From contig NZ_JAGSYI010000001.1 in assembly GCF_025685625.1 (NCBI RefSeq), forward strand, positions 1,302,001 to 1,366,000: a stretch of 64,000 nt of DNA. The letters are read 5' to 3'. Positions 1 through 64,000 of this stretch are shown in pieces. Made by a program: the position numbers and the translations under genes. The notes beneath the pieces are model-generated. The model was given only the letters and a program-made list of their open reading frames with translations, had not been told where the DNA came from and did not search any database. Source of the DNA: Acidicapsa acidisoli. GTDB taxonomy: Bacteria; Acidobacteriota; Terriglobia; Terriglobales; Acidobacteriaceae. Position 1 is the stretch's first letter. Each line of letters begins with the position of its first letter.

Positions 1-1612
1 GGAGGAAGCTGCGCAGGAGCAGACCTGCTCCGACGAGAAGCACACAGGCTAGGGCTACTTCGGAGACGACCAAGGTGGCGCGGAAGCGTTCGTGGCGGCG
101 GCCTGCGCCCATGCCGGAGGCGTTGTCCTTGAGCGACTCCTGTAGGTTGAGGCCGGACATTTTGAAGGCTGGGGCGAGGCCGAAGAAGATGCCGAGTGCG
201 AGGGCGATGAGGACGGTCCACGCGAGGGCTTCGCCGTCTACGCGGATGCTGCTGAGGAGTGGCAGGGCGATGGAGCCTTGCGTCGCGAGAGCGAAGACTA
301 CGGCGTAGGCGAAGACGAGTCCGAGGGCTGCTCCGGCGATGGCGAGGACGAGGCTTTCGGTGAGGAGCTGGCGGATGAGACGGCTGCGGCTGGCGCCCAA
401 TGCCCGGCGCATGGCGAGCTCTTTGCTGCGGGTGGCGGCACGGCTCAGTTGCAGGTTGGAGAGGTTGACGCAGACGATGAGCAGGATGAGTCCGACGGCG
501 GACCAGAGGACGACGAGGGAACGGCGGAGTTTGCCGCTGACGTGGTCTTTGAGGGTCAGGAGATTGGAGGAGTAATCCTCAAACCAGTCGGGGTGCAGGG
601 CTTTGAGGTGAGGGAAGAGGCGGTCGGCTTCGTCCTGAGCTTGGGCTAAGGGGACGCCGGGCTTGAGGCGTCCGACGACGGCCAGGGTGTTGCCCCAGGT
701 GCGCCAAAAGTCCATGATGGCCGGGACGAAGAGGTCGACTTTGCGGCCGGGGGCGAAGACGGAGCCGAAGTCGAAGCTTTCGGGGAGGACTCCGACGATG
801 GTGACTGGGGCGTTGTTGATTGTGACGGCTTTGCCGACGATAGCTGGATCGGAGTGAAACTGGGTCTTCCAGAAATACCAGGTGAGCAGGGTTGCGGGTG
901 GGCCGCCTTTCTGGCATTCCTGCTCTGTGAAGAGACGGCCGAATGCGGGCTGGATGCCGAGGACCGGGAAGAAATTGTCGGCGACCTCGACGGCGGCTAC
1001 CTGCTTGGGCTCGCCGGAGCCGGTGAGCTTGTATTGGAGAGAGTTGTAGAAGGTCTGGAAGCTGGTGACGGCTGCGAAGGACTGGTTGTTGCGCTGGAAC
1101 TCCTGGTAGGCGTCGACGGTGTAGGTTTCGGCGGAGAGACCGGCGGCGGTGCGGGCTTTGTCTTCTATGCTTTTACCGGCGATGAACCAGACGAGCTTTT
1201 GCGAGTCGGGGAATGGCAAGGGGCGCAGGAGCAGCGTGTTTACAACGCTGAAGACGGCGACGTTGGCCCCGATGCCGAGGGCTGCGACGAGGATGGCGAC
1301 GGTGGCGAAGCCGGGGTTGTTTTTGAGGGTGCGCAGGGTGTAGCGGAGGTCCTGGCGGAATTCGGTCCAGTAGTCGGTGAGGCGGCGACGGCGTTCCATG
1401 TGCTCTCCCATGCGTTCGCCGATGTGCTGGACGGCGAGGATGTTGCCGAACTGGCGTTCGGCTTCTTTGCGAGCGGATGTCGGAAGCCAGCCGCGTCGGA
1501 TGAGGTCTTCGGTTTTGGAGTCGATGTGGAAGCGGAGTTCGGCTTTGACGTCGGCGGCGGGGTCGGGGCCGTGGAGTCTGTCGAATCTTCGCCAGATGGG
1601 GATATTGCTCAT
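1..1612 (-). CDS. ADOP-type FtsX/MacB-like permease (partial, C-terminus outside window)
   Basis: About 537 codons lie in the window; the gene runs off the left edge. Reading from the ATG at 1612, the protein begins MSNIPIWRRFDRL. It has an N-terminal cytoplasmic helper domain with charged helices (AELRFHIDSKTEDLIRRG, then EAERQFGN) and a first membrane segment near residues 95-115 (GFATVAILVAALGIGANVAV). A periplasmic MacB-like domain follows (VVGRLKPG near the middle), then FtsX-like membrane segments with the motif RAATRSKELAMRRALGASR. This matches the acidobacterial duplicated orphan permeases, which lack an ATPase of their own. The ATG overlaps the stop of the upstream padR (ATGA), so the two are surely co-transcribed. 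The substrate is unknown; a role in peptide or lipoprotein export or in stress response is only inferred from the family. Confidence 0.88.
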   Translation of the reverse strand, partial: MSNIPIWRRFDRLHGPDPAADVKAELRFHIDSKTEDLIRRGWLPTSARKEAERQFGNILAVQHIGERMGEHMERRRRLTDYWTEFRQDLRYTLRTLKNNPGFATVAILVAALGIGANVAVFSVVNTLLLRPLPFPDSQKLVWFIAGKSIEDKARTAAGLSAETYTVDAYQEFQRNNQSFAAVTSFQTFYNSLQYKLTGSGEPKQVAAVEVADNFFPVLGIQPAFGRLFTEQECQKGGPPATLLTWYFWKTQFHSDPAIVGKAVTINNAPVTIVGVLPESFDFGSVFAPGRKVDLFVPAIMDFWRTWGNTLAVVGRLKPGVPLAQAQDEADRLFPHLKALHPDWFEDYSSNLLTLKDHVSGKLRRSLVVLWSAVGLILLIVCVNLSNLQLSRAATRSKELAMRRALGASRSRLIRQLLTESLVLAIAGAALGLVFAYAVVFALATQGSIALPLLSSIRVDGEALAWTVLIALALGIFFGLAPAFKMSGLNLQESLKDNASGMGAGRRHERFRATLVVSEVALACVLLVGAGLLLRSFL

Positions 1613-1968
1613 GCTTCCTCGGTCATTGGCGGCTGGGTTGCGCCGAGGACCTTGGCTACGGCGATGGCGTAGGCTTCCCAGGTCTTTGTTTCCTGGCGCA
1701 AGTGGCGGCGGCCCTCTTCGGTAAGGCTGTAGAACTTGGCTTTGCGGTTGTTTTCGGAGAGGCCCCATTCGGCTTCGATTAGATTCTTGCTTTCGAGACG
1801 CCAGAGCGCGGGGTAGAGAGTGCCTTCTTCGACGAGGAGGGCGTCGTCGCTCTGGCGGCGGATGAGGCTGGTGATGGCGTAGCCGTGGAGCGGTCCCCAG
1901 ATGAGGGACTTGAGGATCAGAACATCGAGGGTGCCGCGAAATAAATCCAGCCGGGTCTTTTCCAGCAT
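1609..1968 (-). CDS. PadR-family transcriptional regulator
   Basis: The 119-residue protein has the PadR winged helix: GTLDVLILKSLIWGPLHGYA, then VEEGTLYPALWRLE as recognition helix, and a short C-terminal dimerisation helix (EEGRRHLRQETKTWEAYAIA). The Shine-Dalgarno-like AGGGGAG precedes the ATG. Its stop codon overlaps the start of the permease gene, an arrangement typical of acidobacterial PadR-permease pairs in which the regulator represses its own operon. It is divergent from a second padR with a strong inverted repeat between them. The ligand is unknown. Confidence 0.93.
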   Translation of the reverse strand: MLEKTRLDLFRGTLDVLILKSLIWGPLHGYAITSLIRRQSDDALLVEEGTLYPALWRLESKNLIEAEWGLSENNRKAKFYSLTEEGRRHLRQETKTWEAYAIAVAKVLGATQPPMTEEA

Positions 1969-2009
1969 TCCATCTGCTCCCCTTTGATTTCATGGGAAGG
2001 ATGGCATGG

Positions 2010-2034
2010 ATTCCCCTTGGAATGCAAGGGGAAT
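2010..2034. promoter_or_regulatory. 25-bp perfect inverted repeat, candidate PadR operator
   Basis: The arms ATTCCCCTT and AAGGGGAAT are perfect complements separated by 7 bases. They lie in the 131-base gap between two divergent padR genes, 41 bases from one start and 65 from the other. A smaller repeat, ATTCC-GAA-GGAAT, follows about 15 bases further on. PadR proteins bind dyad-symmetric sites near their own promoters, so a shared operator is plausible. Which of the two regulators binds is not decidable from sequence. Confidence 0.55.
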
Positions 2035-2099
2035 TTTAATGGCTCGAATTCCGAAGGAATCTGTTGCTGTTGACTGATTTCTTCGCTATTGTTGAGGAT

Positions 2100-2435
2100 A
2101 TGGCGGAACGGGCTTATCTGGGTGAGTTTGAGTTGATGATTTTGCTGGTGCTGATTGCGCTGGGCGATGACGCGTATGGGGTCTCGATTGCGCGGGAGCT
2201 GGAGCGGCATCGGGGGCGCGAGGTGGCGCTGGGCAGCGTGTATGCATCGCTGGAGAGGTTGGAAGGCAAGGGACTGGTGACTTCGACGCTGGGTGAGCCG
2301 ATTGCGGAGCGGGGTGGGAAGGCGCGGCGGTACTTCCGGATTACGCAGGATGGTTTGCGGCAGACGAATGAGACGCGGCAGGTGCTGACGCGCATGTGGC
2401 GACGGCTGCCGAAGATGGAAGGAGAGAACGCATGA
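2100..2435 (+). CDS. PadR-family transcriptional regulator
   Basis: The 111-residue protein starts MAERAYLGEFELMILLVL and shows the PadR winged helix (DAYGVSIARELE, VALGSVYASLERLEGKGLV) and the C-terminal helix. An earlier in-frame ATG at 2064 would add 12 residues without similarity to the family and was not chosen. The last codons overlap the start of the next gene (ATGA at 2432-2435). The gene heads a three-gene + strand unit with two membrane proteins and is divergent from the other padR. Confidence 0.92.
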   Translation: MAERAYLGEFELMILLVLIALGDDAYGVSIARELERHRGREVALGSVYASLERLEGKGLVTSTLGEPIAERGGKARRYFRITQDGLRQTNETRQVLTRMWRRLPKMEGENA

Positions 2436-3076
2436 GAGCGGCTTGCCCACCGGCGGTTGCTACGTGGCTGCTGGATCATTTGTGCGCGGAACGGAACGAG
2501 GCGCTGGCGGGCGATCTGGTGGAGGAGTACTTTGGCGGGCGCTCGGCTGGGTGGTACTGGCGGCAGGTGATGGCTGCGATTGCGATTGGTGGCGCGCAGC
2601 GGGTGCGGACTGCGTGGCCTGAAGTGATGTTTGCGGCGTTTTGGACTGCGGTTTCGCCATGGTTGCGCTACGTGCAGATTCGGATGCTGGACGATGATGG
2701 GGCTGCGTTGCAACGGATCTGGCGGACCGATGGGCCGTGGGCTACGCGATTTGACAGCTCGACGGATGTGTTTGTTTTCCTCTCGGTGCTTTGGCTGGGC
2801 GTGACGCTGTATGTAGTTTTCTACTCCTTGCTCGGCGAGAGTTTCGATGTTTCGCGGCTTCTGCGTGCGCTTTTGCTGGTGCTGCCTGCGCTGGCGGGCT
2901 TCAGCGTCGTCGCCGCCGTGATTTCCGCGGGTGTTTCGGGTTTCGCGGGACCTGTTCCGTTGTTGATCAGAATGGCGCATGGGCCGTATGGGATGGTGTT
3001 CTTCGCTACGGCGGTTCCGTTGGTCTTGACTAGGGTTCGGAGCGGACGGGGCAGAGGCATGGCGATTCACGGTTAG
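2432..3076 (+). CDS. Membrane protein with permease-prefix-like N-terminus
   Basis: The protein has 214 residues. The first 45 resemble the prefix domain found ahead of acidobacterial permeases and in small PadR-linked proteins: PPAVATWLLDHL, then ALAGDLVEEY and GWYWRQVMAAIAIG. Four or so hydrophobic segments follow (around residues 58-75, 105-125, 140-165 and 178-200), with no FtsX domain. The start overlaps the padR stop, so it is probably translationally coupled and repressed with it. Function is unknown; it may be a shortened relative of the permeases in which only the prefix and a membrane anchor remain. Confidence 0.75.
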   Translation: MRAACPPAVATWLLDHLCAERNEALAGDLVEEYFGGRSAGWYWRQVMAAIAIGGAQRVRTAWPEVMFAAFWTAVSPWLRYVQIRMLDDDGAALQRIWRTDGPWATRFDSSTDVFVFLSVLWLGVTLYVVFYSLLGESFDVSRLLRALLLVLPALAGFSVVAAVISAGVSGFAGPVPLLIRMAHGPYGMVFFATAVPLVLTRVRSGRGRGMAIHG

Positions 3077-3105
3077 GTCATCTCCGTTTCAGGAGGCGTG
3101 TTGCG

Positions 3106-4497
3106 ATGCGGTCGATCTTTGGGAGCGAAGAGATTAATGCCGGTGGCTGGCCGCCGGTGATTGGCGGGCTGCTGGCGGCTATGGATGCGGCGTGGATTGA
3201 GTGCCAGAAGCTGCCAGCGCATGGGCATCTTCCGTTCATGACGCTGCTCGTCTCCGGCATGCGCTTTGTGCTGGCGCCTTGTGTTGCTGCGCTGGTGGCG
3301 AGCTGGCTTCTTTATCGAAGGATGGAGGAACCTCCGTTTGGATTTGGCCGGTTTGTGGTTCATGCGGGCGTGGCCTGGGTGTTGATTCCTCCGATTGGGC
3401 TGTTGCTGCGGATGGATTCGCCGATGGCGGTGTTGCTGATGGTGATGGCGACGCTGGTCTCTGCGGCGGCGCTGTTGAGGTTGTTTCCAGGGGTTGACCG
3501 GGCTACGGCGAATGAGGTGGATGGCGGGATGTTTGCGCTGTTGCCACCGCCGGATTCGAGGATTGGGCGGGCGTTTGTTGCGGCTTTGGCCATAAATGGG
3601 GCGGTGATTTTGTTTGTTAAGGGGCAGATCACTGCGACGGGATTGCTGCTGTCCGGGGCGGCTTGTTTGCTGCTGTGGCATTGGCGGTCGCTTGTTCCGG
3701 CGGATGCGCCGGCGGAGCGCAACGGGCGAGGTGCGGTTAGGATGGCGACGGCGTTTCTGCTGGCGATTCTGGTGACGACGATTACGCTAACGGTGTTGAT
3801 CGATGAGCGGTGGCTGGGGCGTCCGGTGCAGGCGGCTACGGATGCGCAGAGGCAGGCAGATGAGGCGCGGCGCAGGAAGCAGCTCAATGGCGAGATCAGC
3901 TCTGGGTATACGGGGATCATTTTGTGGATGGTTCCGAAGAAGAAGGAGATTGTTGCGCCTGCGCCGCTGAGTGTTTCTATGGCTGCTGCTTCGAAGCGTC
4001 GGCCGCTGGTGATTCCGTTTGATGGGCCGTATTGGTATTTTCAGTATCCGCACAAGGCGCCGGGGCGGAATGCGCATAAGGCGCAGGGCGATCCGACGGG
4101 GTTCAATATCCGTTCGACGGACAGGTTGCCGCTGCTAATGGAGGCGCACCAGAGTCTTGGGTCGCCGGTGCCGCTGGCTTGCTGCAGTGCGCTGGATATC
4201 GATATACGGAATGCGGACAATGCGCGGGGAAGCGTGTTGCTGGGAGTGGTGCTGACGGACTCGCGCTCGGCGGGGAAGCCTTCGCTGTTGCTGGGCGGGC
4301 AGAGGGTGGTTTCGACCGAAGACGCACACTTTTCGATCAAGGATGCGCCGGTGGAAGAGGTGTTGCGATACCGGATTCCTGCGAGGCGGGGGATTCAGCA
4401 GTTCGATCAGATTACGGTGGTGTTTTTTCCTGACTCGGAGCGGTCGATCTTGGGCGCGAAGATTGCGATTGAGCAGTTTCGGCTGATGCCGCGGTGA
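3106..4497 (+). CDS. Polytopic membrane protein of unknown function
   Basis: The protein has 463 residues and a good Shine-Dalgarno (AGGAGG) 9 bases before the ATG. The first 250 residues contain about seven hydrophobic segments, such as LAPCVAALVASWLLY, VLLMVMATLVSAAALL and FLLAILVTTITLTVLI. The last 210 residues are soluble, probably extracytoplasmic, and carry no motif I recognise. The gene lies 29 bases after the preceding membrane gene and probably belongs to the same PadR-controlled unit. No function is assigned. Confidence 0.7.
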   Translation: MRSIFGSEEINAGGWPPVIGGLLAAMDAAWIECQKLPAHGHLPFMTLLVSGMRFVLAPCVAALVASWLLYRRMEEPPFGFGRFVVHAGVAWVLIPPIGLLLRMDSPMAVLLMVMATLVSAAALLRLFPGVDRATANEVDGGMFALLPPPDSRIGRAFVAALAINGAVILFVKGQITATGLLLSGAACLLLWHWRSLVPADAPAERNGRGAVRMATAFLLAILVTTITLTVLIDERWLGRPVQAATDAQRQADEARRRKQLNGEISSGYTGIILWMVPKKKEIVAPAPLSVSMAAASKRRPLVIPFDGPYWYFQYPHKAPGRNAHKAQGDPTGFNIRSTDRLPLLMEAHQSLGSPVPLACCSALDIDIRNADNARGSVLLGVVLTDSRSAGKPSLLLGGQRVVSTEDAHFSIKDAPVEEVLRYRIPARRGIQQFDQITVVFFPDSERSILGAKIAIEQFRLMPR

Positions 4498-4580
4498 TGG
4501 GAGTTGGTTGAGAAGCAGATTCCCTCGGGGAATGACAGAAAGGGAGACAACGGCAAGAACAGGGCTGGCTTTTGTGGTTT

Positions 4581-4623
4581 TCCACCCATGTCGCGATGAG
4601 GCTGCGCCATGGATGGGGCACCC
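4581..4623 (-). repeat. Dispersed palindromic repeat, family R1
   Basis: On the minus strand the unit begins GGGTGCCCCATCC and ends TGGGTGGA. It shares its ends with copies at 6965, 22407, 28626, 40234, 59862 and 60645. Just upstream (about 4515-4555) is a second module, GAATGACAGAAAGGGAG then ACAACGGC. A reverse-complement version of it lies next to the copy at 28626, so the element is composite. The rest of the gap 4498-4699 shows no gene. Confidence 0.75.
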
Positions 4624-4699
4624 AGTTTTGTGGTTCGGGAAGAAAGAACAAGAACGGGGTGGGATACCTGGTTCTGTGGCTTGGGTTGATGGAAGATCT

Positions 4700-5605
4700 T
4701 TAGAAGCCTTTTGTATGGAGGTAGAAGACTACTCCGGAGGCTACCAGGCAGTAGATTCCGAACAAGTACCAGCGGCCGTTTTCCAGCCAGATGCTCAGCC
4801 ATTTCAGAGCGACCAGTCCGGCTATAAATGAGAAGACCATGCCGAGGAGGCTGGCTGTTATCGAGCCGTGGAAGTCGATGGGCGCTCCGGCGGAGATTGC
4901 AGCGCGGTGGGCCTTTTCGAGGCGCAGCGCTTCGATGCCGACGACGGCTGGGGTGAGCACGACGGCCATGGCGAAGCTGAAACGCTCGGCGCGTTCCTTG
5001 GTGGCTCCGACTAACATGCCGGTGGAGATGGTGGAGCCGCTGCGCGAGAAGCCACGGAAGGGCAGTGCGAGGCCCTGGACGAGGCCCATCCATGTGGATT
5101 GGCCGAAGGTGACATTGCCGATGCCGAGGCCATCTTTAGGGATCATCTCGGGGATGACGTTGGCGAGCTGGCGGCGTTCGTACAGGCCAGCGATGAGGAT
5201 AAGGACGCCGGCGGCGGCGAGGGCCGGCGCGATCAGGTCGAGGCGGCCGAAGAGATTTTCGATTTCGGCTTTGGGTGCACCGTGGAACATCGTCTTTTCG
5301 ATGAGCTTCTTGATCGCTTCGCCTAGGATTCCGGTGATGGCAGTGGCCCAGAGGACGCGGACGGCGAAGTGATTGAATGCCTCCATCGAGGAGAAATAGG
5401 CCTCCTTCCAGGTCTTCCAGAAGTAGACGATGACAGCGAACATGGTGCCGGTGTGGAGCATGACGAGGAGCAGGGTCATCTGCGGAGAGGACGGATCGAG
5501 CCCCATGAGCTTTTCGGCCACGACGACGTGGGCGGAGCTGGAGACGGGCAGGAGCTCCGCCAGACCTTGAACGATTGCCAGTAGGATGACTTGAAAGATA
5601 GGCAT
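4700..5605 (-). CDS. uppP: Undecaprenyl-diphosphatase UppP (BacA)
   Basis: This 301-residue integral membrane protein dephosphorylates undecaprenyl diphosphate, recycling the lipid carrier for peptidoglycan and O-antigen synthesis; loss or gain affects bacitracin sensitivity. Visible motifs are the first catalytic box AELLPVSSSAHVVV (residues about 16-29) and the second, RGFSRSGSTIST. About eight hydrophobic helices lie between and after them. Length is slightly above the usual 265-290. The gene is monocistronic in its context, and its 3' end faces the membrane protein at 3106. Confidence 0.95.
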   Translation of the reverse strand: MPIFQVILLAIVQGLAELLPVSSSAHVVVAEKLMGLDPSSPQMTLLLVMLHTGTMFAVIVYFWKTWKEAYFSSMEAFNHFAVRVLWATAITGILGEAIKKLIEKTMFHGAPKAEIENLFGRLDLIAPALAAAGVLILIAGLYERRQLANVIPEMIPKDGLGIGNVTFGQSTWMGLVQGLALPFRGFSRSGSTISTGMLVGATKERAERFSFAMAVVLTPAVVGIEALRLEKAHRAAISAGAPIDFHGSITASLLGMVFSFIAGLVALKWLSIWLENGRWYLFGIYCLVASGVVFYLHTKGF

Positions 5606-5750
5606 GGAGTCAGTTTATGCGGTCAGGGCGGGGCGTTGATAAAAACTAAATAATTGATGGGTCCGACTGTATTTTTCCTAGTGCAGGCCGGAGGAAATAG
5701 GATTCGCGATTTCGTTCGCGATAACAAATCAGGATGGACTGGCAGGCTTT

Positions 5751-5813
5751 CCCTCAGGGGCTAAAGCCCGGTTAATTTTGCAGCTTTTCTGTACGAGCTA
5801 AAGCCCGTACCCT
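5751..5813. repeat. Dispersed repeat, family R2 (CTAAAGCCC units)
   Basis: The segment contains CCCTCAGGGGCTAAAGCCC followed by GAGCTAAAGCCCGTACCC. The same two-unit arrangement occurs at 6391, and related units occur at 26198, 30182 and 62395. In the remainder of the gap between uppP and the acetyltransferase (5606-5828) I see only GCGATTTCGTTCGC, a small hairpin, and no gene. Confidence 0.75.
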
Positions 5814-5828
5814 TCAACGAAGCGAGAA

Positions 5829-6344
5829 TTAGAGGAGCGGGTGGAGGGATGGCCAGCCGAGGCAGGTGTCCGGCAAGTCCTTGCCGCCGATGTTGATGTT
5901 TTTTGATGTTACTGGGACTGCGCCCAGGTGTTTGTAGAAATCGACGGCGGAATTGGCTTCGAGGGCCCAGACGATCATGCTTTTGAGGCCCCGGGCGTGA
6001 AGACTGTCCGCGAGAGTGCGGACGAGTGCGCGGCCTGCACCTTGTTGCTGACGCTGCTGGAGAAGATAGATAGCGTAAAGTTCGCCGTCGTAGTTGCCGA
6101 TGGGTTCGCGGATGGGGCCGCCGGAGATGAAGCCGAAGATGCCTGATTCGTCATGCGAGACGAAGATATCGTTGGTTTCAGATTCGAGTTGTTGTTGCCA
6201 CCTTTGTTCGCCGTCTCCTACTTTCAACGATGCGATATAGGCCTCCGGGATGATTCCGGGGTAGGTGGTCTTCCAGCTTTCAAGATGGACGTGTGCGATG
6301 GCGCGGGCGTCGTTGGATTGGGCTGGACGAATCTGATAGGGCAT
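5829..6344 (-). CDS. GNAT-family N-acetyltransferase
   Basis: The 171-residue protein has the GNAT fold signature. Strand 4 is ELYAIYLLQQ. The acetyl-CoA pyrophosphate loop is QQRQQQGAGRALVRTLADSL, a Q/RxxGxGxA-type loop. A later strand, SMIVWALEANSAVDFYKHLG, is typical of the family. The N-terminal part (IRPAQSNDARAIAHVHLESW) is also characteristic. The acceptor substrate cannot be read from sequence. The gene stands alone between repeat copies. Confidence 0.9.
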   Translation of the reverse strand: MPYQIRPAQSNDARAIAHVHLESWKTTYPGIIPEAYIASLKVGDGEQRWQQQLESETNDIFVSHDESGIFGFISGGPIREPIGNYDGELYAIYLLQQRQQQGAGRALVRTLADSLHARGLKSMIVWALEANSAVDFYKHLGAVPVTSKNINIGGKDLPDTCLGWPSLHPLL

Positions 6345-6712
6345 GGGAGGGATTGTACGGTGAGATCTGGCTGGTAAGGGCGGTAACTCATTCAGGTTTG
6401 ATGAAATCCCCCTCAGGGGCTAAAGCCCTTCGATATTGTTGGGCTGGATGTAAGGGCTAAAGCCCGTACCCTTCCAGGCGGTCCATTACCCTCGTGAGCT
6501 ATTTCTGGACGCGACGCAGGAGTTGCGTCCTATAATGGGCCTGAATTCCAAATAGGAAATAACTCCTTCTCTATTGCTGCACCTGCCGGCTTTCCTCGGG
6601 TCATCTTCGGGTCTGCTTCATTAAGGATTTGGGTGGGGTGTCTTTGTCTCTGCGGCTTTGCTGCCGGAGATTGCGGCGGCTCCACGCTCATTGAGCTTGA
6701 TGGGGGACATGC
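6345..6712. other. Intergenic region with R2 repeat and possible promoter
   Basis: This 368-base gap holds the R2 repeat at 6391-6476. It also has a hairpin GGACGC...GCGTCC directly followed by TATAAT at 6531-6536, which could be a -10 element for the long gene downstream, though no good -35 is present at the right distance. No gene is seen. Confidence 0.4.
6391..6476. repeat. Dispersed repeat, family R2 with degenerate end
   Basis: Two CTAAAGCCC units lie in tandem, preceded by TTCAGGTTTGATGAAAT. That stretch resembles the terminal inverted repeat of the better preserved copy at 30182 (TCAGTTTGAAA) and the left end of the copy at 26198. The right end is not recognisable. Confidence 0.65.
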
Positions 6713-9700
6713 GTGCGCGGAGCGGGTTGGAGTTTTGCGGTTCTGCCGGGAGTGTTGGGCTTTCTGGCGCTTGGGCCTTTGTGCGTTGGGATTGGCGCGG
6801 CTGGCTTTCAGCAGACAGCGAAGCAGTCTTCCGAGATTGTGGTCAGGGCTAGTGAGCGGGGAAGCTCAGCGCCGGCGAGTACGGAACCGCCGCGTGTGCG
6901 GGCTGCTCGGGAGTTTCTGGCGCGGCGGGGGTTGAGACTGGGGCAGGCTCCAGGGCATCTGGCATCCCTCCCAGGTCTCAGAAGCGAGACCTGGGGCACC
7001 CACACCCAAACTCGAACTCAAGAGCTTGGTCAGGCGATGCCGGAGGCTTCCGGAGGACCGGTTTGGAGTGCTTTGGGGCCGGTGGGGGTGAATTCGCTTT
7101 CCTATGGGCTGGTTACGGGTAGGGTTTCTGCGATCGCAGTGGAGCCTTCGGATGCTTCGGGGAACCATGTTTTTGTGGGCACTACGGGCGGGGGGCTTTG
7201 GCAGAGTCAGAATGCCGCAGCTTCGACGCCGGGAAGTGTGCAGTTCCTGCCGCTTACGGACAATCTTGCTGTGCTGAGCAGCGCACAGGAGGCTGGGATC
7301 AGTATCGGCGCGGTGACGGTGCAGCCGGGAGGAACCGGCGTGGTGCTGGTGGGGTTGGGTGACCCGAATGATGCGCTGGACTCGTATTACGGAGCTGGAT
7401 TGCTGCGGTCTGGCGACGGCGGTCAGACATGGACGCTGATCCAGCAGACGATGGATCTGGAAGACAAACTGAGCGGACAGGACTATTCGTTTCTCGGGGA
7501 GGGATTTGCTGGGTTTGCGTGGAGCACGACGAATTCGCAGCTGGTGGTGGCGGCGGTTAGCCAGGCATATGAAGGGGCTGTTGTAAACGCGGTGCAGAGC
7601 GCTGCCAGCTATGAGGGGCTGTACTGGTCGAATGACAGCGGGTCGAGCTGGCATCTGGCTCGGATTACCGATCAGGATGGGGAGGACGTGCAGGGACCGC
7701 TCGATGGATTTGTGCTTCCGGATGGGAACGCGGCGACTTCGGTGGTGTGGAACCCGGTGCGCCAGGTGTTTGTGGCTGCGGTGCGGTATCACGGGTACTA
7801 CCAGTCGACGGATGGGATGAACTGGATGCAGATGCCGTCCTATCCAAATGGACAGCCGGGGGCTGGTTTTACGGCGGCAAATTGCCCGACGGAAGCTGGG
7901 TCGGTGGGGGTGGCGGGGTGTCCGATTTTTCGCGGCAGCCTGGCGGTGAATCCGGTGACTGGCGACACATTTGCGTGGTCGGTGGACGCCTTCAATCAGG
8001 ACCAGGGGATCTGGCAGGACCAATGCAATCTGGAAGGGATTGGCGCCGGGGTGAATTGTGCGACTCCTTCGATCACGTTTGGAACGCGGCTGGCAACGAC
8101 AGCGCTTGAGAGTTCGGATGAGAATGGGCCGGCGACGATTGAGAATGGCGACTACAACCTGACATTGGCGGCTGTGCCGACGGGTACCGGCGCGGGCGGT
8201 GACACGCTGGTTTTTGCCGGGGACAACGATCTGTGGAAGTGCAGTCTGGCGGCGGGATGCGCGTGGCGGAATACGACGAATTCGACGACCTGCATGAGTG
8301 CGCAGGTGGGCGAGTACCAGCATGGATTCGCGTGGGATTCGGGGAATCCGCTGCTGCTATACGTGGGCACGGACAGCGGGTTGTGGAGGTCTTCGGATGA
8401 CGTGGGCGAGACGGGCTCGGTTTGCGCTTCGACGGACGCCTCGCACTGGCAGAACCTGAATGGAAGTTTGGGGTTGCTGGCGGAGGTTGGCTCGCTGGGG
8501 GAATCGGCAAGTTCAGCGACGACGGTGTTGATTGGGTTAGGGGCAAATGGCGTGGCCGGGATTGCGGATGCTCCGGCGACAGCGGGGGATTGGAATGAGG
8601 TGCTCGGCGGGGAGGGTGGACCGGTGGCCGTGGACCCGACGAGCAATGTGAACAGTTGGTATGCGAATAACGGGGCGGGTGTTTCGATCTTTCACTGCAG
8701 TTCGGCGGCGGCTGGGGCGGGGTGTTCGGCTGCGGCATTTGGAACGACTCCGGTGATCGGAGAGTCTCAGGTAGGGAACGATGGTCTGACGATGCCGTTT
8801 CCGGCGGAGTTTCGGTTGGATCCGATGACTCCGGCTGACGTACTGATTGGAACCTGCCGGGTCTGGCGAGGGCCGGCTTCGGGGAGCGGATGGTCGGCGA
8901 GCAATGCGATATCGCCGATTCTGGACGGAAGCGGAGGATCGGTTTGCAATGGGAATGCGCTGATCCGGTCGATTGCGGCTGGAATCGTCACGGTTCCGGC
9001 TGCCAGCGCGGGTGAGGTCATTTATGTGGGGATGGCCGGGGTGCTGGATGGCGGCGGAGTGGCGGCGGGACATTTGTTTTCGGCTAAGGTTTCGTCCACG
9101 GGAACGGTAGGTAGCTGGACGGATCTGAGTTATTCGCCGGTGGTGAACAACGAGGCTGCGTTCAACGCCTTCGGCGAGGACGTGAGCGGAATCTATGTCG
9201 ATCCGCATGACGCGACGGGCCAGACGGTGTATGTCGCGGTCTCCGGGATCGCGAGCCCGTCGGAGCCACAGCAGCACTTGTATGGATCGACGGATGGCGG
9301 GGCGCACTGGACTTCGCTGCGTTCGAATCTGCCGAATGCACCGGCGAATTCGGTAGTGGTGGACTCGCAGGATGCCAACACCGTGTATGTGGCGACGGAT
9401 GTGGGTGTTTTTGTGACGCGGGCGATTGGGAGTTGCGGAGGCGCGACGGTAGGGAGTGGCGTGTCGTGCTGGGCGCCTTATGGCTCGGGCTTGCCGCTTG
9501 CGCCCGTGACGACGCTGGCAGTGACGCCGACGAGCGCCGCAAGCCAGGTGCTGACGGCTGGGACTTACGGGCGAGGGGTGTGGGAGATTCCATCGGCGAC
9601 GGCGGGAGCGGCGGTAACTACGGCTACAGTGACACCCGTTTCGTTGACCTTCGCGGGGCAGACGGTAGATACGAGCTCGGCTTTGCAGACGGTGACTCTG

Positions 9701-12700
9701 AAGACGACTGGCACGACGGCTTTAACGGTGTCGAGTGTGGAATTGACGGGAAGTGACGCGGAGGACTTCACCGAGACAGATGATTGCGCGGGAGCGGTGC
9801 TGGCAGACGGAACATCCTGCCAACTCAAGGTGGGTTTTTCGCCGACAGCGACGGGGAGCCGGTTGGGGAGTTTGACGATCAACGCAAATGTGGCCGGCGG
9901 GCAGTTGCTGGTGCCACTGACGGGCACCGGTCTGGCTCCGGGCTCCTTGACGCTGTTGCCGACGAGTCTGAGCTTTGGCACCCAGGAGGTTGGAACGACT
10001 TCGGCGGTGCAGACCTTCAATATTCAGAATGTGGGCGGTAGTCCGGTTTCTATCTCGTCGATTACGGTGAGCGCGCCGTTTGCGAAGGTGACCAATACCT
10101 GTGGGAGCACGCTGGCTGCGTCGACGGCGTGTGCTGTGACTGTCGATTTTGCACCGAAGGTGGCGGGAGCAGCGACGGGAAGCATTACGGTGACGGACAG
10201 TGTGGGAACGCAGAGCGCGCAATTGACTGGAACCGGCCTGCTGGCGCCGACGGATACGTTATCAACCACCAGTTTGAGCTTTGCTTCAACGGTATTGGGA
10301 CAGACGTCGCCGCCGCTTACGGTGACGATTTCCAACAACGGCGGGGTGCCGCTTACGAGTATCGGGACATCGGTTTCTAGTTCGGCTGGGAGCGGGGACT
10401 TCAAGGCCGTAAGTGACTGCGGGAGCCAGTTGGCTGCAGGCTCTTCCTGTGGGGTGACGGTTACTTTTTCGCCGAGCGTGGCGTCGGCTGAGACTGGCAC
10501 GCTGGTGATTTCGGACGCGCTTCGATCGCAGTCGGTGAAGTTGAGCGGGACTGGAGTGAAGCCGCCGCTGATCAGTCTGTCGGTAACGACGTTGGCGTTT
10601 GGCAACGAGCAGATCAACGTTTCCAGCGCTGCCAAGACCGTGACGATTACAAACAAGGGCGGATCCCCGCTTGGACAGCCAAGTTTTTCGATCTCCGGGA
10701 CCGGAGCGCTGAATTTCTCGGTGGGAACAACGACCTGCGGAGCGAGTGTGGCCGCGGGGGGGGCGTGCACGGTAGGGGTGATCTTTTCGCCGATCGCGGC
10801 TGGCCCGACGACGGCGACCCTGACGGTGGCGACGACGAGCCAGGGAGTGGCTTCGGCGAATGTGACGTTAACGGGAACGGGGATGCTGCCGCCAATGCTG
10901 GGGATTTCTCCGGCGGTCTTGAATCTGGGAACAGTTGTTGTGGCGAGTTCAAGCAGCGCATTCACCGTGCAGGTGACGAACACAGGGCAGGAGCCGATGA
11001 CCCAACCGGCGTTTGCGGTGAGCGGGATCTCCGGGCCGAGTGGGGCACAGGTGGGAGATTTTGCGCTGAGCGCGCCTACGGATATCACGGCATGCACGGG
11101 GACGGTGAATCCGGGAGCCTCGTGCAATATTCAAGTGACGTTTGCGCCGTCGGTGGTTGGTGTGGAGAGTGCGACGCTTACTGTTACAGCAAGCAACGCG
11201 ATTCCTCCGACGGGAACAGTGAGCCTGACGGGAACGGGCTCGCCGCCTATCGTCCTTGAATCCAGCGTTGCGACGGTTAGTTTTCCTCCAACGGCTGTGG
11301 GGACAATAACTGCTCCTCAGACGTTTTCGATCAGCAACGTGGGCAAGCAGACGGCGAATAGCCTGACCCTGGTTTCGACGGGTCCATATATTTTGTCTTC
11401 TACTTTGACGACCTGCGGGTCCAAGCTCGCGGGCGCATCCTCTTGCACGGTTGGGGTGAGTTACGCGCCGACAGCAAGCGGGAGCCAGCCGGGCTTGTTG
11501 ACGGCGACGGTGAGCAACCTGGGGGTTGCGCCGTTGACGGTTGGACTGGACGGGAGCGGAGTGCCGGTGGGGGGAATCATGGTGAGCCCCACGCAGATGA
11601 CCTTTGGGAGCGTGGTGGTAGACACGGCCTCCGGGGTGCAGAGCCTGATTGTGACGAATTCGGGGCAAGCTGCACTCACTGGAGTGACCATCACGGCAAA
11701 TGGCGATTACAGCGTCCTGGCCAACACCTGTCCGGCGACCTTGGCGGCCGGGGCGAGTTGCTCGACGGATGTTCAGTTCACGCCTCCGGCGACCGGAATA
11801 CTCGGAGGGACGCTGACGATCAACACGGATTCGACGGGAGTGACGCCTGCGGTGGTGCCGCTGACTGGCAATGGGATTCCGGCGGGATCGATGACGGTCA
11901 ATCCGGCTGTGGTGAACTTTGGCACGGTCACGGTGGGACTGACGAGCCCGGCACAGACGGTAACAGTGAGCAATGCGGGGGCGACGACGCTGACGGGACT
12001 AGCGTTTCAGGTTGCTGGAGATTACAGTCTGGCGGCCAATGGCTGCGGCGGCTCCTTGGCCAGCGGAGCCAATTGCACCTTGACGGTTCAGTTTTCGCCC
12101 ACTGTGCCCGGAACGCGCATTGGGTCTGTGACGATCCAATCGACTACTTCAGGATTTGTGCCCGTACTGGCTGGATTGACGGGGACTGGTCTGCCTACGG
12201 CACAACTGGTGGTTGACCCGACAACGCTGGCCTTCGGCTCAGTGGAGGTCGGGAGCAATAGCACACCGTTACAACTTACCGTATCGAATCCGGGAACCGG
12301 CACGCTGCAAGGACTGTCGATATCGACGGCGTCGCCTTTCAGCGTCGGATCGGGAAACTGCGGAACCAGTCTGCCGGCCGGTGGGACATGCACGGCGCCG
12401 GTGACGTTTTCGCCAGTGGTCAGCGGCAACCAGAACGGGACAGTGGTCCTCTCGAGCACCAGTCTTGGCGTGCCGACCGTGCGGGTATCGGCTTCCGGGA
12501 CGGGGCTGGCGCCGGCGTCGCTGAGCTTCAACCCGACTTCTCTGACCTTCTCAGGTACGGGAATCGGGACTGCGAGCGCTGCGCAGATCGTGACGGTGAC
12601 GAATCCCGGAGGAGAGCCGTTGTCGGGGTTGACCTTTGCGATTTCCGGCGTGGCTGCTGGGGATTTTGCGATGAGTTCCTCGAATTGCACGTCTGTTCTG

Positions 12701-14068
12701 ACTGGGGGAGGAAACTGTTCGGTGTCGATCACCTTCACTCCGACGGTGGCGGGAGGACGACAGGCATCTCTCACGGCCTCGAGCTCGACGCTGGGAGCGG
12801 GGAATGCGGCTATTACGGCTTTCGCGAGCTTGAACGGGACCGGATTGACACCAGCCGTGCTGAGCATTACACCCGGCGCGCTTACATTTCCAGCGACGCT
12901 GGTTGGCCAGGTAAGCGGCACGCAGACAGCGACGATTGAGAATTCAGGTCAGGCTGGAATTACCGACCTGGTGCTGGCGGTGTCAGCGGGATTTGGCCTC
13001 GATCCAACAAAGACAACTTGTACGCAGGTGTTGAACGGCGGCGCGAGCTGCACGGCAGGGGTAGTGTTTACTCCCGCTGCCGCGGGGGCTGCGACGGGCG
13101 CGCTGACGGCGAGCGCGGTGGCTCCCGGGACGGCTGGTACATCGGGTTCGATTGGGGGTTCGATTAGCGCGTCGACGGCGCTCAATGGTGCGGGCGCTTT
13201 GCCGCCGGGAATTGGAACTACGCCTGCGACAACTGTGCAGTTTGGCACGACTGGTGTTGGGCAAGCGGCGCAGCCTGTGCAGCTAACTGTTAGTAATCAG
13301 GGCACGTCTTCTTCGCTGACCGGAGTCACGTTAGCGATCGATGCGACTGGCGAGACGAATGGCTTTGGGTTGAGCAATAACACATGCGGCGCAACGATCG
13401 CGGTGGCTGCGAGTTGCACGGTGAATATAACTTTCGTACCGACGGCTAACGGGACGCTGACGGGAACGCTGCTGCTGACGAGCACGAATGGCGGGAGTCC
13501 AGTGAGTCTTCAACTGGTGGGAGTTGCTTTCGACTTTCGGTTCACCGTCATCGGAAATAACTCAGCATCGGTGGCACAGGGTCAAACAGCCTATTACACA
13601 TTTGCTGTAACAGCTCTGGGTGGAGCGGCACCCGGATCGGGGGGTACGTTCAGCTTTCAGTGTGCTAACCTGCCTGCGAATGCGCTTTGTCTTTTCAATC
13701 CCGCGCAGTTGAGTCTTCCGTCCGCGGGTGTAGCGGGAAATATAGATCTTGGCATTAGTACGGGATCGGCTACGGCTGAACGCAACAAACCAGAATGGCG
13801 AGGGAAGGCTCTGCTGCTTTGCGGCGCTCTCGCAGTGCCGCTGGGTTGGCGGAGACGGAAGATACACCAGCAAGCTTTGGCGCTTGGATTGATCTTCCTC
13901 GGCATGGTGGGCTGCATGTGCAGCTGCACGGGAGCGGGCGGCTCTGGGAGCTCGAGTGTGCAATTACACACGGGCGGCAGTACTCCGCCGTCAAGTTATA
14001 CGGTGACAGTGACGGCGAGTGCAAATGGGGTGGTTCATAGCTTACCGGTGACTCTGGTTGTGAACTAG
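6713..14068 (+). CDS. Giant exported protein with BNR/sialidase-like and ASH/HYDIN-type Ig repeats
   Basis: The 2451-residue protein starts at GTG 6713, eight bases after GGGGG. A hydrophobic N-terminal signal or anchor comes first (VLPGVLGFLALGPLCVGIGA). Residues about 110-930 form a propeller-like region with Asp-box motifs (SGDGGQTWTLIQ, SNDSGSSWHLAR, STDGGAHWTSL). From about residue 966 to 2270 I count twelve repeats of 90-120 residues of the ASH/choice-of-anchor-D kind. Each begins like LSFGTQEVGTTSAVQTF and contains a Cys pair (CGSTLAASTAC). The C-terminus has a hydrophobic, basic-flanked stretch (GKALLLCGALAVPLGWRRRK) and a Cys-rich tail, resembling a sorting or anchoring signal. Probably a surface or secreted adhesin-like protein; the ligand is unknown. 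An R1 repeat is embedded in frame near residues 85-97. Confidence 0.88.
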   Translation: MRGAGWSFAVLPGVLGFLALGPLCVGIGAAGFQQTAKQSSEIVVRASERGSSAPASTEPPRVRAAREFLARRGLRLGQAPGHLASLPGLRSETWGTHTQTRTQELGQAMPEASGGPVWSALGPVGVNSLSYGLVTGRVSAIAVEPSDASGNHVFVGTTGGGLWQSQNAAASTPGSVQFLPLTDNLAVLSSAQEAGISIGAVTVQPGGTGVVLVGLGDPNDALDSYYGAGLLRSGDGGQTWTLIQQTMDLEDKLSGQDYSFLGEGFAGFAWSTTNSQLVVAAVSQAYEGAVVNAVQSAASYEGLYWSNDSGSSWHLARITDQDGEDVQGPLDGFVLPDGNAATSVVWNPVRQVFVAAVRYHGYYQSTDGMNWMQMPSYPNGQPGAGFTAANCPTEAGSVGVAGCPIFRGSLAVNPVTGDTFAWSVDAFNQDQGIWQDQCNLEGIGAGVNCATPSITFGTRLATTALESSDENGPATIENGDYNLTLAAVPTGTGAGGDTLVFAGDNDLWKCSLAAGCAWRNTTNSTTCMSAQVGEYQHGFAWDSGNPLLLYVGTDSGLWRSSDDVGETGSVCASTDASHWQNLNGSLGLLAEVGSLGESASSATTVLIGLGANGVAGIADAPATAGDWNEVLGGEGGPVAVDPTSNVNSWYANNGAGVSIFHCSSAAAGAGCSAAAFGTTPVIGESQVGNDGLTMPFPAEFRLDPMTPADVLIGTCRVWRGPASGSGWSASNAISPILDGSGGSVCNGNALIRSIAAGIVTVPAASAGEVIYVGMAGVLDGGGVAAGHLFSAKVSSTGTVGSWTDLSYSPVVNNEAAFNAFGEDVSGIYVDPHDATGQTVYVAVSGIASPSEPQQHLYGSTDGGAHWTSLRSNLPNAPANSVVVDSQDANTVYVATDVGVFVTRAIGSCGGATVGSGVSCWAPYGSGLPLAPVTTLAVTPTSAASQVLTAGTYGRGVWEIPSATAGAAVTTATVTPVSLTFAGQTVDTSSALQTVTLKTTGTTALTVSSVELTGSDAEDFTETDDCAGAVLADGTSCQLKVGFSPTATGSRLGSLTINANVAGGQLLVPLTGTGLAPGSLTLLPTSLSFGTQEVGTTSAVQTFNIQNVGGSPVSISSITVSAPFAKVTNTCGSTLAASTACAVTVDFAPKVAGAATGSITVTDSVGTQSAQLTGTGLLAPTDTLSTTSLSFASTVLGQTSPPLTVTISNNGGVPLTSIGTSVSSSAGSGDFKAVSDCGSQLAAGSSCGVTVTFSPSVASAETGTLVISDALRSQSVKLSGTGVKPPLISLSVTTLAFGNEQINVSSAAKTVTITNKGGSPLGQPSFSISGTGALNFSVGTTTCGASVAAGGACTVGVIFSPIAAGPTTATLTVATTSQGVASANVTLTGTGMLPPMLGISPAVLNLGTVVVASSSSAFTVQVTNTGQEPMTQPAFAVSGISGPSGAQVGDFALSAPTDITACTGTVNPGASCNIQVTFAPSVVGVESATLTVTASNAIPPTGTVSLTGTGSPPIVLESSVATVSFPPTAVGTITAPQTFSISNVGKQTANSLTLVSTGPYILSSTLTTCGSKLAGASSCTVGVSYAPTASGSQPGLLTATVSNLGVAPLTVGLDGSGVPVGGIMVSPTQMTFGSVVVDTASGVQSLIVTNSGQAALTGVTITANGDYSVLANTCPATLAAGASCSTDVQFTPPATGILGGTLTINTDSTGVTPAVVPLTGNGIPAGSMTVNPAVVNFGTVTVGLTSPAQTVTVSNAGATTLTGLAFQVAGDYSLAANGCGGSLASGANCTLTVQFSPTVPGTRIGSVTIQSTTSGFVPVLAGLTGTGLPTAQLVVDPTTLAFGSVEVGSNSTPLQLTVSNPGTGTLQGLSISTASPFSVGSGNCGTSLPAGGTCTAPVTFSPVVSGNQNGTVVLSSTSLGVPTVRVSASGTGLAPASLSFNPTSLTFSGTGIGTASAAQIVTVTNPGGEPLSGLTFAISGVAAGDFAMSSSNCTSVLTGGGNCSVSITFTPTVAGGRQASLTASSSTLGAGNAAITAFASLNGTGLTPAVLSITPGALTFPATLVGQVSGTQTATIENSGQAGITDLVLAVSAGFGLDPTKTTCTQVLNGGASCTAGVVFTPAAAGAATGALTASAVAPGTAGTSGSIGGSISASTALNGAGALPPGIGTTPATTVQFGTTGVGQAAQPVQLTVSNQGTSSSLTGVTLAIDATGETNGFGLSNNTCGATIAVAASCTVNITFVPTANGTLTGTLLLTSTNGGSPVSLQLVGVAFDFRFTVIGNNSASVAQGQTAYYTFAVTALGGAAPGSGGTFSFQCANLPANALCLFNPAQLSLPSAGVAGNIDLGISTGSATAERNKPEWRGKALLLCGALAVPLGWRRRKIHQQALALGLIFLGMVGCMCSCTGAGGSGSSSVQLHTGGSTPPSSYTVTVTASANGVVHSLPVTLVVN
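6965..7001 (-). repeat. Family R1 repeat inside a coding region, in frame
   Basis: Arms CCCAGGTCTC and GAGACCTGGG (6970-6979 and 6986-6995) enclose a 6-base loop and are followed by GCACCC. The copy is in the opposite orientation to those in folC. Because it is palindromic it still reads as PGLRSETWG in the host protein. Confidence 0.85.
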
Positions 14069-14295
14069 ACATGTGTGGGTCTTGAGTCGATAAGTCAGGC
14101 ATCTTTCCGGAAGATCGAAATTCGAAAAGCGGAACAAATTCTATCGAAATCAAGGGCCGCGAATTGACGCGTCCCACGAGGACAGGGCGCAGTAACTACA
14201 TCTACCGGAACAAAATTGGGAAAGCGTGCAAGATTGGATGATTCCCTGGCTTGATATTGTCGACTTATCCACAGGAATGGGATATTCTGAGGTCT

Positions 14296-14565
14296 ATGGC
14301 AATTGAAAATATCATCGCTCAACTAGATGCGGAGATTGCGCGGCTCAAGCAAGTGCGTAATCTTCTTTCGGCAACTGGCAAGGTAGAGGCCAAGATTACA
14401 GCCGTCAAGAGCACGTCCACCAAGAAGGCACGAGGTAAGGCGACGGGTCCGAAGGCCAAGGGGACGGTGAAGCGAGTACTTAGTCCCGAGGCACGCAAGG
14501 CAATCGCGGACGCGCAGCGGAAGCGCTGGGCTGCACAGAAGGCAAAGACGAAGAAAGAAGCATAA
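14296..14565 (+). CDS. Small basic protein with C-terminal AQRKRWA motif
   Basis: The 89-residue protein has three parts. A coiled-coil-like N-terminus (IIAQLDAEIARLKQVRNLL) comes first, then a Lys/Ala/Thr-rich linker. The C-terminal helix, SPEARKAIADAQRKRWAAQK, is seen at the end of many small hypothetical proteins in soil bacteria. The charge and layout suggest a nucleic-acid-binding or nucleoid-associated role, which is inference. The start MAIENIIAQ is preferred; an in-frame ATG at 14251 would add 15 residues without character. Confidence 0.75.
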   Translation: MAIENIIAQLDAEIARLKQVRNLLSATGKVEAKITAVKSTSTKKARGKATGPKAKGTVKRVLSPEARKAIADAQRKRWAAQKAKTKKEA

Positions 14566-14571
14566 ACTAGA

Positions 14572-14730
14572 AGAAGCGGCCTGCGTTGCATCTCCGTGGT
14601 TGCGGTGGAAGAGTTGAGATTCCTATTGTTCGCGGATCTCGAAGATAGCGCCATAAGACCCCCAGACACTGAAGCCGCTTATGATGGGCATCCGAGATTC
14701 TCGCGTTCCAGTGTGGTTGCCTGTATAGAA
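14572..14730 (+). ncRNA. Possible structured RNA upstream of a terminator
   Basis: AAGCGGC at 14572 can pair with GCCGCTT near 14673, enclosing about 95 bases with an inner TTGAGAT/ATCTCGAA pairing. A strong terminator hairpin follows at 14731. No open frame explains the stretch. No known RNA family is recognised. It may simply be the 3' untranslated region of the preceding small gene. Confidence 0.2.
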
Positions 14731-14756
14731 GGCCGCGGTCATTGATCGCGGCCTTT
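14731..14756 (+). terminator. Rho-independent terminator
   Basis: Arms GGCCGCG and CGCGGCC flank a 9-base loop and are followed by TTT. It lies 166 bases after the stop of the small basic protein, so the transcript would carry a long 3' region or a separate small RNA. Confidence 0.65.
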
Positions 14757-15048
14757 GTGCTGTATACGCTGAGCCGTCTCAAATTAGAGTGTCGACGACG
14801 ATATCAATTGAACAGCATCAATCAACATTACCAAAGTTTGAATCCGCAGTATAAGCCGATTCATCCGCTTGCAATTGGCCAGTTAGATTTCAGCGACTGA
14901 AATGCTTGCACCGGCTTGTATCGAAAAGATTACTTAGAGCTGGTCTTAGCCTGAATTTTGGCGCGGGTTGTCGCCGACCATTATACGAGTCGATGTTACA
15001 GCCTTCTTAATTGAATATTGGTCACTATTAAGGTGATCTGACAGCGAC
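14757..15048. other. AT-richer intergenic region without recognised features
   Basis: About 290 bases lie between the terminator and the convergent gene at 15049. No open frame, tRNA or clear repeat was found. Confidence 0.5.
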
Positions 15049-16473
15049 TTACCAGAACTCAACGGCGCGGACCCGTGGAGGGCCTGAGTGCCCGTCGATC
15101 ACCTGGGTTTCGATGACAGCTTCCATATTCATGTTGCGCCAGTTCGAGGGAGCTTTTTGGAGAAGCGCGTTGAGGTCTGCGGCATTCGAGATGAGTTCAC
15201 CGGCAGCTTCGGTTCCTTCTTCGGAGATACCCGCGGCGATGACGACGGGCTGACCGGTGAGCGAATCGCGGTAGCGAGCGACGATTGCGTAGTCGCGAGC
15301 GAGTTTTTCGTAGGGCAGGTCCCAGGCGGTGAACCAGGTGGTTTTGGTGCTGCTTCTTCGATCGACGATAAAAGCGTTCCCATCGATGGAGTCGAATCCG
15401 AAGCGAAGGTCCCGGGTAAGGCGCATGGTCCAGAGATTATCGAATGCGCCGATGAGTACGGCGGGGCCTTCTCGTAGCTGGGAAAAGCTGGCCTCGGAGG
15501 CTGCGGAGACGCGGAAGGACTTCTTTTGCCTCTCAAGCACGTCGGTCATGCGGGTAAGCGTGACTACGTCGGCGAGGGCGAAGAGACCGGATTGACGGAG
15601 ACGAAAATACAGCGGCTCAGCGAGCTTCGGATGTTTGATGGTCTGGGCCGGGTCGGTGTCTCCGCTGGAGTCGCGGGCGGGTTCGCCAAGGCAGAAAGTG
15701 ACCGTCGCGGGACCGGCGGTCATCGGCTGCCAGAAATCGTCGACCGATTGGTCGGCGGGGACGGGAACCGGGATTCTGGACTGGCGATACTGGCGATACC
15801 AATAACCTCCGGCGAGCCCGAGCAGGAGGGTGACGAAGACCAGCAGCAAGGTCAATAAAGGGTGGGCGACGTGGTGGACGATCGGCTGGCTCTGCGTGAT
15901 CTGAGGTAATTCGGCCCCGGTGGGCGGCTGAGGCTGGACCGGCTCCGGAAGAGACTGCGGGACGGAAGGCGGCGCAGGAAGCGCGACCGGAGGCTCGACC
16001 GTTTCTATGGTGCGCTGGAATACGGGTACGTAGGAGCCGGTGGGGAGCTCGATGCGAATCTCATCGGCATGCGAGGGGTCGTAATAGTACTGGGCGAGGC
16101 GCTTGCGAATCTCGCCAGCGGTGACTCGAACGACCGGGTCGGCGTTGGCGTCGTAGCCGGGAGGGCGGCCGAAAACTTCCATGCCGATGGAACGCTCTTT
16201 GACTTGGTCGGCGTTTCCGTCGAGGGTTTGCTCGACGACGAACCGGAGGAGGGCAGGATAACGTTTGCTCTGGAAGAAAAGAGGATGGACGAGGAGCAGC
16301 TCAAGTTGCGCGAGGATCGCCTCCCGGTCGGCGAGCGACTGCGGCACCCAGGGTTCGAGTGTTGCACGGGAGAGCCGCGAGGCGGGCGCTCCGGATGCGC
16401 CGGCGTCGCCAGGCGGCTTTTGGGAGATATCCACTCTTTTCAATCGCTCCGAAACCGTATGATACGGAGCCAT
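15049..16473 (-). CDS. Membrane-anchored protein with conserved acidobacterial regulator-like N-terminal domain
   Basis: The protein has 474 residues. Residues 45-150 carry the block FFQSKRYPALLRFVVEQTLD, FGRPPGYDANADPVVRVTAG and RKRLAQYY, a domain I know from many acidobacterial proteins annotated as hypothetical or cyclase/regulator-like. A Pro-rich linker (160-190) and one membrane segment (about 204-224, LLTLLLVFVTLLLGLAGGYW) follow. The C-terminal half, about 240 residues, lies outside and has no motif recognised. The topology suggests a one-component sensor linking the envelope to a cytoplasmic domain; this is inference. Confidence 0.8.
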   Translation of the reverse strand: MAPYHTVSERLKRVDISQKPPGDAGASGAPASRLSRATLEPWVPQSLADREAILAQLELLLVHPLFFQSKRYPALLRFVVEQTLDGNADQVKERSIGMEVFGRPPGYDANADPVVRVTAGEIRKRLAQYYYDPSHADEIRIELPTGSYVPVFQRTIETVEPPVALPAPPSVPQSLPEPVQPQPPTGAELPQITQSQPIVHHVAHPLLTLLLVFVTLLLGLAGGYWYRQYRQSRIPVPVPADQSVDDFWQPMTAGPATVTFCLGEPARDSSGDTDPAQTIKHPKLAEPLYFRLRQSGLFALADVVTLTRMTDVLERQKKSFRVSAASEASFSQLREGPAVLIGAFDNLWTMRLTRDLRFGFDSIDGNAFIVDRRSSTKTTWFTAWDLPYEKLARDYAIVARYRDSLTGQPVVIAAGISEEGTEAAGELISNAADLNALLQKAPSNWRNMNMEAVIETQVIDGHSGPPRVRAVEFW

Positions 16474-16995
16474 TCTGCCTGGTGTCCATGGAGCGAGGGC
16501 GAAAGATTGCGATTTCGCGTAGATTCTCCGGAAAGCCTATGATTTTTGCGGAATTGGAGGAGCTTTCTGCTAGAGTTCACTGCTCTGCAACGTGTTTTTC
16601 TGAGGTATAGAACCCCTCCCGCTACCCGATAGAACTTGTGAATTGTTCGGGGGTGACTAGGATCGGAGGTGTACTTCACTGGAACCTCCGTGGTGAAGGT
16701 TAGCAGGAAGAGATCACAAGCTGTTTCCCGAACAGTCTGGTCAGCTATTTCTGACATTCAGCCAGAGCAGCGGTCTGCTTCTGACGAAGGTGTCAGCCGG
16801 GGTGGAAAGTCGGGCGCGGGGAAGAGGAGCCCCTCGTCAGGCGTTGGGAACAGATTGCGAAACTTGAACTGTTAAGGACGGCTAAGCCGCTTGCCTCCGG
16901 GAAAGTGATTCCCAGGGTGGCAGGCGGCATTTTCTTTGCTGGGCCGATTTTGCCGTCCGCTGGCGCGGGGTGACTACGTTGTGTCGATTCACAAG
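16474..16995. other. Intergenic region, promoter side of the gene at 15049
   Basis: The region is 522 bases. It contains GGAGGT and ACCTCC 13 bases apart (about 16664-16689) as an inverted repeat, and otherwise only short spurious frames. No gene or RNA is recognised. Confidence 0.45.
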
Positions 16996-17727
16996 CTAAC
17001 GGCTTCCCAATGAGAGGACAATATTGATGGTGGTCTCTACTTCCACGGGTTGACCGTTCAGGAGGTAGGGGCGGTAGCGCCATTGCTGGACTGCGTCGAT
17101 GGCGGCCTGGCAGAGCATGGGATGACCGCTGAGGATGCGAAGGTTTTCGATCGTGCCGGATTTGGAGATGGTGGCAGCCAAAGCGACAGTGCCCGAGACT
17201 CCGACGGTGCGGGCGATCGCTGGGTAGAGCGGAGCGCTCCGACTAAGGATGTAGCCTTCGATGACGCCGCCGGAGACCGGGACAATTCGGGGAGGAGCAG
17301 GGCGAACGGCTGGTGGAGGGTTGGGGTGGAAAACACTGGTGACGGGACCGTCTGCGTCTGGTACGCCGTTGGATGCTCGATTCAGGTCAATGGACACGGT
17401 TGGGGGCGGGGCGGAATCGGCGTCTGTTCTCGTGATTGTTGGAATTGCGGAAGGCGCGGCGAATGGGTCGCGTATGGTCATTGTCTGCATGGGAGCGGAT
17501 TGCGCGGATCTAGATTGGAATTGGGGTTGGGCCTGGGCAGCCAAAGCTGGGGGTGGGGCGTAGAGCGTGCGGCGGAGTAGGAGACTGGGGAGACTTTCTG
17601 GATAGAGGAGCGGGTAGGCGATGAGGACTGCAACCAGGGAGACGTTGAGGGTGAGGGTAACGACCATCCATTTTGATGTCTGGGTGGTTTGGATGCTGCG
17701 GGAGTGGAAGGTTGCGTCTTCGAACAT
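16996..17727 (-). CDS. TonB-family energy-transducer-like protein
   Basis: The 243-residue protein has an N-terminal cytoplasmic tail, one membrane helix (about 20-40, WMVVTLTLNVSLVAVLIAYP), a Pro/Ala/Gln-rich periplasmic linker, and a C-terminal TonB domain. The domain shows LYPAIARTVGVSGTVALAAT, GTIENLRILSGHPMLCQAAI and a closing QWRYRPYLLNGQPVEVET. This domain transfers proton-motive energy to outer-membrane receptors, of which five occur further right in the window. No exbB or exbD is nearby. A good GGAGG precedes the ATG, within the end of an R3 repeat. Confidence 0.9.
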   Translation of the reverse strand: MFEDATFHSRSIQTTQTSKWMVVTLTLNVSLVAVLIAYPLLYPESLPSLLLRRTLYAPPPALAAQAQPQFQSRSAQSAPMQTMTIRDPFAAPSAIPTITRTDADSAPPPTVSIDLNRASNGVPDADGPVTSVFHPNPPPAVRPAPPRIVPVSGGVIEGYILSRSAPLYPAIARTVGVSGTVALAATISKSGTIENLRILSGHPMLCQAAIDAVQQWRYRPYLLNGQPVEVETTINIVLSLGSR

Positions 17728-17741
17728 GGCAGGCCTCCGGA

Positions 17742-17784
17742 TTAGCGAGTTGGCGCGCGTTGCGCTTTGGCGGGTTAGCTGGTT
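17742..17784 (-). repeat. Dispersed repeat, family R3, just upstream of the TonB-like gene
   Basis: On the minus strand it reads AGCTAACCCGCCAAAGCGCA, then ACGCGCGCCAACTCGCTAA, ending 15 bases before the ATG. Matching copies in the same relation to a start codon lie before cobO (39581) and accD (41879). Confidence 0.75.
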
Positions 17785-17912
17785 TTGTGGCTAGCATCGG
17801 GCGGACTGGGAAACGTCGATATCGCGATTCTCATGCGGGGGTAGACACCGAGGGCGGGATGGATGTTCCCTCTGTGGCAGGGATGGGGCATTGCGATAGA
17901 CTCCTGTCCAGT

Positions 17913-19592
17913 ATGAAATTGCGATTGGGGACGGGTTTGCCTGGGTTGTCTGGTTGCCGGTTGGTGGGGCTTGCGTTTGTGCTCGTTGCTATTGGCGGTC
18001 GGGTTGCGTGGGCGCAGGATGCGGCTGCTCCGGACCCGGCGGCGACGGTGGGCTATATACACAAGGCTTGGGATGAGCTTTCGCGGTCGATGACGGATTG
18101 CCACTCGCTGAAGGATGTGAAGGTGACGAGCGATCCGGTGTTGTATGTTCCGGCTGAGTTAACGGCGCCCGAAGCTGTGAAGGGGTTGACCGAGAGCTGC
18201 GGCGTGAAGGTCGTCGCGCTGCCGAAGCGGATTACGCAGTTAGGCGACTTGATGCCGGAGGAGCTGGCGGCGGATAAGATGACTCCGGGATTGCTGTATC
18301 TTCCGAATAAGTATGTTGTGCCGGGCGGGCGATTCAATGAGATGTACGGGTGGGATAGTTATTTTATTGTTCTTGGATTGATTGCCGACCATCGCGAGGA
18401 GTTGGCGAAGGGGATGGTCGATAACTTCTTCTTTGAAATTGAACATTATGGCGCGGTGCTGAACGCGAACCGAACTTACTTTCTGACAAGGTCGCAGCCG
18501 CCGTTTCTCACTTCGATGATTCGAGCTGTGTATGAAGATCCGGCGAGTTTTCGAGATAAGGCGTCCCGGATGGCATGGCTGGAAACTGGATATGCGCGGG
18601 CGACAAAAGACTACGAAACCTGGATGAGGCCCGAGCACCAGGCGGGGCATACTGGATTGGCGCGATATTACGACTTTGGCGAGGGTCCGGTGCCAGAGAT
18701 GGCGGATGACTCGACTTACTATCCGGATGTGATTCGCTGGTTGGTTGCTCATCCGGCGGAGAATCATGTTTTTTTGCTGAAGGGCTCGGCGGAGCCGGGT
18801 ACGGAAGAGGCGGCGCGGTTGAAGAAGACGAGTTGCGATGTTACGAAATCGACGGTATGTGCGAAGGCTGAGGCGGAGGGTTATCGGCTTACTCGGGATT
18901 TCTATGAAGGCGACCGGGCAATGCGGGAGTCGGGGTTTGATCCGAGCTTTCGGTTTGAGGCGTTTTCTGGCGCCACGCATCATTATGCTCCGATATGTCT
19001 GAACAGCCTGCTGTTTCGGTATGAGAGAGATATGGAGCACTTTGCGCATGTGCTGGGCAAGGTGGACGATGCGCATGTTTGGGGAGAGCGAGCTAAGAAG
19101 CGGGATGTAGCTATGCAGCGGTATCTGTGGTCGCCGAAAGAGGGAACGTTTACGGATTATGACTTTATGAGGGCTCGTAGTTCAACTTATGCGTATGTTA
19201 CTTCGTTGTATCCGCTGTGGGCGGGCGTGGCTACGCGGGAGCAGGCTGCACAGATTGAGAGTAAGTTGAAGTTATTTGAGCGGCCGGGCGGTTTGGCGAT
19301 GAGCAACACGGCGAGCGGGATGCAATGGGATGAGCCGTTTGGGTGGGCTCCGACGAACTGGCTCGCAGTGGCTGGATTGGAGGCTTATCAATTCAAGGAG
19401 GATGCGAAGCGGATTGCGGCGGAGTTTACGGGGACCATTGATCGGGGGTTTGCGAAGGATGCAACGATCCGTGAGAAGTACAACGTCGAGACTGGAACTT
19501 CGGATGTGAAGGTGCTGGCTGGTTACAAGACGAATGCGGTCGGGTTTGGATGGACAAATGGGGTGTATCTGAAGCTGACGGAATTAAAGTAG
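17913..19592 (+). CDS. treA: Secreted/periplasmic alpha,alpha-trehalase (GH37)
   Basis: The 559-residue enzyme hydrolyses trehalose to two glucose. Both family signatures are present: PGGRFNEMYGWDSYF (about residue 136) and QWDEPFGWAP (about residue 471). RESGFDPSFRF carries the Asp that corresponds to the general acid of characterised trehalases. The start MKLRLGTGL gives a classic signal peptide ending VAWAQD. An earlier in-frame ATG at 17673 would overlap the divergent TonB gene and lacks sense as a leader. It converges with a second secreted glycosidase-like gene, suggesting use of external alpha-glucans and trehalose. Confidence 0.95.
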   Translation: MKLRLGTGLPGLSGCRLVGLAFVLVAIGGRVAWAQDAAAPDPAATVGYIHKAWDELSRSMTDCHSLKDVKVTSDPVLYVPAELTAPEAVKGLTESCGVKVVALPKRITQLGDLMPEELAADKMTPGLLYLPNKYVVPGGRFNEMYGWDSYFIVLGLIADHREELAKGMVDNFFFEIEHYGAVLNANRTYFLTRSQPPFLTSMIRAVYEDPASFRDKASRMAWLETGYARATKDYETWMRPEHQAGHTGLARYYDFGEGPVPEMADDSTYYPDVIRWLVAHPAENHVFLLKGSAEPGTEEAARLKKTSCDVTKSTVCAKAEAEGYRLTRDFYEGDRAMRESGFDPSFRFEAFSGATHHYAPICLNSLLFRYERDMEHFAHVLGKVDDAHVWGERAKKRDVAMQRYLWSPKEGTFTDYDFMRARSSTYAYVTSLYPLWAGVATREQAAQIESKLKLFERPGGLAMSNTASGMQWDEPFGWAPTNWLAVAGLEAYQFKEDAKRIAAEFTGTIDRGFAKDATIREKYNVETGTSDVKVLAGYKTNAVGFGWTNGVYLKLTELK

Positions 19593-19609
19593 CAGGTTAG
19601 CAAGTTGGC

Positions 19610-19643
19610 GAATAGGCTCCCAGAGGCGGGAGCCTATTCTTTT
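19610..19643 (+). terminator. Bidirectional-type terminator between convergent glycosidase genes
   Basis: Twelve-base arms GAATAGGCTCCC and GGGAGCCTATTC are followed by TTTT. Flanking stretches (TTAGCAAGTTGGCG and TTAGCGAGTTAGCG) resemble pieces of the R3 repeat family. Confidence 0.8.
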
Positions 19644-19697
19644 AGCGAGTTAGCGGTGGTGATGGTTTTACGCTTTCTTGGTTTACTTTGGTAGGGG

Positions 19698-22340
19698 TTA
19701 CCACGTTAGGGTGACTTCGAGAGTTTGCCAGCCCTGGCCCTGAGGAAAGTGGAGATCGAGGGCGGTGGGCTCGTTGGCTCTTTTGGTCGGATCCGGTAGG
19801 TCGGGGTTAAGTGAGATGATTCGTGCCTGTTCGTTGGGGTGATCGCCCGGCGTTACAGACTTTATTTTTTCGTATACCGCCTGATTGCGGCGAATCGCCA
19901 GCTCGGCGTTTGTGTTGGGTTGACCTGCAAACCGGACAGTCAAACTGCGTGTGCCGTATTCAGTAGAGAGGACTTTGATCTGGCTGGGCCTGGAGCCGGG
20001 ACTGGGAAGAGCGGGAGCGGGGATACTTAGTTCGATTGCGGGCAGGGGGATCGAGATTTCGACAGTGCTCAAAGTCTTCGTGCCTTCGTAATCGCTTCGA
20101 AGATGGAGGTTTTCTGTCTTTGCGTCCTCATCTGCGATTGTTGCTCGCAACCTGTCTCTTTCGCGATAGAAATTGAGGATTAGAGTCCTATTCCCGAGAT
20201 GTAGATTGCTGACGCGTGCGTTGGTCCAGTTTGCGGGTAGGTGGGGGTTGACGGTGATGGTGTTGGTGGCGGCATCTAAGCTGATGCCGAAGAGGCCGCG
20301 CAGCGTTGGGGTGATGACCATTGCGCTCGACCATAGTTGGTGGCTGGTGCTGCGGCCGAAGGGAACGAACCAGTCGCCGGAGAGGAGTTCGGTGACGGCG
20401 CCGGGGTCCTGGGCCCAGGTGAGGTCGACATTTTGCATCAGCATTTGTTCGCCTGCGAGGGGTTGGTTGGCGCGGTATTCGGCGAGTGATCCCCAGCCGG
20501 TGAAGAGAGGCCAGACGGAGCCCTGATGGTAACTTAGGCCGTCATAGAAGGGTTCGGTGGTGGCTACGTCGCGGAGTCCCCAGTCGGTAGCGATGGTGGG
20601 GCTGGCCCATTGGCTCAGGCAGGCGGCGGGGTGAGCGAGCGATGAGTCGGTATCCCAATACGCGATGGAGGGATAGACAGTGCTGGCTTTGTCCTGGGTG
20701 CCGTCGGGGTTGTGGCTGAAGGCGTAGCAACCCTTTTCTGGGTCGTAGTATTCGGATTCGATTGTGGAGTGGATTTTGGCGGCGCGGGTGGTGGCGTTGG
20801 CGGCTTTGTCTTTGTCTCCGAGGACGGTTTCGAGGGCAGCGTAGGCTTGGCTGGCCTGCTGGTCTAAGAGGGCGAGGTAGACCTCTTGGTGGGGCATGCC
20901 GTGGGAGCCGGAGGTTGCGGGCCAGCTTTCTACCCAGCCGGTACCCTGGCTGTTGTCGTAGATGCCGTCGTGGTCGGTGTCGTGGGCGGGATCGGTTTCG
21001 AAGGCCCAGGCTTTTTCGATGGCTTCGCGATTTTTCTGGAGGAAGGCGAGGTCGTTGCTGGCGCGGTAGTAGTCGCGGACGGCCATCAGGAAGAGCGGGG
21101 TGGCATCGGCTGCGGCGTACATGTAGGGGAAGGACTTCCAGGCGACCGTGGGGTCGGAGGCGGTCTGGGAGAATTCGTGCATGATTTTGCCCTCGGGGCG
21201 CTGGCGGGCGATTAGAAACTCCAGTTCGGAGCGGGTTAATGCGAAGTCGCCGAAGCCGTTGACGGCGTAGAGGGTGTAGAGGGCGTCGCGGCCGAAGAAC
21301 CAGCCGAAGCCGGGGCGAGCGGAGTCTCCGCTGGCGTAGTAGCCGGCGACTAACGCGTCCTGATTGCTTACGAATTCGTGGGCTTTGAGTTGCTCGATGG
21401 AGACTACGCCCCAGTTGAAGGCTTCGTTGAGGGATTTGTCGGGGGTTTCGATGGTGGTGGTTTCAGTGATGAGTTTGGTGTAGTGATCGGCTTGGGCTTT
21501 ATAGGCGTTGGGGATGGCAGCGTTGAGCCGGTCGAGGTCCTGACGCAGAGCAATAGCTGTTGTGGTTTGCGGGGTGGTTCCTACGGCCATGAGGAGCGGG
21601 AAGTACTTTGCATCGACGCCGGTGCCGTCGCGCTTGGGGTCGTAGTGGACGCGGAGTTCGAGGGGATGGACCTGCGGGCGCTCCTGGTAGGGGGCGAGGA
21701 TGCCGGGGGTGGCGGTGGGGATGGTGATGGCTCCGGCGATGTCAGGGTAGTCCATGTGGAGCATGTAGAAGCCTTCGCCGGTGTTCTGGGGTTTGGTTGG
21801 AACCCATTCAGGGCTGGGGATGCCGTCGTTGCGCTTGGGCCACATCCAGCGCATTTCGGGGGTGAAGCGGAAGACGAGATCGAGGGGGTGGTTAGCATCG
21901 ATCTGGAAGAGAACTACCGGCCCAGTGGTGGGGGTGGTATCTGCGGTAGTCATCCCGGCCTCGTTGTCAGCCGGGCTGAACATGATCTGGCGGATGGTGA
22001 AGCCGGGGTGGCTGTAGGTGATGGTGGTGTGGTCGGGGCGGACCTCAATGTTCGCGGACTGGGGGTTGACGGGGATGGGAACGGAGTAGCCTTCGAGGTT
22101 TGCCTCGATGGTCAGATGGCTGAGGAGCTTGATGGGGAGAATCCAGGACTCGAATTGGCCGTCCTGGGTGCCGACGAGGACGCCGCGCGGACCGGCAACG
22201 GTGAAGGGCTGCGGGGGTTGCGTGGGGCGGCTGATGACGAGTCCGGTCTGGGTGAGCGGGAAGGCCGGGATCTGGGCCTGAGTGCTGGCTGCGCAGAGGA
22301 ATGCAGCGATTGGAATGAGGAGTTGCCGGAGGGTGTTCAT
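19698..22340 (-). CDS. Secreted glycoside hydrolase, amylo-alpha-1,6-glucosidase/debranching-like
   Basis: The 880-residue protein has a signal peptide (LLIPIAAFLCAASTQAQ). A beta-sandwich-like N-terminal half comes first, then an (alpha/alpha)6-barrel region with FGWFFGRDALYTLYAVNGFG, LIARQRPEGKIMHEFSQT and a Trp/Glu-rich stretch GTGWVESWPATSGSHGMPHQ. These resemble glycogen-debranching C-terminal and MGH1-like families. The calcium-type loop DTDHDGIYD is visible. Its likely substrates are alpha-glucans outside the inner membrane; the precise linkage is not decidable. It converges on the trehalase gene. Confidence 0.85.
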   Translation of the reverse strand: MNTLRQLLIPIAAFLCAASTQAQIPAFPLTQTGLVISRPTQPPQPFTVAGPRGVLVGTQDGQFESWILPIKLLSHLTIEANLEGYSVPIPVNPQSANIEVRPDHTTITYSHPGFTIRQIMFSPADNEAGMTTADTTPTTGPVVLFQIDANHPLDLVFRFTPEMRWMWPKRNDGIPSPEWVPTKPQNTGEGFYMLHMDYPDIAGAITIPTATPGILAPYQERPQVHPLELRVHYDPKRDGTGVDAKYFPLLMAVGTTPQTTTAIALRQDLDRLNAAIPNAYKAQADHYTKLITETTTIETPDKSLNEAFNWGVVSIEQLKAHEFVSNQDALVAGYYASGDSARPGFGWFFGRDALYTLYAVNGFGDFALTRSELEFLIARQRPEGKIMHEFSQTASDPTVAWKSFPYMYAAADATPLFLMAVRDYYRASNDLAFLQKNREAIEKAWAFETDPAHDTDHDGIYDNSQGTGWVESWPATSGSHGMPHQEVYLALLDQQASQAYAALETVLGDKDKAANATTRAAKIHSTIESEYYDPEKGCYAFSHNPDGTQDKASTVYPSIAYWDTDSSLAHPAACLSQWASPTIATDWGLRDVATTEPFYDGLSYHQGSVWPLFTGWGSLAEYRANQPLAGEQMLMQNVDLTWAQDPGAVTELLSGDWFVPFGRSTSHQLWSSAMVITPTLRGLFGISLDAATNTITVNPHLPANWTNARVSNLHLGNRTLILNFYRERDRLRATIADEDAKTENLHLRSDYEGTKTLSTVEISIPLPAIELSIPAPALPSPGSRPSQIKVLSTEYGTRSLTVRFAGQPNTNAELAIRRNQAVYEKIKSVTPGDHPNEQARIISLNPDLPDPTKRANEPTALDLHFPQGQGWQTLEVTLTW

Positions 22341-22406
22341 CGGCGGAAAGTGTAGCTGGTTTGAGGGATTTGTGCATCTGGATGGTCAGGATTCAGCAGT
22401 TGCTGG

Positions 22407-22448
22407 TCCCACCCTTGTCACGAAGAACATGCCAAGGATGGGGCACCC
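22407..22448 (-). repeat. Dispersed palindromic repeat, family R1
   Basis: The copy lies between the glycosidase and maf. It keeps the GGGTGCCCCATCCTTGG and CAAGGGTGGGA ends on the minus strand, with CCTTG/CAAGG forming the stem. Confidence 0.75.
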
Positions 22449-22473
22449 AGACTTCTGGGATCATCTTCCAGGC

Positions 22474-23028
22474 TTATATGGATTGGAGGAGGGTGGAGAC
22501 GAGCGAGATCGGCAGGCCGACTACATTGAAGTAGCAGCCTTCGATGCGGGGGATCCAGCGGGCGGCTCGGCCCTGGATGGCGTAGGCTCCGGCTTTGTCG
22601 TTGGGCTCGCTGGTGGCGATGTAGTCGGCAATTTCCTGTTCGGAGAGAGTGAGGAACTGGACTGCGGTGACTTCGGCGGCTACCTGGGTTTGAGTTGCAG
22701 AGACGAGGGCTACGCCCGTAATGACGCGGTGGGTGCGGCCGGAGAGGAGTCGCAACATGCGGGCGGCGTCTTCCGGGTTTTCGGGTTTGCCGAGGATGTG
22801 GTTGTCGAGTGTGACGGTGGTGTCAGCGCCGAGGACGATAGCGGTTGGTTCGGCGAGTTTGGCGTAGACGGCTTCGGCCTTTTCACGGGCCAGACGGGTT
22901 ACGTAGGCAATGGGGTCTTCGTTGAGGTGAAGTTCTTCGGGGATGTGGGCGGGATGGACTTGGAATTCGAAACCGGCCTGGTTCAGGAGTTCGCGGCGGC
23001 GGGGTGAGGCTGAGGCGAGGATCAGCAT
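22474..23028 (-). CDS. maf: Maf-like nucleoside triphosphate pyrophosphatase
   Basis: The 184-residue protein begins MLILASASPRRRELL, the diagnostic Maf motif. It continues with the metal and nucleotide-binding segments LAREKAEAVY, VLGADTTVTLDNHILGKP and SGRTHRVITGVALV, ending with AYAIQGRAARWIPRIEGCYF. Family members hydrolyse non-canonical or canonical dTTP/UTP-type nucleotides, sanitising pools or arresting division. Full length is intact. Confidence 0.95.
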   Translation of the reverse strand: MLILASASPRRRELLNQAGFEFQVHPAHIPEELHLNEDPIAYVTRLAREKAEAVYAKLAEPTAIVLGADTTVTLDNHILGKPENPEDAARMLRLLSGRTHRVITGVALVSATQTQVAAEVTAVQFLTLSEQEIADYIATSEPNDKAGAYAIQGRAARWIPRIEGCYFNVVGLPISLVSTLLQSI

Positions 23029-23150
23029 GATTGGATTATTTCAGGAAGGGCAGCTTTCAGCTTCCAGCTCTTAGCCGCTAGCTTTCCGGATTCGCGACAG
23101 GCTATGGATCTATCACCTGCTTTGCCTTTGCGCATTGGCTGGCAGCGTGA

Positions 23151-24167
23151 TTAGAGGCCGCCGTCCCAGTCGTAGGAGTGGCTGCCCCAGTAGTCGGCGG
23201 GTTTGGTGTTGGAGTAGGTGATGCTGGCGATCTGTTTGATCTGTTTGTAGCCGTATTTGAGGGGCATGGCGAGGCGAAGGGGCGCGCCGTGGGCCGGGGT
23301 GAGATCTTGCCGGCTCATTTGGTAGCAGAGAAGGGTTTGAGGATGGAGCAAGTCTGCGAGTTCGAATCCGCTGTAGTACGTGCCATCGGGGGTGGCCAGG
23401 GCGGCGTAGCGCGGCAGTGATCCGTCGGCGTTGCAGAGGGGCAGATAGGCCTCGAAGAAGTCGCGGAAGCGGACGCCGCCGTAAGTGACGATCTGGCTCC
23501 AGCCTTCGACGCATTTGAATTCGGTGGTTTGTTCGACGAAGGGAAGGCACTTTAGGTCTGTCATGGTGAGGAGCAGACCGGGGCCGGATGGGCGCGGGGG
23601 TGGTGGCTGGGGGTTGGCGTTCTGGCCGTTTTTGGCGGGGCCGGGGCCGATGGTGGAGAGTTTGACGTTGTCTTCAGTCATGTTTCCGGTCAGGTCGAGA
23701 GGTTGATCGTCGAAGGCGCTGTCTGCTTTGCTGGCTTGTTGGGTGAAGGATGGCTGGTAGCGGTACTGCCATGAGGCCACGTCGGCGACGAAGGCAGGGT
23801 GATTCTGGGGTTGGTGGAGGCCGGTGAGCTGGAGTCGCCAGCTTGCTGGATCGAGATCCATGCGGAGGCCGAGCGGGCCGTTGGGGAATGGCCTTTTTAC
23901 GGCGCTGGTCGCTGGATACGTAGGGGCTAGGGCGGTTTTGCCGAGGATTTTTCCGGAAACGGCGCTGTTGAAGTTAAAGGCGGAGCGGAGAGGCCGGTAC
24001 ATGCCACCGATCTTGGGTCCGCGGTTCCATAGGCGCAGGCCAATGGCGGCTGCGGCCAGGGTGACGGCGCCAGTGAGGAGGCTGCGGCGGGTGCGGAGGG
24101 CGATTTCGGCGTCGAGGGTGGGCCGGACTAATCTCGTCGAATCTTGGCTCGTTGAATCTTGGCTCAT
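23151..24167 (-). CDS. Molybdopterin-dependent oxidoreductase (sulfite oxidase/MsrP-like), Tat-exported
   Basis: The protein has 338 residues. RTRRSLLTGAVTLAAAA near residue 25 is a twin-arginine-like leader. KCVEGWS holds the Cys expected to ligate molybdenum, and GVRFRDFFEAYLP, GTYYSGFELADLL and APLRLAMPLKYGYKQ are typical of the family. The longer upstream frame (to 24635) is only the antisense shadow of the cytochrome gene. The ATG overlaps that gene's stop (ATGA), so the two form a couple as in methionine-sulfoxide reductase or related periplasmic systems. The substrate is not certain. Confidence 0.87.
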   Translation of the reverse strand: MSQDSTSQDSTRLVRPTLDAEIALRTRRSLLTGAVTLAAAAIGLRLWNRGPKIGGMYRPLRSAFNFNSAVSGKILGKTALAPTYPATSAVKRPFPNGPLGLRMDLDPASWRLQLTGLHQPQNHPAFVADVASWQYRYQPSFTQQASKADSAFDDQPLDLTGNMTEDNVKLSTIGPGPAKNGQNANPQPPPPRPSGPGLLLTMTDLKCLPFVEQTTEFKCVEGWSQIVTYGGVRFRDFFEAYLPLCNADGSLPRYAALATPDGTYYSGFELADLLHPQTLLCYQMSRQDLTPAHGAPLRLAMPLKYGYKQIKQIASITYSNTKPADYWGSHSYDWDGGL

Positions 24168-24952
24168 TTGATAAGCCTCTGCGCGGGGATGGGAACGTCT
24201 TCGGCGGAAGTGATTTGGTTTCTGGTGATTTCGAATCCGGTAATCATGGAGCGCAGATTGTTCCAGCCAGCGCGAAAGACGTGAACGACATGGGCAACGA
24301 AGAAGAGGCAGAAGCCGATGGTGAGCCAGAAGTGAAGCCAGCGGGCGGTCTGGTATCCGCCGCATAGGGTTGTGATGAGGTGCAGGGAGGTGGGTTTCCA
24401 GATGGCTGCGCCAGTGAGGACGGAACCCGCGCCCATGAGCATAACCATGGTGTAAGCGAGCCGCTGGGCGGGGTTGTACTTCATGCCGGAGTGAGGCAGG
24501 TGGCGGCCGGTTAGCTCTGCGCGGATGGTGGCGGCGAGCTGGGTGAACGCTTTGCGGTCGGGGAGAATATGACGCCATTGGCCGGAAATGGCTAGAAAAA
24601 GGAAGTACGCAATGCCGTTGACGGTGAAGAACCACATGCCGAGGGCGTGCAGTCCGAGGCCCTGGGGAAAGTGATGGGGGATGCGAAGGAGGCTGTAGAA
24701 CTTGTCCGGAAAGAGGCGGAAGAGAGTGAAGGAGCCGAAGCCGATGCGGTAGACCTGATGCTTGCCGCCCTGGCCCGGGATGGAGTCAGCCCAGTAGATC
24801 ATGAGTCCGCTGTAGATCATGAGGAAGAGCAAAGGGAAGTTGAGCCAGTGCATCCAGCGGGTCGCCGTAGGGTGCTTCTTAATCAGGCGCAGGGCCGGCG
24901 GTGCGGGGATGAGGAACGGCTTGGTCGGCAACTGAGACGTCGGCTCGGGCAT
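24164..24952 (-). CDS. Cytochrome b (b561/formate-dehydrogenase-gamma-like) membrane subunit
   Basis: The 262-residue protein has four to five membrane helices and likely haem ligands: TRWMHWLNFPLLFLMIYSGL, GLGLHALGMWFFTVNGIAYF and LHFWLTIGFCLFFVAHVVHV. It would pass electrons from the quinone pool to the periplasmic molybdenum enzyme encoded immediately downstream with overlapping codons. It differs from the short MsrQ type and looks more like the dihaem b-type family. Confidence 0.87.
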   Translation of the reverse strand: MPEPTSQLPTKPFLIPAPPALRLIKKHPTATRWMHWLNFPLLFLMIYSGLMIYWADSIPGQGGKHQVYRIGFGSFTLFRLFPDKFYSLLRIPHHFPQGLGLHALGMWFFTVNGIAYFLFLAISGQWRHILPDRKAFTQLAATIRAELTGRHLPHSGMKYNPAQRLAYTMVMLMGAGSVLTGAAIWKPTSLHLITTLCGGYQTARWLHFWLTIGFCLFFVAHVVHVFRAGWNNLRSMITGFEITRNQITSAEDVPIPAQRLIK

Positions 24953-25077
24953 GGCTTGTTTTTGGGGGTGTTATTCCAATTTAACGCGGAATTTATGTCA
25001 GACGGGAATTTTTGAGCGGTGGTTGGAATGCGTCTTTTGAGGGAGTGCGTTAGGGAGTGCACCGGAACACGCCGGGG

Positions 25078-26061
25078 TCAGACGGTAAGGCCGGTGCGGA
25101 GGCCCTGGCTGTTGGCTATGCCCCAAGCCATGCCGGGCGTGTTGTGAGCTATGCCACATTGACCGTCGGGGCCGAGCAGGATGATGCCGCCGTGGCCACC
25201 CAATCGCTTGTAGAGATAGGCGATGGCTTCTTTTGCGGCTACTTCCGGGGTTGCTCCCTGGGCGACTCGGTCTGTGGCCCATTTGCCGAGGACGAGCTTC
25301 ATGATGGGTTCGCCCCAGCCGGTGAGGGATACGGCGGCGGATTCGTTGTCGGCGTAGCAGCCGCAGCCGATCAGGGAGCTGTCGCCGACGCGGCCGGGAG
25401 CTTTGTTGAGGGTGCCTCCGGTAGAGGTGCCTGCGGCGAGGTTGCCGTATTGGTCGAGGGCGACGGCGCCGACTGTGTCGTGGCTCTCGAAGCCAAGACT
25501 TGGCGATTCGTCGGCAGGAGTTTCGGAGCTCTTGTCGTCGTGGGACAGGGGACCGCTGAAGGTGATGTCGGTGAGGCCTAAAGAGAGACGCATCTGGGCA
25601 TCTCTGAGGCGGATGCGTTCCCGTTCGAGGACCAGCTCGCGGTTGTTGATCAGAGGCATACCGTGGCTGGCGGCGAAGGCTTCGGCGCCGGCGCCGACGA
25701 AGTAGATGTGAGGGCTCTTGTCGAGGACGAGACGAGCGGCCTGGATGGGGTTGCGAAGGCGTTCGACGCAGGCTACGCCGCCGGCGCGGAGGGTTGCTCC
25801 GTCCATGAGCAGGGCGTCGAGCTGCACGGAACCTTTCGAAGTGAGAAAGCTGCCGAGTCCGGCGTCGAAAGTGGGGTCGTCTTCAAGGATGGTGACGGCT
25901 GCTTCGACGGCGTCGGTGGCGGTGCCGCCCCAGTTGAGGATGGCGTGGCCGGTTTTGAGGGCCTGGGCTACGCCGGCCTGGTGGTCGGCGGCCATTTCAG
26001 GGGGAATGGCCCAGGCTCCGCCGTGGACGATGAGGGTTGGTTTGGGCGCGTTTGTGAACAT
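25078..26061 (-). CDS. Isoaspartyl peptidase/L-asparaginase (Ntn hydrolase, T2)
   Basis: The 327-residue precursor begins with the family hallmark LIVHGGAWAIPPE. It contains the autoproteolysis site at HDTVGAVALD, where the Thr becomes the nucleophile, followed by NLAAGTSTGGTLNKAPGRVG and GVGDSSLIG-type residues (GDSSLIGCGCYAD). It cleaves beta-aspartyl dipeptides and asparagine. No signal peptide is seen. It stands alone; the 125 bases beyond its 3' end hold nothing recognised. Confidence 0.94.
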   Translation of the reverse strand: MFTNAPKPTLIVHGGAWAIPPEMAADHQAGVAQALKTGHAILNWGGTATDAVEAAVTILEDDPTFDAGLGSFLTSKGSVQLDALLMDGATLRAGGVACVERLRNPIQAARLVLDKSPHIYFVGAGAEAFAASHGMPLINNRELVLERERIRLRDAQMRLSLGLTDITFSGPLSHDDKSSETPADESPSLGFESHDTVGAVALDQYGNLAAGTSTGGTLNKAPGRVGDSSLIGCGCYADNESAAVSLTGWGEPIMKLVLGKWATDRVAQGATPEVAAKEAIAYLYKRLGGHGGIILLGPDGQCGIAHNTPGMAWGIANSQGLRTGLTV

Positions 26062-26197
26062 CTTGACCGTTCAGACTACAGGATTCTAGTTCTCCTAATG
26101 GAGAACGCGCGGGCCCAGGGGAAAACACATCAATATACTCCGCTAGCCGGGGCTTGTCAGGATTTGTCTGGGTTTGTCTGGGAATCTCGACGGCTCT

Positions 26198-26282
26198 TAG
26201 TGGGTCAATTTGAGGAAATGGCAACCCTCAGGGGCTAAAGCCCCGCCCGTATTGCGGGATTATGTAGGGGCTGAAGGCCGGG
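26198..26282 (+). mobile_element. Left part of an R2 miniature element joined to a broken SpoIIE gene
   Basis: It begins TTAGTGGGTCAATTTGA, matching the inverted end of the element at 30182, and continues with CCCTCAGGGGCTAAAGCCCC. The expected right end is missing. Instead GGGGCTGAAGGCCGG runs straight into SpoIIE coding sequence. Confidence 0.65.
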
Positions 26283-26774
26283 ATGCTGGTCGCGGTCCTG
26301 GTAGGGGCGATCCGCACGGCGGTCCGATTCAGTCCCGATCCGCTTGCTGTGCTGAGAGAACTGAACCTTCGCCTCCTGGGACGTGGCGACGTCCAGGCAA
26401 CATGCGTCTCACTCCGCATTGCGAAGGATGGCGAGGTGACACTGGCCAATGCTGGCCACCTGCCTCCCTACCTAAACGGAGAACCGATAACGATGGAGGG
26501 TGCTCTGCCGCTGGGTATTATCGAAGGCGCAGAGTTTTCCGTGATGCACTTTCAACTGGAGGACGGCGACAAGCTGGTGCTGATGTCAGACGGGATTGTC
26601 GAGGCCACGGACGCGAAGGGACAATTGTTTGGCTTCGAGCGTATTCGCGACCTGTTACGCACCGTAACCAAGGCATCAGAAGTGGCCAGCGCGGCCCAGA
26701 GCTTCGGCCAGGAAGATGACATCAGCGTTATCTCTGTAACACGGACAGCAGTGCTTGATCCTTCTATTGCGTGA
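26268..26774 (+). pseudogene. 5'-truncated SpoIIE/PP2C-type phosphatase
   Basis: The reading frame starts with GLKAGMLVAVLVGAIRT, the middle of the SpoIIE catalytic domain, and a TAG stop lies directly before the GLKAG. The remaining domain is well kept to the end: ANAGHLPPY, LPLGI, DKLVLMSDGIVEA and the metal-binding FGQEDDISVIS. The first Asp motifs, any sensor domain and the proper start are gone. An ATG at 26283 could yield 163 residues, but these would be inactive. The break coincides with an R2 element. It is inferred to be a recent remnant. Confidence 0.85.
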
Positions 26775-26866
26775 ATCAAGCTCGGCGCGTGGCCCGTCCT
26801 TGACGCGCACTTTGCGTCAAGGGTGGGATATCACAAATCGCTTCCGTCTATCCGCTATCCATCGGT

Positions 26867-26917
26867 TTTTCGGCAAGCCGCCGAAAAGTTTGTCGATTTT
26901 CGACAGGCATATTCGTT
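26867..26917 (+). promoter_or_regulatory. Candidate ECF42-type promoter and inverted repeats
   Basis: TGTCGA at 26891-26896 is followed after 17 bases by CGTT at 26914-26917. This is close to the TGTCGA / CGAC-or-CGTC pattern I recall for ECF42 sigma factors. TGTCGA-TTT-TCGACA is itself a perfect dyad, and TTTTCGGC/GCCGAAAA (26867-26887) a second one. It lies about 45 bases upstream of the DGPF-type gene, whose Shine-Dalgarno is GAGGAG. Confidence 0.55.
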
Positions 26918-26962
26918 ATTGGTGCAGATGTACGCTTAACGAAGCGGGAAGAGGAGAATCGG

Positions 26963-27304
26963 ATGCCACAATACGTACTCTTGCTACACAGTAACGGCGA
27001 AGCCTGGAAGAAGTTGAGCCCCGAAGAGATGCAGAAGAAAGTCGAAAAATATCTCGCCTGGCGAAACAAGCCCTTCGTCGTAGGCGGCGCGGGGCTGGTT
27101 CGGGATACAGGCCGGGTGATCCGGGCGAAGGGTGACGACGTGAGCGTGACCGAAGGTCCATTTAGCGAGTCGGCAGAAGTGATGGGCGGGTTCTACACCA
27201 TTGAAGCGGCTGACTATGACGAAGCCGTCAAGCTCTCTCTCGACAACCCTCATATCGGTCTCGGCACCGTTGAGATTCGCCAGGTCATGGTCTACAACGC
27301 ATAG
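26963..27304 (+). CDS. YciI/DGPF-domain protein
   Basis: The 113-residue protein begins MPQYVLLLHSNGEAWKK. It contains VTEGPFSESAEVMGGFYTIE, the DGPF-like motif, and ends with EIRQVM. Such small proteins are the standard genomic partners of ECF42 sigma factors; their biochemical role is not established. The gene for the sigma factor follows 11 bases later, so they form one operon. Confidence 0.93.
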   Translation: MPQYVLLLHSNGEAWKKLSPEEMQKKVEKYLAWRNKPFVVGGAGLVRDTGRVIRAKGDDVSVTEGPFSESAEVMGGFYTIEAADYDEAVKLSLDNPHIGLGTVEIRQVMVYNA

Positions 27305-27315
27305 GAGCGTCTTCG

Positions 27316-28572
27316 ATGCAAGAATCAGGCAGTCCTGTGTTGCTGGAGCATCTATTCCGCCGAGAGTCTGGACGGATTGTTGCCTGGCTCGCGGGACTGC
27401 TTGGTTCGGCCCATCTTCAACTCGCGGAAGATGCCGCACAAGAGGCCATGCTCCGCGCCGTGCAGACCTGGCCATTCCAGGGGATTCCTCCAAAGCCCGA
27501 GGCCTGGCTCTTTCGCACCGCGCATAACTATGCAATCTCGTCGGTCCGGCGGAGTGGTGTTTTCAACGGCAAGGCCGATGCGCTGATTGCGGCTCTTGAA
27601 AGTGGCGCCCAGCCCATATTGGATCTTGATGCAGAGCAAAGCCTGCGCGACGATGAACTGCGTATGGTTTTTATGTGTTGCCATCCAAAGCTTGTCCCGG
27701 ATGCGCAGGTAGCGCTAAGCCTGAAACTTGTTGGCGGATTCAGCAAGGAGGAGATCGCCCGCATCTTCTTCTCCGAGCCAGCTACGATTGCGCAACGTTT
27801 GGTGAGAGCAAAACGGCTGATTCGCGAACAAAAGCTGGCGCTGACCATGCCTTCCAACGGTCAGCTCGAGCAGAGAGTCAACTCAGTGCTCAAGGTGATT
27901 TACCTGATGTTCAGCGGGGGCTATGCCGCACATGCCGGGGAAGACCTCATCCGTGCCGATGTCTGCCTGGAAGCTCTGCGCTTGGGAAGGCTGGTTGCGT
28001 CCTCTTCGATGGGTGCTCCGCGGGTCGATGCCCTCGTCGCATTGATGGCGTTACAGGCGGCACGCCTGCCTGCACGCACGGACGCGGCCGGAGATCTCGT
28101 TTTATTGGAGGAGCAGGACCGCAACCTGTGGGACGATGAACTAATCGCAATCGGTTTTTCGTACTTCGACCGATCCATCGCTGGAGACGAGATCTCCGAG
28201 TGGCATGTCCAGGCTGCCATCGCGTCAATCTATGCGAGCGCCGCCAGTTCGACAGAGATTGACTGGGTGTCCATACTTGAGCACTATGACCAGCTTATGG
28301 AGATGACGGATTCACCGGTTGTAGCACTGAATCGCGCGGTTGTCGTTATGAAGGTGCATGGCGCGGAGGCGGCCCTGGCTGCATTGACACCTCTCGCAGG
28401 AAACAATGCCTTGCAGAAGTATCATCTGCTTCCCGCAACACAAGGCCATGTGCTGGCAGCGCTTGGACGGCTGGAGGAAGCGAGGGCGGCGTTTTCAGCG
28501 GCGCTGGAGTGCGACTGCACCCTGCCGGAGAAGCGCTTCTTACAGCGTCGGTTAGCGACGATATCGATGTAA
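27316..28572 (+). CDS. ECF42-type RNA polymerase sigma factor with C-terminal TPR-like extension
   Basis: The protein has 418 residues. Region 2 includes AEDAAQEAMLRAVQTWPFQG and WLFRTAHNYAIS. Region 4 includes ALSLKLVGGFSKEEIARIFF and ATIAQRLVRAKRLIRE. The remaining 230 residues form the long helical extension of this group (SGGYAAHAGEDLIRADVCLE, SPVVALNRAVVV), which replaces an anti-sigma factor as controlling element. The upstream DGPF gene and TGTCGA promoter support the group assignment. An AGGAG lies before the ATG. Confidence 0.94.
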   Translation: MQESGSPVLLEHLFRRESGRIVAWLAGLLGSAHLQLAEDAAQEAMLRAVQTWPFQGIPPKPEAWLFRTAHNYAISSVRRSGVFNGKADALIAALESGAQPILDLDAEQSLRDDELRMVFMCCHPKLVPDAQVALSLKLVGGFSKEEIARIFFSEPATIAQRLVRAKRLIREQKLALTMPSNGQLEQRVNSVLKVIYLMFSGGYAAHAGEDLIRADVCLEALRLGRLVASSSMGAPRVDALVALMALQAARLPARTDAAGDLVLLEEQDRNLWDDELIAIGFSYFDRSIAGDEISEWHVQAAIASIYASAASSTEIDWVSILEHYDQLMEMTDSPVVALNRAVVVMKVHGAEAALAALTPLAGNNALQKYHLLPATQGHVLAALGRLEEARAAFSAALECDCTLPEKRFLQRRLATISM

Positions 28573-28625
28573 ATCGCTCTGCCGTTGCCTTTCTGTCTGT
28601 CATTCCCTCGATAAACCGAAAGGCC

Positions 28626-28669
28626 GGGTGCCCCATCCATCGCGCATCCTCATCGCGAAATGGGTGGGA
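28626..28669 (+). repeat. Dispersed palindromic repeat, family R1
   Basis: GGGTGCCCCATCCATCGCG and TGGGTGGGA ends are present. The reverse-complemented second module (CTTTCTGTCTGTCATTCCC) lies immediately before, just after the sigma-factor stop. The rest of 28670-28817 shows an open but start-less minus-strand stretch (LLPAARKFAEIGADYAEW) that could be a gene remnant. Confidence 0.75.
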
Positions 28670-28817
28670 GACCATCAATCCCCACCCCACTCGGCATAAT
28701 CGGCACCAATCTCCGCAAACTTCCTCGCAGCCGGCAGCAAATCAGGTGTACATTTGAGGGTCGAATTGCGCGCGATTCGGGAAGGAAACGAACTGGGATT
28801 AGAGCGCACGGTGTCTT

Positions 28818-29183
28818 ATGCTCCTTGCAACGCTTCCAATTACGTTCATGGCCATCGTGGGTCTTGTCTACGCCTGGGCCTGGACCGACAAGGAAATGCG
28901 TGCCGTAAAGGTTTGCGGACGGTCAGAGACGATTGCCTTGCTAAGCGTATTCGCCGTAACCATGCAGGTGCTGCTCCTTGTCGTGATGTTTTCCTTCGGT
29001 ATCGGCAGGATCGAGCGCGGCGCAATCGAATTGGTTTCCGGATTCGAGCTTCTGTTCTTCCTCCTCGCACTACCATGCGCACTCATGCGAAAGGGGCCGG
29101 TGCGATGGTGGCTGACCCTTGCCTCGATTTACTTTATGGCGCTCGGTGGCTTTGTCTATCTGGTAAGTGGAGTTGAATTCTGA
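28818..29183 (+). CDS. Small membrane protein of unknown function
   Basis: The 121-residue protein has about four hydrophobic segments: LPITFMAIVGLVYAWAW, LLSVFAVTMQVLLLVVMFSF, ELLFFLLALPCAL and WLTLASIYFMALGGFVYLV. GGGAAGGA lies about 30 bases upstream, so a GTG at 28811 might be the start. No family recognised. It follows the ECF42 operon on the same strand with a repeat between them. Confidence 0.6.
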   Translation: MLLATLPITFMAIVGLVYAWAWTDKEMRAVKVCGRSETIALLSVFAVTMQVLLLVVMFSFGIGRIERGAIELVSGFELLFFLLALPCALMRKGPVRWWLTLASIYFMALGGFVYLVSGVEF

Positions 29184-29295
29184 CGATTGCCCGATCCCCC
29201 GCTCATGTTCTCTCCTCCCTGACAACAAAAGCCGAGTAGATTCAATCCTCTTTGTATTTTCTGTGCCAACAAAGACGAGAATAGGATATCCAAAC

Positions 29296-29739
29296 CTAAC
29301 CCAACCCAATCTGCCCAAGATGATGCACCAGATGCCCCAGATAATCCTCAGCCAGAAAACGCAAAGTAACCGGCTCACCCGCCCCAATCCGGCAAACCGT
29401 CTCTAACTTACCCGCCGGAATCCGCGCAATCACATGCGCCAGATACCGGTTATAACTCGCCCAAAGCGAAACCAGCAGCAACCAATCCGTCTCCTGCACC
29501 GCCTGTACGCGAATATTCCCATCCTGATCGTATCTGGGAAACTCCAGCGCCTCCGCGAGCAAAGCCCGCACAAACCGCTGATGGTTATTCGAAGCCGAAT
29601 CAATCAAATGTCCGAGTAACTGCTTACGCGACCACCCACCCGCCAGCAGCGGAACCAGGCTTTCAGCCTCACTCACCACACGCAATCGCGGCTCAGCCGC
29701 ATCAATCGCCGCCAAAAGCCTCCGACTCAACTCAATCAT
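29296..29739 (-). CDS. DinB-family protein
   Basis: The 147-residue four-helix protein has the three metal-binding His positions of the DinB/YfiT fold: GHLIDSASNNHQR (first His) and YLGHLVHHLGQ (HxxxH). Family members include thiol transferases for bacillithiol or mycothiol; the substrate here is unknown. The start MIELSRRLL overlaps the VKOR stop codon (ATGA), so the two genes are coupled. Confidence 0.88.
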   Translation of the reverse strand: MIELSRRLLAAIDAAEPRLRVVSEAESLVPLLAGGWSRKQLLGHLIDSASNNHQRFVRALLAEALEFPRYDQDGNIRVQAVQETDWLLLVSLWASYNRYLAHVIARIPAGKLETVCRIGAGEPVTLRFLAEDYLGHLVHHLGQIGLG

Positions 29740-30137
29740 GCAACCCTCTTCCGCACCAAAAACAGCCATCCCAGCGCCGCCAGAGTAATCAGCGAAATAA
29801 TCCCCAGCGAAGTAACGCAGTACACGCACCAAACCAGAAGAACATCTTTCTCAATATGCGTCAGATACAGCGAAAACCCCAAACCCGTCACCGCCGCAGC
29901 CAACACCAGCCGCTTCCGCCGCGCCAGCGCCAGCACCAGCATCATCGCGTAACCGGCAATCCCAATCGCCGCCACCGGCACCGGCCCAACCACCGCATAC
30001 GGCGAATGGTTCACAATCCCGCAATCCCACTTCTCATTGATCGAGCAGGGCTGAGTATCCGTCGAGTAATGAACGTGCAGCGCCAGTCCCGCCACCACCA
30101 CCCCCGCCAACGCCAGAAGAGCAATCAGATATCGCAT
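29736..30137 (-). CDS. Vitamin K epoxide reductase (VKOR) family protein
   Basis: The 133-residue, four-helix membrane protein has all four redox cysteines: the loop pair CSINEKWDC and the active-site pair CVYC. WDCGIVNHSPYAVVGPVPVA contains the family's Ser/Asn signature. Bacterial VKORs reoxidise DsbA-like proteins using quinone. There is no fused thioredoxin domain and no dsbA in the window. It is upstream of and coupled to the DinB gene. Confidence 0.92.
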   Translation of the reverse strand: MRYLIALLALAGVVVAGLALHVHYSTDTQPCSINEKWDCGIVNHSPYAVVGPVPVAAIGIAGYAMMLVLALARRKRLVLAAAVTGLGFSLYLTHIEKDVLLVWCVYCVTSLGIISLITLAALGWLFLVRKRVA

Positions 30138-30181
30138 AGCTAGAAATCCTACCAGCCCTTCGTCAACGCTGCCGCATCGCG

Positions 30182-30287
30182 TAGTGGGTCAGTTTGAAAG
30201 GTACGGGCTTTAGCCCGTACATTAAGCGATACAAGATTAGAGGGCTTTAGGCCCTGAGGGTTAGCCTATTTTCAAGCTGACCACTTA
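30182..30287 (-). mobile_element. Miniature inverted-repeat element (R2 family), about 106 bases
   Basis: The ends TAGTGGGTCAGTTTGAAA (30182-30199) and TTTTCAAGCTGACCACTTA (30269-30287) are imperfect inverted repeats sharing GGTCAGNTTGAAA. They enclose GTACGGGCTTTAGCCCGTAC, a perfect palindrome, and GGGCTTTAGGCCC. GCATCG flanks both sides at slightly different distances and might be a target duplication. No coding capacity. The right end overlaps the last codons of the exporter gene. Confidence 0.7.
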
Positions 30288-31186
30288 CCGCGCATCGTCA
30301 GCACAACACTCCCCAGCACCAGCCCGGCTCCAAGGAGGGTCCGCGGAGTAATCGCCTCCGAAGCCACAAAATAGCCCAGCGCAATGGCCACAATCGGATT
30401 CACATACGCATGACTCGCGACGCGGCTGGCCGGCATCCGCCCCAGTAGCCACACAAACGCCGTAAACCCGATCAGCGACCCCGCAACAATCAGATAGACC
30501 AGCGCTAGCCCGGCCTTCAGCGGAATGGCAGGAAACGGATGCAGCTCGCCCGAAACCAGCGAAAGCACCAGCAGCAGTCCCCCTCCCAGCATCATCTCCG
30601 CCCCAGCCGTAATCACCCTGGACTCCGGCATCACCAGCGACCGGGAAAGCACAGCCCCCAGCGACCAGCTCAGCGAACCACCCAGGATCACCAGGCACGG
30701 AACAACCCCAAACGCCTGTTTTCCATCCCTCAGCGTCATCAGCGCCACGCCGGAGAATCCCACCGCAACTGCCAACATTGCGCTCCAGCGAAACCTCTGC
30801 TGCCGCAGCACAAAAACCTCGAGCAGCACAGTCATCAGCGGCAGCGTAGCCTCCAGCACCGAGGTGATCCCGGAAGGCACAAACTGCTCACCCCAGAACA
30901 GCGCCCCATACGTCGCCGAGAACATCAGCACGCCAATGATCCCCAGGCTCCGCCACTCCCGCAGCGTCGGCCACGGAGTCCCTCGCAGCCGCGCGAACAC
31001 AAACAGAATCGTCCCCGCGGTAAAGAATCGAATCCCCGCGCACAGCCACGGTGGCACCAGCAGAACCGCAATCCGTATCGCCAGAAATGTCGATCCCCAA
31101 ATCACATAAATCGCGAAGAATGCGAGAATCAAACGGTAGTTCATCCGTTCGCGAAGAGGCGTATCTATAACCAGTAAAGTGCTCAT
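30272..31186 (-). CDS. EamA/DMT-family exporter (YedA-like)
   Basis: The 304-residue protein has ten predicted helices in two EamA repeats. The opening LAFFAIYVIWGSTFLAIRIA is highly characteristic; the second repeat begins near ALVYLIVAGSLIGFTAFVWL. It would export metabolites, amino acids or drugs. An in-frame ATG at 31144 is an alternative start. The final residues GKWSA and the stop are encoded by the inverted end of an R2 element. The gene is divergent from a CGNR regulator with shared operator-like repeats. Confidence 0.92.
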   Translation of the reverse strand: MSTLLVIDTPLRERMNYRLILAFFAIYVIWGSTFLAIRIAVLLVPPWLCAGIRFFTAGTILFVFARLRGTPWPTLREWRSLGIIGVLMFSATYGALFWGEQFVPSGITSVLEATLPLMTVLLEVFVLRQQRFRWSAMLAVAVGFSGVALMTLRDGKQAFGVVPCLVILGGSLSWSLGAVLSRSLVMPESRVITAGAEMMLGGGLLLVLSLVSGELHPFPAIPLKAGLALVYLIVAGSLIGFTAFVWLLGRMPASRVASHAYVNPIVAIALGYFVASEAITPRTLLGAGLVLGSVVLTMRGKWSA

Positions 31187-31245
31187 GACTGGTTAAACTA
31201 TACAGCAGACGTATATAACCTGTAAAATAAAAATAGAAGGTTATA
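31168..31245. promoter_or_regulatory. Two related inverted repeats between exporter and CGNR regulator
   Basis: TAACCAGT/ACTGGTTA (31168-31175, 31188-31195) and TATAACCT/AGGTTATA (31214-31221, 31238-31245) are perfect 8-base dyads sharing the AACC/GGTT core. Their centres are 48 bases apart. The first overlaps the exporter start codon and the second reaches to 8 bases before the regulator ATG. They are likely operators for the divergent regulator. Confidence 0.6.
31197..31226 (-). promoter_or_regulatory. Candidate sigma-70 promoter for the exporter
   Basis: On the minus strand TTTACA (31221-31226) and TATAGT (31197-31202) are separated by 18 bases. The two inverted repeats flank or overlap both hexamers, as expected for repression by blocking polymerase. 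Confidence 0.5.
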
Positions 31246-31252
31246 GAAGCAG

Positions 31253-31882
31253 ATGCCGCAAGCGGAGAATGCCCACGTCAAACCATTCGAGCTGATCGCA
31301 GGCCACGTCGCGCTCGACCTCGTCAACACAGTCGATCACCGTTTCGGCCCGCCCGCTCCGCAGGAGCGCCTCGTCACTTACGACGACCTCCTTCGCTTCG
31401 CCCTCCAGTCCGGGATCATCACAGACCGCCAGGCAAAGAAACTACGCCGCAGCGAAGCTTCCCTCGCCGAGCGTGAAACGATCCTCCGGCAAGTCAGAGA
31501 CCTCCGAGAAGCCCTCGCCGCCGTAGCCTACGCCCAGCTCGAAAACAACGAAATCCCAGCCTCCAGCCTGGCGACCCTTGAAGATCACTTCAAGCAAGCC
31601 GCCGCGCGCCGCCATCTCGTCGCAGGAAACCTCCTGCTCGTATGGAACTGGTCCGGCCTAAGCCGTGAGATCGCCGCACCCTGGTGGCGCCTGTCCCAGG
31701 CCGCAGCCGATCTCCTTCTGTCCGACCAGTCCGCTCACATCCGCTGCTGCTCCAGCGAAACCTGCCGCTGGCTCTTTCTCGACACCAGCAAGAACCACAC
31801 CCGCCGCTGGTGCGAGATGAAAACCTGCGGCAACCGCATGAAAGCCCGAAGATTCCACGCCCGACAGTCCGAAAACGAGTAA
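31253..31882 (+). CDS. CGNR zinc-finger (ABATE-domain) regulator
   Basis: The protein has 209 residues. The N-terminal ABATE domain is marked by HVALDLVNTVDHR and WNWSG-like residues. The C-terminal zinc finger CSSETCRWLFLDTSKNHTRR, then WCEMKTCGNRMKARR, has the CGNR hallmark and basic residues for DNA binding. Such proteins often lie divergent to a transporter they control. Here the partner is the EamA exporter with paired dyads between. Confidence 0.94.
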   Translation: MPQAENAHVKPFELIAGHVALDLVNTVDHRFGPPAPQERLVTYDDLLRFALQSGIITDRQAKKLRRSEASLAERETILRQVRDLREALAAVAYAQLENNEIPASSLATLEDHFKQAAARRHLVAGNLLLVWNWSGLSREIAAPWWRLSQAAADLLLSDQSAHIRCCSSETCRWLFLDTSKNHTRRWCEMKTCGNRMKARRFHARQSENE

Positions 31883-31908
31883 ACTCCAAGGCCCAGTGCC
31901 GACCGCAT

Positions 31909-33138
31909 TTACATCTTCGCCGCTTCCCGATCGGTTCGCCGGGCGGCCTCCGGGAACGTGCGCTGCGGCATCCTGCTCCGCATGCAATTTCGGCCATCGC
32001 TCTTTGCCATATACAGGGCCTCGTCGGCGCGCGCAATCAGAGTGACCGCGTCGTCCTCGGGACTCGCCTCAGTCAAACCGATGCTCAGCGTAAGAGGGCC
32101 GAAGTCATCCCGTATCTCAAGGCTTTCGATCACCTGTTTCACTCGTTCGAGCACGATTGACGCCTCGTCGATCGTAGTCAGGGGCAACACGAGCAGAAAT
32201 TCGTCGCCTCCATATCGCCCTAGGTAGTCCACTCCACGCAGGCACTTTGAGATTGCGAGCGAGACCCCGCGAATTGCTTCATCTCCTGCGGCATGGCCAA
32301 ACCGGTCGTTGATCGATTTGAAGTGATCGACATCCACCAAAGCGATGCTGAGTTTCATCTGGCTGCGGTTACTTCGCTTTAACTCTGCGTTTAGTTTTAA
32401 CTCTATGCCGCGCCGGTTGAATGCACCCGAAAGCGAGTCCGTCTCCGATTCCTCCTGGCTGCGTTGAATCATCTCGTGCCCGGCCATTGCGAGAAAACAC
32501 AGCCCGTAGACAGCAAGATAAACAAGATTCATCAACATCGTTGAAGTCTGAACGATATCGCCTTGCATGAGATTGTTTGGAGCCCCGAGGATCACGGAAA
32601 GCACGGAACGTACAACGCAAAGCGCCGCCTGAATTGTCAGAAGAATCCCGAAAAATCGAGCCGTGCTTCTATTGGCACGCCGCGACGAGGTGTCTGCGGA
32701 CGTCCGAAGAAGTTCCCAGGCCGTTAATCCAACAAGCAGCGCCTGGATCATCCCCATGACTACAATGCGAGGTAATATATTCGGCCGTACCTCGCTGTAG
32801 TAATAAACCACCCCAAGGGCCAGCCCCGACGGTACCGTCACGAGCCACAGTCTGATCTTCCCACCAACGAATTGGACCACTCCGCAGTACAGAAGAATGA
32901 AGCCGCCAGCCGCCAGCACGTTGGCAATATCCACCGAAAGAAAATCCGAAATGTGTCCCCGCGACAACGCCAGAAATGTGCAAGGAATACCCAGCAGAAA
33001 TGCAAAGCTAATCGAACGAATGCCTCGAACCATCGGATATACCCGGCTCATACAGAGAAAGAGCGTGGCGAACATGATCGCAAGCACGCACTGGCAGCCG
33101 AAGAGTGTCCGATTGTCGAACCACGAGAGCAGAGACAT
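31909..33138 (-). CDS. Membrane diguanylate cyclase (GGDEF)
   Basis: The protein has 409 residues from the start MSLLSWFDNRTLFG; an in-frame ATG at 33228 would add 30 residues. Six or seven hydrophobic segments fill residues 10-215, then a GGDEF domain. SLSGAFNRRG, LSIALVDVDHFKSINDRFGH and the active-site GRYGGDEFLLVL are intact. RGVD five residues before GGDEF is a complete inhibitory site, so product feedback is expected. It synthesises c-di-GMP. No EAL protein is nearby. Confidence 0.95.
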   Translation of the reverse strand: MSLLSWFDNRTLFGCQCVLAIMFATLFLCMSRVYPMVRGIRSISFAFLLGIPCTFLALSRGHISDFLSVDIANVLAAGGFILLYCGVVQFVGGKIRLWLVTVPSGLALGVVYYYSEVRPNILPRIVVMGMIQALLVGLTAWELLRTSADTSSRRANRSTARFFGILLTIQAALCVVRSVLSVILGAPNNLMQGDIVQTSTMLMNLVYLAVYGLCFLAMAGHEMIQRSQEESETDSLSGAFNRRGIELKLNAELKRSNRSQMKLSIALVDVDHFKSINDRFGHAAGDEAIRGVSLAISKCLRGVDYLGRYGGDEFLLVLPLTTIDEASIVLERVKQVIESLEIRDDFGPLTLSIGLTEASPEDDAVTLIARADEALYMAKSDGRNCMRSRMPQRTFPEAARRTDREAAKM

Positions 33139-33278
33139 GAGTAGCCTATGAATTGAGCATATCGAACGGGGAACCGCTTCCGGCCGCCGTACCAGATCCG
33201 CTTCAGAGAATACGGCGGAAAAATGCATGGATCGGTAACCGAAGGAGCGAATGCACCGCTTCAGCTACCATAATTCTC

Positions 33279-33986
33279 ATGGAATCAGTCTTGCCGGGTT
33301 GCGGTGGTGTGGCGTTTTTTGGAGGCAGTTTCGATCCTCCGCACCTTGGTCACATCGCGATAGCTCGTGCCGCCATGAAATCGCTTGGTCTGAATCAGAT
33401 TCTATTCGCACCGGTCGGCCTTCAGCCCCTCAAACCCGCCGGCTCCTCCGCCAGCTTCGAGCACCGTGTCGCAATGACCCGTCTGGCCATCGCCAACCAG
33501 CCGGGCTTTGAACTTTCCTTACTCGATGCACCGAATCCAGCCGGCGCACCCTCCGGCAACTCGCCAAATTACACCTTTGACACCCTGACCAAACTTCGGC
33601 AATCCCAACCTGAGGACACCCCTCTCTATCTACTTATGGGTGCCGACTCATTCCGAACCATGCATCATTGGTACCGCTCCGGCGAAATTCCTTTCCTCGC
33701 CAGTCTTATCGTCGCCCCCCGACCCGGAGAAGATTTGAGCCATCTTCCAGCCGACCTGCTGCCTGATCTAAGACTCGAAGCACTCCCAAACCAGTCCAAC
33801 CATTACCTCCTCACCAACTCTGCCGGAGACAGTTCCAAGCTCACCATCCTCTCTGGCCTCAACTACGACATCAGCGCCACTCAGCTTCGTGCCCAGGTTC
33901 ATGGCGGTGATTGCTGCGAGCCCCAGCTCCTCGATCCCGCAGTACTCGAATACATCCGCCAACACCGCCTCTACGAGCAGTCTTGA
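33279..33986 (+). CDS. nadD: Nicotinate-nucleotide adenylyltransferase
   Basis: The 235-residue enzyme makes deamido-NAD from nicotinate mononucleotide and ATP. GGVAFFGGSFDPPHLGH is the nucleotide-binding signature, YLLMGADSFRTMHHW the substrate region, and NYDISATQLRAQ the second ATP motif. The earlier in-frame start at 33153 would reach into the promoter of the cyclase gene and lacks family similarity. rsfS follows 140 bases later, the usual order. Confidence 0.95.
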   Translation: MESVLPGCGGVAFFGGSFDPPHLGHIAIARAAMKSLGLNQILFAPVGLQPLKPAGSSASFEHRVAMTRLAIANQPGFELSLLDAPNPAGAPSGNSPNYTFDTLTKLRQSQPEDTPLYLLMGADSFRTMHHWYRSGEIPFLASLIVAPRPGEDLSHLPADLLPDLRLEALPNQSNHYLLTNSAGDSSKLTILSGLNYDISATQLRAQVHGGDCCEPQLLDPAVLEYIRQHRLYEQS

Positions 33987-34126
33987 ATGGACCTGCGGCA
34001 GCGGAGGAATCAGCACCGGCAACGCAGTTATTCCCTGTTCCCTATTCCCTCTTCCCTGTTTTCTATGTATCTTCCTGCTAACATGGTTCGTGCCTCTTCA
34101 GGGGTGCAGGGAGAATTATTCATAAG
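33987..34126. other. nadD-rsfS spacer with a TTCCCT microrepeat
   Basis: Four near-tandem TTCCCT units occur (about 34031-34060). They lie ahead of CTGCTAACATGG and the rsfS start. No gene recognised. Confidence 0.5.
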
Positions 34127-35035
34127 ATGGCAACTCCGGAAACCCGCCGCCAGCTCTTGGTCGCCGTCGCAGCCTGCGACGATAAAAAAGGCGAAGATAC
34201 TCGCATCCTCGAACTCGATCCCGCAGACTCCGGTCTCGCTGACTTCTTTCTCATCACTTCGGCCACCAACGACCGTCAGGTCGTCGCCATCGCCGATGAA
34301 ATCGAATTGCGTCTCAAGAAAGACTTCGGTCTCTACGCGACCTCGGTTGAAGGCCGCCGCCAGGCCGAGTGGATTCTCCTCGACTACACCGACATCGTCA
34401 TCCACGTCTTCCTCGCGGAAAAGCGCGCTTTCTACGACATTGAGCGCCTTCGCAAGTCCGCCCGCAATCTCACCTCGGCCGAGGTAGAGGCAGAACTGGC
34501 TCACGCTCTCGCCGAGAAGACGCGCGCCGTTCGCAGCAGTTCCTCGAAAGCAGCAAAGAAGTCCGCGAAAGTCGCACCCGGCAAGTCCCCCGCAACCAAG
34601 GCCACAAAACCGAAGTCCCCATCGGCGAATACGTCTAATAAAGGAGACTCAACAGTGACCGCGAAGCCTGCAAAGAAGGCTGTCAAAAAAGCCGCAGCCA
34701 AACCGGCCAAAGCAGTGAAGGCCAACTCCACAGCCAAGACATCCACTCCAAAAGTGGTAGCGAAACCGGCCCTGAAATTGGCCGCAAAGCCGGCGAAAAA
34801 AGCAGCAGCAACGCCCGTTGGCGTTCTTGCTCCCACGGCAACCGGGATTCCGGGCAAGGAATTTGCGGATAACCTCGGCGCCAAGCCTCCGATTCTCAAG
34901 TGTGAAGATCCCGACGCAGCCAGCTCAGTGAGCATTGCCGCCAGCGCCGCTCCAAAACCAGCGAAGACGGCACCCAAAAAAGCAGCGAAAAAGGCCCCAG
35001 TCAAAGCGGCAGCCAAAAAGTCGAAAGGCAAATAG
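34127..35035 (+). CDS. rsfS: Ribosomal silencing factor RsfS with long Lys/Ala-rich tail
   Basis: Residues 1-125 are a complete RsfS domain: DTRILELDPADSGLADFFLI, DRQVVAIADEIE, GRRQAEWILLDYTDIVIHVF and RAFYDIERL. It binds uL14 on the large subunit and blocks subunit joining in poor conditions. The following 175 residues are unusual: rich in Lys, Ala, Pro and Thr with AAKKS, KKAVKKAAAKPAK and KKAAKKAPVKAA, like histone-H1-type or topoisomerase tails. The usual length is about 105-130, against 302 here. A terminator follows. Confidence 0.93.
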   Translation: MATPETRRQLLVAVAACDDKKGEDTRILELDPADSGLADFFLITSATNDRQVVAIADEIELRLKKDFGLYATSVEGRRQAEWILLDYTDIVIHVFLAEKRAFYDIERLRKSARNLTSAEVEAELAHALAEKTRAVRSSSSKAAKKSAKVAPGKSPATKATKPKSPSANTSNKGDSTVTAKPAKKAVKKAAAKPAKAVKANSTAKTSTPKVVAKPALKLAAKPAKKAAATPVGVLAPTATGIPGKEFADNLGAKPPILKCEDPDAASSVSIAASAAPKPAKTAPKKAAKKAPVKAAAKKSKGK

Positions 35036-35068
35036 CGCCGCTCGGCACTGGCAGGTCAGCACCATGCA

Positions 35069-35100
35069 AAAAGGGCAGCCCCATCAGGAGCTGCCCTTTT
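35069..35100. terminator. Bidirectional terminator between rsfS and a TonB-dependent receptor gene
   Basis: AAAAGGGCAGC and GCTGCCCTTTT form perfect 11-base arms with a 10-base loop. The A and T runs on either side suit convergent transcription. Confidence 0.88.
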
Positions 35101-35136
35101 CCATGTCTCCGGCAAAGCGCCGAAGGGTTGTCAGGT

Positions 35137-38100
35137 TTAGAAGGTGATCTTACCCGTAACCACCAGCACACGCTGCGTTACAGCCGCACTCTGGAACGAA
35201 CCATAGGGGCTCGTCGGCGGTGCCTGCACAGAGGTGATCGTGCCAAAGCTGCCCGTTCCCAGCGTGGCGTTCGGGTTGGAGAAGTTGGCATGGTTAAACA
35301 CGTTGTAGGCCTGTGCGCCGAGTTGGAACGCAACACCCTCGCGCTTCACGAACTGCTTCATGAGTGTCATGTCCGTATCGGCGTAATGAGGCCCGAAGAA
35401 CGCATTCCTGCGAACATTGCCGAACGTCGTTTGAGTTGCGGCGTACTGTCCAAAGTCCAGGCATGTACCGTTGACCGCGCCATAAGGATTGCTGCCGCAG
35501 GTGTTGGTCAGGCTTCCTGTCAAAGCCTGCGGCATCAGCGAGGTCAAGCCTTCAGTATTGTTGATGGACGCGATCGTCGGGTACCCAAGGATCGCATTCG
35601 TATTGTTCACAGAGAAAGGCTCACCCGACCGGTAGTAGGTCTTGCCGCTGATAACCCAGCCGCTCACTGCATAGTTAGCGATCTTGTTCTGCATCTTGAA
35701 CGGTTCTTCGTACACGATGTCGCCGACAAGATCGTTGCGGATGTCATAGTCCGCATTGGAGTAGTTCAGGTTCCCTTTTCCAAGTGTCGGAGTGAGCTGC
35801 TTGGTAACGGAACCGATGTTGTAAAACTCTCCAACGCCTCCATTGGAGATCGTGTCCAGAGCATGGCTATAGGTGTAGCTCAGGTGCGCCGTAATTCCGT
35901 GCCCCTGGTGCGTGTAGACCACCATGCCGCCGTTGTAGTTGGAGTGTGCGTTGTTCGTGAAGGAGTTCACTTCACCAAAGCTTGGATCCAACGGTGTCGT
36001 GTTCAGTCCGGCAATTGTCCCACCCTGCACCGGCAGCCACGTCCCGGTATTGCTGGGCGTGAGTGCGCTGGAGTAAATTCCGGTGCTGGCGTTCAAAAAG
36101 GGATTCTGAATCAGTTCGTTGTAACCGTAGTTCCCCGCATAGCCCAGCGAAACGCTGTCGTGGGCGTTGAACTGGTGCTGCACCTGCAGGCTGTACTCCA
36201 GATACTGCGGCTCATGCAGAGTTCCATTCGGGAAAACGGCATTCAGGCTCGGCGGGCTGAAGGTAATGCCCTGGTTATACAGCGTGGTATTGATCGAGGA
36301 AACAGTTCCCGTGGCAAACCCTTGCTCGATTGCTGTGTTGGCCGCCGTCGCGTAATAGGGAAGGCTTCCCGCTCCGCCCGGCGCCACGGTGCCGGCATAC
36401 AGGGACTGCAGGTCGTAGTTCGGGAAGTTCTGAATCGGTGCATCCAGGAACCCAGCGGGATAGAGGTCGGCAAACAGACCGATACCGCCGCGAATCACAG
36501 TGCTCGGAGTCAGGCCGTAGTTGAATCCAACGCGGGGCTGGAAGTTGATCTTGTCCACCGCGAAGGCCTGATTGTTGTTCGGATTGATCAGGCTGCCGTA
36601 TGGCGTGGTGACCGATCCAGCTACATTTGGAAAATTGCCGTTATACAACGAGAAGCAGTTGTTCTGGCACGCGGGCGGGCCGGTGCGGTCGACACGTGCG
36701 CCCACGGTGATCTTCAACTTGGGCGTTGCCTGCCATTCGTCCTGAGCATAGACACCAAGGTTGTAGAGCGCCAGATGTGCGGTAGGAGCAGTGGTGAACG
36801 CCTGCTGATACACATTGGATCCGTTGTAGACCGATTTGTTGGTGCCGAGGGTACCTTGCGCAATATCTCCAAGACTGTCGATCTGGAGCATTGGGAAATC
36901 GACATTCGATTGAGCGTCGTAGTCCGAGACCAGGTCGCGGCGGAAGTTCGCGCCGAACTTGAAGTTGTGCTTGCCACGGACCCAGCTGATGTCGTCCACA
37001 AGCTGGTACTGAGTTACGTTTCTGCCCTGAGGATAGTAGTTCGGTACACCCAGGTTGGTGAAGCCAGGGACAAAGTTCGTGCCGCTGCCGTCCGCGCCAA
37101 TGCTGAAATTAGCGTAGAACGGGAGCGCTGCTTGCGAGGCCGCGATGTTCGTCGGCCCGAAAGTGGTGGCGTACCAATTGGCGGCAATCGTCGCCGAGTT
37201 CGTCAGGTTGGGCGTAATCACATAGTTGTCGTTGAACTGCCCTTCATACGCAGGCTGCGCGGACATGGCATCAAACAAAGGATTGATCAGGCTGGTTGCC
37301 GTAGGCTGCGTGCCACGATCCATCTTGTAGCGGCCATAAATGGTGTGCTTGTCGCTGATGTGCCAGTCAGCGCGGCCGGTAAAGAGCCACTCCTGGTTTT
37401 CGTTCGTAGCAGAGGCATAGGAGCTGAGCGCGCAAACGCTCACCGCGGTAAAGGCTCCGCATCCGCCTCCCGGTGTGGGTGTTGCGGTCTTGTACGCCTG
37501 CGAGTTGTTATACAGATTGAACATCTGCTGGTACGTGGAGTACGCGGTAGCGGGCACGTTGGCCAGAGCGTAGGCTTCATACTGCGGGCTTGGCAGCGAA
37601 ACAAAACCGCTGGCAGGCAGCACATAGCGCAGACCCTCATAGTCGGCGAAGAAGAACAGCTTGTCCTTGATAATCGGACCGCCCACATTGGCCGCCCACT
37701 CATTCGACACCGCATGGGGCCGTGGTGTGTCCGTGTGATTATTGAACCAGCCATTGGCGTTCAGAGCGGTTCCGTTGTAAAGGTAGTTCGCCTCTCCGTG
37801 GAACTGGTTGCTGCCCGACTTGGTCGTGTACTCAATAATGGCGCCAGCCGCGCGGCCATACTGCGAGCCGTAGCCATTCTGCACCACCGTCACTTCAGCC
37901 TGTTCGCCCTGACCCAGGGAAAGGTTCGAGCTGCCCGAGTTGTTCAGGTTAAGAAACGGATCCTGGTTGTCAAACCCGTTCATCACAAACAGGTTGGAAA
38001 TGCCCGGCAGACCATTCGAGCTGAAGTTGCCATACGAGCCACCGGCATTCACCACCACGCCCGGAGCAGTGAAAGCTACCGACGTAATATCGCCGCCCGG

Positions 38101-38622
38101 AGCAGGCAATTCCTGAATCTGCTGCTCGGTGTAGGTCGTTGTCATCGACGAATTCTGCGAGTCGATCAGCGGCACCGTGTCCGCGCTCACATCGACCACC
38201 GTCGTATTGCCCGTCGGAGTCACCTGAATGTCGCCGGGAACCGTCGTGCCCAGAACCACCGAGACCTGAACGGTGTTCGATTGCAGCCCTGACGCCACAG
38301 CGCTGATCTTGTATTGATCCGGCTTGAGCAGGCCAGCCGTGTACCGGCCTTCCTCATTCGTGATCACTGTCTGCTTTGCATTGGTCGCGGCATCAACCAC
38401 GGTCACAGTCGCGCCCGGAACCACCGCTCCGGACTGGTCGGTTACCACGCCGCTCAGCGCACCGGTAACCGAGGTCTGCGCATATGCCGTAGGCGTCGTG
38501 TTCAGCACGGCGAAACCAGAGGCAACCAGGAGGCTCAGCGCGAGCGCTGTGCCGCGAAGTCCATTCCTGCTTCGAAATCGTAACAACTGGGAAATTGAAT
38601 CATGGCCAAAAGACAACAACAT
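35137..38622 (-). CDS. Oar-like TonB-dependent receptor (A)
   Basis: The 1161-residue outer-membrane protein has a signal peptide ending PTAYAQ (about 48). A carboxypeptidase-regulatory-like domain follows (GALSGVVTDQSGAVVPGATV), then the plug (PGISNLFVMNGFDNQDPFLN, QYGRAAGAIIEYTTKSGSN) and a long barrel closing with the terminal Phe (VTGKITF). AGGAGAAA lies ahead of the ATG. Its mature part closely resembles receptor C at 47939, with the shared end APPTSPYGSFQSAAVTQRVL. It is read against the flanking rsfS and rlmH genes. The substrate is unknown; oligosaccharides or peptides are typical guesses for the family. Confidence 0.92.
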   Translation of the reverse strand: MLLSFGHDSISQLLRFRSRNGLRGTALALSLLVASGFAVLNTTPTAYAQTSVTGALSGVVTDQSGAVVPGATVTVVDAATNAKQTVITNEEGRYTAGLLKPDQYKISAVASGLQSNTVQVSVVLGTTVPGDIQVTPTGNTTVVDVSADTVPLIDSQNSSMTTTYTEQQIQELPAPGGDITSVAFTAPGVVVNAGGSYGNFSSNGLPGISNLFVMNGFDNQDPFLNLNNSGSSNLSLGQGEQAEVTVVQNGYGSQYGRAAGAIIEYTTKSGSNQFHGEANYLYNGTALNANGWFNNHTDTPRPHAVSNEWAANVGGPIIKDKLFFFADYEGLRYVLPASGFVSLPSPQYEAYALANVPATAYSTYQQMFNLYNNSQAYKTATPTPGGGCGAFTAVSVCALSSYASATNENQEWLFTGRADWHISDKHTIYGRYKMDRGTQPTATSLINPLFDAMSAQPAYEGQFNDNYVITPNLTNSATIAANWYATTFGPTNIAASQAALPFYANFSIGADGSGTNFVPGFTNLGVPNYYPQGRNVTQYQLVDDISWVRGKHNFKFGANFRRDLVSDYDAQSNVDFPMLQIDSLGDIAQGTLGTNKSVYNGSNVYQQAFTTAPTAHLALYNLGVYAQDEWQATPKLKITVGARVDRTGPPACQNNCFSLYNGNFPNVAGSVTTPYGSLINPNNNQAFAVDKINFQPRVGFNYGLTPSTVIRGGIGLFADLYPAGFLDAPIQNFPNYDLQSLYAGTVAPGGAGSLPYYATAANTAIEQGFATGTVSSINTTLYNQGITFSPPSLNAVFPNGTLHEPQYLEYSLQVQHQFNAHDSVSLGYAGNYGYNELIQNPFLNASTGIYSSALTPSNTGTWLPVQGGTIAGLNTTPLDPSFGEVNSFTNNAHSNYNGGMVVYTHQGHGITAHLSYTYSHALDTISNGGVGEFYNIGSVTKQLTPTLGKGNLNYSNADYDIRNDLVGDIVYEEPFKMQNKIANYAVSGWVISGKTYYRSGEPFSVNNTNAILGYPTIASINNTEGLTSLMPQALTGSLTNTCGSNPYGAVNGTCLDFGQYAATQTTFGNVRRNAFFGPHYADTDMTLMKQFVKREGVAFQLGAQAYNVFNHANFSNPNATLGTGSFGTITSVQAPPTSPYGSFQSAAVTQRVLVVTGKITF

Positions 38623-39045
38623 TCCTGTTTTTTCTCCTGAGGCGGTTGGGGATGTTAAGAGGAAGTGCAGATGTGCGATCGAATCTAAACATCTTCCCTG
38701 GAGTTGTATGGGGTCAGTACGAAACTAAAAGGTGGTTTAAAAAAGCGATCAATGAGTCTTGCCAGGTCTAAACCAGAAGAACAGCGTCCGCCCGGTCCGA
38801 CAAAGACACCTTTGTATTCTTCGACGCACGAAACGCCCGTCCGGATTCGCAAATATGAATACTAAGAGAATTTCCGTACCGCATACCGATATTTATAGAC
38901 AGATTTCATTTTCCATATAAACTCTGTTCACCAGATCGAAATCTGACCCCGCTAACTGCTCCCAACACCCTGTTCCACGATGCAAGTAAACTCAAGATGG
39001 TGGACCGGTTCGAAAAGCTCCGTTCCAGCGTTTCTCGCACCGCTC
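38623..39045. other. Promoter region of receptor A and leader of rlmH
   Basis: About 420 bases, AT-richer than the surroundings, separate the divergent starts. No gene, riboswitch or repeat recognised. Confidence 0.45.
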
Positions 39046-39519
39046 ATGCACCTGACTCTAGCCCATATCGGCCCAAAGTCCTCCAAATCCGGCCCCCAAG
39101 CCTCATTTGACGTGCTCACCCGCCTCTATCTCGACCGCATCCATCCCTATCACCCCATCCAGCCCGAAGCCTTCCCCACCGAAACCGCCTTCCTTGCCTG
39201 GCTCAGCCGCCCAGCCAACTCCGGCAAAGCCGCTCGCCTGCCCGCAATCCCTGTCTTGCTCGATAGCCGGGGCCGCCAGCTCAACTCTTCCGAATTCGCC
39301 ACCTGGCTAGGTACCCGCCGAGATCAAGGAGCCCAGCACATCGTCTTCGCCATCGGTCCCGCCGATGGCTGGTCAGAGACAACCCGCGCCCAGGCCAGCC
39401 TCCTGCTCTCACTTGGCCCCATCACAATGGCCCACACACTTGCCCGCCTGGTCCTTGCCGAACAGCTTTACCGCGCTTGTACAATCCTGGCAGGCCACCC
39501 CTATCACTCCGGCCACTAA
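39046..39519 (+). CDS. rlmH: 23S rRNA pseudouridine(1915)-N3-methyltransferase RlmH
   Basis: The 157-residue SPOUT methyltransferase starts MHLTLAHIGP. LLDSRGRQLNSSEFATWLGT, the SAM-loop region HIVFAIGPADGW and the closing TMAHTLARLVLAEQLYRACT with PYHSGH are all typical. It modifies helix 69 of assembled ribosomes. An in-frame start at 38980 would add 22 unsupported residues. In many bacteria it directly follows rsfS; here receptor A lies between. Confidence 0.94.
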   Translation: MHLTLAHIGPKSSKSGPQASFDVLTRLYLDRIHPYHPIQPEAFPTETAFLAWLSRPANSGKAARLPAIPVLLDSRGRQLNSSEFATWLGTRRDQGAQHIVFAIGPADGWSETTRAQASLLLSLGPITMAHTLARLVLAEQLYRACTILAGHPYHSGH

Positions 39520-39580
39520 GCACCGTCGATAAGTGGAGAGGAGAAGAAGGGAAGAGAAAAGCAGAAGAGTTGATAAAACC

Positions 39581-39653
39581 GCACCGCTCCAAATCTCCAC
39601 CGGACCAGCTACCCTGCTAACTAGCTAAAGCGCAAAGCGCGCCAACTTGCTAA
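39581..39653 (+). repeat. Dispersed repeat, family R3, just upstream of cobO
   Basis: CACCGCTCCAAATCTCCAC, then CTAAAGCGCAAAGCGCGCC and AACTTGCTAAAG, ending 12 bases before the cobO ATG. It is a near match over about 70 bases to the copy before accD. Confidence 0.8.
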
Positions 39654-39665
39654 AGAAGGATTTCC

Positions 39666-40202
39666 ATGCCCGACTCCCGACGCGGCCTCATCCTGATCAA
39701 CACCGGCCCCGGCAAAGGCAAAACCACCGCCGCCCTCGGCACCGGACTCCGCGCCGCCGGCTGCGGCATGCGCGTCCTCATGCTCCAGTTCCTCAAAGGC
39801 TCCTGGCACTACGGCGAACTCGATGCCGTCCTTCCCTTCGGCGACAACTTCGTCGTCAAGCAGCTAGGCCGGGGATTCGTCAAAGTAGGCGGCGCGGAGA
39901 CCGACCCCGAAGATCTGAAAATGGTTGAAGCAGCCTGGGAAGAGTCCCGCGCAGCGATCCTCTCCGGCGCATACGATCTGGTCATCCTCGACGAAATCAA
40001 CTACGCCATCGGCTACGGCATGTTAGACCCGGAGAAAGTAGCAGCCACGCTTCTCGAACGCCCCGAGATGGTCCACGTAATCCTGACCGGCCGGAACGCC
40101 CACCCAAAGTTGGTAGAAATCGCCGACACAGTCACCGAAATGCGCGAAGTAAAACATGCCTACCAAAAAGGCATCCTCGCCCAGCGCGGCATCGAGTATT
40201 AA
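39666..40202 (+). CDS. cobO: Cob(I)yrinic acid a,c-diamide adenosyltransferase
   Basis: The 178-residue enzyme adenosylates corrinoids. The P-loop is NTGPGKGKTTAALGTGLRA, followed by VLMLQFLKGSWHYGE, the Walker-B-like YDLVILDEINYAIGYG and VHVILTGRNAHPKLVEIAD. Full length. No other cobalamin genes are in the window, so it may serve salvage. Confidence 0.95.
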   Translation: MPDSRRGLILINTGPGKGKTTAALGTGLRAAGCGMRVLMLQFLKGSWHYGELDAVLPFGDNFVVKQLGRGFVKVGGAETDPEDLKMVEAAWEESRAAILSGAYDLVILDEINYAIGYGMLDPEKVAATLLERPEMVHVILTGRNAHPKLVEIADTVTEMREVKHAYQKGILAQRGIEY

Positions 40203-40233
40203 GTCGTTTCAATCCTCGTTCCCAGAACACTTC

Positions 40234-40277
40234 GGGTGCCCCATCCACGGCGCAGCTCCATCGCGACATGGGTGGGA
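40234..40277 (+). repeat. Dispersed palindromic repeat, family R1
   Basis: GGGTGCCCCATCCACGGCG and CATGGGTGGGA ends, between the 3' ends of cobO and the haem-binding-like gene. Confidence 0.75.
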
Positions 40278-40289
40278 CACCGTAACCGC

Positions 40290-40805
40290 TCAGTGCGCAG
40301 CCGGTCCTGCATTCGAGAGAGCAGCAAACGCTGCCGCCGCGGCCTGCGAGATCGTGACGTCATTTTCCTTGCTAAGGCTGGCGATTCCGATAGCTCCTAC
40401 CACTTGTTCGCCCACCTTCAGAGGCATGCCTCCCCGCAGAGCCATCAAGTCGGCTGTGATAAAGGCCTGCCTGCCGCCGTTGATAGCGCTCTCCGTCTCC
40501 GCACTCGGTCGTTGCAGCAATGCTGAGGTGCGGGCCTTACCGATTGCAAGATCAGGGCTACCGGCTCGCACGTCGTCCATCTTCACGAATGCGACAAGGA
40601 TACCGTTCGAATCGACCACAGCAATGGCGCACGGCGCATGAAGCCTTTCAGCCTCCTGTTCTGCCGCCACCACGACCTGGTGAGCGCCTGCCTGGCTGAT
40701 CACCTTCTGGGTAATTGTGGGGTCAGCCGCCCAGGCACTGCTAAGTCCACCTGCTTGCAAAAAAATCAAGCCAAAGTATGCAATTTTCCGCATGGATAAA
40801 GTCAT
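40290..40805 (-). CDS. Exported GlcG/HbpS-like protein
   Basis: The protein has 171 residues with a signal peptide (IAYFGLIFLQAGGLSSAWA). The mature part has the GlcG/HbpS fold: APCAIAVVDSNGILVAFVKM, DLAIGKARTSALLQRPS and GGMPLKVGEQVVGAIGIASL. Members bind haem or cobalamin-like cofactors or act with redox sensors. GAGGAG precedes the ATG. No partner kinase is nearby. Confidence 0.88.
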   Translation of the reverse strand: MTLSMRKIAYFGLIFLQAGGLSSAWAADPTITQKVISQAGAHQVVVAAEQEAERLHAPCAIAVVDSNGILVAFVKMDDVRAGSPDLAIGKARTSALLQRPSAETESAINGGRQAFITADLMALRGGMPLKVGEQVVGAIGIASLSKENDVTISQAAAAAFAALSNAGPAAH

Positions 40806-40889
40806 TTGAAGTACTCCTCTGGAACTCCGGTTCTTGGGTCCCTAAAGGGTTGGACGAAATAGGGGAGGGATTTGGACCGACTCTTTCAC

Positions 40890-41354
40890 TCACTTCTCGG
40901 CATCCGTATGCCATCCCGAATTCATCCATTTCCCGTCCTTCATCACAAAAACCTCCGTAGCCCGCCCCGAATTCACGGACCGTTTCCCCTTCATCTCCGT
41001 TTCCACCTCGTAAGTCGTATAGAGAATCGCCACATTCCCATATCGCTGCTCCTCGGTATGCGGAAACGCCAGCCGCACCAGCTTCCCTCCGTCGGCATGA
41101 AACTTGGCCGCAGCCTCAAAGATCGCAGCCTGATGCTTCCATTCCTTCTCACCCGCGCTGATCACGATCGCATCCGCGGGAACCAGTCTTTTGAGCGTAG
41201 GCACATCATCTGCAAACCATGCGCGCCACACCGCCTCGCGCACCTCCTTCAGGTTCCCCTGGTCTATCACGCCCGCGGCATGAAGACCCGTGGCCATGGA
41301 CATCAAAACGACAATCACGATAACCGCGCTAACCACAAGATTTGTGCGACGCAT
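40890..41354 (-). CDS. Exported NTF2-like (DUF4440-type) protein
   Basis: The 154-residue protein has a signal peptide (VSAVIVIVVLMSMATGLHA). A cone-shaped NTF2 fold follows, recognisable by VREAVWRAWFADDVPTLKRL and the later ATEVFVMKDGKWMNSGWH. A good GGAGGGAAG lies before the ATG. Catalytic or ligand-binding function cannot be told. Confidence 0.82.
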   Translation of the reverse strand: MRRTNLVVSAVIVIVVLMSMATGLHAAGVIDQGNLKEVREAVWRAWFADDVPTLKRLVPADAIVISAGEKEWKHQAAIFEAAAKFHADGGKLVRLAFPHTEEQRYGNVAILYTTYEVETEMKGKRSVNSGRATEVFVMKDGKWMNSGWHTDAEK

Positions 41355-41467
41355 CTTCCCTCCAATGTTGTTTCGTTGCTGCAGGATCCATTCACAATTA
41401 CCATCATGGCATCCGGCCCCGGCCGGCTCAACTCAATCCGATCGAATCACCGCGCCATGGAGCCCGT

Positions 41468-41866
41468 ATGCCGTCACTTACCGAATCTATCTTCACCCGC
41501 TGGTCTGACATCCCCGTCGAGCCAATGAACCCGAAAATCGGCCGCCAGTTCGTCGTCGGCACCGGCACCATGCTCGCCCGCGTCCTTCTGGCCAAAGGCG
41601 CCCACGTCCCGCTGCACAGCCATCACAACGAACAGATCACCCATATCCTCGAAGGGGCGCTCAAGTTTCATCTCCACGAAGGCCCGAACGCCGCACCGCG
41701 AGAAGTCACTGTCTGCGCAGGCGACATCCTCTGCATCCCGCCCAACGTCCCCCACGAAGCCTTCGCCCTCGAAGACACCGTCGATCTCGACATCTTCAAC
41801 CCCCCGCGTCAGGACTGGATCGACCGCGACGACGCCTACCTGCGCCAGCCCGACACCCCTAAGTAA
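41468..41866 (+). CDS. Cupin-domain protein
   Basis: The 132-residue single-domain cupin has the first motif HVPLHSHHNEQITHILEGAL (His, His, Glu metal ligands) and the second PPNVPHEAFALEDT. It would hold a divalent metal; sugar or small-molecule binding or dioxygenase activity is possible. The start MPSLTESIF is chosen over an upstream in-frame ATG that overlaps the divergent gene. Confidence 0.9.
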   Translation: MPSLTESIFTRWSDIPVEPMNPKIGRQFVVGTGTMLARVLLAKGAHVPLHSHHNEQITHILEGALKFHLHEGPNAAPREVTVCAGDILCIPPNVPHEAFALEDTVDLDIFNPPRQDWIDRDDAYLRQPDTPK

Positions 41867-41878
41867 TGGGTCTAAGCC

Positions 41879-41953
41879 ACACCGCTCCAAATTTCCACTG
41901 CATCAGCTAACCCGCTAACCCGCCAAAGCGCAAAGCGCGCCAACTCGCTAAAA
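41879..41953 (+). repeat. Dispersed repeat, family R3, upstream of accD
   Basis: CACCGCTCCAAATTTCCAC, then GCTAACCCGCCAAAGCGC and AAAGCGCGCCAACTCGCTAA, ending about 30 bases before the accD ATG. It is the best-preserved copy of the family. Confidence 0.8.
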
Positions 41954-41983
41954 GCACGGAAGCTCCATATACAATTGACCGGT

Positions 41984-42913
41984 ATGGCTTGGTTCAAGCG
42001 CCCCAACCCGAATCCTTCACCAAACGACGGCGAGCCCAACGGCGACTCCAACGGAAACTCCAGTCAGGATTTCGCGGGATCGGCCTTCGCCCCGGTCTCC
42101 GATGATGGTTCGCCGGCCCGAGTCCGCACGGAAGGTCTCTGGGTCAAGTGCCCTGGCTGCCGGACCATCCTCTTCAAAGCCGAGCTTGAGGCCAACCTCC
42201 ATGTCTGCGCCAAATGCGGCCATCACTTCAAAATCGGCGCACTCCAGCGCATCGAGCTTCTCCTCGAACCCGGCTACACCTTCGTCGACGGCAATCTGCG
42301 CTCCACCGACCCGCTGAACTTCACAGACATCAAGACATACAAATCGCGCCTGGCCTCAGCCCAGAAACAGACCGGTCTCAACGATGCAATCGTCACCGCT
42401 CTCGGAAAAATCGGCCACCACGACGTCGTCCTCAGCGCCATGGAATACGCCTTCATCGGCGGCAGCATGGGCGCCGTCGTCGGCGAACAGATAGCCCGGG
42501 CGATCGACCGCTCCCTTGCCACCCATCACCCGCTGATCATTGTCGCGGCATCCGGCGGCGCGCGCATGATGGAAGGCGTCGTGAGTCTCATGCAACTCGC
42601 CAAGATCGCCAGCGGCCTCGCCCAGCTCGACGAAGCTCGCATCCCATACATCTGCCTTCTCACCGACCCCACCACAGGCGGCATCACCGCCAGCTTCGCC
42701 ATGCTCGGCGATCTCAACGTCGCCGAACCCGGCGCGCTCATCGGTTTCGCCGGTCCTCGCGTCATCGAGCAGACCATTCGCCAGAAGCTCCCGGAAGGCT
42801 TCCAGCGTTCAGAGTTCCTTCTCGAACACGGCTTCCTCGACGCCGTTGTCCCCCGCAGTGAACTCAAGTCCTATCTGGTCCGTGCATTGGACTTCATGGC
42901 CGTGCCCGCCTGA
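41984..42913 (+). CDS. accD: Acetyl-CoA carboxylase carboxyltransferase subunit beta
   Basis: The 309-residue protein starts MAWFKRPNPNPS with a low-complexity leader of about 45 residues. The zinc ribbon CPGC...CAKCGHHFK follows, then the crotonase-like domain: IGGSMGAVVGEQIARAID, VAASGGARMMEGVVSLMQ, TDPTTGGITASFAMLGD and GFAGPRVIEQT. It is the carboxyl-transfer half of fatty-acid synthesis's committed step, acting with AccA. In many bacteria folC follows directly; here a PPC-domain gene and four receptor genes intervene. Confidence 0.96.
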   Translation: MAWFKRPNPNPSPNDGEPNGDSNGNSSQDFAGSAFAPVSDDGSPARVRTEGLWVKCPGCRTILFKAELEANLHVCAKCGHHFKIGALQRIELLLEPGYTFVDGNLRSTDPLNFTDIKTYKSRLASAQKQTGLNDAIVTALGKIGHHDVVLSAMEYAFIGGSMGAVVGEQIARAIDRSLATHHPLIIVAASGGARMMEGVVSLMQLAKIASGLAQLDEARIPYICLLTDPTTGGITASFAMLGDLNVAEPGALIGFAGPRVIEQTIRQKLPEGFQRSEFLLEHGFLDAVVPRSELKSYLVRALDFMAVPA

Positions 42914-43029
42914 CCCTGGTCCTGGTCCCGATCCAAAGTCCGACCTGAGGCCCTGTAAGGTTAGAATGGTCGCTGCAATCCTGCTTGCACAACGTTTGTA
43001 GTGACCATTTTTCTCTCAGGGAGCCTCGC

Positions 43030-43602
43030 ATGAAAGCCGCACTCTTAGCCCTCTGCGCCGTGACGATCCTCTCGGCCGGAACCGTTCGCGCCCAATCCCC
43101 AACCCCGGAATCAGATCTCATCAATCCCGCCCGCCCGATCCCCACCGGCAAAGCCCCAGCCATGCAGGTCAAGCTCGTCAAAGACACCCCGGAAGAAAAG
43201 ATCTACGCCATCGTCTTCCTCAAGGGCGACGAGGTCCTCAGCGGACTCACCGACTTCGCCATCAAGTACAAGGTTGGCGACGCCCACTTCACCGGTATCG
43301 GAGCCGTGAGCTCAGCCACCACCGCCTGGCTCGACCTCGAAAAGAAGATGTATCACCCGACCGTCACCAATCAACAGGTAGAAGTCCTGTCCCTGATCGG
43401 TGACATCGCCGCCTTCAACGGCAAGCCCGTCGCCCACATGCATGCAATCCTTGGCCGCCGCGACGGCACAACCGTAGGTGGTCACGTCTGGGAACTCAAC
43501 GTCAATCCCACAGTGGAAGTCTTCCTCACCGCCAACACCACCGCCCTCGGCAAGCGACCCGACGCGGCCAGCGGCCTCAAACTGATCGATCCCAATCTAT
43601 AA
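43030..43602 (+). CDS. Exported PPC (DUF296)-domain protein
   Basis: The protein has 190 residues with a clear signal peptide (ALLALCAVTILSAGTVRAQ). The PPC domain shows GDEVLSGLTDFAIKYKVGDA, FTGIGAVSSATTAWLDLEKK, EVLSLIGDIAAFNGKPVAHM, HAILGRRDGTTVGGHVWE and PTVEVFL. In other contexts this domain is fused to AT-hooks or forms cytoplasmic trimers. Export is unusual and implies a periplasmic role. GGGAG lies before the ATG. Confidence 0.9.
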   Translation: MKAALLALCAVTILSAGTVRAQSPTPESDLINPARPIPTGKAPAMQVKLVKDTPEEKIYAIVFLKGDEVLSGLTDFAIKYKVGDAHFTGIGAVSSATTAWLDLEKKMYHPTVTNQQVEVLSLIGDIAAFNGKPVAHMHAILGRRDGTTVGGHVWELNVNPTVEVFLTANTTALGKRPDAASGLKLIDPNL

Positions 43603-44036
43603 CTTCAAAAAGCGAGTCGAAATAGGAGTTTTGACTCGCTGCAGCAACTGATTGCGCAATAGACCGGTTATCTAACTCGGTCAGTTCTGATCGTTAGTTT
43701 TCACCCTTCCTGCGCTTTTAGTGCTGCGACACAGGCAAGACACAATCGCCCGGCTGTTTAAATCTAACGCTACTTATTCTCATAGAATTAACAAAAAGAT
43801 ACAGGAAACCATAGTCGCTACTGGGATGTCATGAAACTGTAAATATCAAAGAAACAATCGGTTGCGCACCGCGATCCAAACGGCCATCCGCGTGCATTCA
43901 TATCTTCCAGATTCCCAGCATTCCACGTCTGGTATTGCGCCAGCATTCTAGGTTTGAAGCGCATAAATGTCGGTATGACACACCGGCCAGCCCCAATGTC
44001 CCCTTGATAAACGACAAAATCTGGAAGGAAGATCCG
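43603..44036. other. Intergenic region with a weak terminator-like hairpin and the leader of receptor B
   Basis: AGCGAGTC (43611-43618) pairs with GACTCGCT (43633-43640) after the PPC gene, without a T run. The rest, to the GGAAGGAAG ahead of 44037, is AT-richer than its surroundings and without genes. An upstream in-frame ATG at 43935 was not used because the signal peptide starts at 44037. Confidence 0.5.
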
Positions 44037-47000
44037 ATGCAAGTTTTGAGGAACTCTCTAAGTGCTCTGCTCGTGGCAGCGTCTCTATGCGGAGGTGTGT
44101 TTGTCTCGACTTTCACCCCCCCATCCGCTCTTGCTCAGGCCGATCTCGGAGCCATCAGTGGCATAATCACAGACGCCTCGGGTGCCGTCATAGGCAACGC
44201 CACCGTCACAGTGACCAATTCTGGGACCGGTGCAGTCCGTTCCACCGTTACGAATAGCAAGGGCGAGTATGCCGTCACCCAGCTCAATGCCGGTGACTAC
44301 AGCCTTTCCATCTCGGCCAGCGGCTTCGCCAACGCCACAGATTCCCTCCGCGTCACCGTCGGTTCGACCATCGACGCCAGCATCAAGCTCGCTGTCGCCG
44401 GCAGCAAGACCGAAGTCATCGTATCCGCGGATGACTCCGCCTCCGTGCATCTTGAAAGCGCGCAAGTCTCCACCGTCATCACCCCGGAAGAGATCAACAG
44501 CCTTCCCCTCGCCGACCGCGACGCCTATGGACTGGTTTCCCTTTCCGGAAACGTCAGCGCCGATCCCACCGCCGCGATGCGTGGTGTTGGGTTCAACATC
44601 GCCGGTGGCCGTTCCTCCTCGGTCGACATCCTCCTTGACGGCGCAGAAAACACCGACCTCTACGCAGTCGGCATCGGCCAGCAAACGCCGCTAGATGCTG
44701 TCCAGGAGTTCAGCGTCGTCACCGCAAGCGAAGGCGCTGAATTTGGCCGCGCCTCCAGCGGCGCCGTCAACGTCTCCACCAAGTCCGGCACCAACAAATT
44801 CCACGGCGACGTCTACGAGTACAACCGTATCTCGACCTTCGCTTCCGACGGCTTCAATAACAACGCCCTCTTCGCAGCCGGCGATCTGGCCAATCCCAAG
44901 TCCCGTTATGTCCACAACCAGTTCGGTTACTTCGTCGGCGGCCCCATCAAGAAGGACAAGCTGTTCTTCTCCTCCGCCACCGAGTGGACCCGCATTCGCA
45001 GCGCCGCTACTGTCGTCGCCGAGGTACCGCTCCCTGGCCTGATCGCCTTCGCTGCGCCCAACATGCAGTCCTACTTCTCCACCTACGGCGCAGCCTTGGC
45101 CCATCCCGTCAACGGTCAGAGCTACACCGGCCAGGACCTGATCAACGAGGGCGTATTCGCCTCGGATGTCATCGCGTTGAGCGCCACTAATCCGGCCATT
45201 CTCACCACGCCGCTCTTCGGCACCGTCGCTTATCAGAACCCCGGCGATTCCGGCGGCGGCGAACCGCAGAATACTTGGAACAACTTCAATCGCATCGACT
45301 ACAACATCAGCGATAAGACAAGCCTCTACGGCCGGTATAGCCAATACAATCAACTCGAATTCGCCGGAACCAACAACACCAGCCCCTACGCCGGCTACAA
45401 CACCGGAACCACGCAGAAGAACTACAACCTGCTTGTTTCCATCACCCATTCCTTCACCAGTACGTTGGCCTCCAATACCAAGGTGCTCCTCACCCGCTTC
45501 AACAACGCGCAGCCTCTCGGCAGCGTTCCTGTCAGCCCAACCCTGTATGTCAATGGCTCTACGTCGGTTGCGCTCGGCTCCGGTACCATCTACTTTCCCG
45601 GCTACCTTCCTACCTCGCCAGGCAACGCCATCCCTTTCGGCGGACCCCAGAATTTCATTCAGGTCGGTGACGATCTGAGCTGGACCAAGGGCAGACACAA
45701 CATCAAGTTCGGCGGCGAGTTCCTCAACGTCAAAGACAACCGCGTCTTCGGCGCCTATGAGAATGCGGTAGACGCCCTCAAGCAAACAGGCACCAAAGGT
45801 GCTTTGCAAAACTTCGTCTCTGGCAACCTCGGCGAAATCGAAGTCGCCCTGAATCCCAACGGCGTCTACCCCTGCTCTCGGGATGTCAATACCGGCGCGA
45901 CCATCGTCACATCTGCCTGCGAGATCGCCCTTCCCGCCACGCAGCCCAACTTCTCCCGCAGCAACCGCTATCAGGACGGCGCGCTCTACGCCGCGGACTC
46001 CTACCACGCCACGTCCCGCCTGACTCTCAGCGCAGGCCTGCGTTGGGAAGTCTACGGTCCTCAACACTCGCAGCGCCCCGGCCTGGACGCCAACTTCTTC
46101 CTCGGCAGCGGTGGAAGCGAGTATGAAGACATCCGCAACGGTCAGATCCTGACCCGCGTCAACGCGCCCAACGGCCGCCTCTGGAACCTCAACCTGCTGC
46201 AGTTCGGCCCGCGTATCGGCCTCGCCTACGACCTCACCGGAGACGGAAAGACCAGCCTCCGCGCAGGCTACGGCCTTAGCTACGAGCGCAACTTCAACAA
46301 CGTCACCTTCAACGTCATCCAGAATCCGCCAAACTACGCGGTCGTGGCTCTGATCGGAAGCAGCCCGATCAGCACCAACAATCTGGGCACCTTCGGCACG
46401 GGCTCCGGCTCTGTCGCCCTGCCTAACACCACGCTGCGTGCCGTCGATCCTAAGATCAAACCGGCATACGCGGAAAACTGGACCGTCAGCCTTGAGCGTC
46501 AGATCGATCCCAGCACACTGATCACCGCCGGCTACGTTGCCTCCCGTGGCATCCATAACTATTCCATCGCCAACCTCAACCGTGAGTTTGCAGGCGGAAA
46601 CTACCTCGGCGACGCCAACTTCTCCAATCGCCTCAACCTCCAGTACTCCAACATCAACTGGCGCGGCGCGGACGGCGACAGCTACTACGAGAGCGTCAAC
46701 CTCGGCATTCGCAGCAACAACCTCCGTCGCACCGGCCTCGGCATGCAGGCTAACTACACCTTTGGCCACTCCATCGACAACACCAGCTCCACCTTCACCG
46801 ATGGCGAATCCAATATCGACAATCTCGGTTATCTCGATCCATTCAATAAAGGCCTGGACCGCGGCAACTCAGACTTCGATGTGCGCCACCGCGTCACCGC
46901 CGCCGTCTGGTGGAACGTTCCTTTCTTCAATCATGGCAGCGGCCTGACGAAGGCCGTCTTCGGCGGATGGAACGCCGCAACCACATTCAACGCCGTGACC

Positions 47001-47540
47001 GGCAACCCTTACACCATCTTCGACTGCGGATATGCCTTCACCCAGTGCCCGCGCGTCAGCTTCATCGGCTACAAAAAGCCAGCCGGGTTGAGCAAGTTGC
47101 AGGACATCAGCAGCACATTCGGACCTAACACCTACTCCTACCAGAACCTCCCCGCCTACACGGACGCTGCGGGCAATGCCAACTACAACGAGCAGCTCAA
47201 CCCCGGCTCAGGCACCTCGGACACACCGCTCCCCGGCGGCGCTGGCCTCGCTTCCGGTGGCTTCGTTCGCGGGATGACCGGCCGCAACGCCTTCTCAGGG
47301 CCCGGCTCCTGGGGCGAGAACTTTATCGCCAGCAAGAACATCGCGATCCATGAACGCTACAGCATCAAGCTGAGCGCTACCTTCATCAATGTCTTCAATC
47401 ACGCCAACACATTCCTGAACCTGGATGGCACCAACGACGTCAGCTCCTTCTCCAACATCCTGGCCTTCAAAGGGGAGAGCGCGTCAGGCAACGTTCCGGG
47501 CAACCGCAACACGGAACTCGAAGCCAAGTTCGTCTTCTAA
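44037..47540 (+). CDS. Oar-like TonB-dependent receptor (B)
   Basis: The 1167-residue receptor has the signal peptide MQVLRNSLSALLVAASLCGG...ALAQ. A carboxypeptidase-regulatory-like domain follows (LGAISGIITDASGAVIGNAT), then the plug (EEINSLPLADRDAYGLVSL, GRSSSVDILLDGAENTDLYA, EFGRASSGAVNVSTKSGTNK). The barrel ends LEAKFVF. GGAAGGAAG is the ribosome-binding site. Its leader and signal peptide closely resemble those of receptor C although the mature parts differ. First of a run of four receptors. Confidence 0.93.
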   Translation: MQVLRNSLSALLVAASLCGGVFVSTFTPPSALAQADLGAISGIITDASGAVIGNATVTVTNSGTGAVRSTVTNSKGEYAVTQLNAGDYSLSISASGFANATDSLRVTVGSTIDASIKLAVAGSKTEVIVSADDSASVHLESAQVSTVITPEEINSLPLADRDAYGLVSLSGNVSADPTAAMRGVGFNIAGGRSSSVDILLDGAENTDLYAVGIGQQTPLDAVQEFSVVTASEGAEFGRASSGAVNVSTKSGTNKFHGDVYEYNRISTFASDGFNNNALFAAGDLANPKSRYVHNQFGYFVGGPIKKDKLFFSSATEWTRIRSAATVVAEVPLPGLIAFAAPNMQSYFSTYGAALAHPVNGQSYTGQDLINEGVFASDVIALSATNPAILTTPLFGTVAYQNPGDSGGGEPQNTWNNFNRIDYNISDKTSLYGRYSQYNQLEFAGTNNTSPYAGYNTGTTQKNYNLLVSITHSFTSTLASNTKVLLTRFNNAQPLGSVPVSPTLYVNGSTSVALGSGTIYFPGYLPTSPGNAIPFGGPQNFIQVGDDLSWTKGRHNIKFGGEFLNVKDNRVFGAYENAVDALKQTGTKGALQNFVSGNLGEIEVALNPNGVYPCSRDVNTGATIVTSACEIALPATQPNFSRSNRYQDGALYAADSYHATSRLTLSAGLRWEVYGPQHSQRPGLDANFFLGSGGSEYEDIRNGQILTRVNAPNGRLWNLNLLQFGPRIGLAYDLTGDGKTSLRAGYGLSYERNFNNVTFNVIQNPPNYAVVALIGSSPISTNNLGTFGTGSGSVALPNTTLRAVDPKIKPAYAENWTVSLERQIDPSTLITAGYVASRGIHNYSIANLNREFAGGNYLGDANFSNRLNLQYSNINWRGADGDSYYESVNLGIRSNNLRRTGLGMQANYTFGHSIDNTSSTFTDGESNIDNLGYLDPFNKGLDRGNSDFDVRHRVTAAVWWNVPFFNHGSGLTKAVFGGWNAATTFNAVTGNPYTIFDCGYAFTQCPRVSFIGYKKPAGLSKLQDISSTFGPNTYSYQNLPAYTDAAGNANYNEQLNPGSGTSDTPLPGGAGLASGGFVRGMTGRNAFSGPGSWGENFIASKNIAIHERYSIKLSATFINVFNHANTFLNLDGTNDVSSFSNILAFKGESASGNVPGNRNTELEAKFVF

Positions 47541-47559
47541 CCCATCCAGTCAGCCAACC

Positions 47560-47593
47560 AAAAGGCCGCTGCTCGCAGGAGCAGCGGCCTTTT
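47560..47593 (+). terminator. Strong terminator after receptor B
   Basis: Fifteen-base perfect arms AAAAGGCCGCTGCTC / GAGCAGCGGCCTTTT with loop GCAG. It is very similar to the terminator of receptor C. Confidence 0.9.
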
Positions 47594-47938
47594 GCCGTAT
47601 GCCGTCGAGTTCGATCTCCGTCCATTTTGTGCACAATTACAGGCGCATCTGGAAAAAGCGTGCAAAGTCAAAATTTCATAGATTTCTAGAATGCATACAA
47701 GAAACCATATATTGCATGAAATAAATTACATCATAAGTATTTCACAACAATAGCTTAAGTCTTCAATATCGAACGGCCCGTAAAATGCACTCACTCAATA
47801 CAGATGCCCTTAGAGCTTCCCGCTATATTGCACGAAGTGCGCATATGTTACCTGCCAATGTCACAGTCGGGCGTCAAGTTAGACCTGGTCCCGTAGCCCT
47901 CAATAGATCCTCGCAACAAAACTCGGAAGGAAAACCGA
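47594..47938. other. AT-rich leader of receptor C
   Basis: No gene is seen. AT-rich from about 47620 to 47780, then a leader ending CTCGGAAGGAAAACCG before the ATG, matching the leader of receptor B. Confidence 0.45.
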
Positions 47939-50900
47939 ATGCAACTTTTCAGGAACTCTCTTAGTGCGCTGCTCCTCGCAGCTGCTATAGCTGGAGGGGC
48001 GGTCGTCAGCAGCTATGTGCCCGTTGCTCAAGCGCAAACTTCAGTTACCGGCGCCATCAGCGGCACAGTGACGGATGCTTCGGGTGGAGCGGTCCCCGGA
48101 GCGCAGGTGACCATTACAGATACGGCTACCGACGCCAGGCAGACCGCGGTCACAAACGAAGAAGGGCGCTACACCGTCGGCTTGCTTAAGCCATCCCAAT
48201 ATAAGATCACCGCTATATCCACCGGACTTAAGTCGGATACCGTGGTCGTAACAGTTCTCCTCGGAACAACGGTTCCTGGAGATATCGAGGTCAAGCTCAC
48301 CGGGGACAGCACGGTAATCGATGTAAATGCTGCCACGCTCCCGCTGATCGACACGCAGAACGTGGCCCTCGCGTCAACCTTCAATCTGGAAGAGCTTCAA
48401 GCGCTGCCAACCCCAGGTGGAGACGTTACGACCGTGGCCTTTACGCTTCCTGGCGTAGTCGTGAATGCGGGCGGATCCTACGGCAACTTCAGCTCCGACG
48501 GACTGCCGGGTATTTCGAATTTGTTTGTTTTGAATGGCTTCGACAACCAGGACCCGTTCCTCAACCTGAATAACTCGGGCAGCTCCAACCTGACACTCGG
48601 CCAGGGCGAGCTGGCTGAAGCGACCGTTGTGCAGAACGGTTACAACTCGCAGTACGGTCGCGCAGCCGGAGCTATCATCGAGTACACGACTCGGTCGGGC
48701 AGCAATAAGTTCCACGGCTCGGCTAACTACATGTACAACGGCACCGTTCTGAACGCGAATGGCTGGTTCAACAACTTCACCGACACGCCTCGCCCTCATG
48801 CCGTTTCGAATGAGTGGGCAGCCAATGGCGGCGGACCGATTATCAAGGACAAGGTCTTCTTCTTCGCCGACTACGAGGGTCTGCACTACGTGCTGCCGGC
48901 AAGCGGATTTGTCTCGTTGCCCAGCTCGGAATTTCAGGCCTACTCGCTGGCAACGGTTCCTTCCTCTGCTGTTTCCACTTACCAGCAAATGTTCAACCTG
49001 TACGACAAGGCGCCTTCCTACTCGGGCGCGACACCCACACCGACTGTTGGCGCTGCCTCTCCCACAAATCCTGGCGGCGGATGCGGTGCCTTGAGCGGCA
49101 CGACAACACCGGATGGCGCCATTCTGGGTCAGACCACCGCTTGCACACTGGGCGCGTTCGCTTCCGCGAACAACATCAACATCGAGTGGCTCTTTACGGG
49201 TCGTGTCGACTGGCACATCAGCGACAAGCACAGCCTCTATGGCCGCTACAAGATGGATCGTGGTTCGCAGCCAACCGCCACCAGCTACATCAACCCGGCT
49301 TTCAATACTGTTTCGATCCAGCCCGAATACGAAGGTCAGTTCAACGACAGCTATGTCATTACCCCGCATCTGACCAACTCCGCTGTGGTCGCGGCTAACT
49401 GGTATACGGCCTACTTTGGACCGGCCAGCGTAAGCGCAGCCGAATCCGTGCTCCCCTTCTGGGCCTACTTCAATATTGGCGCGGATGGAAGCGGAACTTC
49501 CAATGTAGCCGGTCTCTCCAATCTCGGTGTCCCGGGTTACTTCCCCCAGGGCAGAAACGTGACCCAATACCAGTTGCAGGACGATGTGAACTGGATTCAT
49601 GGCAGAAACACGTTCAAGTTTGGAGCCAACTTCCGGCGCGATCTGGTCGAGGACTATGACGCGCAGCAGTACACGGACTTCCCTTTCCTTCAGGTCTACA
49701 CCTTGCAGAACATCGCCAACGGACAGCTATGCGGTTCCGGTTCCGCTTTTTGCGGCAGCTTCACTCAGGCATTCGTGAACGCTCCCACGGCGCACCTTGC
49801 GCTCTACAACCTGGGCGTTTATCTCCAGGATGAGTGGCAGGTATCGCCGAAGTTGAAGCTGACCATCGGCGGCCGTCTCGATCGCACCGGAGATCCGCTC
49901 TGCCACGGCGGCTGCTTCTCACTCTATGGCGGCGGATTCCCGAATTCCGCTGCATCGCTGACCACCCCCTATAGCTCGGAGATCAACAACGTCAATGCAC
50001 ATCCGTTCGGAGTGGATAAGATCAACTTCCAGCCTCGCTTCGGATTCAACTATGCCTTTAATGACAAGACCGTGATCCGTGGCGGCGCAGGTCTTTTCGC
50101 CGACCTGTACCCGGCCGGCTTCCTCGACGGTCCCATCCAGAATTTCCCGAACTACAACTCGGTTACCGTGACAACGGGCACGGTCGCAACCGGCGGTGCG
50201 GGAAGCCTTCCGGCATTTGCGGGTCAGGTCAATGGCGCAATCCAGGGTGGATTCGCCACGGGATCAGCCACTTCGATCAACACCGCGTTGAACGCTCTGG
50301 GCGTTCCCTTCACGCCCCCGAGCATCAATGCCTACTTCAGTGGAACGCTGCATGAACCGCAGTACGTGGAATACAGCCTGCAACTCCAGCATCAGTTCAA
50401 CAAGAGCGACGGTGTCTCGTTGACCTACGCTGGCAACTACGGCTACAACGAGATCATTCAGAACCCCTACCTGAATGCCGCCAGCGGAGCCTACGATAAC
50501 ACCACCGGAACCTGGCTCTCCACAGGCGGATTTGCGGGTCTGAACGTTTCCCCGGCTGATCCCAGCTTTGCCCAGGTGAATGCCTACACCAACAACGCAC
50601 ACTCCAACTACAGCGGCGGCATGATCGCCTACACGCACCAGGGACAAGGCATCACCGCACACATCAGCTACTCCTACAGCCACGCTCTGGATACCATCTC
50701 CAATGGAGGCGAGGGCGAGTACTACAACATTGGATCAATTACCAAGCAGGTCACCCCCTCGCTTGGCTACGGCAATCTGAACTACTCCAATGCCGATTAC
50801 GACATTCGCAACGACCTGGTAGGTGACGTAGTCTACGCCGAACCCTTCAAGATGCAGAACAAGATCGCCAATTCTCTCGTAAGCGGCTGGCTGGTGAGCG

Positions 50901-51409
50901 CGAAGACCTACTATCGTTCGGGCGAGCCCTACACTGTGGATAACAACAATGTAGTCAACGGCTACCAGACTCTGGGAACTATCAATAATCCTCAGGGTGC
51001 AAGTTCACTGATGGCTCAGGTCTCTCAATGGAACCTGACCAACACCTGCGGCAGCAATCCCCACGGCGCGGTCACCAACCCCTGCCTGGATGCGACACAA
51101 TACGTAACGGCCCAAACAACGTTTGGCAACCTTCGCAGGAATTACTTCTACGGCCCGCACTATGCGAACACGGATATGACTCTCTCCAAGGACATATTCA
51201 AGCGGGAATCAACCGCATTCGCACTCGGCGCGCAAGTCTACAACATCTTCAACCATCCCAACTTCTCCAACCCGGGCAGCGAAATCGGAACCAGCACATT
51301 CGGCGCAATCACCAGCGTGCAGGCTCCTCCGACCAGCCCGTATGGCTCGTTCCAGAGCGCAGCCGTCACGCAGCGCGTGTTGGTGGTAACCGGGAAATTC
51401 ACCTTCTAG
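47939..51409 (+). CDS. Oar-like TonB-dependent receptor (C)
   Basis: The 1156-residue receptor has the signal peptide MQLFRNSLSALLLAAAIAGG ending VAQAQ, almost as in B. From QTSVTGAISGTVTDASGGAV onward it follows receptor A instead: NEEGRYTVGLLKPSQYKI, PGISNLFVLNGFDNQDPFLN, QYGRAAGAIIEYTTRSGSN and the same last 30 residues ending VTGKFTF. Compared with A it has a longer loop near residue 365 (about 20 extra residues rich in Thr, Pro and Gly). Probably a duplicate that diverged in surface loops. Confidence 0.93.
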   Translation: MQLFRNSLSALLLAAAIAGGAVVSSYVPVAQAQTSVTGAISGTVTDASGGAVPGAQVTITDTATDARQTAVTNEEGRYTVGLLKPSQYKITAISTGLKSDTVVVTVLLGTTVPGDIEVKLTGDSTVIDVNAATLPLIDTQNVALASTFNLEELQALPTPGGDVTTVAFTLPGVVVNAGGSYGNFSSDGLPGISNLFVLNGFDNQDPFLNLNNSGSSNLTLGQGELAEATVVQNGYNSQYGRAAGAIIEYTTRSGSNKFHGSANYMYNGTVLNANGWFNNFTDTPRPHAVSNEWAANGGGPIIKDKVFFFADYEGLHYVLPASGFVSLPSSEFQAYSLATVPSSAVSTYQQMFNLYDKAPSYSGATPTPTVGAASPTNPGGGCGALSGTTTPDGAILGQTTACTLGAFASANNINIEWLFTGRVDWHISDKHSLYGRYKMDRGSQPTATSYINPAFNTVSIQPEYEGQFNDSYVITPHLTNSAVVAANWYTAYFGPASVSAAESVLPFWAYFNIGADGSGTSNVAGLSNLGVPGYFPQGRNVTQYQLQDDVNWIHGRNTFKFGANFRRDLVEDYDAQQYTDFPFLQVYTLQNIANGQLCGSGSAFCGSFTQAFVNAPTAHLALYNLGVYLQDEWQVSPKLKLTIGGRLDRTGDPLCHGGCFSLYGGGFPNSAASLTTPYSSEINNVNAHPFGVDKINFQPRFGFNYAFNDKTVIRGGAGLFADLYPAGFLDGPIQNFPNYNSVTVTTGTVATGGAGSLPAFAGQVNGAIQGGFATGSATSINTALNALGVPFTPPSINAYFSGTLHEPQYVEYSLQLQHQFNKSDGVSLTYAGNYGYNEIIQNPYLNAASGAYDNTTGTWLSTGGFAGLNVSPADPSFAQVNAYTNNAHSNYSGGMIAYTHQGQGITAHISYSYSHALDTISNGGEGEYYNIGSITKQVTPSLGYGNLNYSNADYDIRNDLVGDVVYAEPFKMQNKIANSLVSGWLVSAKTYYRSGEPYTVDNNNVVNGYQTLGTINNPQGASSLMAQVSQWNLTNTCGSNPHGAVTNPCLDATQYVTAQTTFGNLRRNYFYGPHYANTDMTLSKDIFKRESTAFALGAQVYNIFNHPNFSNPGSEIGTSTFGAITSVQAPPTSPYGSFQSAAVTQRVLVVTGKFTF

Positions 51410-51427
51410 CCTACCCTCCACCCAGCC

Positions 51428-51459
51428 AAAGGCCGCTGCCCGTAAGGGCAGCGGCCTTT
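51428..51459 (+). terminator. Strong terminator after receptor C
   Basis: Fourteen-base perfect arms AAAGGCCGCTGCCC / GGGCAGCGGCCTTT, loop GTAA. Two bases per arm differ from the terminator of receptor B, and pairing is kept. Confidence 0.9.
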
Positions 51460-51840
51460 CCCATTCAGGCAGCTTTCGATGCCGATTGGAAGCGCAGTTT
51501 GGAAGCACAGTTCAGTCCGCAATGCCCGTAGTCGCCATCCTGAAATAGCGAACTAGCGATACCCAGCCCAACAAAAAGCCATATAAGTTTCGAATTCCTA
51601 CAAAAAAACATAGCCCCTTGGAAAGTAGGAAAGACATAAGATATTGATTTCGCGAGATTTGCATATGGTATCTCAAATTGGCACAATAAATGCTTACTCT
51701 ATCGCCATTTATTGTTTCGTAAATACCGCATTCGTGAAGAGAGATAGACCCTTCTGCGATTTTCAACTGCGGCAATTCCTGAGGGCAGCCCGCCCGCCCT
51801 TAATTCCTTTCCGAAGACAACCCAATGGGAGGAAGAGAGC
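51460..51840. other. AT-rich leader of receptor D
   Basis: About 380 bases without a gene. GGGAGGAAGAGAGC directly before 51841 is the ribosome-binding site. Confidence 0.5.
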
Positions 51841-54800
51841 ATGTTTCAGTCAATTAAGTCGCACGTTTTGGCGATCGGCATGTTGGTAGGCGCCTTTACG
51901 GCGGCTGTTTCCGTATTTCCCACAATCTGCAGTCAGTCAGCCTACGCTCAGACGACCGTCTCCTCGATTCACGGAACGGTGACTGACAAGAGTGACGCGG
52001 TTGTTCCGGACGCAAAGGTTACAGCGCTGAACACAGCGACAGGCATCGCCGTCGATACGACCACGAATCGCAGTGGCTACTATCTCTTCACGGACCTCCA
52101 GCCCGGCGGTCCCTATTCCGTTACGGTCACGGCCACAGGCTTCGACAGATTTGAGGCGAAAGGCATAACCCTTGCGGTTAACGCGAACTGGGAAACGGAC
52201 GTGAAACTCACTATCGGCACGACCCAGCAGACGGTCACAGTCGATGCCTCTGGAGTGCAGGTCGAGACCAGCAACACCCAGTTGGAACAAGACATCAACT
52301 CAGACCAGATTGAAAATATACCGCTGCTGGGGCGTGACGCCTCCGGGCTTGAAAAACTGGCCCCAGGCGCAGTGGAGTCTTCAGACCGATTTGGAGGCTA
52401 CTCGGCGAACGGCAGCCAGACCACCAGCAACTCCTACTTGCTGAATGGAGCCGATATCAACGACGGCCCATTGCAGGACGAAGGGCTCTCGGTGAATCCC
52501 GATGCGCTGCAGGAAGAGAACATCGTCACCAGCACACTCAATCCAGAGTTCGCGCGAAACGGCGGCTCTGTCATCAATCAGGTATTCAAGGCTGGCACCA
52601 ACCATTTTCACGGCAGCGGATTTGAATACTACCGCGATACCTTCCTGAACAATGGAGACTACTTTTCACAGAAACGTCCGAATTTTCACCAGAACCTGTA
52701 TGGCGGCACGCTCGGTGGCCCGGTCGTGAAGGATAAGCTCTTCGGCTTCGTTGCTTACCAGGGATTCCACAACCGTGTCGGAGCCACGACGGAAACGCCG
52801 GTGTTCCCGGGTGGCTACACTTCGGGTTCCTTTGGCGCTCAATCCGTATCGACGAATCCAATCCCGTTTGTGATCAACACGGCTGCCGGACCGTGCGGAC
52901 CGGGCACCGCCGCGGCCACCTGGGATGTATGCTTCCCGAGTGGAACAGTCACCATCCCGACCACAAACTTTAACTCGATCACGGCTGCGCTCACAGCAAA
53001 GTACGTGCCGGCCGGGAATGCGGGAACGACACTGAATCCCCTTTACAACTTCAATTCCCCGAGTTCCGAAGTATCCGATCAAGGCATCGTTCGAGTGGAC
53101 TATCATCTCAGCGACCACGATTCGCTGTTTGGTTCGTTCCTCTTTCAGTCCAGTCCCTCGAACGCGGGCTTGAGCTTCGGCGGGGGGACGCTGCCGGGTT
53201 TTGGATCAGTTCAGGTAGAACACTTCAAGATTGCCTCAGCTTCCTACACCCATACCTTCAGCCCGACAATGATCAACGAGCTGAGGGCCGGATATTATCG
53301 CTTCATCTTCGGAGCGGTTGAGCCCGCCCAGGTTGTTGCTCCCAGCAGCGCTGGTTTTGATATCACTCCGCAATATCCGCAGTCAGGCCTGCCCTACATG
53401 AATCTCACGGGCCTGTTTAATCTGGGATTCAGCCACGAGGGTCCGCAGCCCCGTAACGATTCAAATGCCTCAGCGTCGGACAACCTGAGCAAGACAATCG
53501 GAAACCACAACCTGAAGTTCGGTGGCACGATTGAGCAGTTTCTGGTGAGCAACCCGTACAACGCCAATAACAACGGCAATTACAGCTTCGGCGGCTCGGG
53601 AATCTATAGCTCCGGTGTTCCGGCCATCGATTTCCTTCTGGGAATTCCGGACACGTACGCCCAAACCTCGGGCGGCTTTGTGGACGCCAAGGCCTGGGAG
53701 TTCTACCTCTTCGCGCAGGATAGCTGGAAGGCGACGAGCGATCTAACCATTAACTACGGCATCGCATGGGACACGGAAACCCCGAACTACAACGAGCAGT
53801 TCGGCGGCATCGGCATCACCTGCTTCGCGATCAGCAACGCCACGTCGAATGTATTCACGGGTGGATTCCCCGGCCTTACATATCCAGGTGATCCGGGCTG
53901 CAACACCCAGGGTGGCGCCACGAATAAATACGATCACTTTGGCCCGCGGCTGGGTTTTGCCTGGTCGCCGGGCAAAGGGCCCGCAGCGTTGATAGGCGCC
54001 CCTGGTTCTCATCTCTTTGCCCTGCGTGCCGGCTTCGGTCTTTACTACAACCGCGACCAGGAAGAGGGGCAGTTGCAGAACCTCGGCGATACGCCGTTCT
54101 TCAAGAATTCGCTTGGCGCAGCGGACTTCGGCGGCAGCCCCGGATTGGCCAATCCATTTGCCGATGTCGCCGGCGGCGGTTCAGAGCCAAATCCCTTCCC
54201 GTACGCTCGCCCGACCAAGGGAGCCACGCTCAATTGGTCGAACTACGTCGAAGAGGACATGAACGCAATTGGCCCGAACTACACGACACCTTACATCATG
54301 AACTTCAACCTGAATGTGCAGCGCGAGTTGCCCGGCAAGATGATTCTTCAGGTAGGTTACGTGGGTTCAATTGGTCGTAAGCTGGCGACGACCTATGAGG
54401 GGGATCCGATTACTGCCGCCGGTCACGCCGCCTGCCTGGCGAGCGCGATTTGTTCGAGCAAGAAGTATAGGCCCGCGCAGCATCTGTACTTCCCGGAGAA
54501 TGCTGCGCAGCCGGCAACCACTGACGGGTTTCCCGATTATCTCAGCGTCGGAACCCTGGGCACCTCGGGCACATCGAGCTACCACTCCTTGCAGGTCAGT
54601 CTGAACAAGAACCTGTCGCACCACCTGTATTTCACTCTGGCCTACACCTACAGCCATGCCCTCGACAATGCCTCGGGACTGGAAAGCTCCGGCTTCAACG
54701 GACCAGGAACAAACTCAATTCCAGGCTTCCAGCACCTGAGCTACGGCAACTCCGATTACGATGCCCGTCACCGCTTTGTTGCTTCGTACGATTATGAAGT

Positions 54801-55353
54801 GCCGCTTCTCGCATCCATGAAGCGGAACTTCCTCTTGCAAGAAACGCTGGGGGGCTGGCATCTGGCTGGCATTACAGCGTTCCAGGGTGGATTCCCGATC
54901 GACATCACCGACTTTTCAACCTTCAACTCGCTCTATTGCGACGAGTTCAGTTACTACGCTTGCCCCGACATCCCTGTTACATCCACCTTCCATATCCCAA
55001 AGCTTAATATCCGTAACCCGGCGAACACGTACTTTGACAACAGCGTGTTTTCGCAGGAGCCCGTTGGGACCTTCGGCAACGTCACCCGCAACTTCCTTCA
55101 TGGACCGGGCTATAACTACTCCAACATGAGCTTGTACAAGCTGCTGCCGCTGGGTCGCGATTCCCAGCGTTCGATACAGCTCATGCTGCAGGCTTCCAAC
55201 GTCTTCAACCACGCAAACTTTGCCAACCCCGACGGCAACTTCACCGACGGTGCTTTGTTCGGTCAGGTCACGGGCGTGAAGGCCTCGGCTGATGTGAACA
55301 GCGATCCGACAGGTGGAAGGACTGTTCAACTGGCTGGTAAATTCCGCTTCTAG
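51841..55353 (+). CDS. Oar-like TonB-dependent receptor (D)
   Basis: The 1170-residue receptor has a signal peptide ending SQSAYAQ. The carboxypeptidase-regulatory-like domain is SSIHGTVTDKSDAVVPDAKV. The plug shows QIENIPLLGRDASGLEKLAP, NSYLLNGADINDGP and ARNGGSVINQVFKAGTNHFH. A barrel of about 900 residues ends VQLAGKFRF. It is more distant from A-C. It converges on receptor E with a shared terminator. Confidence 0.93.
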   Translation: MFQSIKSHVLAIGMLVGAFTAAVSVFPTICSQSAYAQTTVSSIHGTVTDKSDAVVPDAKVTALNTATGIAVDTTTNRSGYYLFTDLQPGGPYSVTVTATGFDRFEAKGITLAVNANWETDVKLTIGTTQQTVTVDASGVQVETSNTQLEQDINSDQIENIPLLGRDASGLEKLAPGAVESSDRFGGYSANGSQTTSNSYLLNGADINDGPLQDEGLSVNPDALQEENIVTSTLNPEFARNGGSVINQVFKAGTNHFHGSGFEYYRDTFLNNGDYFSQKRPNFHQNLYGGTLGGPVVKDKLFGFVAYQGFHNRVGATTETPVFPGGYTSGSFGAQSVSTNPIPFVINTAAGPCGPGTAAATWDVCFPSGTVTIPTTNFNSITAALTAKYVPAGNAGTTLNPLYNFNSPSSEVSDQGIVRVDYHLSDHDSLFGSFLFQSSPSNAGLSFGGGTLPGFGSVQVEHFKIASASYTHTFSPTMINELRAGYYRFIFGAVEPAQVVAPSSAGFDITPQYPQSGLPYMNLTGLFNLGFSHEGPQPRNDSNASASDNLSKTIGNHNLKFGGTIEQFLVSNPYNANNNGNYSFGGSGIYSSGVPAIDFLLGIPDTYAQTSGGFVDAKAWEFYLFAQDSWKATSDLTINYGIAWDTETPNYNEQFGGIGITCFAISNATSNVFTGGFPGLTYPGDPGCNTQGGATNKYDHFGPRLGFAWSPGKGPAALIGAPGSHLFALRAGFGLYYNRDQEEGQLQNLGDTPFFKNSLGAADFGGSPGLANPFADVAGGGSEPNPFPYARPTKGATLNWSNYVEEDMNAIGPNYTTPYIMNFNLNVQRELPGKMILQVGYVGSIGRKLATTYEGDPITAAGHAACLASAICSSKKYRPAQHLYFPENAAQPATTDGFPDYLSVGTLGTSGTSSYHSLQVSLNKNLSHHLYFTLAYTYSHALDNASGLESSGFNGPGTNSIPGFQHLSYGNSDYDARHRFVASYDYEVPLLASMKRNFLLQETLGGWHLAGITAFQGGFPIDITDFSTFNSLYCDEFSYYACPDIPVTSTFHIPKLNIRNPANTYFDNSVFSQEPVGTFGNVTRNFLHGPGYNYSNMSLYKLLPLGRDSQRSIQLMLQASNVFNHANFANPDGNFTDGALFGQVTGVKASADVNSDPTGGRTVQLAGKFRF

Positions 55354-55396
55354 CAACTAACTTTAACGCCAGGCTAAAACCTGCACGAACAGCAAC

Positions 55397-55429
55397 GAGA
55401 AAGGGCGCCGTAATCCGGCGCCCTTTCTC
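55397..55429. terminator. Bidirectional terminator between receptors D and E
   Basis: Fourteen-base arms GAGAAAGGGCGCCG / CGGCGCCCTTTCTC, loop TAATC, followed by T-rich sequence. It serves two convergent genes. Confidence 0.88.
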
Positions 55430-55452
55430 TTCGTCCATGGAATGTACAGCGC

Positions 55453-58400
55453 TTAAAACTCCACTCGCAGCGAGAACTGCATCACCCGCGCGCCGGTATT
55501 TGTAAATGCACCGTTCGTCGCACTCGTCAGCGTCCCGGTAATCTGCCCGAATTCACTGCTCGTAATATCCGAGATTGGGTTTGAGAACACAGGGTGGTTC
55601 AGCGCATTGAAAGCATCCGCGCGGAACTTCACATTAACCTTCTCCACCACCGGGAACGTCTTGCCCAGTCCCGCATCGAAGGTAAACGCCCCCGGTCCGC
55701 GCAACGTGTTCCGTCCGCCGACCCCAAAGCCCACAGGACCCGTAAAGTCACCCAGCACCGTCGCCGGATTCGAGTACCAGTAAACGGCGCCGCTCGATGT
55801 CTTGTTCAGGTGGCTCTGAATCGCGCCATTCGCGCCCGTAAAGATAGCTGGAGCATTGTTCGCATATCCTGCCACGTAGGCATTCGAAGTGGCATTGAAT
55901 GGCATTCCGCTATGCCACGCCGGAATACCGTCGACATTCCATCCGCCAATCACCTCATCGATCCACCGCGGAACGTTGGCGGCAAACGTGTTGCCACGCC
56001 CAAACGGCAGATCGTACAGCACATCCGAAGTGATCACATTCCGCGTATCAAAGTCCGAGTTACCCCGGCATTCGCGCGGCCGCACCACATCGCAGATAAA
56101 GCCCACCCCTGAGTTCGACGCAATCGAGTTCGCAATGAGGGAAGTGTTGTCGATCGAGTGCGACCACGTATAGTTCACATCGAACTGCAAACCCTGCGAC
56201 AGGTTCTTCGAAAGCGTTACCAGCATGCCGTGATAGTTCGAAGATCCCTTGTTGGTGATAAAGGTATCCTCCGCAAGCTGCGCCGCCATGCCTACGTTGT
56301 AGTTCAGAAAGCCATCCGCCGACAGCGCCTGGATCGTATCCGCAAAATCGCCGCGCTGCGCCAGCACTCCGTAGAACTGCGTCACCACCTGCGTTCCGCT
56401 ATAAGGACCATAAGAGAACTGGTTATCGAACCAGGGCTGCGCCGTCACATTCGACGGATTAACCCCCTGGCGCAATTGCTTCGTGATATTCGCAAACGCC
56501 GTCGACATCATCTGCCCCGAGGTCGGGTCAGGGTTATCGATAAGCTGCGAAGCATCCGCCTGCGCAATCAGCCGCCGTCCCAGCCGTCCCACATACGAGG
56601 TCTTCAGCACAAAGTGATCCGGAAACTCATGCTGGAACCCGGCATTGAACGCAATCGAGTAAGGATTCCGCAATCCCGGATCAATCGCCGTCTGGAATTC
56701 GCCGTTCGCCAGTCCAAACGGCGTCGCGTTTGCGCCCACGCCGCTCACATACGGCGTATACGGAGTCGTGATCACCGGAGCCACCGGCGGTGTCGGAATC
56801 GAATCGATCGAAGTAAATCGTGGTTCCACAGCCAGTGAAGCCGTCGGGTCAGTCAGGCCATAGATGTTCGCCGCGCTTGCCTGGAACAGATAGGAGCTCT
56901 GATCCTGGATAAAGTTGACCGCATTGATCACCGTGCGATCAAAGATGATGTTCGCGCTGCCGTTGAAAACCGTCTTCGGCGAATTCGTCGGCGTATAGGC
57001 AAAGGCAAAGCGTGGAGCAAAGTTGTTATAGCTAGGCTTGTACATCCCCGCCGCATGGTTAGCCTTCCCACCCAACGAGTAGCTGATAAATGGAACGGCC
57101 GTCGCACCCGATGCGCCAGCCGCGCTCTGTGCCAGTCGCGCGTCGAAATAACTGTCGAAGCCCGTGTTCTGAATCGACTCCAGCCCCTGCGTTTCGTAAG
57201 GCACGGAGTAGAGCATGTACTTCACGCCATAGCTCAGCGTCAGATTTTTCGTCGCCTTCCACGTATCGCCGAAGTAAAGCTCGGTTTGGTAGTAACGATA
57301 ATGCCGCGCCGCGCCAGAGCCCTGCTGCAGCACACTGCCCTTGTTGTCATAGTCGTAATTCGCGCCTAGCTGACTGTACGCGCCCAGGGCAAAAGCATAC
57401 GCGCTGTCAAACGTCGTCGTCGCCGCCGTTCCGCTCGCGCCGATATTGGAGGGCCGCAGAGCCGGATCAAGCGCCAGGTTTTCTCCGCCCAGCCCAACCG
57501 TAGGAAAGTAGTCGTCGCTGATCAGGCTGCTGTTCGTCTTGATGAACTTGAACGTCCCGCCAAAACCAAAGTCATGATTTCCCTTCTGCCAGCTGAAGTC
57601 ATCCCGCACCACCGGAATCGGAACCCTGCGCCGCTGCTGATCGGCGATATTTCCATAAGGATTCGCAAAGGGACTGTTGAAGGCAAAGTTATCTACTCCA
57701 GTCGGGTCGTATTTCGTAGGAAAGTCGATAACGGAAACGGTGCTGCCGTAATACAACTGGTTCACCTTCGAGGGACTGATCGTCCACGTCCATCCAGCTA
57801 CATACGCATAGCTTTCATCGAAAGACGGATACGTCAGCGGATCGCCGGCAAACTGGTTCGACAGCCCTGGAGTTACTGCGTTCTCGCGTGCAAACGTGAC
57901 GCGCGCAAACAGCTTGTTTGCATCATTGAGCGTGTAATCTGCCCTTCCCACATAGTTGTTCAGTGTGTCAGGATTCGGAGAGTTGAATCGGAAGCCGCCC
58001 GAATTCACGCCGTCTCCCTGCGTCAGGTCGTTGGCCATCGGGTATCTCGAATTCACAAACGCCAGCAGTTGCGCATTCACGCCGATCCCCTGTGGATCTA
58101 GATTTACCGTGGACGCTCCAGCCGTAGCCGCGCTCGGGGTCGCAGTCAGGCCCGCAATGCAATTCGGTGTCGTATTCTGCCTAGAATTGTTGGGATCGCA
58201 ACCCGGTGCATTCGTGATGTAAGAAATCGTTCCATTGCGGAAAGAATTCAGAGGAACATTCCGCTCCTCCGCCAGCGACTCCGCCACCCGCGATCCATCG
58301 TAATCAAAGAAGAAAAACAATTTGTTCTTGATCACCGGCCCGCCGAGGTTGCCGCCAAACTGGTTCCGGATCAGCGGCGCACGCGCCACTCCCGCATCGT

Positions 58401-59205
58401 TGTCGAACCAGTTATTGGCCGTCGCATCCGTATTGCGCAGATACTCATTCACATTCCCATGAAACTCATTGGTGCCGCCCTTGGTCACCATCTGAAACGC
58501 GCCGCCGCCACCCGGCCCGGAATTCGAAAGCGGCCCCGCAACCGTCCCGCGAAACTCCTGTACCGAATCCACCGGCGCATTGGCCACAATCGTGTACGCG
58601 CTTCCCGGCTCACCGCCCGCCGCAATATCATTCACATCCAGACCATCCAGCGTCACGCTGTTCTGGTCCTCGCGTGCACCCGTTACCGCCCCCGTGCTGC
58701 TCGTGCCCGGCTGCATCGTAAAGAGAACCGTAGGATTGGTGCGGTTATAGACCGGCAGCTCATCCACCATCTTCATATTGAAGTTGTTCCCGACCGTCGC
58801 ATCCGTCGTATCCAGCGTCACATCGTCGCTTGTCGCCGACACAGCCACAGTCGAAGATACATTCCCGACCGGCAGCCTCGCATTCTGAGTCCGCGTCGTG
58901 GCCACATTCAGATACAGATTCGAAACCACCACTGACTCAAACCCATCTCGGGAGAAAGTCACCGTATGACCCGGTCCCGGCGCCACGTCCGTGATGGTGT
59001 AGGAACCAATGCCGGTGGTCACTGCTTTGTAGGTCGCGTTGGTTGCCGTATTCACCAGTTCGACATTTGCGCCCGCAATAACCGCTCCTGTCGTATCCGT
59101 CACGAGACCCGTCAGGGAAGCTACATCCTGAGCCTTCAGCGCGGTGGAAAAAACGATAGACAACGACAGAACCAGCAACTTCCATAAGGTACTTCTGAAC
59201 TGCAT
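55453..59205 (-). CDS. Oar-like TonB-dependent receptor (E)
   Basis: The 1250-residue receptor is the longest of the five. Signal peptide LLVLSLSIVFSTALKAQ; domain DVASLTGLVTDTTGAVIAGA. The plug shows VDELPVYNRTNPTVLFTMQP, NSVTLDGLDVNDIAAGGEP and GGGAFQMVTKGGTNEFHGNV. A barrel with many aromatic residues ends RVMQFSLRVEF. It reads toward receptor D and away from folC. Confidence 0.92.
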   Translation of the reverse strand: MQFRSTLWKLLVLSLSIVFSTALKAQDVASLTGLVTDTTGAVIAGANVELVNTATNATYKAVTTGIGSYTITDVAPGPGHTVTFSRDGFESVVVSNLYLNVATTRTQNARLPVGNVSSTVAVSATSDDVTLDTTDATVGNNFNMKMVDELPVYNRTNPTVLFTMQPGTSSTGAVTGAREDQNSVTLDGLDVNDIAAGGEPGSAYTIVANAPVDSVQEFRGTVAGPLSNSGPGGGGAFQMVTKGGTNEFHGNVNEYLRNTDATANNWFDNDAGVARAPLIRNQFGGNLGGPVIKNKLFFFFDYDGSRVAESLAEERNVPLNSFRNGTISYITNAPGCDPNNSRQNTTPNCIAGLTATPSAATAGASTVNLDPQGIGVNAQLLAFVNSRYPMANDLTQGDGVNSGGFRFNSPNPDTLNNYVGRADYTLNDANKLFARVTFARENAVTPGLSNQFAGDPLTYPSFDESYAYVAGWTWTISPSKVNQLYYGSTVSVIDFPTKYDPTGVDNFAFNSPFANPYGNIADQQRRRVPIPVVRDDFSWQKGNHDFGFGGTFKFIKTNSSLISDDYFPTVGLGGENLALDPALRPSNIGASGTAATTTFDSAYAFALGAYSQLGANYDYDNKGSVLQQGSGAARHYRYYQTELYFGDTWKATKNLTLSYGVKYMLYSVPYETQGLESIQNTGFDSYFDARLAQSAAGASGATAVPFISYSLGGKANHAAGMYKPSYNNFAPRFAFAYTPTNSPKTVFNGSANIIFDRTVINAVNFIQDQSSYLFQASAANIYGLTDPTASLAVEPRFTSIDSIPTPPVAPVITTPYTPYVSGVGANATPFGLANGEFQTAIDPGLRNPYSIAFNAGFQHEFPDHFVLKTSYVGRLGRRLIAQADASQLIDNPDPTSGQMMSTAFANITKQLRQGVNPSNVTAQPWFDNQFSYGPYSGTQVVTQFYGVLAQRGDFADTIQALSADGFLNYNVGMAAQLAEDTFITNKGSSNYHGMLVTLSKNLSQGLQFDVNYTWSHSIDNTSLIANSIASNSGVGFICDVVRPRECRGNSDFDTRNVITSDVLYDLPFGRGNTFAANVPRWIDEVIGGWNVDGIPAWHSGMPFNATSNAYVAGYANNAPAIFTGANGAIQSHLNKTSSGAVYWYSNPATVLGDFTGPVGFGVGGRNTLRGPGAFTFDAGLGKTFPVVEKVNVKFRADAFNALNHPVFSNPISDITSSEFGQITGTLTSATNGAFTNTGARVMQFSLRVEF

Positions 59206-59556
59206 CCGACTTCTCCAAAAAAGGAATGTATAGAGAGCTCCCCACGGCTTCGAGTTGCGAGCGCAGTCTGGCTCTGTGATTAAGTTACGTGTGATCTTGT
59301 TCCTGAAGGAACGCAGCGTTTTAGGACTAAGTTAGCCGGCCAGGCTATTCGGGCGGCCGGGTCGCAGGCCCAATCGGGACTCTCCTGCATTCGCAACAAA
59401 TGCATTGTGCAGTCAACAACTTGCAGCATCCGAACGAATCGGGAACCGCGCCTCATGTTTCCGGTGTTTTCAAGGTAGCACAGAGCAAGGCTGAATTCCG
59501 AGGCGCGAAAGTAACCCAAAAGATGCAGACGGTCCATCGCAGTAAAATGGAGTTGA
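59206..59556. other. Divergent promoter region of receptor E and folC
   Basis: About 350 bases without a gene. A perfect dyad GTTCCT-GA-AGGAAC lies at 59299-59312, a possible operator, and CCGGCC/GGCCGG about 13 bases apart near 59336-59360. Confidence 0.45.
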
Positions 59557-61017
59557 ATGTCCTACGCAGCCGCAATCGAAAATCTAAGCGCGCTCATGCC
59601 CGAGCTCTTCCACACCGCAGGCGCGCCACGCCGCAAATTCTCTCTCACTGAAATCGGCACCCTCTGCGCCGCCCTCGGCGATCCGCAAAGCCGATTTCCG
59701 TCCGTCCTGATCGCCGGCACCAACGGCAAAGGTTCCACGGCCTCGACCCTCGCCTCGATCGCCCGCGAATCCGGCCTACGCGTCGGGCTCTACACCTCGC
59801 CGCATCTCGACCGCGTCAACGAGCGCATCCGCCTCGGTGAACCTGCCCAACCTGATCAACTGGGTGCCCCAGGTCTCGCTTCTGAGACCTGGGCGTCGCT
59901 GCAGGACATCTCCGACGACGACTTCGCCCGCTTCTATTTCCGCGTCCACGACACCGCCCAACAGCTCGTCCTCGAAGCCAAACTCCCAGCCTTCCCCAGC
60001 TACTTCGAACTCCTGACCGCCCTCGCCTTCCTCTACTTCGCCGAATCCAAAGTAGATCTCGCCATCCTCGAAGTAGGCATGGGAGGCCGCCTCGACGCTA
60101 CCAATATCGTCGATCCCATCCTGTCCGTCATTACCGACATCTCCCTCGACCATCAGGAGTGGCTCGGTGCAACCATCGACCTCATCGCCCGCGAAAAAGC
60201 CGGAATCCTCCGCCCGAACGGCACGCTAGTGACGCTTCCCCAGCACCCCGAAGCCAACCAGGCCCTCGGCGAAGTAGCCGTAGAGCTGAACGTCCGCGGC
60301 ATCAGCGCAGCCGATTACATGCCCCAAATCGGCACAAATCCCGTCGCCCCCTACGCAATCGAAGTCCTCGGGAAGCAGATCCTCGTCGATTCCCCGCTCA
60401 AAGGCGCCCACCAGCATCGCAACATCGCTCTGGCCATCGCAGCCGCCGTCGAACTCCGTCACGCGCGCAACATCCCAATCACCCCCGAGACCATCCAGCG
60501 CGGCATCGCCACCACAAGCTGGCCCGGCCGCCTGGAAAAGCTAACCCTCCCCAATCCGCCCGAATTTCTGCTCGACGTAGCCCACAACCCCGCCGGAGCC
60601 TGGGCCCTCCGTGCTGCACTATCCGCCAATCAACCAGAGCGTTCGGGTGCCCCACATCTCGCTTCTGAGATGTGGGAGGGAAGCCAGGTCCTCATCTTCG
60701 CCTGCCTGCGCGACAAGCCCCTCCGCGAAATGACCCAGATCCTCTTCCCCATCTTCGACCACGTCATCCTTGCGCCGATCCACTCCCCCCGCGCCACCGA
60801 AGTCGCCGACCTGCAAGCCGCCGCCGAAGCCACAGGCGTCCCATCCACCCCCTCCAGCACCGTCGAAGAAGCCCTGCAGCTCGCTCTCCAGCTAAACCCC
60901 GCGAGAGTCGTCATCAGCGGCAGCGTCTATCTCGTCGGCGAAGCTCGCCATCTCCTCCTGGCATCCCGCATCACCCAATTCAAACAGGAAGGCAGCCGCC
61001 AGGACCCCGCTCCGTGA
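59557..61017 (+). CDS. folC: Folylpolyglutamate/dihydrofolate synthase with two in-frame repeat insertions
   Basis: The 486-residue Mur-ligase-type enzyme adds glutamate to dihydropteroate and folates. Motifs are the P-loop LIAGTNGKGSTASTLASIA, YTSPHLDRVNERIR, ILEVGMGGRLDATNIVDP, ITDISLDHQEWLG and FLLDVAHNPAGAWALRAAL. It is longer than the usual 410-440, partly because two R1 repeats are translated, as GAPGLASETW near residue 103 and GAPHLASEMWEG near residue 364. Both are in loops between conserved blocks, so activity is probably kept. Its stop overlaps the GTG start of the next gene. Confidence 0.95.
   Translation: MSYAAAIENLSALMPELFHTAGAPRRKFSLTEIGTLCAALGDPQSRFPSVLIAGTNGKGSTASTLASIARESGLRVGLYTSPHLDRVNERIRLGEPAQPDQLGAPGLASETWASLQDISDDDFARFYFRVHDTAQQLVLEAKLPAFPSYFELLTALAFLYFAESKVDLAILEVGMGGRLDATNIVDPILSVITDISLDHQEWLGATIDLIAREKAGILRPNGTLVTLPQHPEANQALGEVAVELNVRGISAADYMPQIGTNPVAPYAIEVLGKQILVDSPLKGAHQHRNIALAIAAAVELRHARNIPITPETIQRGIATTSWPGRLEKLTLPNPPEFLLDVAHNPAGAWALRAALSANQPERSGAPHLASEMWEGSQVLIFACLRDKPLREMTQILFPIFDHVILAPIHSPRATEVADLQAAAEATGVPSTPSSTVEEALQLALQLNPARVVISGSVYLVGEARHLLLASRITQFKQEGSRQDPAP
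59862..59893 (+). repeat. Family R1 repeat inside folC, in frame
   Basis: GGGTGCCCCAGGTCTC, loop GCTTCT, GAGACCTGGG. The ten-base arms are perfect. It sits between ERIRLGEP and ISDDDFARFY, which are nearly adjacent in other FolC proteins. Confidence 0.9.
60645..60681 (+). repeat. Family R1 repeat inside folC, in frame (second copy)
   Basis: GGGTGCCCCACATCTC, loop GCTTCT, GAGATGTGGGAGGGA. Relative to the first copy the arms differ at the same paired positions, so pairing is kept. Same reading frame as the first copy. Confidence 0.9.
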
Positions 61018-61763
61018 GACCGAACCAGCTTTCATTCTTCATCCGCCAGCGCAGCAACATCCTCCTGGCCCCGCCATTCCTCCTCGCCACCGCCTTCTTC
61101 GGCAGCCTGGCCCTCGCCGCCTCGCTCTTCGACAAGCACGGCGGCCTGCAACACCGTATCGCCCGCGTCTGGGCCCACGCCTGCGTTCTCTTCTCCGGCG
61201 CAACGCTCCAGGTAATCGGCCTCGAAAACATCCCCGCCGAAACTGCCGTCTTCGCCTCCAACCACACCTCCTACATGGACACGCCGGTAGTCTTCGCCAG
61301 CCTTCCCTTCCAATTCCGTATCCTGGCGAAAAAAGAACTCTGGACCCTCCCCTTCATCGGCTGGTATCTCGACCGCTCCGGCCAGATCCCCATCGATACC
61401 GCGAACCCCCGTACCACCCTCTCCAGCTTCGCCGCCGGAGTCAAAACCCTCCGTGGCGGCCTCAACGTCTTCGTCTTCCCCGAAGGCGGCCGCACTCCCG
61501 ACGGCAATCTCCAGACCTTCCTCAACGGAGCCGCATTCCTCGCCATCCGCGGCCAGGTCCCACTCGTCCCAATCGCCCTCGTCGGTGTCCGCGACCTGCT
61601 CCCTATGCACACCCGGCACTTCTACCCGTCTCCCAATGGAACCCCGCTAAAACTCATCTTCGGCAAGCCAATCCAGACCAAACATCATCATCTCCGCGAG
61701 TCTGAAGCCCTCACCGCCCAACTCCGCGAAGCCATTGATCAGCTAATTCAGCAACACAGCTAA
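61014..61763 (+). CDS. plsC: 1-acyl-sn-glycerol-3-phosphate acyltransferase (PlsC family)
   Basis: The 249-residue membrane-associated enzyme makes phosphatidic acid. Motif I is SNHTSYMDTP (catalytic His and Asp), then RSGQIPID, motif III VFPEGGRTPDG and motif IV VPLVPIALVG. A hydrophobic N-terminal helix (FLLATAFFGSLALAASLF) anchors it. The start is GTG 61014 overlapping the folC stop (GTGA); the open frame extends upstream but only as a shadow of folC. Confidence 0.93.
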   Translation: MRPNQLSFFIRQRSNILLAPPFLLATAFFGSLALAASLFDKHGGLQHRIARVWAHACVLFSGATLQVIGLENIPAETAVFASNHTSYMDTPVVFASLPFQFRILAKKELWTLPFIGWYLDRSGQIPIDTANPRTTLSSFAAGVKTLRGGLNVFVFPEGGRTPDGNLQTFLNGAAFLAIRGQVPLVPIALVGVRDLLPMHTRHFYPSPNGTPLKLIFGKPIQTKHHHLRESEALTAQLREAIDQLIQQHS

Positions 61764-61862
61764 GTCATCCCCAACCCTAATCAGCTCTCCTGCTGCCGAA
61801 AAGAAGCCAACACGCCCCGTCCTCTCTGCATCCAACCACGAGAAACAGAGAGGATAGGAAAC

Positions 61863-62342
61863 ATGGCGAAAGAGAAAAAGGATAACTCCGGAGCGAACGC
61901 CGTCGCAGAACTGATTGATGCATTGAACGAAGACCTGGCCCGCGAATATCAGGCCATCATCGCCTACACCGTCTACAGCAACGTGCTCAGCGGCGCACAA
62001 TGGATGAACATCGCCGCCGAACTGAAGCTTCACGCCGCTCAAGAGCTTCAGCACGCGATGATCCTCGCCGACCAGATCGACTACCTTGGTGGAGATCCCA
62101 CCGCCACTCCCAAGCCAGTCAAGCTATCGAAGAAACCCGAAGATATGCTCCGCTTCGACCTCGACAACGAAACCGAAACCATCAAGAACTACCGCAAGCG
62201 CGTCAAACAAGCCGAAGCCATCGGCCACTTCGCTCTTGCTGAATCTCTTCGCGGCATCCTCGTGCAGGAGCAAAATCACCAGCACGACCTGGCGACCGCG
62301 CTGGGCATTGATGTCCCAAAGGTCTTCGAAGACGGCGCATAG
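61863..62342 (+). CDS. Ferritin-like (bacterioferritin-type) protein
   Basis: The protein has 159 residues in a four-helix bundle with the di-iron ligands in expected order: Glu in LAREYQAIIAY, Glu and His in AAQELQHAMI, Glu in DNETETIKNY, and Glu with His in VQEQNHQHDL. An iron storage or detoxification role is likely. The ribosome-binding site GAGGATAGGAAAC is good. No Met haem ligand is evident. Confidence 0.88.
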   Translation: MAKEKKDNSGANAVAELIDALNEDLAREYQAIIAYTVYSNVLSGAQWMNIAAELKLHAAQELQHAMILADQIDYLGGDPTATPKPVKLSKKPEDMLRFDLDNETETIKNYRKRVKQAEAIGHFALAESLRGILVQEQNHQHDLATALGIDVPKVFEDGA

Positions 62343-62394
62343 CAACGGCAAAGCTGTTGGGCCTTCACACGCTGCGAAAAAACTCGGTTCGGAC

Positions 62395-62526
62395 GGAGGC
62401 TGGGGTTTTAACCCCAGCCTTAAGCCAAAAGAATCGAGGGGGCTTCAGCCCCGGAGGGATGTTTTTCTCTGATTCCGCAGCCTGTTTAGCCCCGTGCGAT
62501 GACCTCTTTTCAAACTGGCCTACTAA
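62395..62526 (-). mobile_element. R2-family miniature element with one recognisable end
   Basis: It contains the palindromes GGCTGGGGTT-TT-AACCCCAGCC (62398-62419) and GGGGCT-TC-AGCCCC (62439-62452). The end TTTTCAAACTGGCCTACTA (62508-62526) matches the inverted end of the element at 30182. It lies between the ferritin-like gene, for which the first hairpin may act as terminator, and the stop of the gene at 62528, which it touches. Confidence 0.65.
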
Positions 62527-62527
62527 A

Positions 62528-62869
62528 CTAGATCCCCGGCACCAGCTTCAGCACATTGTTGATCGCCCCGGCTACCGCGCCAATCGTAGCTATCCCCCCG
62601 GTAATCCCCGATATCTTCTTTTGGAGGGCCTTCAACCCAGTGTTGGTCGCAGTAAGCTGCGCCAGCAGGGCCTGAAACTGCGCATCATCGGCCTGAATCC
62701 GATACATATCGTCAGCCTGCAATAAGTTCCCAATGTCCAGTTGGCTCGCGTTCAGCGCCTTCGTCAACTCGAAGTCGTTGGTCGTTTCCAGCGCAGCCTC
62801 ATTCTTGTCATAAACCGCCTTATAGGCAGCTCGCACATCCGGCGAGAGCGGAATCGTTGGCGTACCCAA
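62528..62869 (-). CDS. Small helical protein of unknown function
   Basis: The 113-residue protein is predicted mostly helical (VRAAYKAVYDKNEAALETTN, DDAQFQALLAQLTATNTGLK). It ends in a hydrophobic, Gly-rich segment, GITGGIATIGAVAGAINNVL, that could insert into or lie on a membrane. There is no signal peptide. It lies 24 bases downstream of the lipoprotein gene and likely in its operon. No family recognised. Confidence 0.65.
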   Translation of the reverse strand: MGTPTIPLSPDVRAAYKAVYDKNEAALETTNDFELTKALNASQLDIGNLLQADDMYRIQADDAQFQALLAQLTATNTGLKALQKKISGITGGIATIGAVAGAINNVLKLVPGI

Positions 62870-62893
62870 AGTTATCCTCCCCTGTCTACCGTG

Positions 62894-63937
62894 CTACTTA
62901 GAAGAAATCGAAGAATAGAACCTGCCCAGACCCTCTCCCGCTGCAATCAGTTCCGTCAGCTTGTCCTTCAGCGATCCCGGATTGGCCTTCGCCAACTCCT
63001 CCGCCAGCGCATGATGGGTCATCGCCAGTTTGATGATCGCGCCTCTTAGCCCCGATAACTGCAGCGCTGCCACATGCTGCTCGCGAACCAACTCCTGCAT
63101 CTTCGCAATCTCGTTCCTGCGCTCCACTTCGCTGAGCGTAATACCCGGGTCCATCACGAATTCCTTCTCCTGCCCCAGCAGGTAGTTGAAGTCAATCGTC
63201 TCCGCGTCACTCATCGCATCGACCTCGCCGATCATCGTCTTGCACAACGGAACAACCTGCAGATCAAGTTTGATAATGAGCGGCGGCAGATCTTTTTCGA
63301 TCGCCCGATAAGTCAGGAACTGCCCCAGAGCATTTGCTCCAGTAGCAATAAGATTCTGGTCCGTCGTCGAAATCGGCATCGCCGGCGTCACAGTTGTGGT
63401 GGCCGTTGCGGTCGTTGTCCCACCGGTCTCCGAGGTCGACATGGTCACCGTCGTAGTCGGGCTCGTCGCCGGAATTCCCAGCGCATTCTCCACCGTCGGG
63501 ACCACCGTATTCCCAAGTCCCGTCAGGTCGCCGCCCAGCGACTTCGAAGCCTCATCCAGCTCTTTCGACTGCGTTCCGTTCGTGATTGCGACCAGCGTCT
63601 TCACATATAGCTGAAATGCCTTCAGAACCTTCAGCCGCAGTTCTACATCCTTATCCGACATCAGCGGATGAAGAACCCTCAGCTTGTCTGTCGAATGATC
63701 TTTCTCAAACCCTGTAACTTCGTCATAGTCCGCGCGCTTTTCATGAATCGCATTCGCTGCCTGATACGCCGCCGCAGCCTGATCGATCACTGGCGCAGTT
63801 GCCGCAGCCAGCGCAGTGGTGTGCTCTTTCACTGGCTTCAGGCATCCGGCCGTCAGCAGGCACAACGACGCGGCCAGCACCACGGCCCCGCGATGCATCG
63901 GCCCGCGTCTGAACCACAGGCTCCGAGAAATCAACAT
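62894..63937 (-). CDS. Helical lipoprotein of unknown function
   Basis: The protein has about 347 residues from the ATG at 63937, which follows GCGGGG; ATG 63898 is also possible. The signal VVLAASLCLLTAGC has a lipobox with the Cys to be lipidated. Then come Ala-rich helices, a Thr-rich linker near the middle (TTTVTMSTSETGGTTTATAT) and further helices ending RFYSSISSK. An in-frame TTG at the very edge of the window extends the frame but overlaps the promoter. No family recognised; the small protein at 62528 follows. Confidence 0.75.
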   Translation of the reverse strand: MLISRSLWFRRGPMHRGAVVLAASLCLLTAGCLKPVKEHTTALAAATAPVIDQAAAAYQAANAIHEKRADYDEVTGFEKDHSTDKLRVLHPLMSDKDVELRLKVLKAFQLYVKTLVAITNGTQSKELDEASKSLGGDLTGLGNTVVPTVENALGIPATSPTTTVTMSTSETGGTTTATATTTVTPAMPISTTDQNLIATGANALGQFLTYRAIEKDLPPLIIKLDLQVVPLCKTMIGEVDAMSDAETIDFNYLLGQEKEFVMDPGITLSEVERRNEIAKMQELVREQHVAALQLSGLRGAIIKLAMTHHALAEELAKANPGSLKDKLTELIAAGEGLGRFYSSISSK

Positions 63938-63952
63938 GGGTTGCATCCCCGC

Positions 63953-63982
63953 ATAGGAAATCGAACCCAACCCGAATGTCAA
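63953..63982 (-). promoter_or_regulatory. Candidate sigma-70 promoter for the lipoprotein unit
   Basis: On the minus strand a perfect TTGACA (63977-63982) is followed after 18 bases by TCCTAT (63953-63958), a weak -10. A transcript from here would exclude the TTG start at the edge. Confidence 0.35.
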
Positions 63983-64000
63983 GTTAGTTTTTAGTATCAA

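Follow-up and report, generated by a model that had tools for sequence, protein, structure and literature searches.

Two REP-like hairpin units with different arms in the folC reading frame of Acidicapsa acidisoli

Palindromic repeats that contribute to protein sequence have been described in several bacterial systems. REPs of the GTAG and CGTC families are mostly intergenic, with some lying wholly within ORFs and supplying REP-encoded amino acids, and the genes uvrA and uvrB are each described as bearing two REP insertions at different sites (PMC3733652). The folC gene analyzed here resembles these cases in having palindromes inside an ORF, two in the one gene, but the elements described there possess a GTAG or CGTC foot, while the four letters before the stem read GTGC in 39 of the 45 short units of the present family. 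The main text of PMC3733652 does not name folC. The same paper describes the Rickettsia palindromic elements (RPE), which are in-frame palindromes in genes that likely encode working proteins. By description only, the folC units are comparable to RPE as palindromes in frame within genes; RPE are found in other bacteria, however, and the present family has a transposase flanked by the matching repeat. REPtrons, described in PMC6006769, consist of a RAYT gene flanked by REPs, and those of subclass 2.4 include REPs inserted in tnpAREP genes with the frame kept. One RAYT locus of the host genome (L064, below) is likewise flanked by REP copies, with GTGC in place of the canonical GT[AG]G foot. Within the phylum, section 16 of PMC3733652 reports TIRYT transposases in T. 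saanensis, K. versatilis, A. capsulatum, and G. mallensis. Like the RAYTs analyzed here these are tyrosine transposases of Acidobacteria, and one has flanking repeats belonging to a repeated family; these repeats are termed long TIRs and are set beside the present units by description only. A table row in PMC12306157 names Granulicella aggregans. No report of a REP in folC was found among titles and abstract openings on Acidobacteria, intragenic REPs, and in-frame palindromes. The original prediction considered it unusual for an essential enzyme to tolerate coding repeats; earlier cases are on record, from REPs of several bacteria and from the Rickettsia elements (PMC3733652). The in-frame folC REPs are a good example of this phenomenon and not a new kind.

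The folC gene and its two hairpin units

The folC gene (dihydrofolate synthase/folylpolyglutamate synthase, 486 aa) occupies positions 59557-61017 on the + strand of the window, the whole 64-kb stretch of DNA that was analyzed. It was defined as an ORF whose product matches the TIGR01499 profile at 328 bits (cut-off 162.65), identifying it as FolC, and a Foldseek comparison of its AlphaFold model with the PDB gives a folylpolyglutamate synthase as the top match (E 3.5e-30). A protein search of the host genome returned a single FolC among the matches listed. Two REP units lie within the gene, both on the + strand. Unit 1, with AGG arms, is found at 59862-59893 (exact 31-nt unit 59863-59893), is an exact copy of the type GGTGCCCC-AGGTCTC-GCTTCT-GAGACCT-GGG, and encodes residues 103-113, GAPGLASETW(A). 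Unit 2, at 60645-60677 (exact 31-nt unit 60646-60676), is an exact copy of the ACA arm type (ACATCTC/GAGATGT) and encodes residues 364-374, GAPHLASEMW(E). The loop GCTTCT, the orientation, and the codon phase are common to both, each unit starting at a codon boundary (GGT GCC CCA) of the 486-aa frame. This bears out the original prediction that folC holds two same-frame copies of a hairpin whose arms differ and yet pair perfectly: both units are perfect palindromes, and folded as single-stranded DNA of the + strand each yields an 11-bp stem (z of -4.03 and -5.23). A short-unit search of the window allowing ≤3 mismatches gave three matches, compared to none in 100 shuffles. Because conservation across the 45 short units of the genome extends from a G at position -1 (42/45) through the final GGG and is weaker beyond, each folC insert likely measures 33 nt, or 11 codons, comprising the 31-nt unit, the preceding G, and one following letter. 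Five of the six frames of the short unit are open in 41 or more of the 45 copies and the sixth in 3; since most frames are stop-free, the common reading frame of the two folC units is weak evidence when taken alone.

The FolC protein was searched in 61 genomes (the host genome and 60 relatives) and matched in 59. (In what follows G000 is the host genome, G001 and so on are relatives, and L-numbers denote loci fetched from these genomes.) An alignment was built from 24 of 30 fetched loci, the host and 23 others, with L082, L089, L091, L092, L093, and L094 excluded. Both inserts are missing from all 23 other FolC proteins, so the condition under which the original prediction would be refuted, the same loops in distant FolC lacking the palindrome, did not arise in this alignment. 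FolC length varies at both insert places within the genus. At the DNA level, the hairpin unit at ≤6 substitutions is missing from all 35 other FolC loci with flanks, which represent 33 genomes because L193 and L194 duplicate L071 and L070; L087 and L088 have only the bare octamer GGTGCCCC, beyond the FolC match. The nearest FolC is 76% identical to that of the host, and among these loci an empty site at the DNA level was not found. The FolC of relative G010 is longer than the others at both insert places. Its two stretches were considered as decayed REPs and rejected, their scores of 20 and 22 being matched or exceeded by 24/64 and 8/64 control windows of the same gene.

When FolC is aligned to the solved structure 1o5z, both REP-coded stretches fall in gaps. 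AlphaFold modeling on a 7-row alignment gave a mean pLDDT of 81.7, with values under 50 at residues 19-24, 101-111, 360-373, and 472-486; the model places the REP-coded residues 103-113 between two strands and 364-374 between a helix and a strand. Both REP-coded inserts thus coincide with low-confidence loops of the predicted structure.

The repeat family and its candidate transposase

A search of the host genome at ≤3 mismatches identified 45 short units, and the reversed control none; truncated or odd forms were left out of all REP counts. The short unit is 31-33 nt in length, with a GGGTGC head, a stem of 10-11 bp, and a loop of 4-6 nt, and 440 of 450 stem cells across the 45 units are paired. 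By their arms, 26 belong to an AGG subfamily and 6 to an ACA subfamily (folC copies included), the remainder being variants. Both arm types are also present in other species of the genus, among the matches listed. In the 32 of 45 units that were aligned, the covariation score is 0.269 against a shuffled mean of 0.118, with none of 500 shuffles as high, and 5 of 10 stem pairs are changed on both sides, which 5 of 500 shuffles equalled. Judged from these alignments, the stem covariation shows a hairpin family and not selection within folC; because the copies are related, it speaks for the family only.

A second, longer REP class, 35-42 nt as matched and of the form GGTGCCCCATCCTT...GGTGGG, has 49 accepted places in the host genome. 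These were drawn from 55 candidate rows, of which C1:897485, C1:1442032, and C1:1446502 were omitted as shorter readings of units already counted, C5:214793 as a reverse reading, and C1:1291021 and C3:452200 as non-palindromic by eye. All seven GGTGCCCC octamers in the window start a short or a long REP unit. Besides the folC pair, the window contains a third short unit with AGG arms at 6970-7000 (- strand) and long-class units at 4585-4622 (- strand; G000:C1:1306585-1306622), 22408-22447 (- strand; G000:C1:1324408-1324447), 28627-28664 (+ strand; G000:C1:1330627-1330664), and 40235-40272 (+ strand; G000:C1:1342235-1342272), all five of which are outside called genes.

In the broad sense these are REPs: hairpins of 20-40 nt with conserved sequence, in many dispersed and mostly intergenic copies. 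None of the 45 short units carries GTAG/GTGG or CGTC, the canonical foot, and the six that deviate from GTGC read ATGC (2), GTAC, GTGA, GACG, and ATTA. We have filed the family as REP-like with a RAYT partner, outside the GTAG and CGTC superfamilies, because the partner, size, copy number, and location fit but the foot does not. At ≤2 mismatches, units occur in 12 of the 61 genomes, the host included: 8 of the 15 members of the genus and, beyond the genus, 4 of 46 (G016, G022, G026, and G030).

The host genome encodes four Y1-transposase ORFs, all of which score above the cut-off of 80 bits for NF047646 REP_Tyr_transpos (93.5, 109.5, 109.6, and 102.9 bits). They form two groups (L062 and L063 versus L061 and L064) that are ~27-31% identical to each other. 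The L064 protein, encoded near 508,700 of contig C1, matches TnpA-REP 4er8 (E 6.7e-07) and carries the sequence MPEHVHLL, which we take to be the HUH-type motif. Its ORF, at 1462-1995 of the locus, is bracketed by two AGG units in inverted orientation, one at 1361-1391 (+) and the other at 1961-1991 (-), the latter encoding the C-terminal tail of the RAYT, QVSEARPGAP. Related RAYTs at L185 and L191 (G001, 75% identical to L064) and L174 (G012, 70%) have TQVSEARPGAP, TQVSKSRPGAP, and THISKARCGAP near their respective C-termini, and those at L185 and L174 likewise lie between inverted AGG and ACA units. The arrangement that defines a REPtron, a tnpAREP gene between inverted REP copies, is thus seen at L064, L185, and L174. 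Of the other host RAYTs, L061 has inverted long-class units on each side, the units at L063 are all on the + strand, and L062 has no recognized unit nearby. Within the genus, Y1 matches were found in all seven genomes with at least 26 units, while five of the eight genomes with 0-3 units lack them; the other three, G007, G009, and G014, have Y1 matches alongside 0, 0, and 1 units, which weighs against mobilization by a RAYT, though the Pfam family PF01797 also includes IS200-type transposases. From this gene content and arrangement, a RAYT (RAYT/TnpA-REP) probably spreads the REP-like family in the genus.

Origin of the folC units

We consider it very likely that the folC units are copies of this REP-like family, probably RAYT-spread, which came from two pre-existing arm subfamilies and were inserted separately into two length-variable loops. 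AGG and ACA arms alike are found in copies outside folC, so the gene itself need not have been where the paired changes took place. Two separate insertions from different sources are most likely, and this is also the simplest reading of the arm difference. Members of the AGG and ACA subfamilies, presumably mobilized by a RAYT, would each have entered one of two loops of a single folC. The gene would have stayed open because the insert length is, by our estimate, divisible by three and most unit frames contain no stops. FolC would have gained about 11 residues per loop, and the units would persist because the loops tolerate the added residues. The order of these events and the neutrality of the inserts are as we infer them, and FolC with its inserts is presumably active and essential. 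The folC units look recent, since both are intact and no relative examined has them. Of the explanations offered in the original prediction, selection or copying for the hairpin on one side and independent insertion of units from different sources on the other, we retain the second. Selection for the hairpin inside folC is not supported, as with 25 AGG and 5 ACA copies present beyond folC nothing had to change within the gene.

The occurrence of two units in one gene requires its own explanation. Of the four short units placed wholly inside called genes, two are in folC, and under random placement the chance of a shared gene is ~0.003 for 4 genic units and ~0.016 for 9. Such a coincidence is improbable at random and calls for local clustering or for a target that tolerates insertions, and we prefer an account in which local re-insertion and tolerant loops would both have contributed. 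REPs are indeed clustered genome-wide, with 18 neighbor pairs less than 1 kb apart against a mean of 1.3 and a maximum of 6 in 1000 uniform placements, a null that ignores the intergenic preference. This clustering, and the orientation, codon phase, and GCTTCT loop in which the folC units are alike, would also be consistent with a single insertion in folC that was then duplicated from one loop into the other, the later paired changes being kept by hairpin selection. We find this improbable: exactly the same arm differences separate two existing subfamilies, both of which are seen in other species too among the matches listed, and the four matching changes that copying would demand are needless.

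The hairpins in folC could alternatively be kept for a function, such as a hairpin in the mRNA that modulates FolC or a RAYT binding site. Both folC units are perfect palindromes, and a copy in the Era gene (below) is intact in the host and decayed in one relative; however, perfection is equally explained by recent insertion, none of the 23 other aligned FolC has the inserts, and REPs occur in unrelated proteins, making retention for function very improbable. That the loops are ancestral protein features, palindromic by accident, is hardly credible, for although FolC length at both places differs among members of the genus and is greater in G010, the G010 stretches are unlike the unit (scores 20 and 22, no signal above controls) and the unit matches 43 other places in the genome, mostly outside called genes.

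Repeats within other coding regions

Gene calls come from a home-made script based on codon usage, which assigned 85% of 164 kb as coding. Forty of the 45 short units are outside called genes, 1 is partial, and 4 are inside; the corresponding numbers for the 49 long units are 36, 8, and 5. These inside-gene counts may be too low, as the caller missed the L064 RAYT ORF and the REP encoding its C-terminus was therefore counted as outside genes; possible wrong calls are the N-terminal matches L114, L161, L207, L217, and L245 and the short, weak L143. Two relatives gave similar distributions: in G011, 26 of 30 units checked (of 55) are outside genes, 2 partial, and 2 inside, both N-terminal, and in G001, 25 of 30 checked (of 47) are outside, 1 partial, and 4 inside. 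The suggestion of a genome-wide habit of coding repeats is weakly true: tabulating the units found by search places only 4 of the 45 short ones inside called genes and most of both classes outside, and six REPs are nonetheless inside conserved proteins.

These six, of 94 REPs in total, are convincingly within FolC (two), Era, GlmS, a CcsB-like protein, and an ATP-dependent helicase that we take to be Lhr-like. The REP-bearing Era and GlmS score above their profile cut-offs (343 bits against 237 and 820 against 381), while the CcsB-like protein (81 bits, cut-off 187.6) and the helicase (480 bits, cut-off 1496; ORF incomplete) fall under theirs. The Era REP lies in residues 102-137, a stretch unmatched between residues 100 and 104 of 9jkp, and that of GlmS (L097, long class, C1:897474-897513) lies in a 31-residue stretch, 144-174, unmatched between residues 139 and 142 of 4amv. 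REPs mostly avoid genes, as would be expected if most insertions are harmful, and the surviving insertions sit in stretches missing from relatives.

The GTPase Era of the host (L050/L273, C2:1745294-1745324) contains an intact REP read on the other strand. Against this unit as reference, the Era of G011 has a decayed form there, with position and frame unchanged and a score of 44 against a control maximum of 37 (185 windows). The Era of G002 has a weaker and doubtful form, whose score of 32 against a control maximum of 35 (185 windows) is not significant alone and counts only by virtue of its position in the alignment, and that of G010 shows no REP trace (22 against 25; 187 windows). Scored against the best of four reference units, without controls, the loops of G011, G002, and G010 reach 48, 36, and 22; the relatives compared include loci L275 and L276. 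From these comparisons the Era unit looks older than the folC units. The Era match in G006 (L279) contains one internal TAG stop.

The loop of the CcsB-like protein contains one long-class unit in the host (L142/L259) and two short-class units in G001 (L236/L271), and REPs are missing from it in the 11 other aligned rows. Because the REP classes differ and the other rows lack REPs, this suggests one tolerant loop struck independently in two species. A broader reading, which we put forward only tentatively and consider doubtful, is that RAYT-driven REPs of the genus have repeatedly found harbor in tolerant loops of conserved proteins, with the peptide adopted in places; the RAYT tails of four related genes, the surviving Era insertion, and the CcsB-like loop struck in two species by different REP classes would be instances. 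If this were true, coding REPs would steadily supply proteins with new loops. The REP-coded RAYT tail and the older Era insertion merit attention, and the genus is suited to tracing the insertion, inheritance, and decay of coding REPs across species. For Acidobacteria, folC offers a clear and well-bounded case: a single-copy housekeeping enzyme with two intact units of two subfamilies and an identifiable transposase partner.

Further coding REPs were observed in these genomes. The related ATP-dependent helicases at L133 (host) and L256 (G001) have one REP each, and the two sites differ when placed on the NF007284 profile. At L255 of G001 (PBP2/MrdA-like), a CGG-armed REP encodes part of the C-terminal tail of penicillin-binding protein 2.
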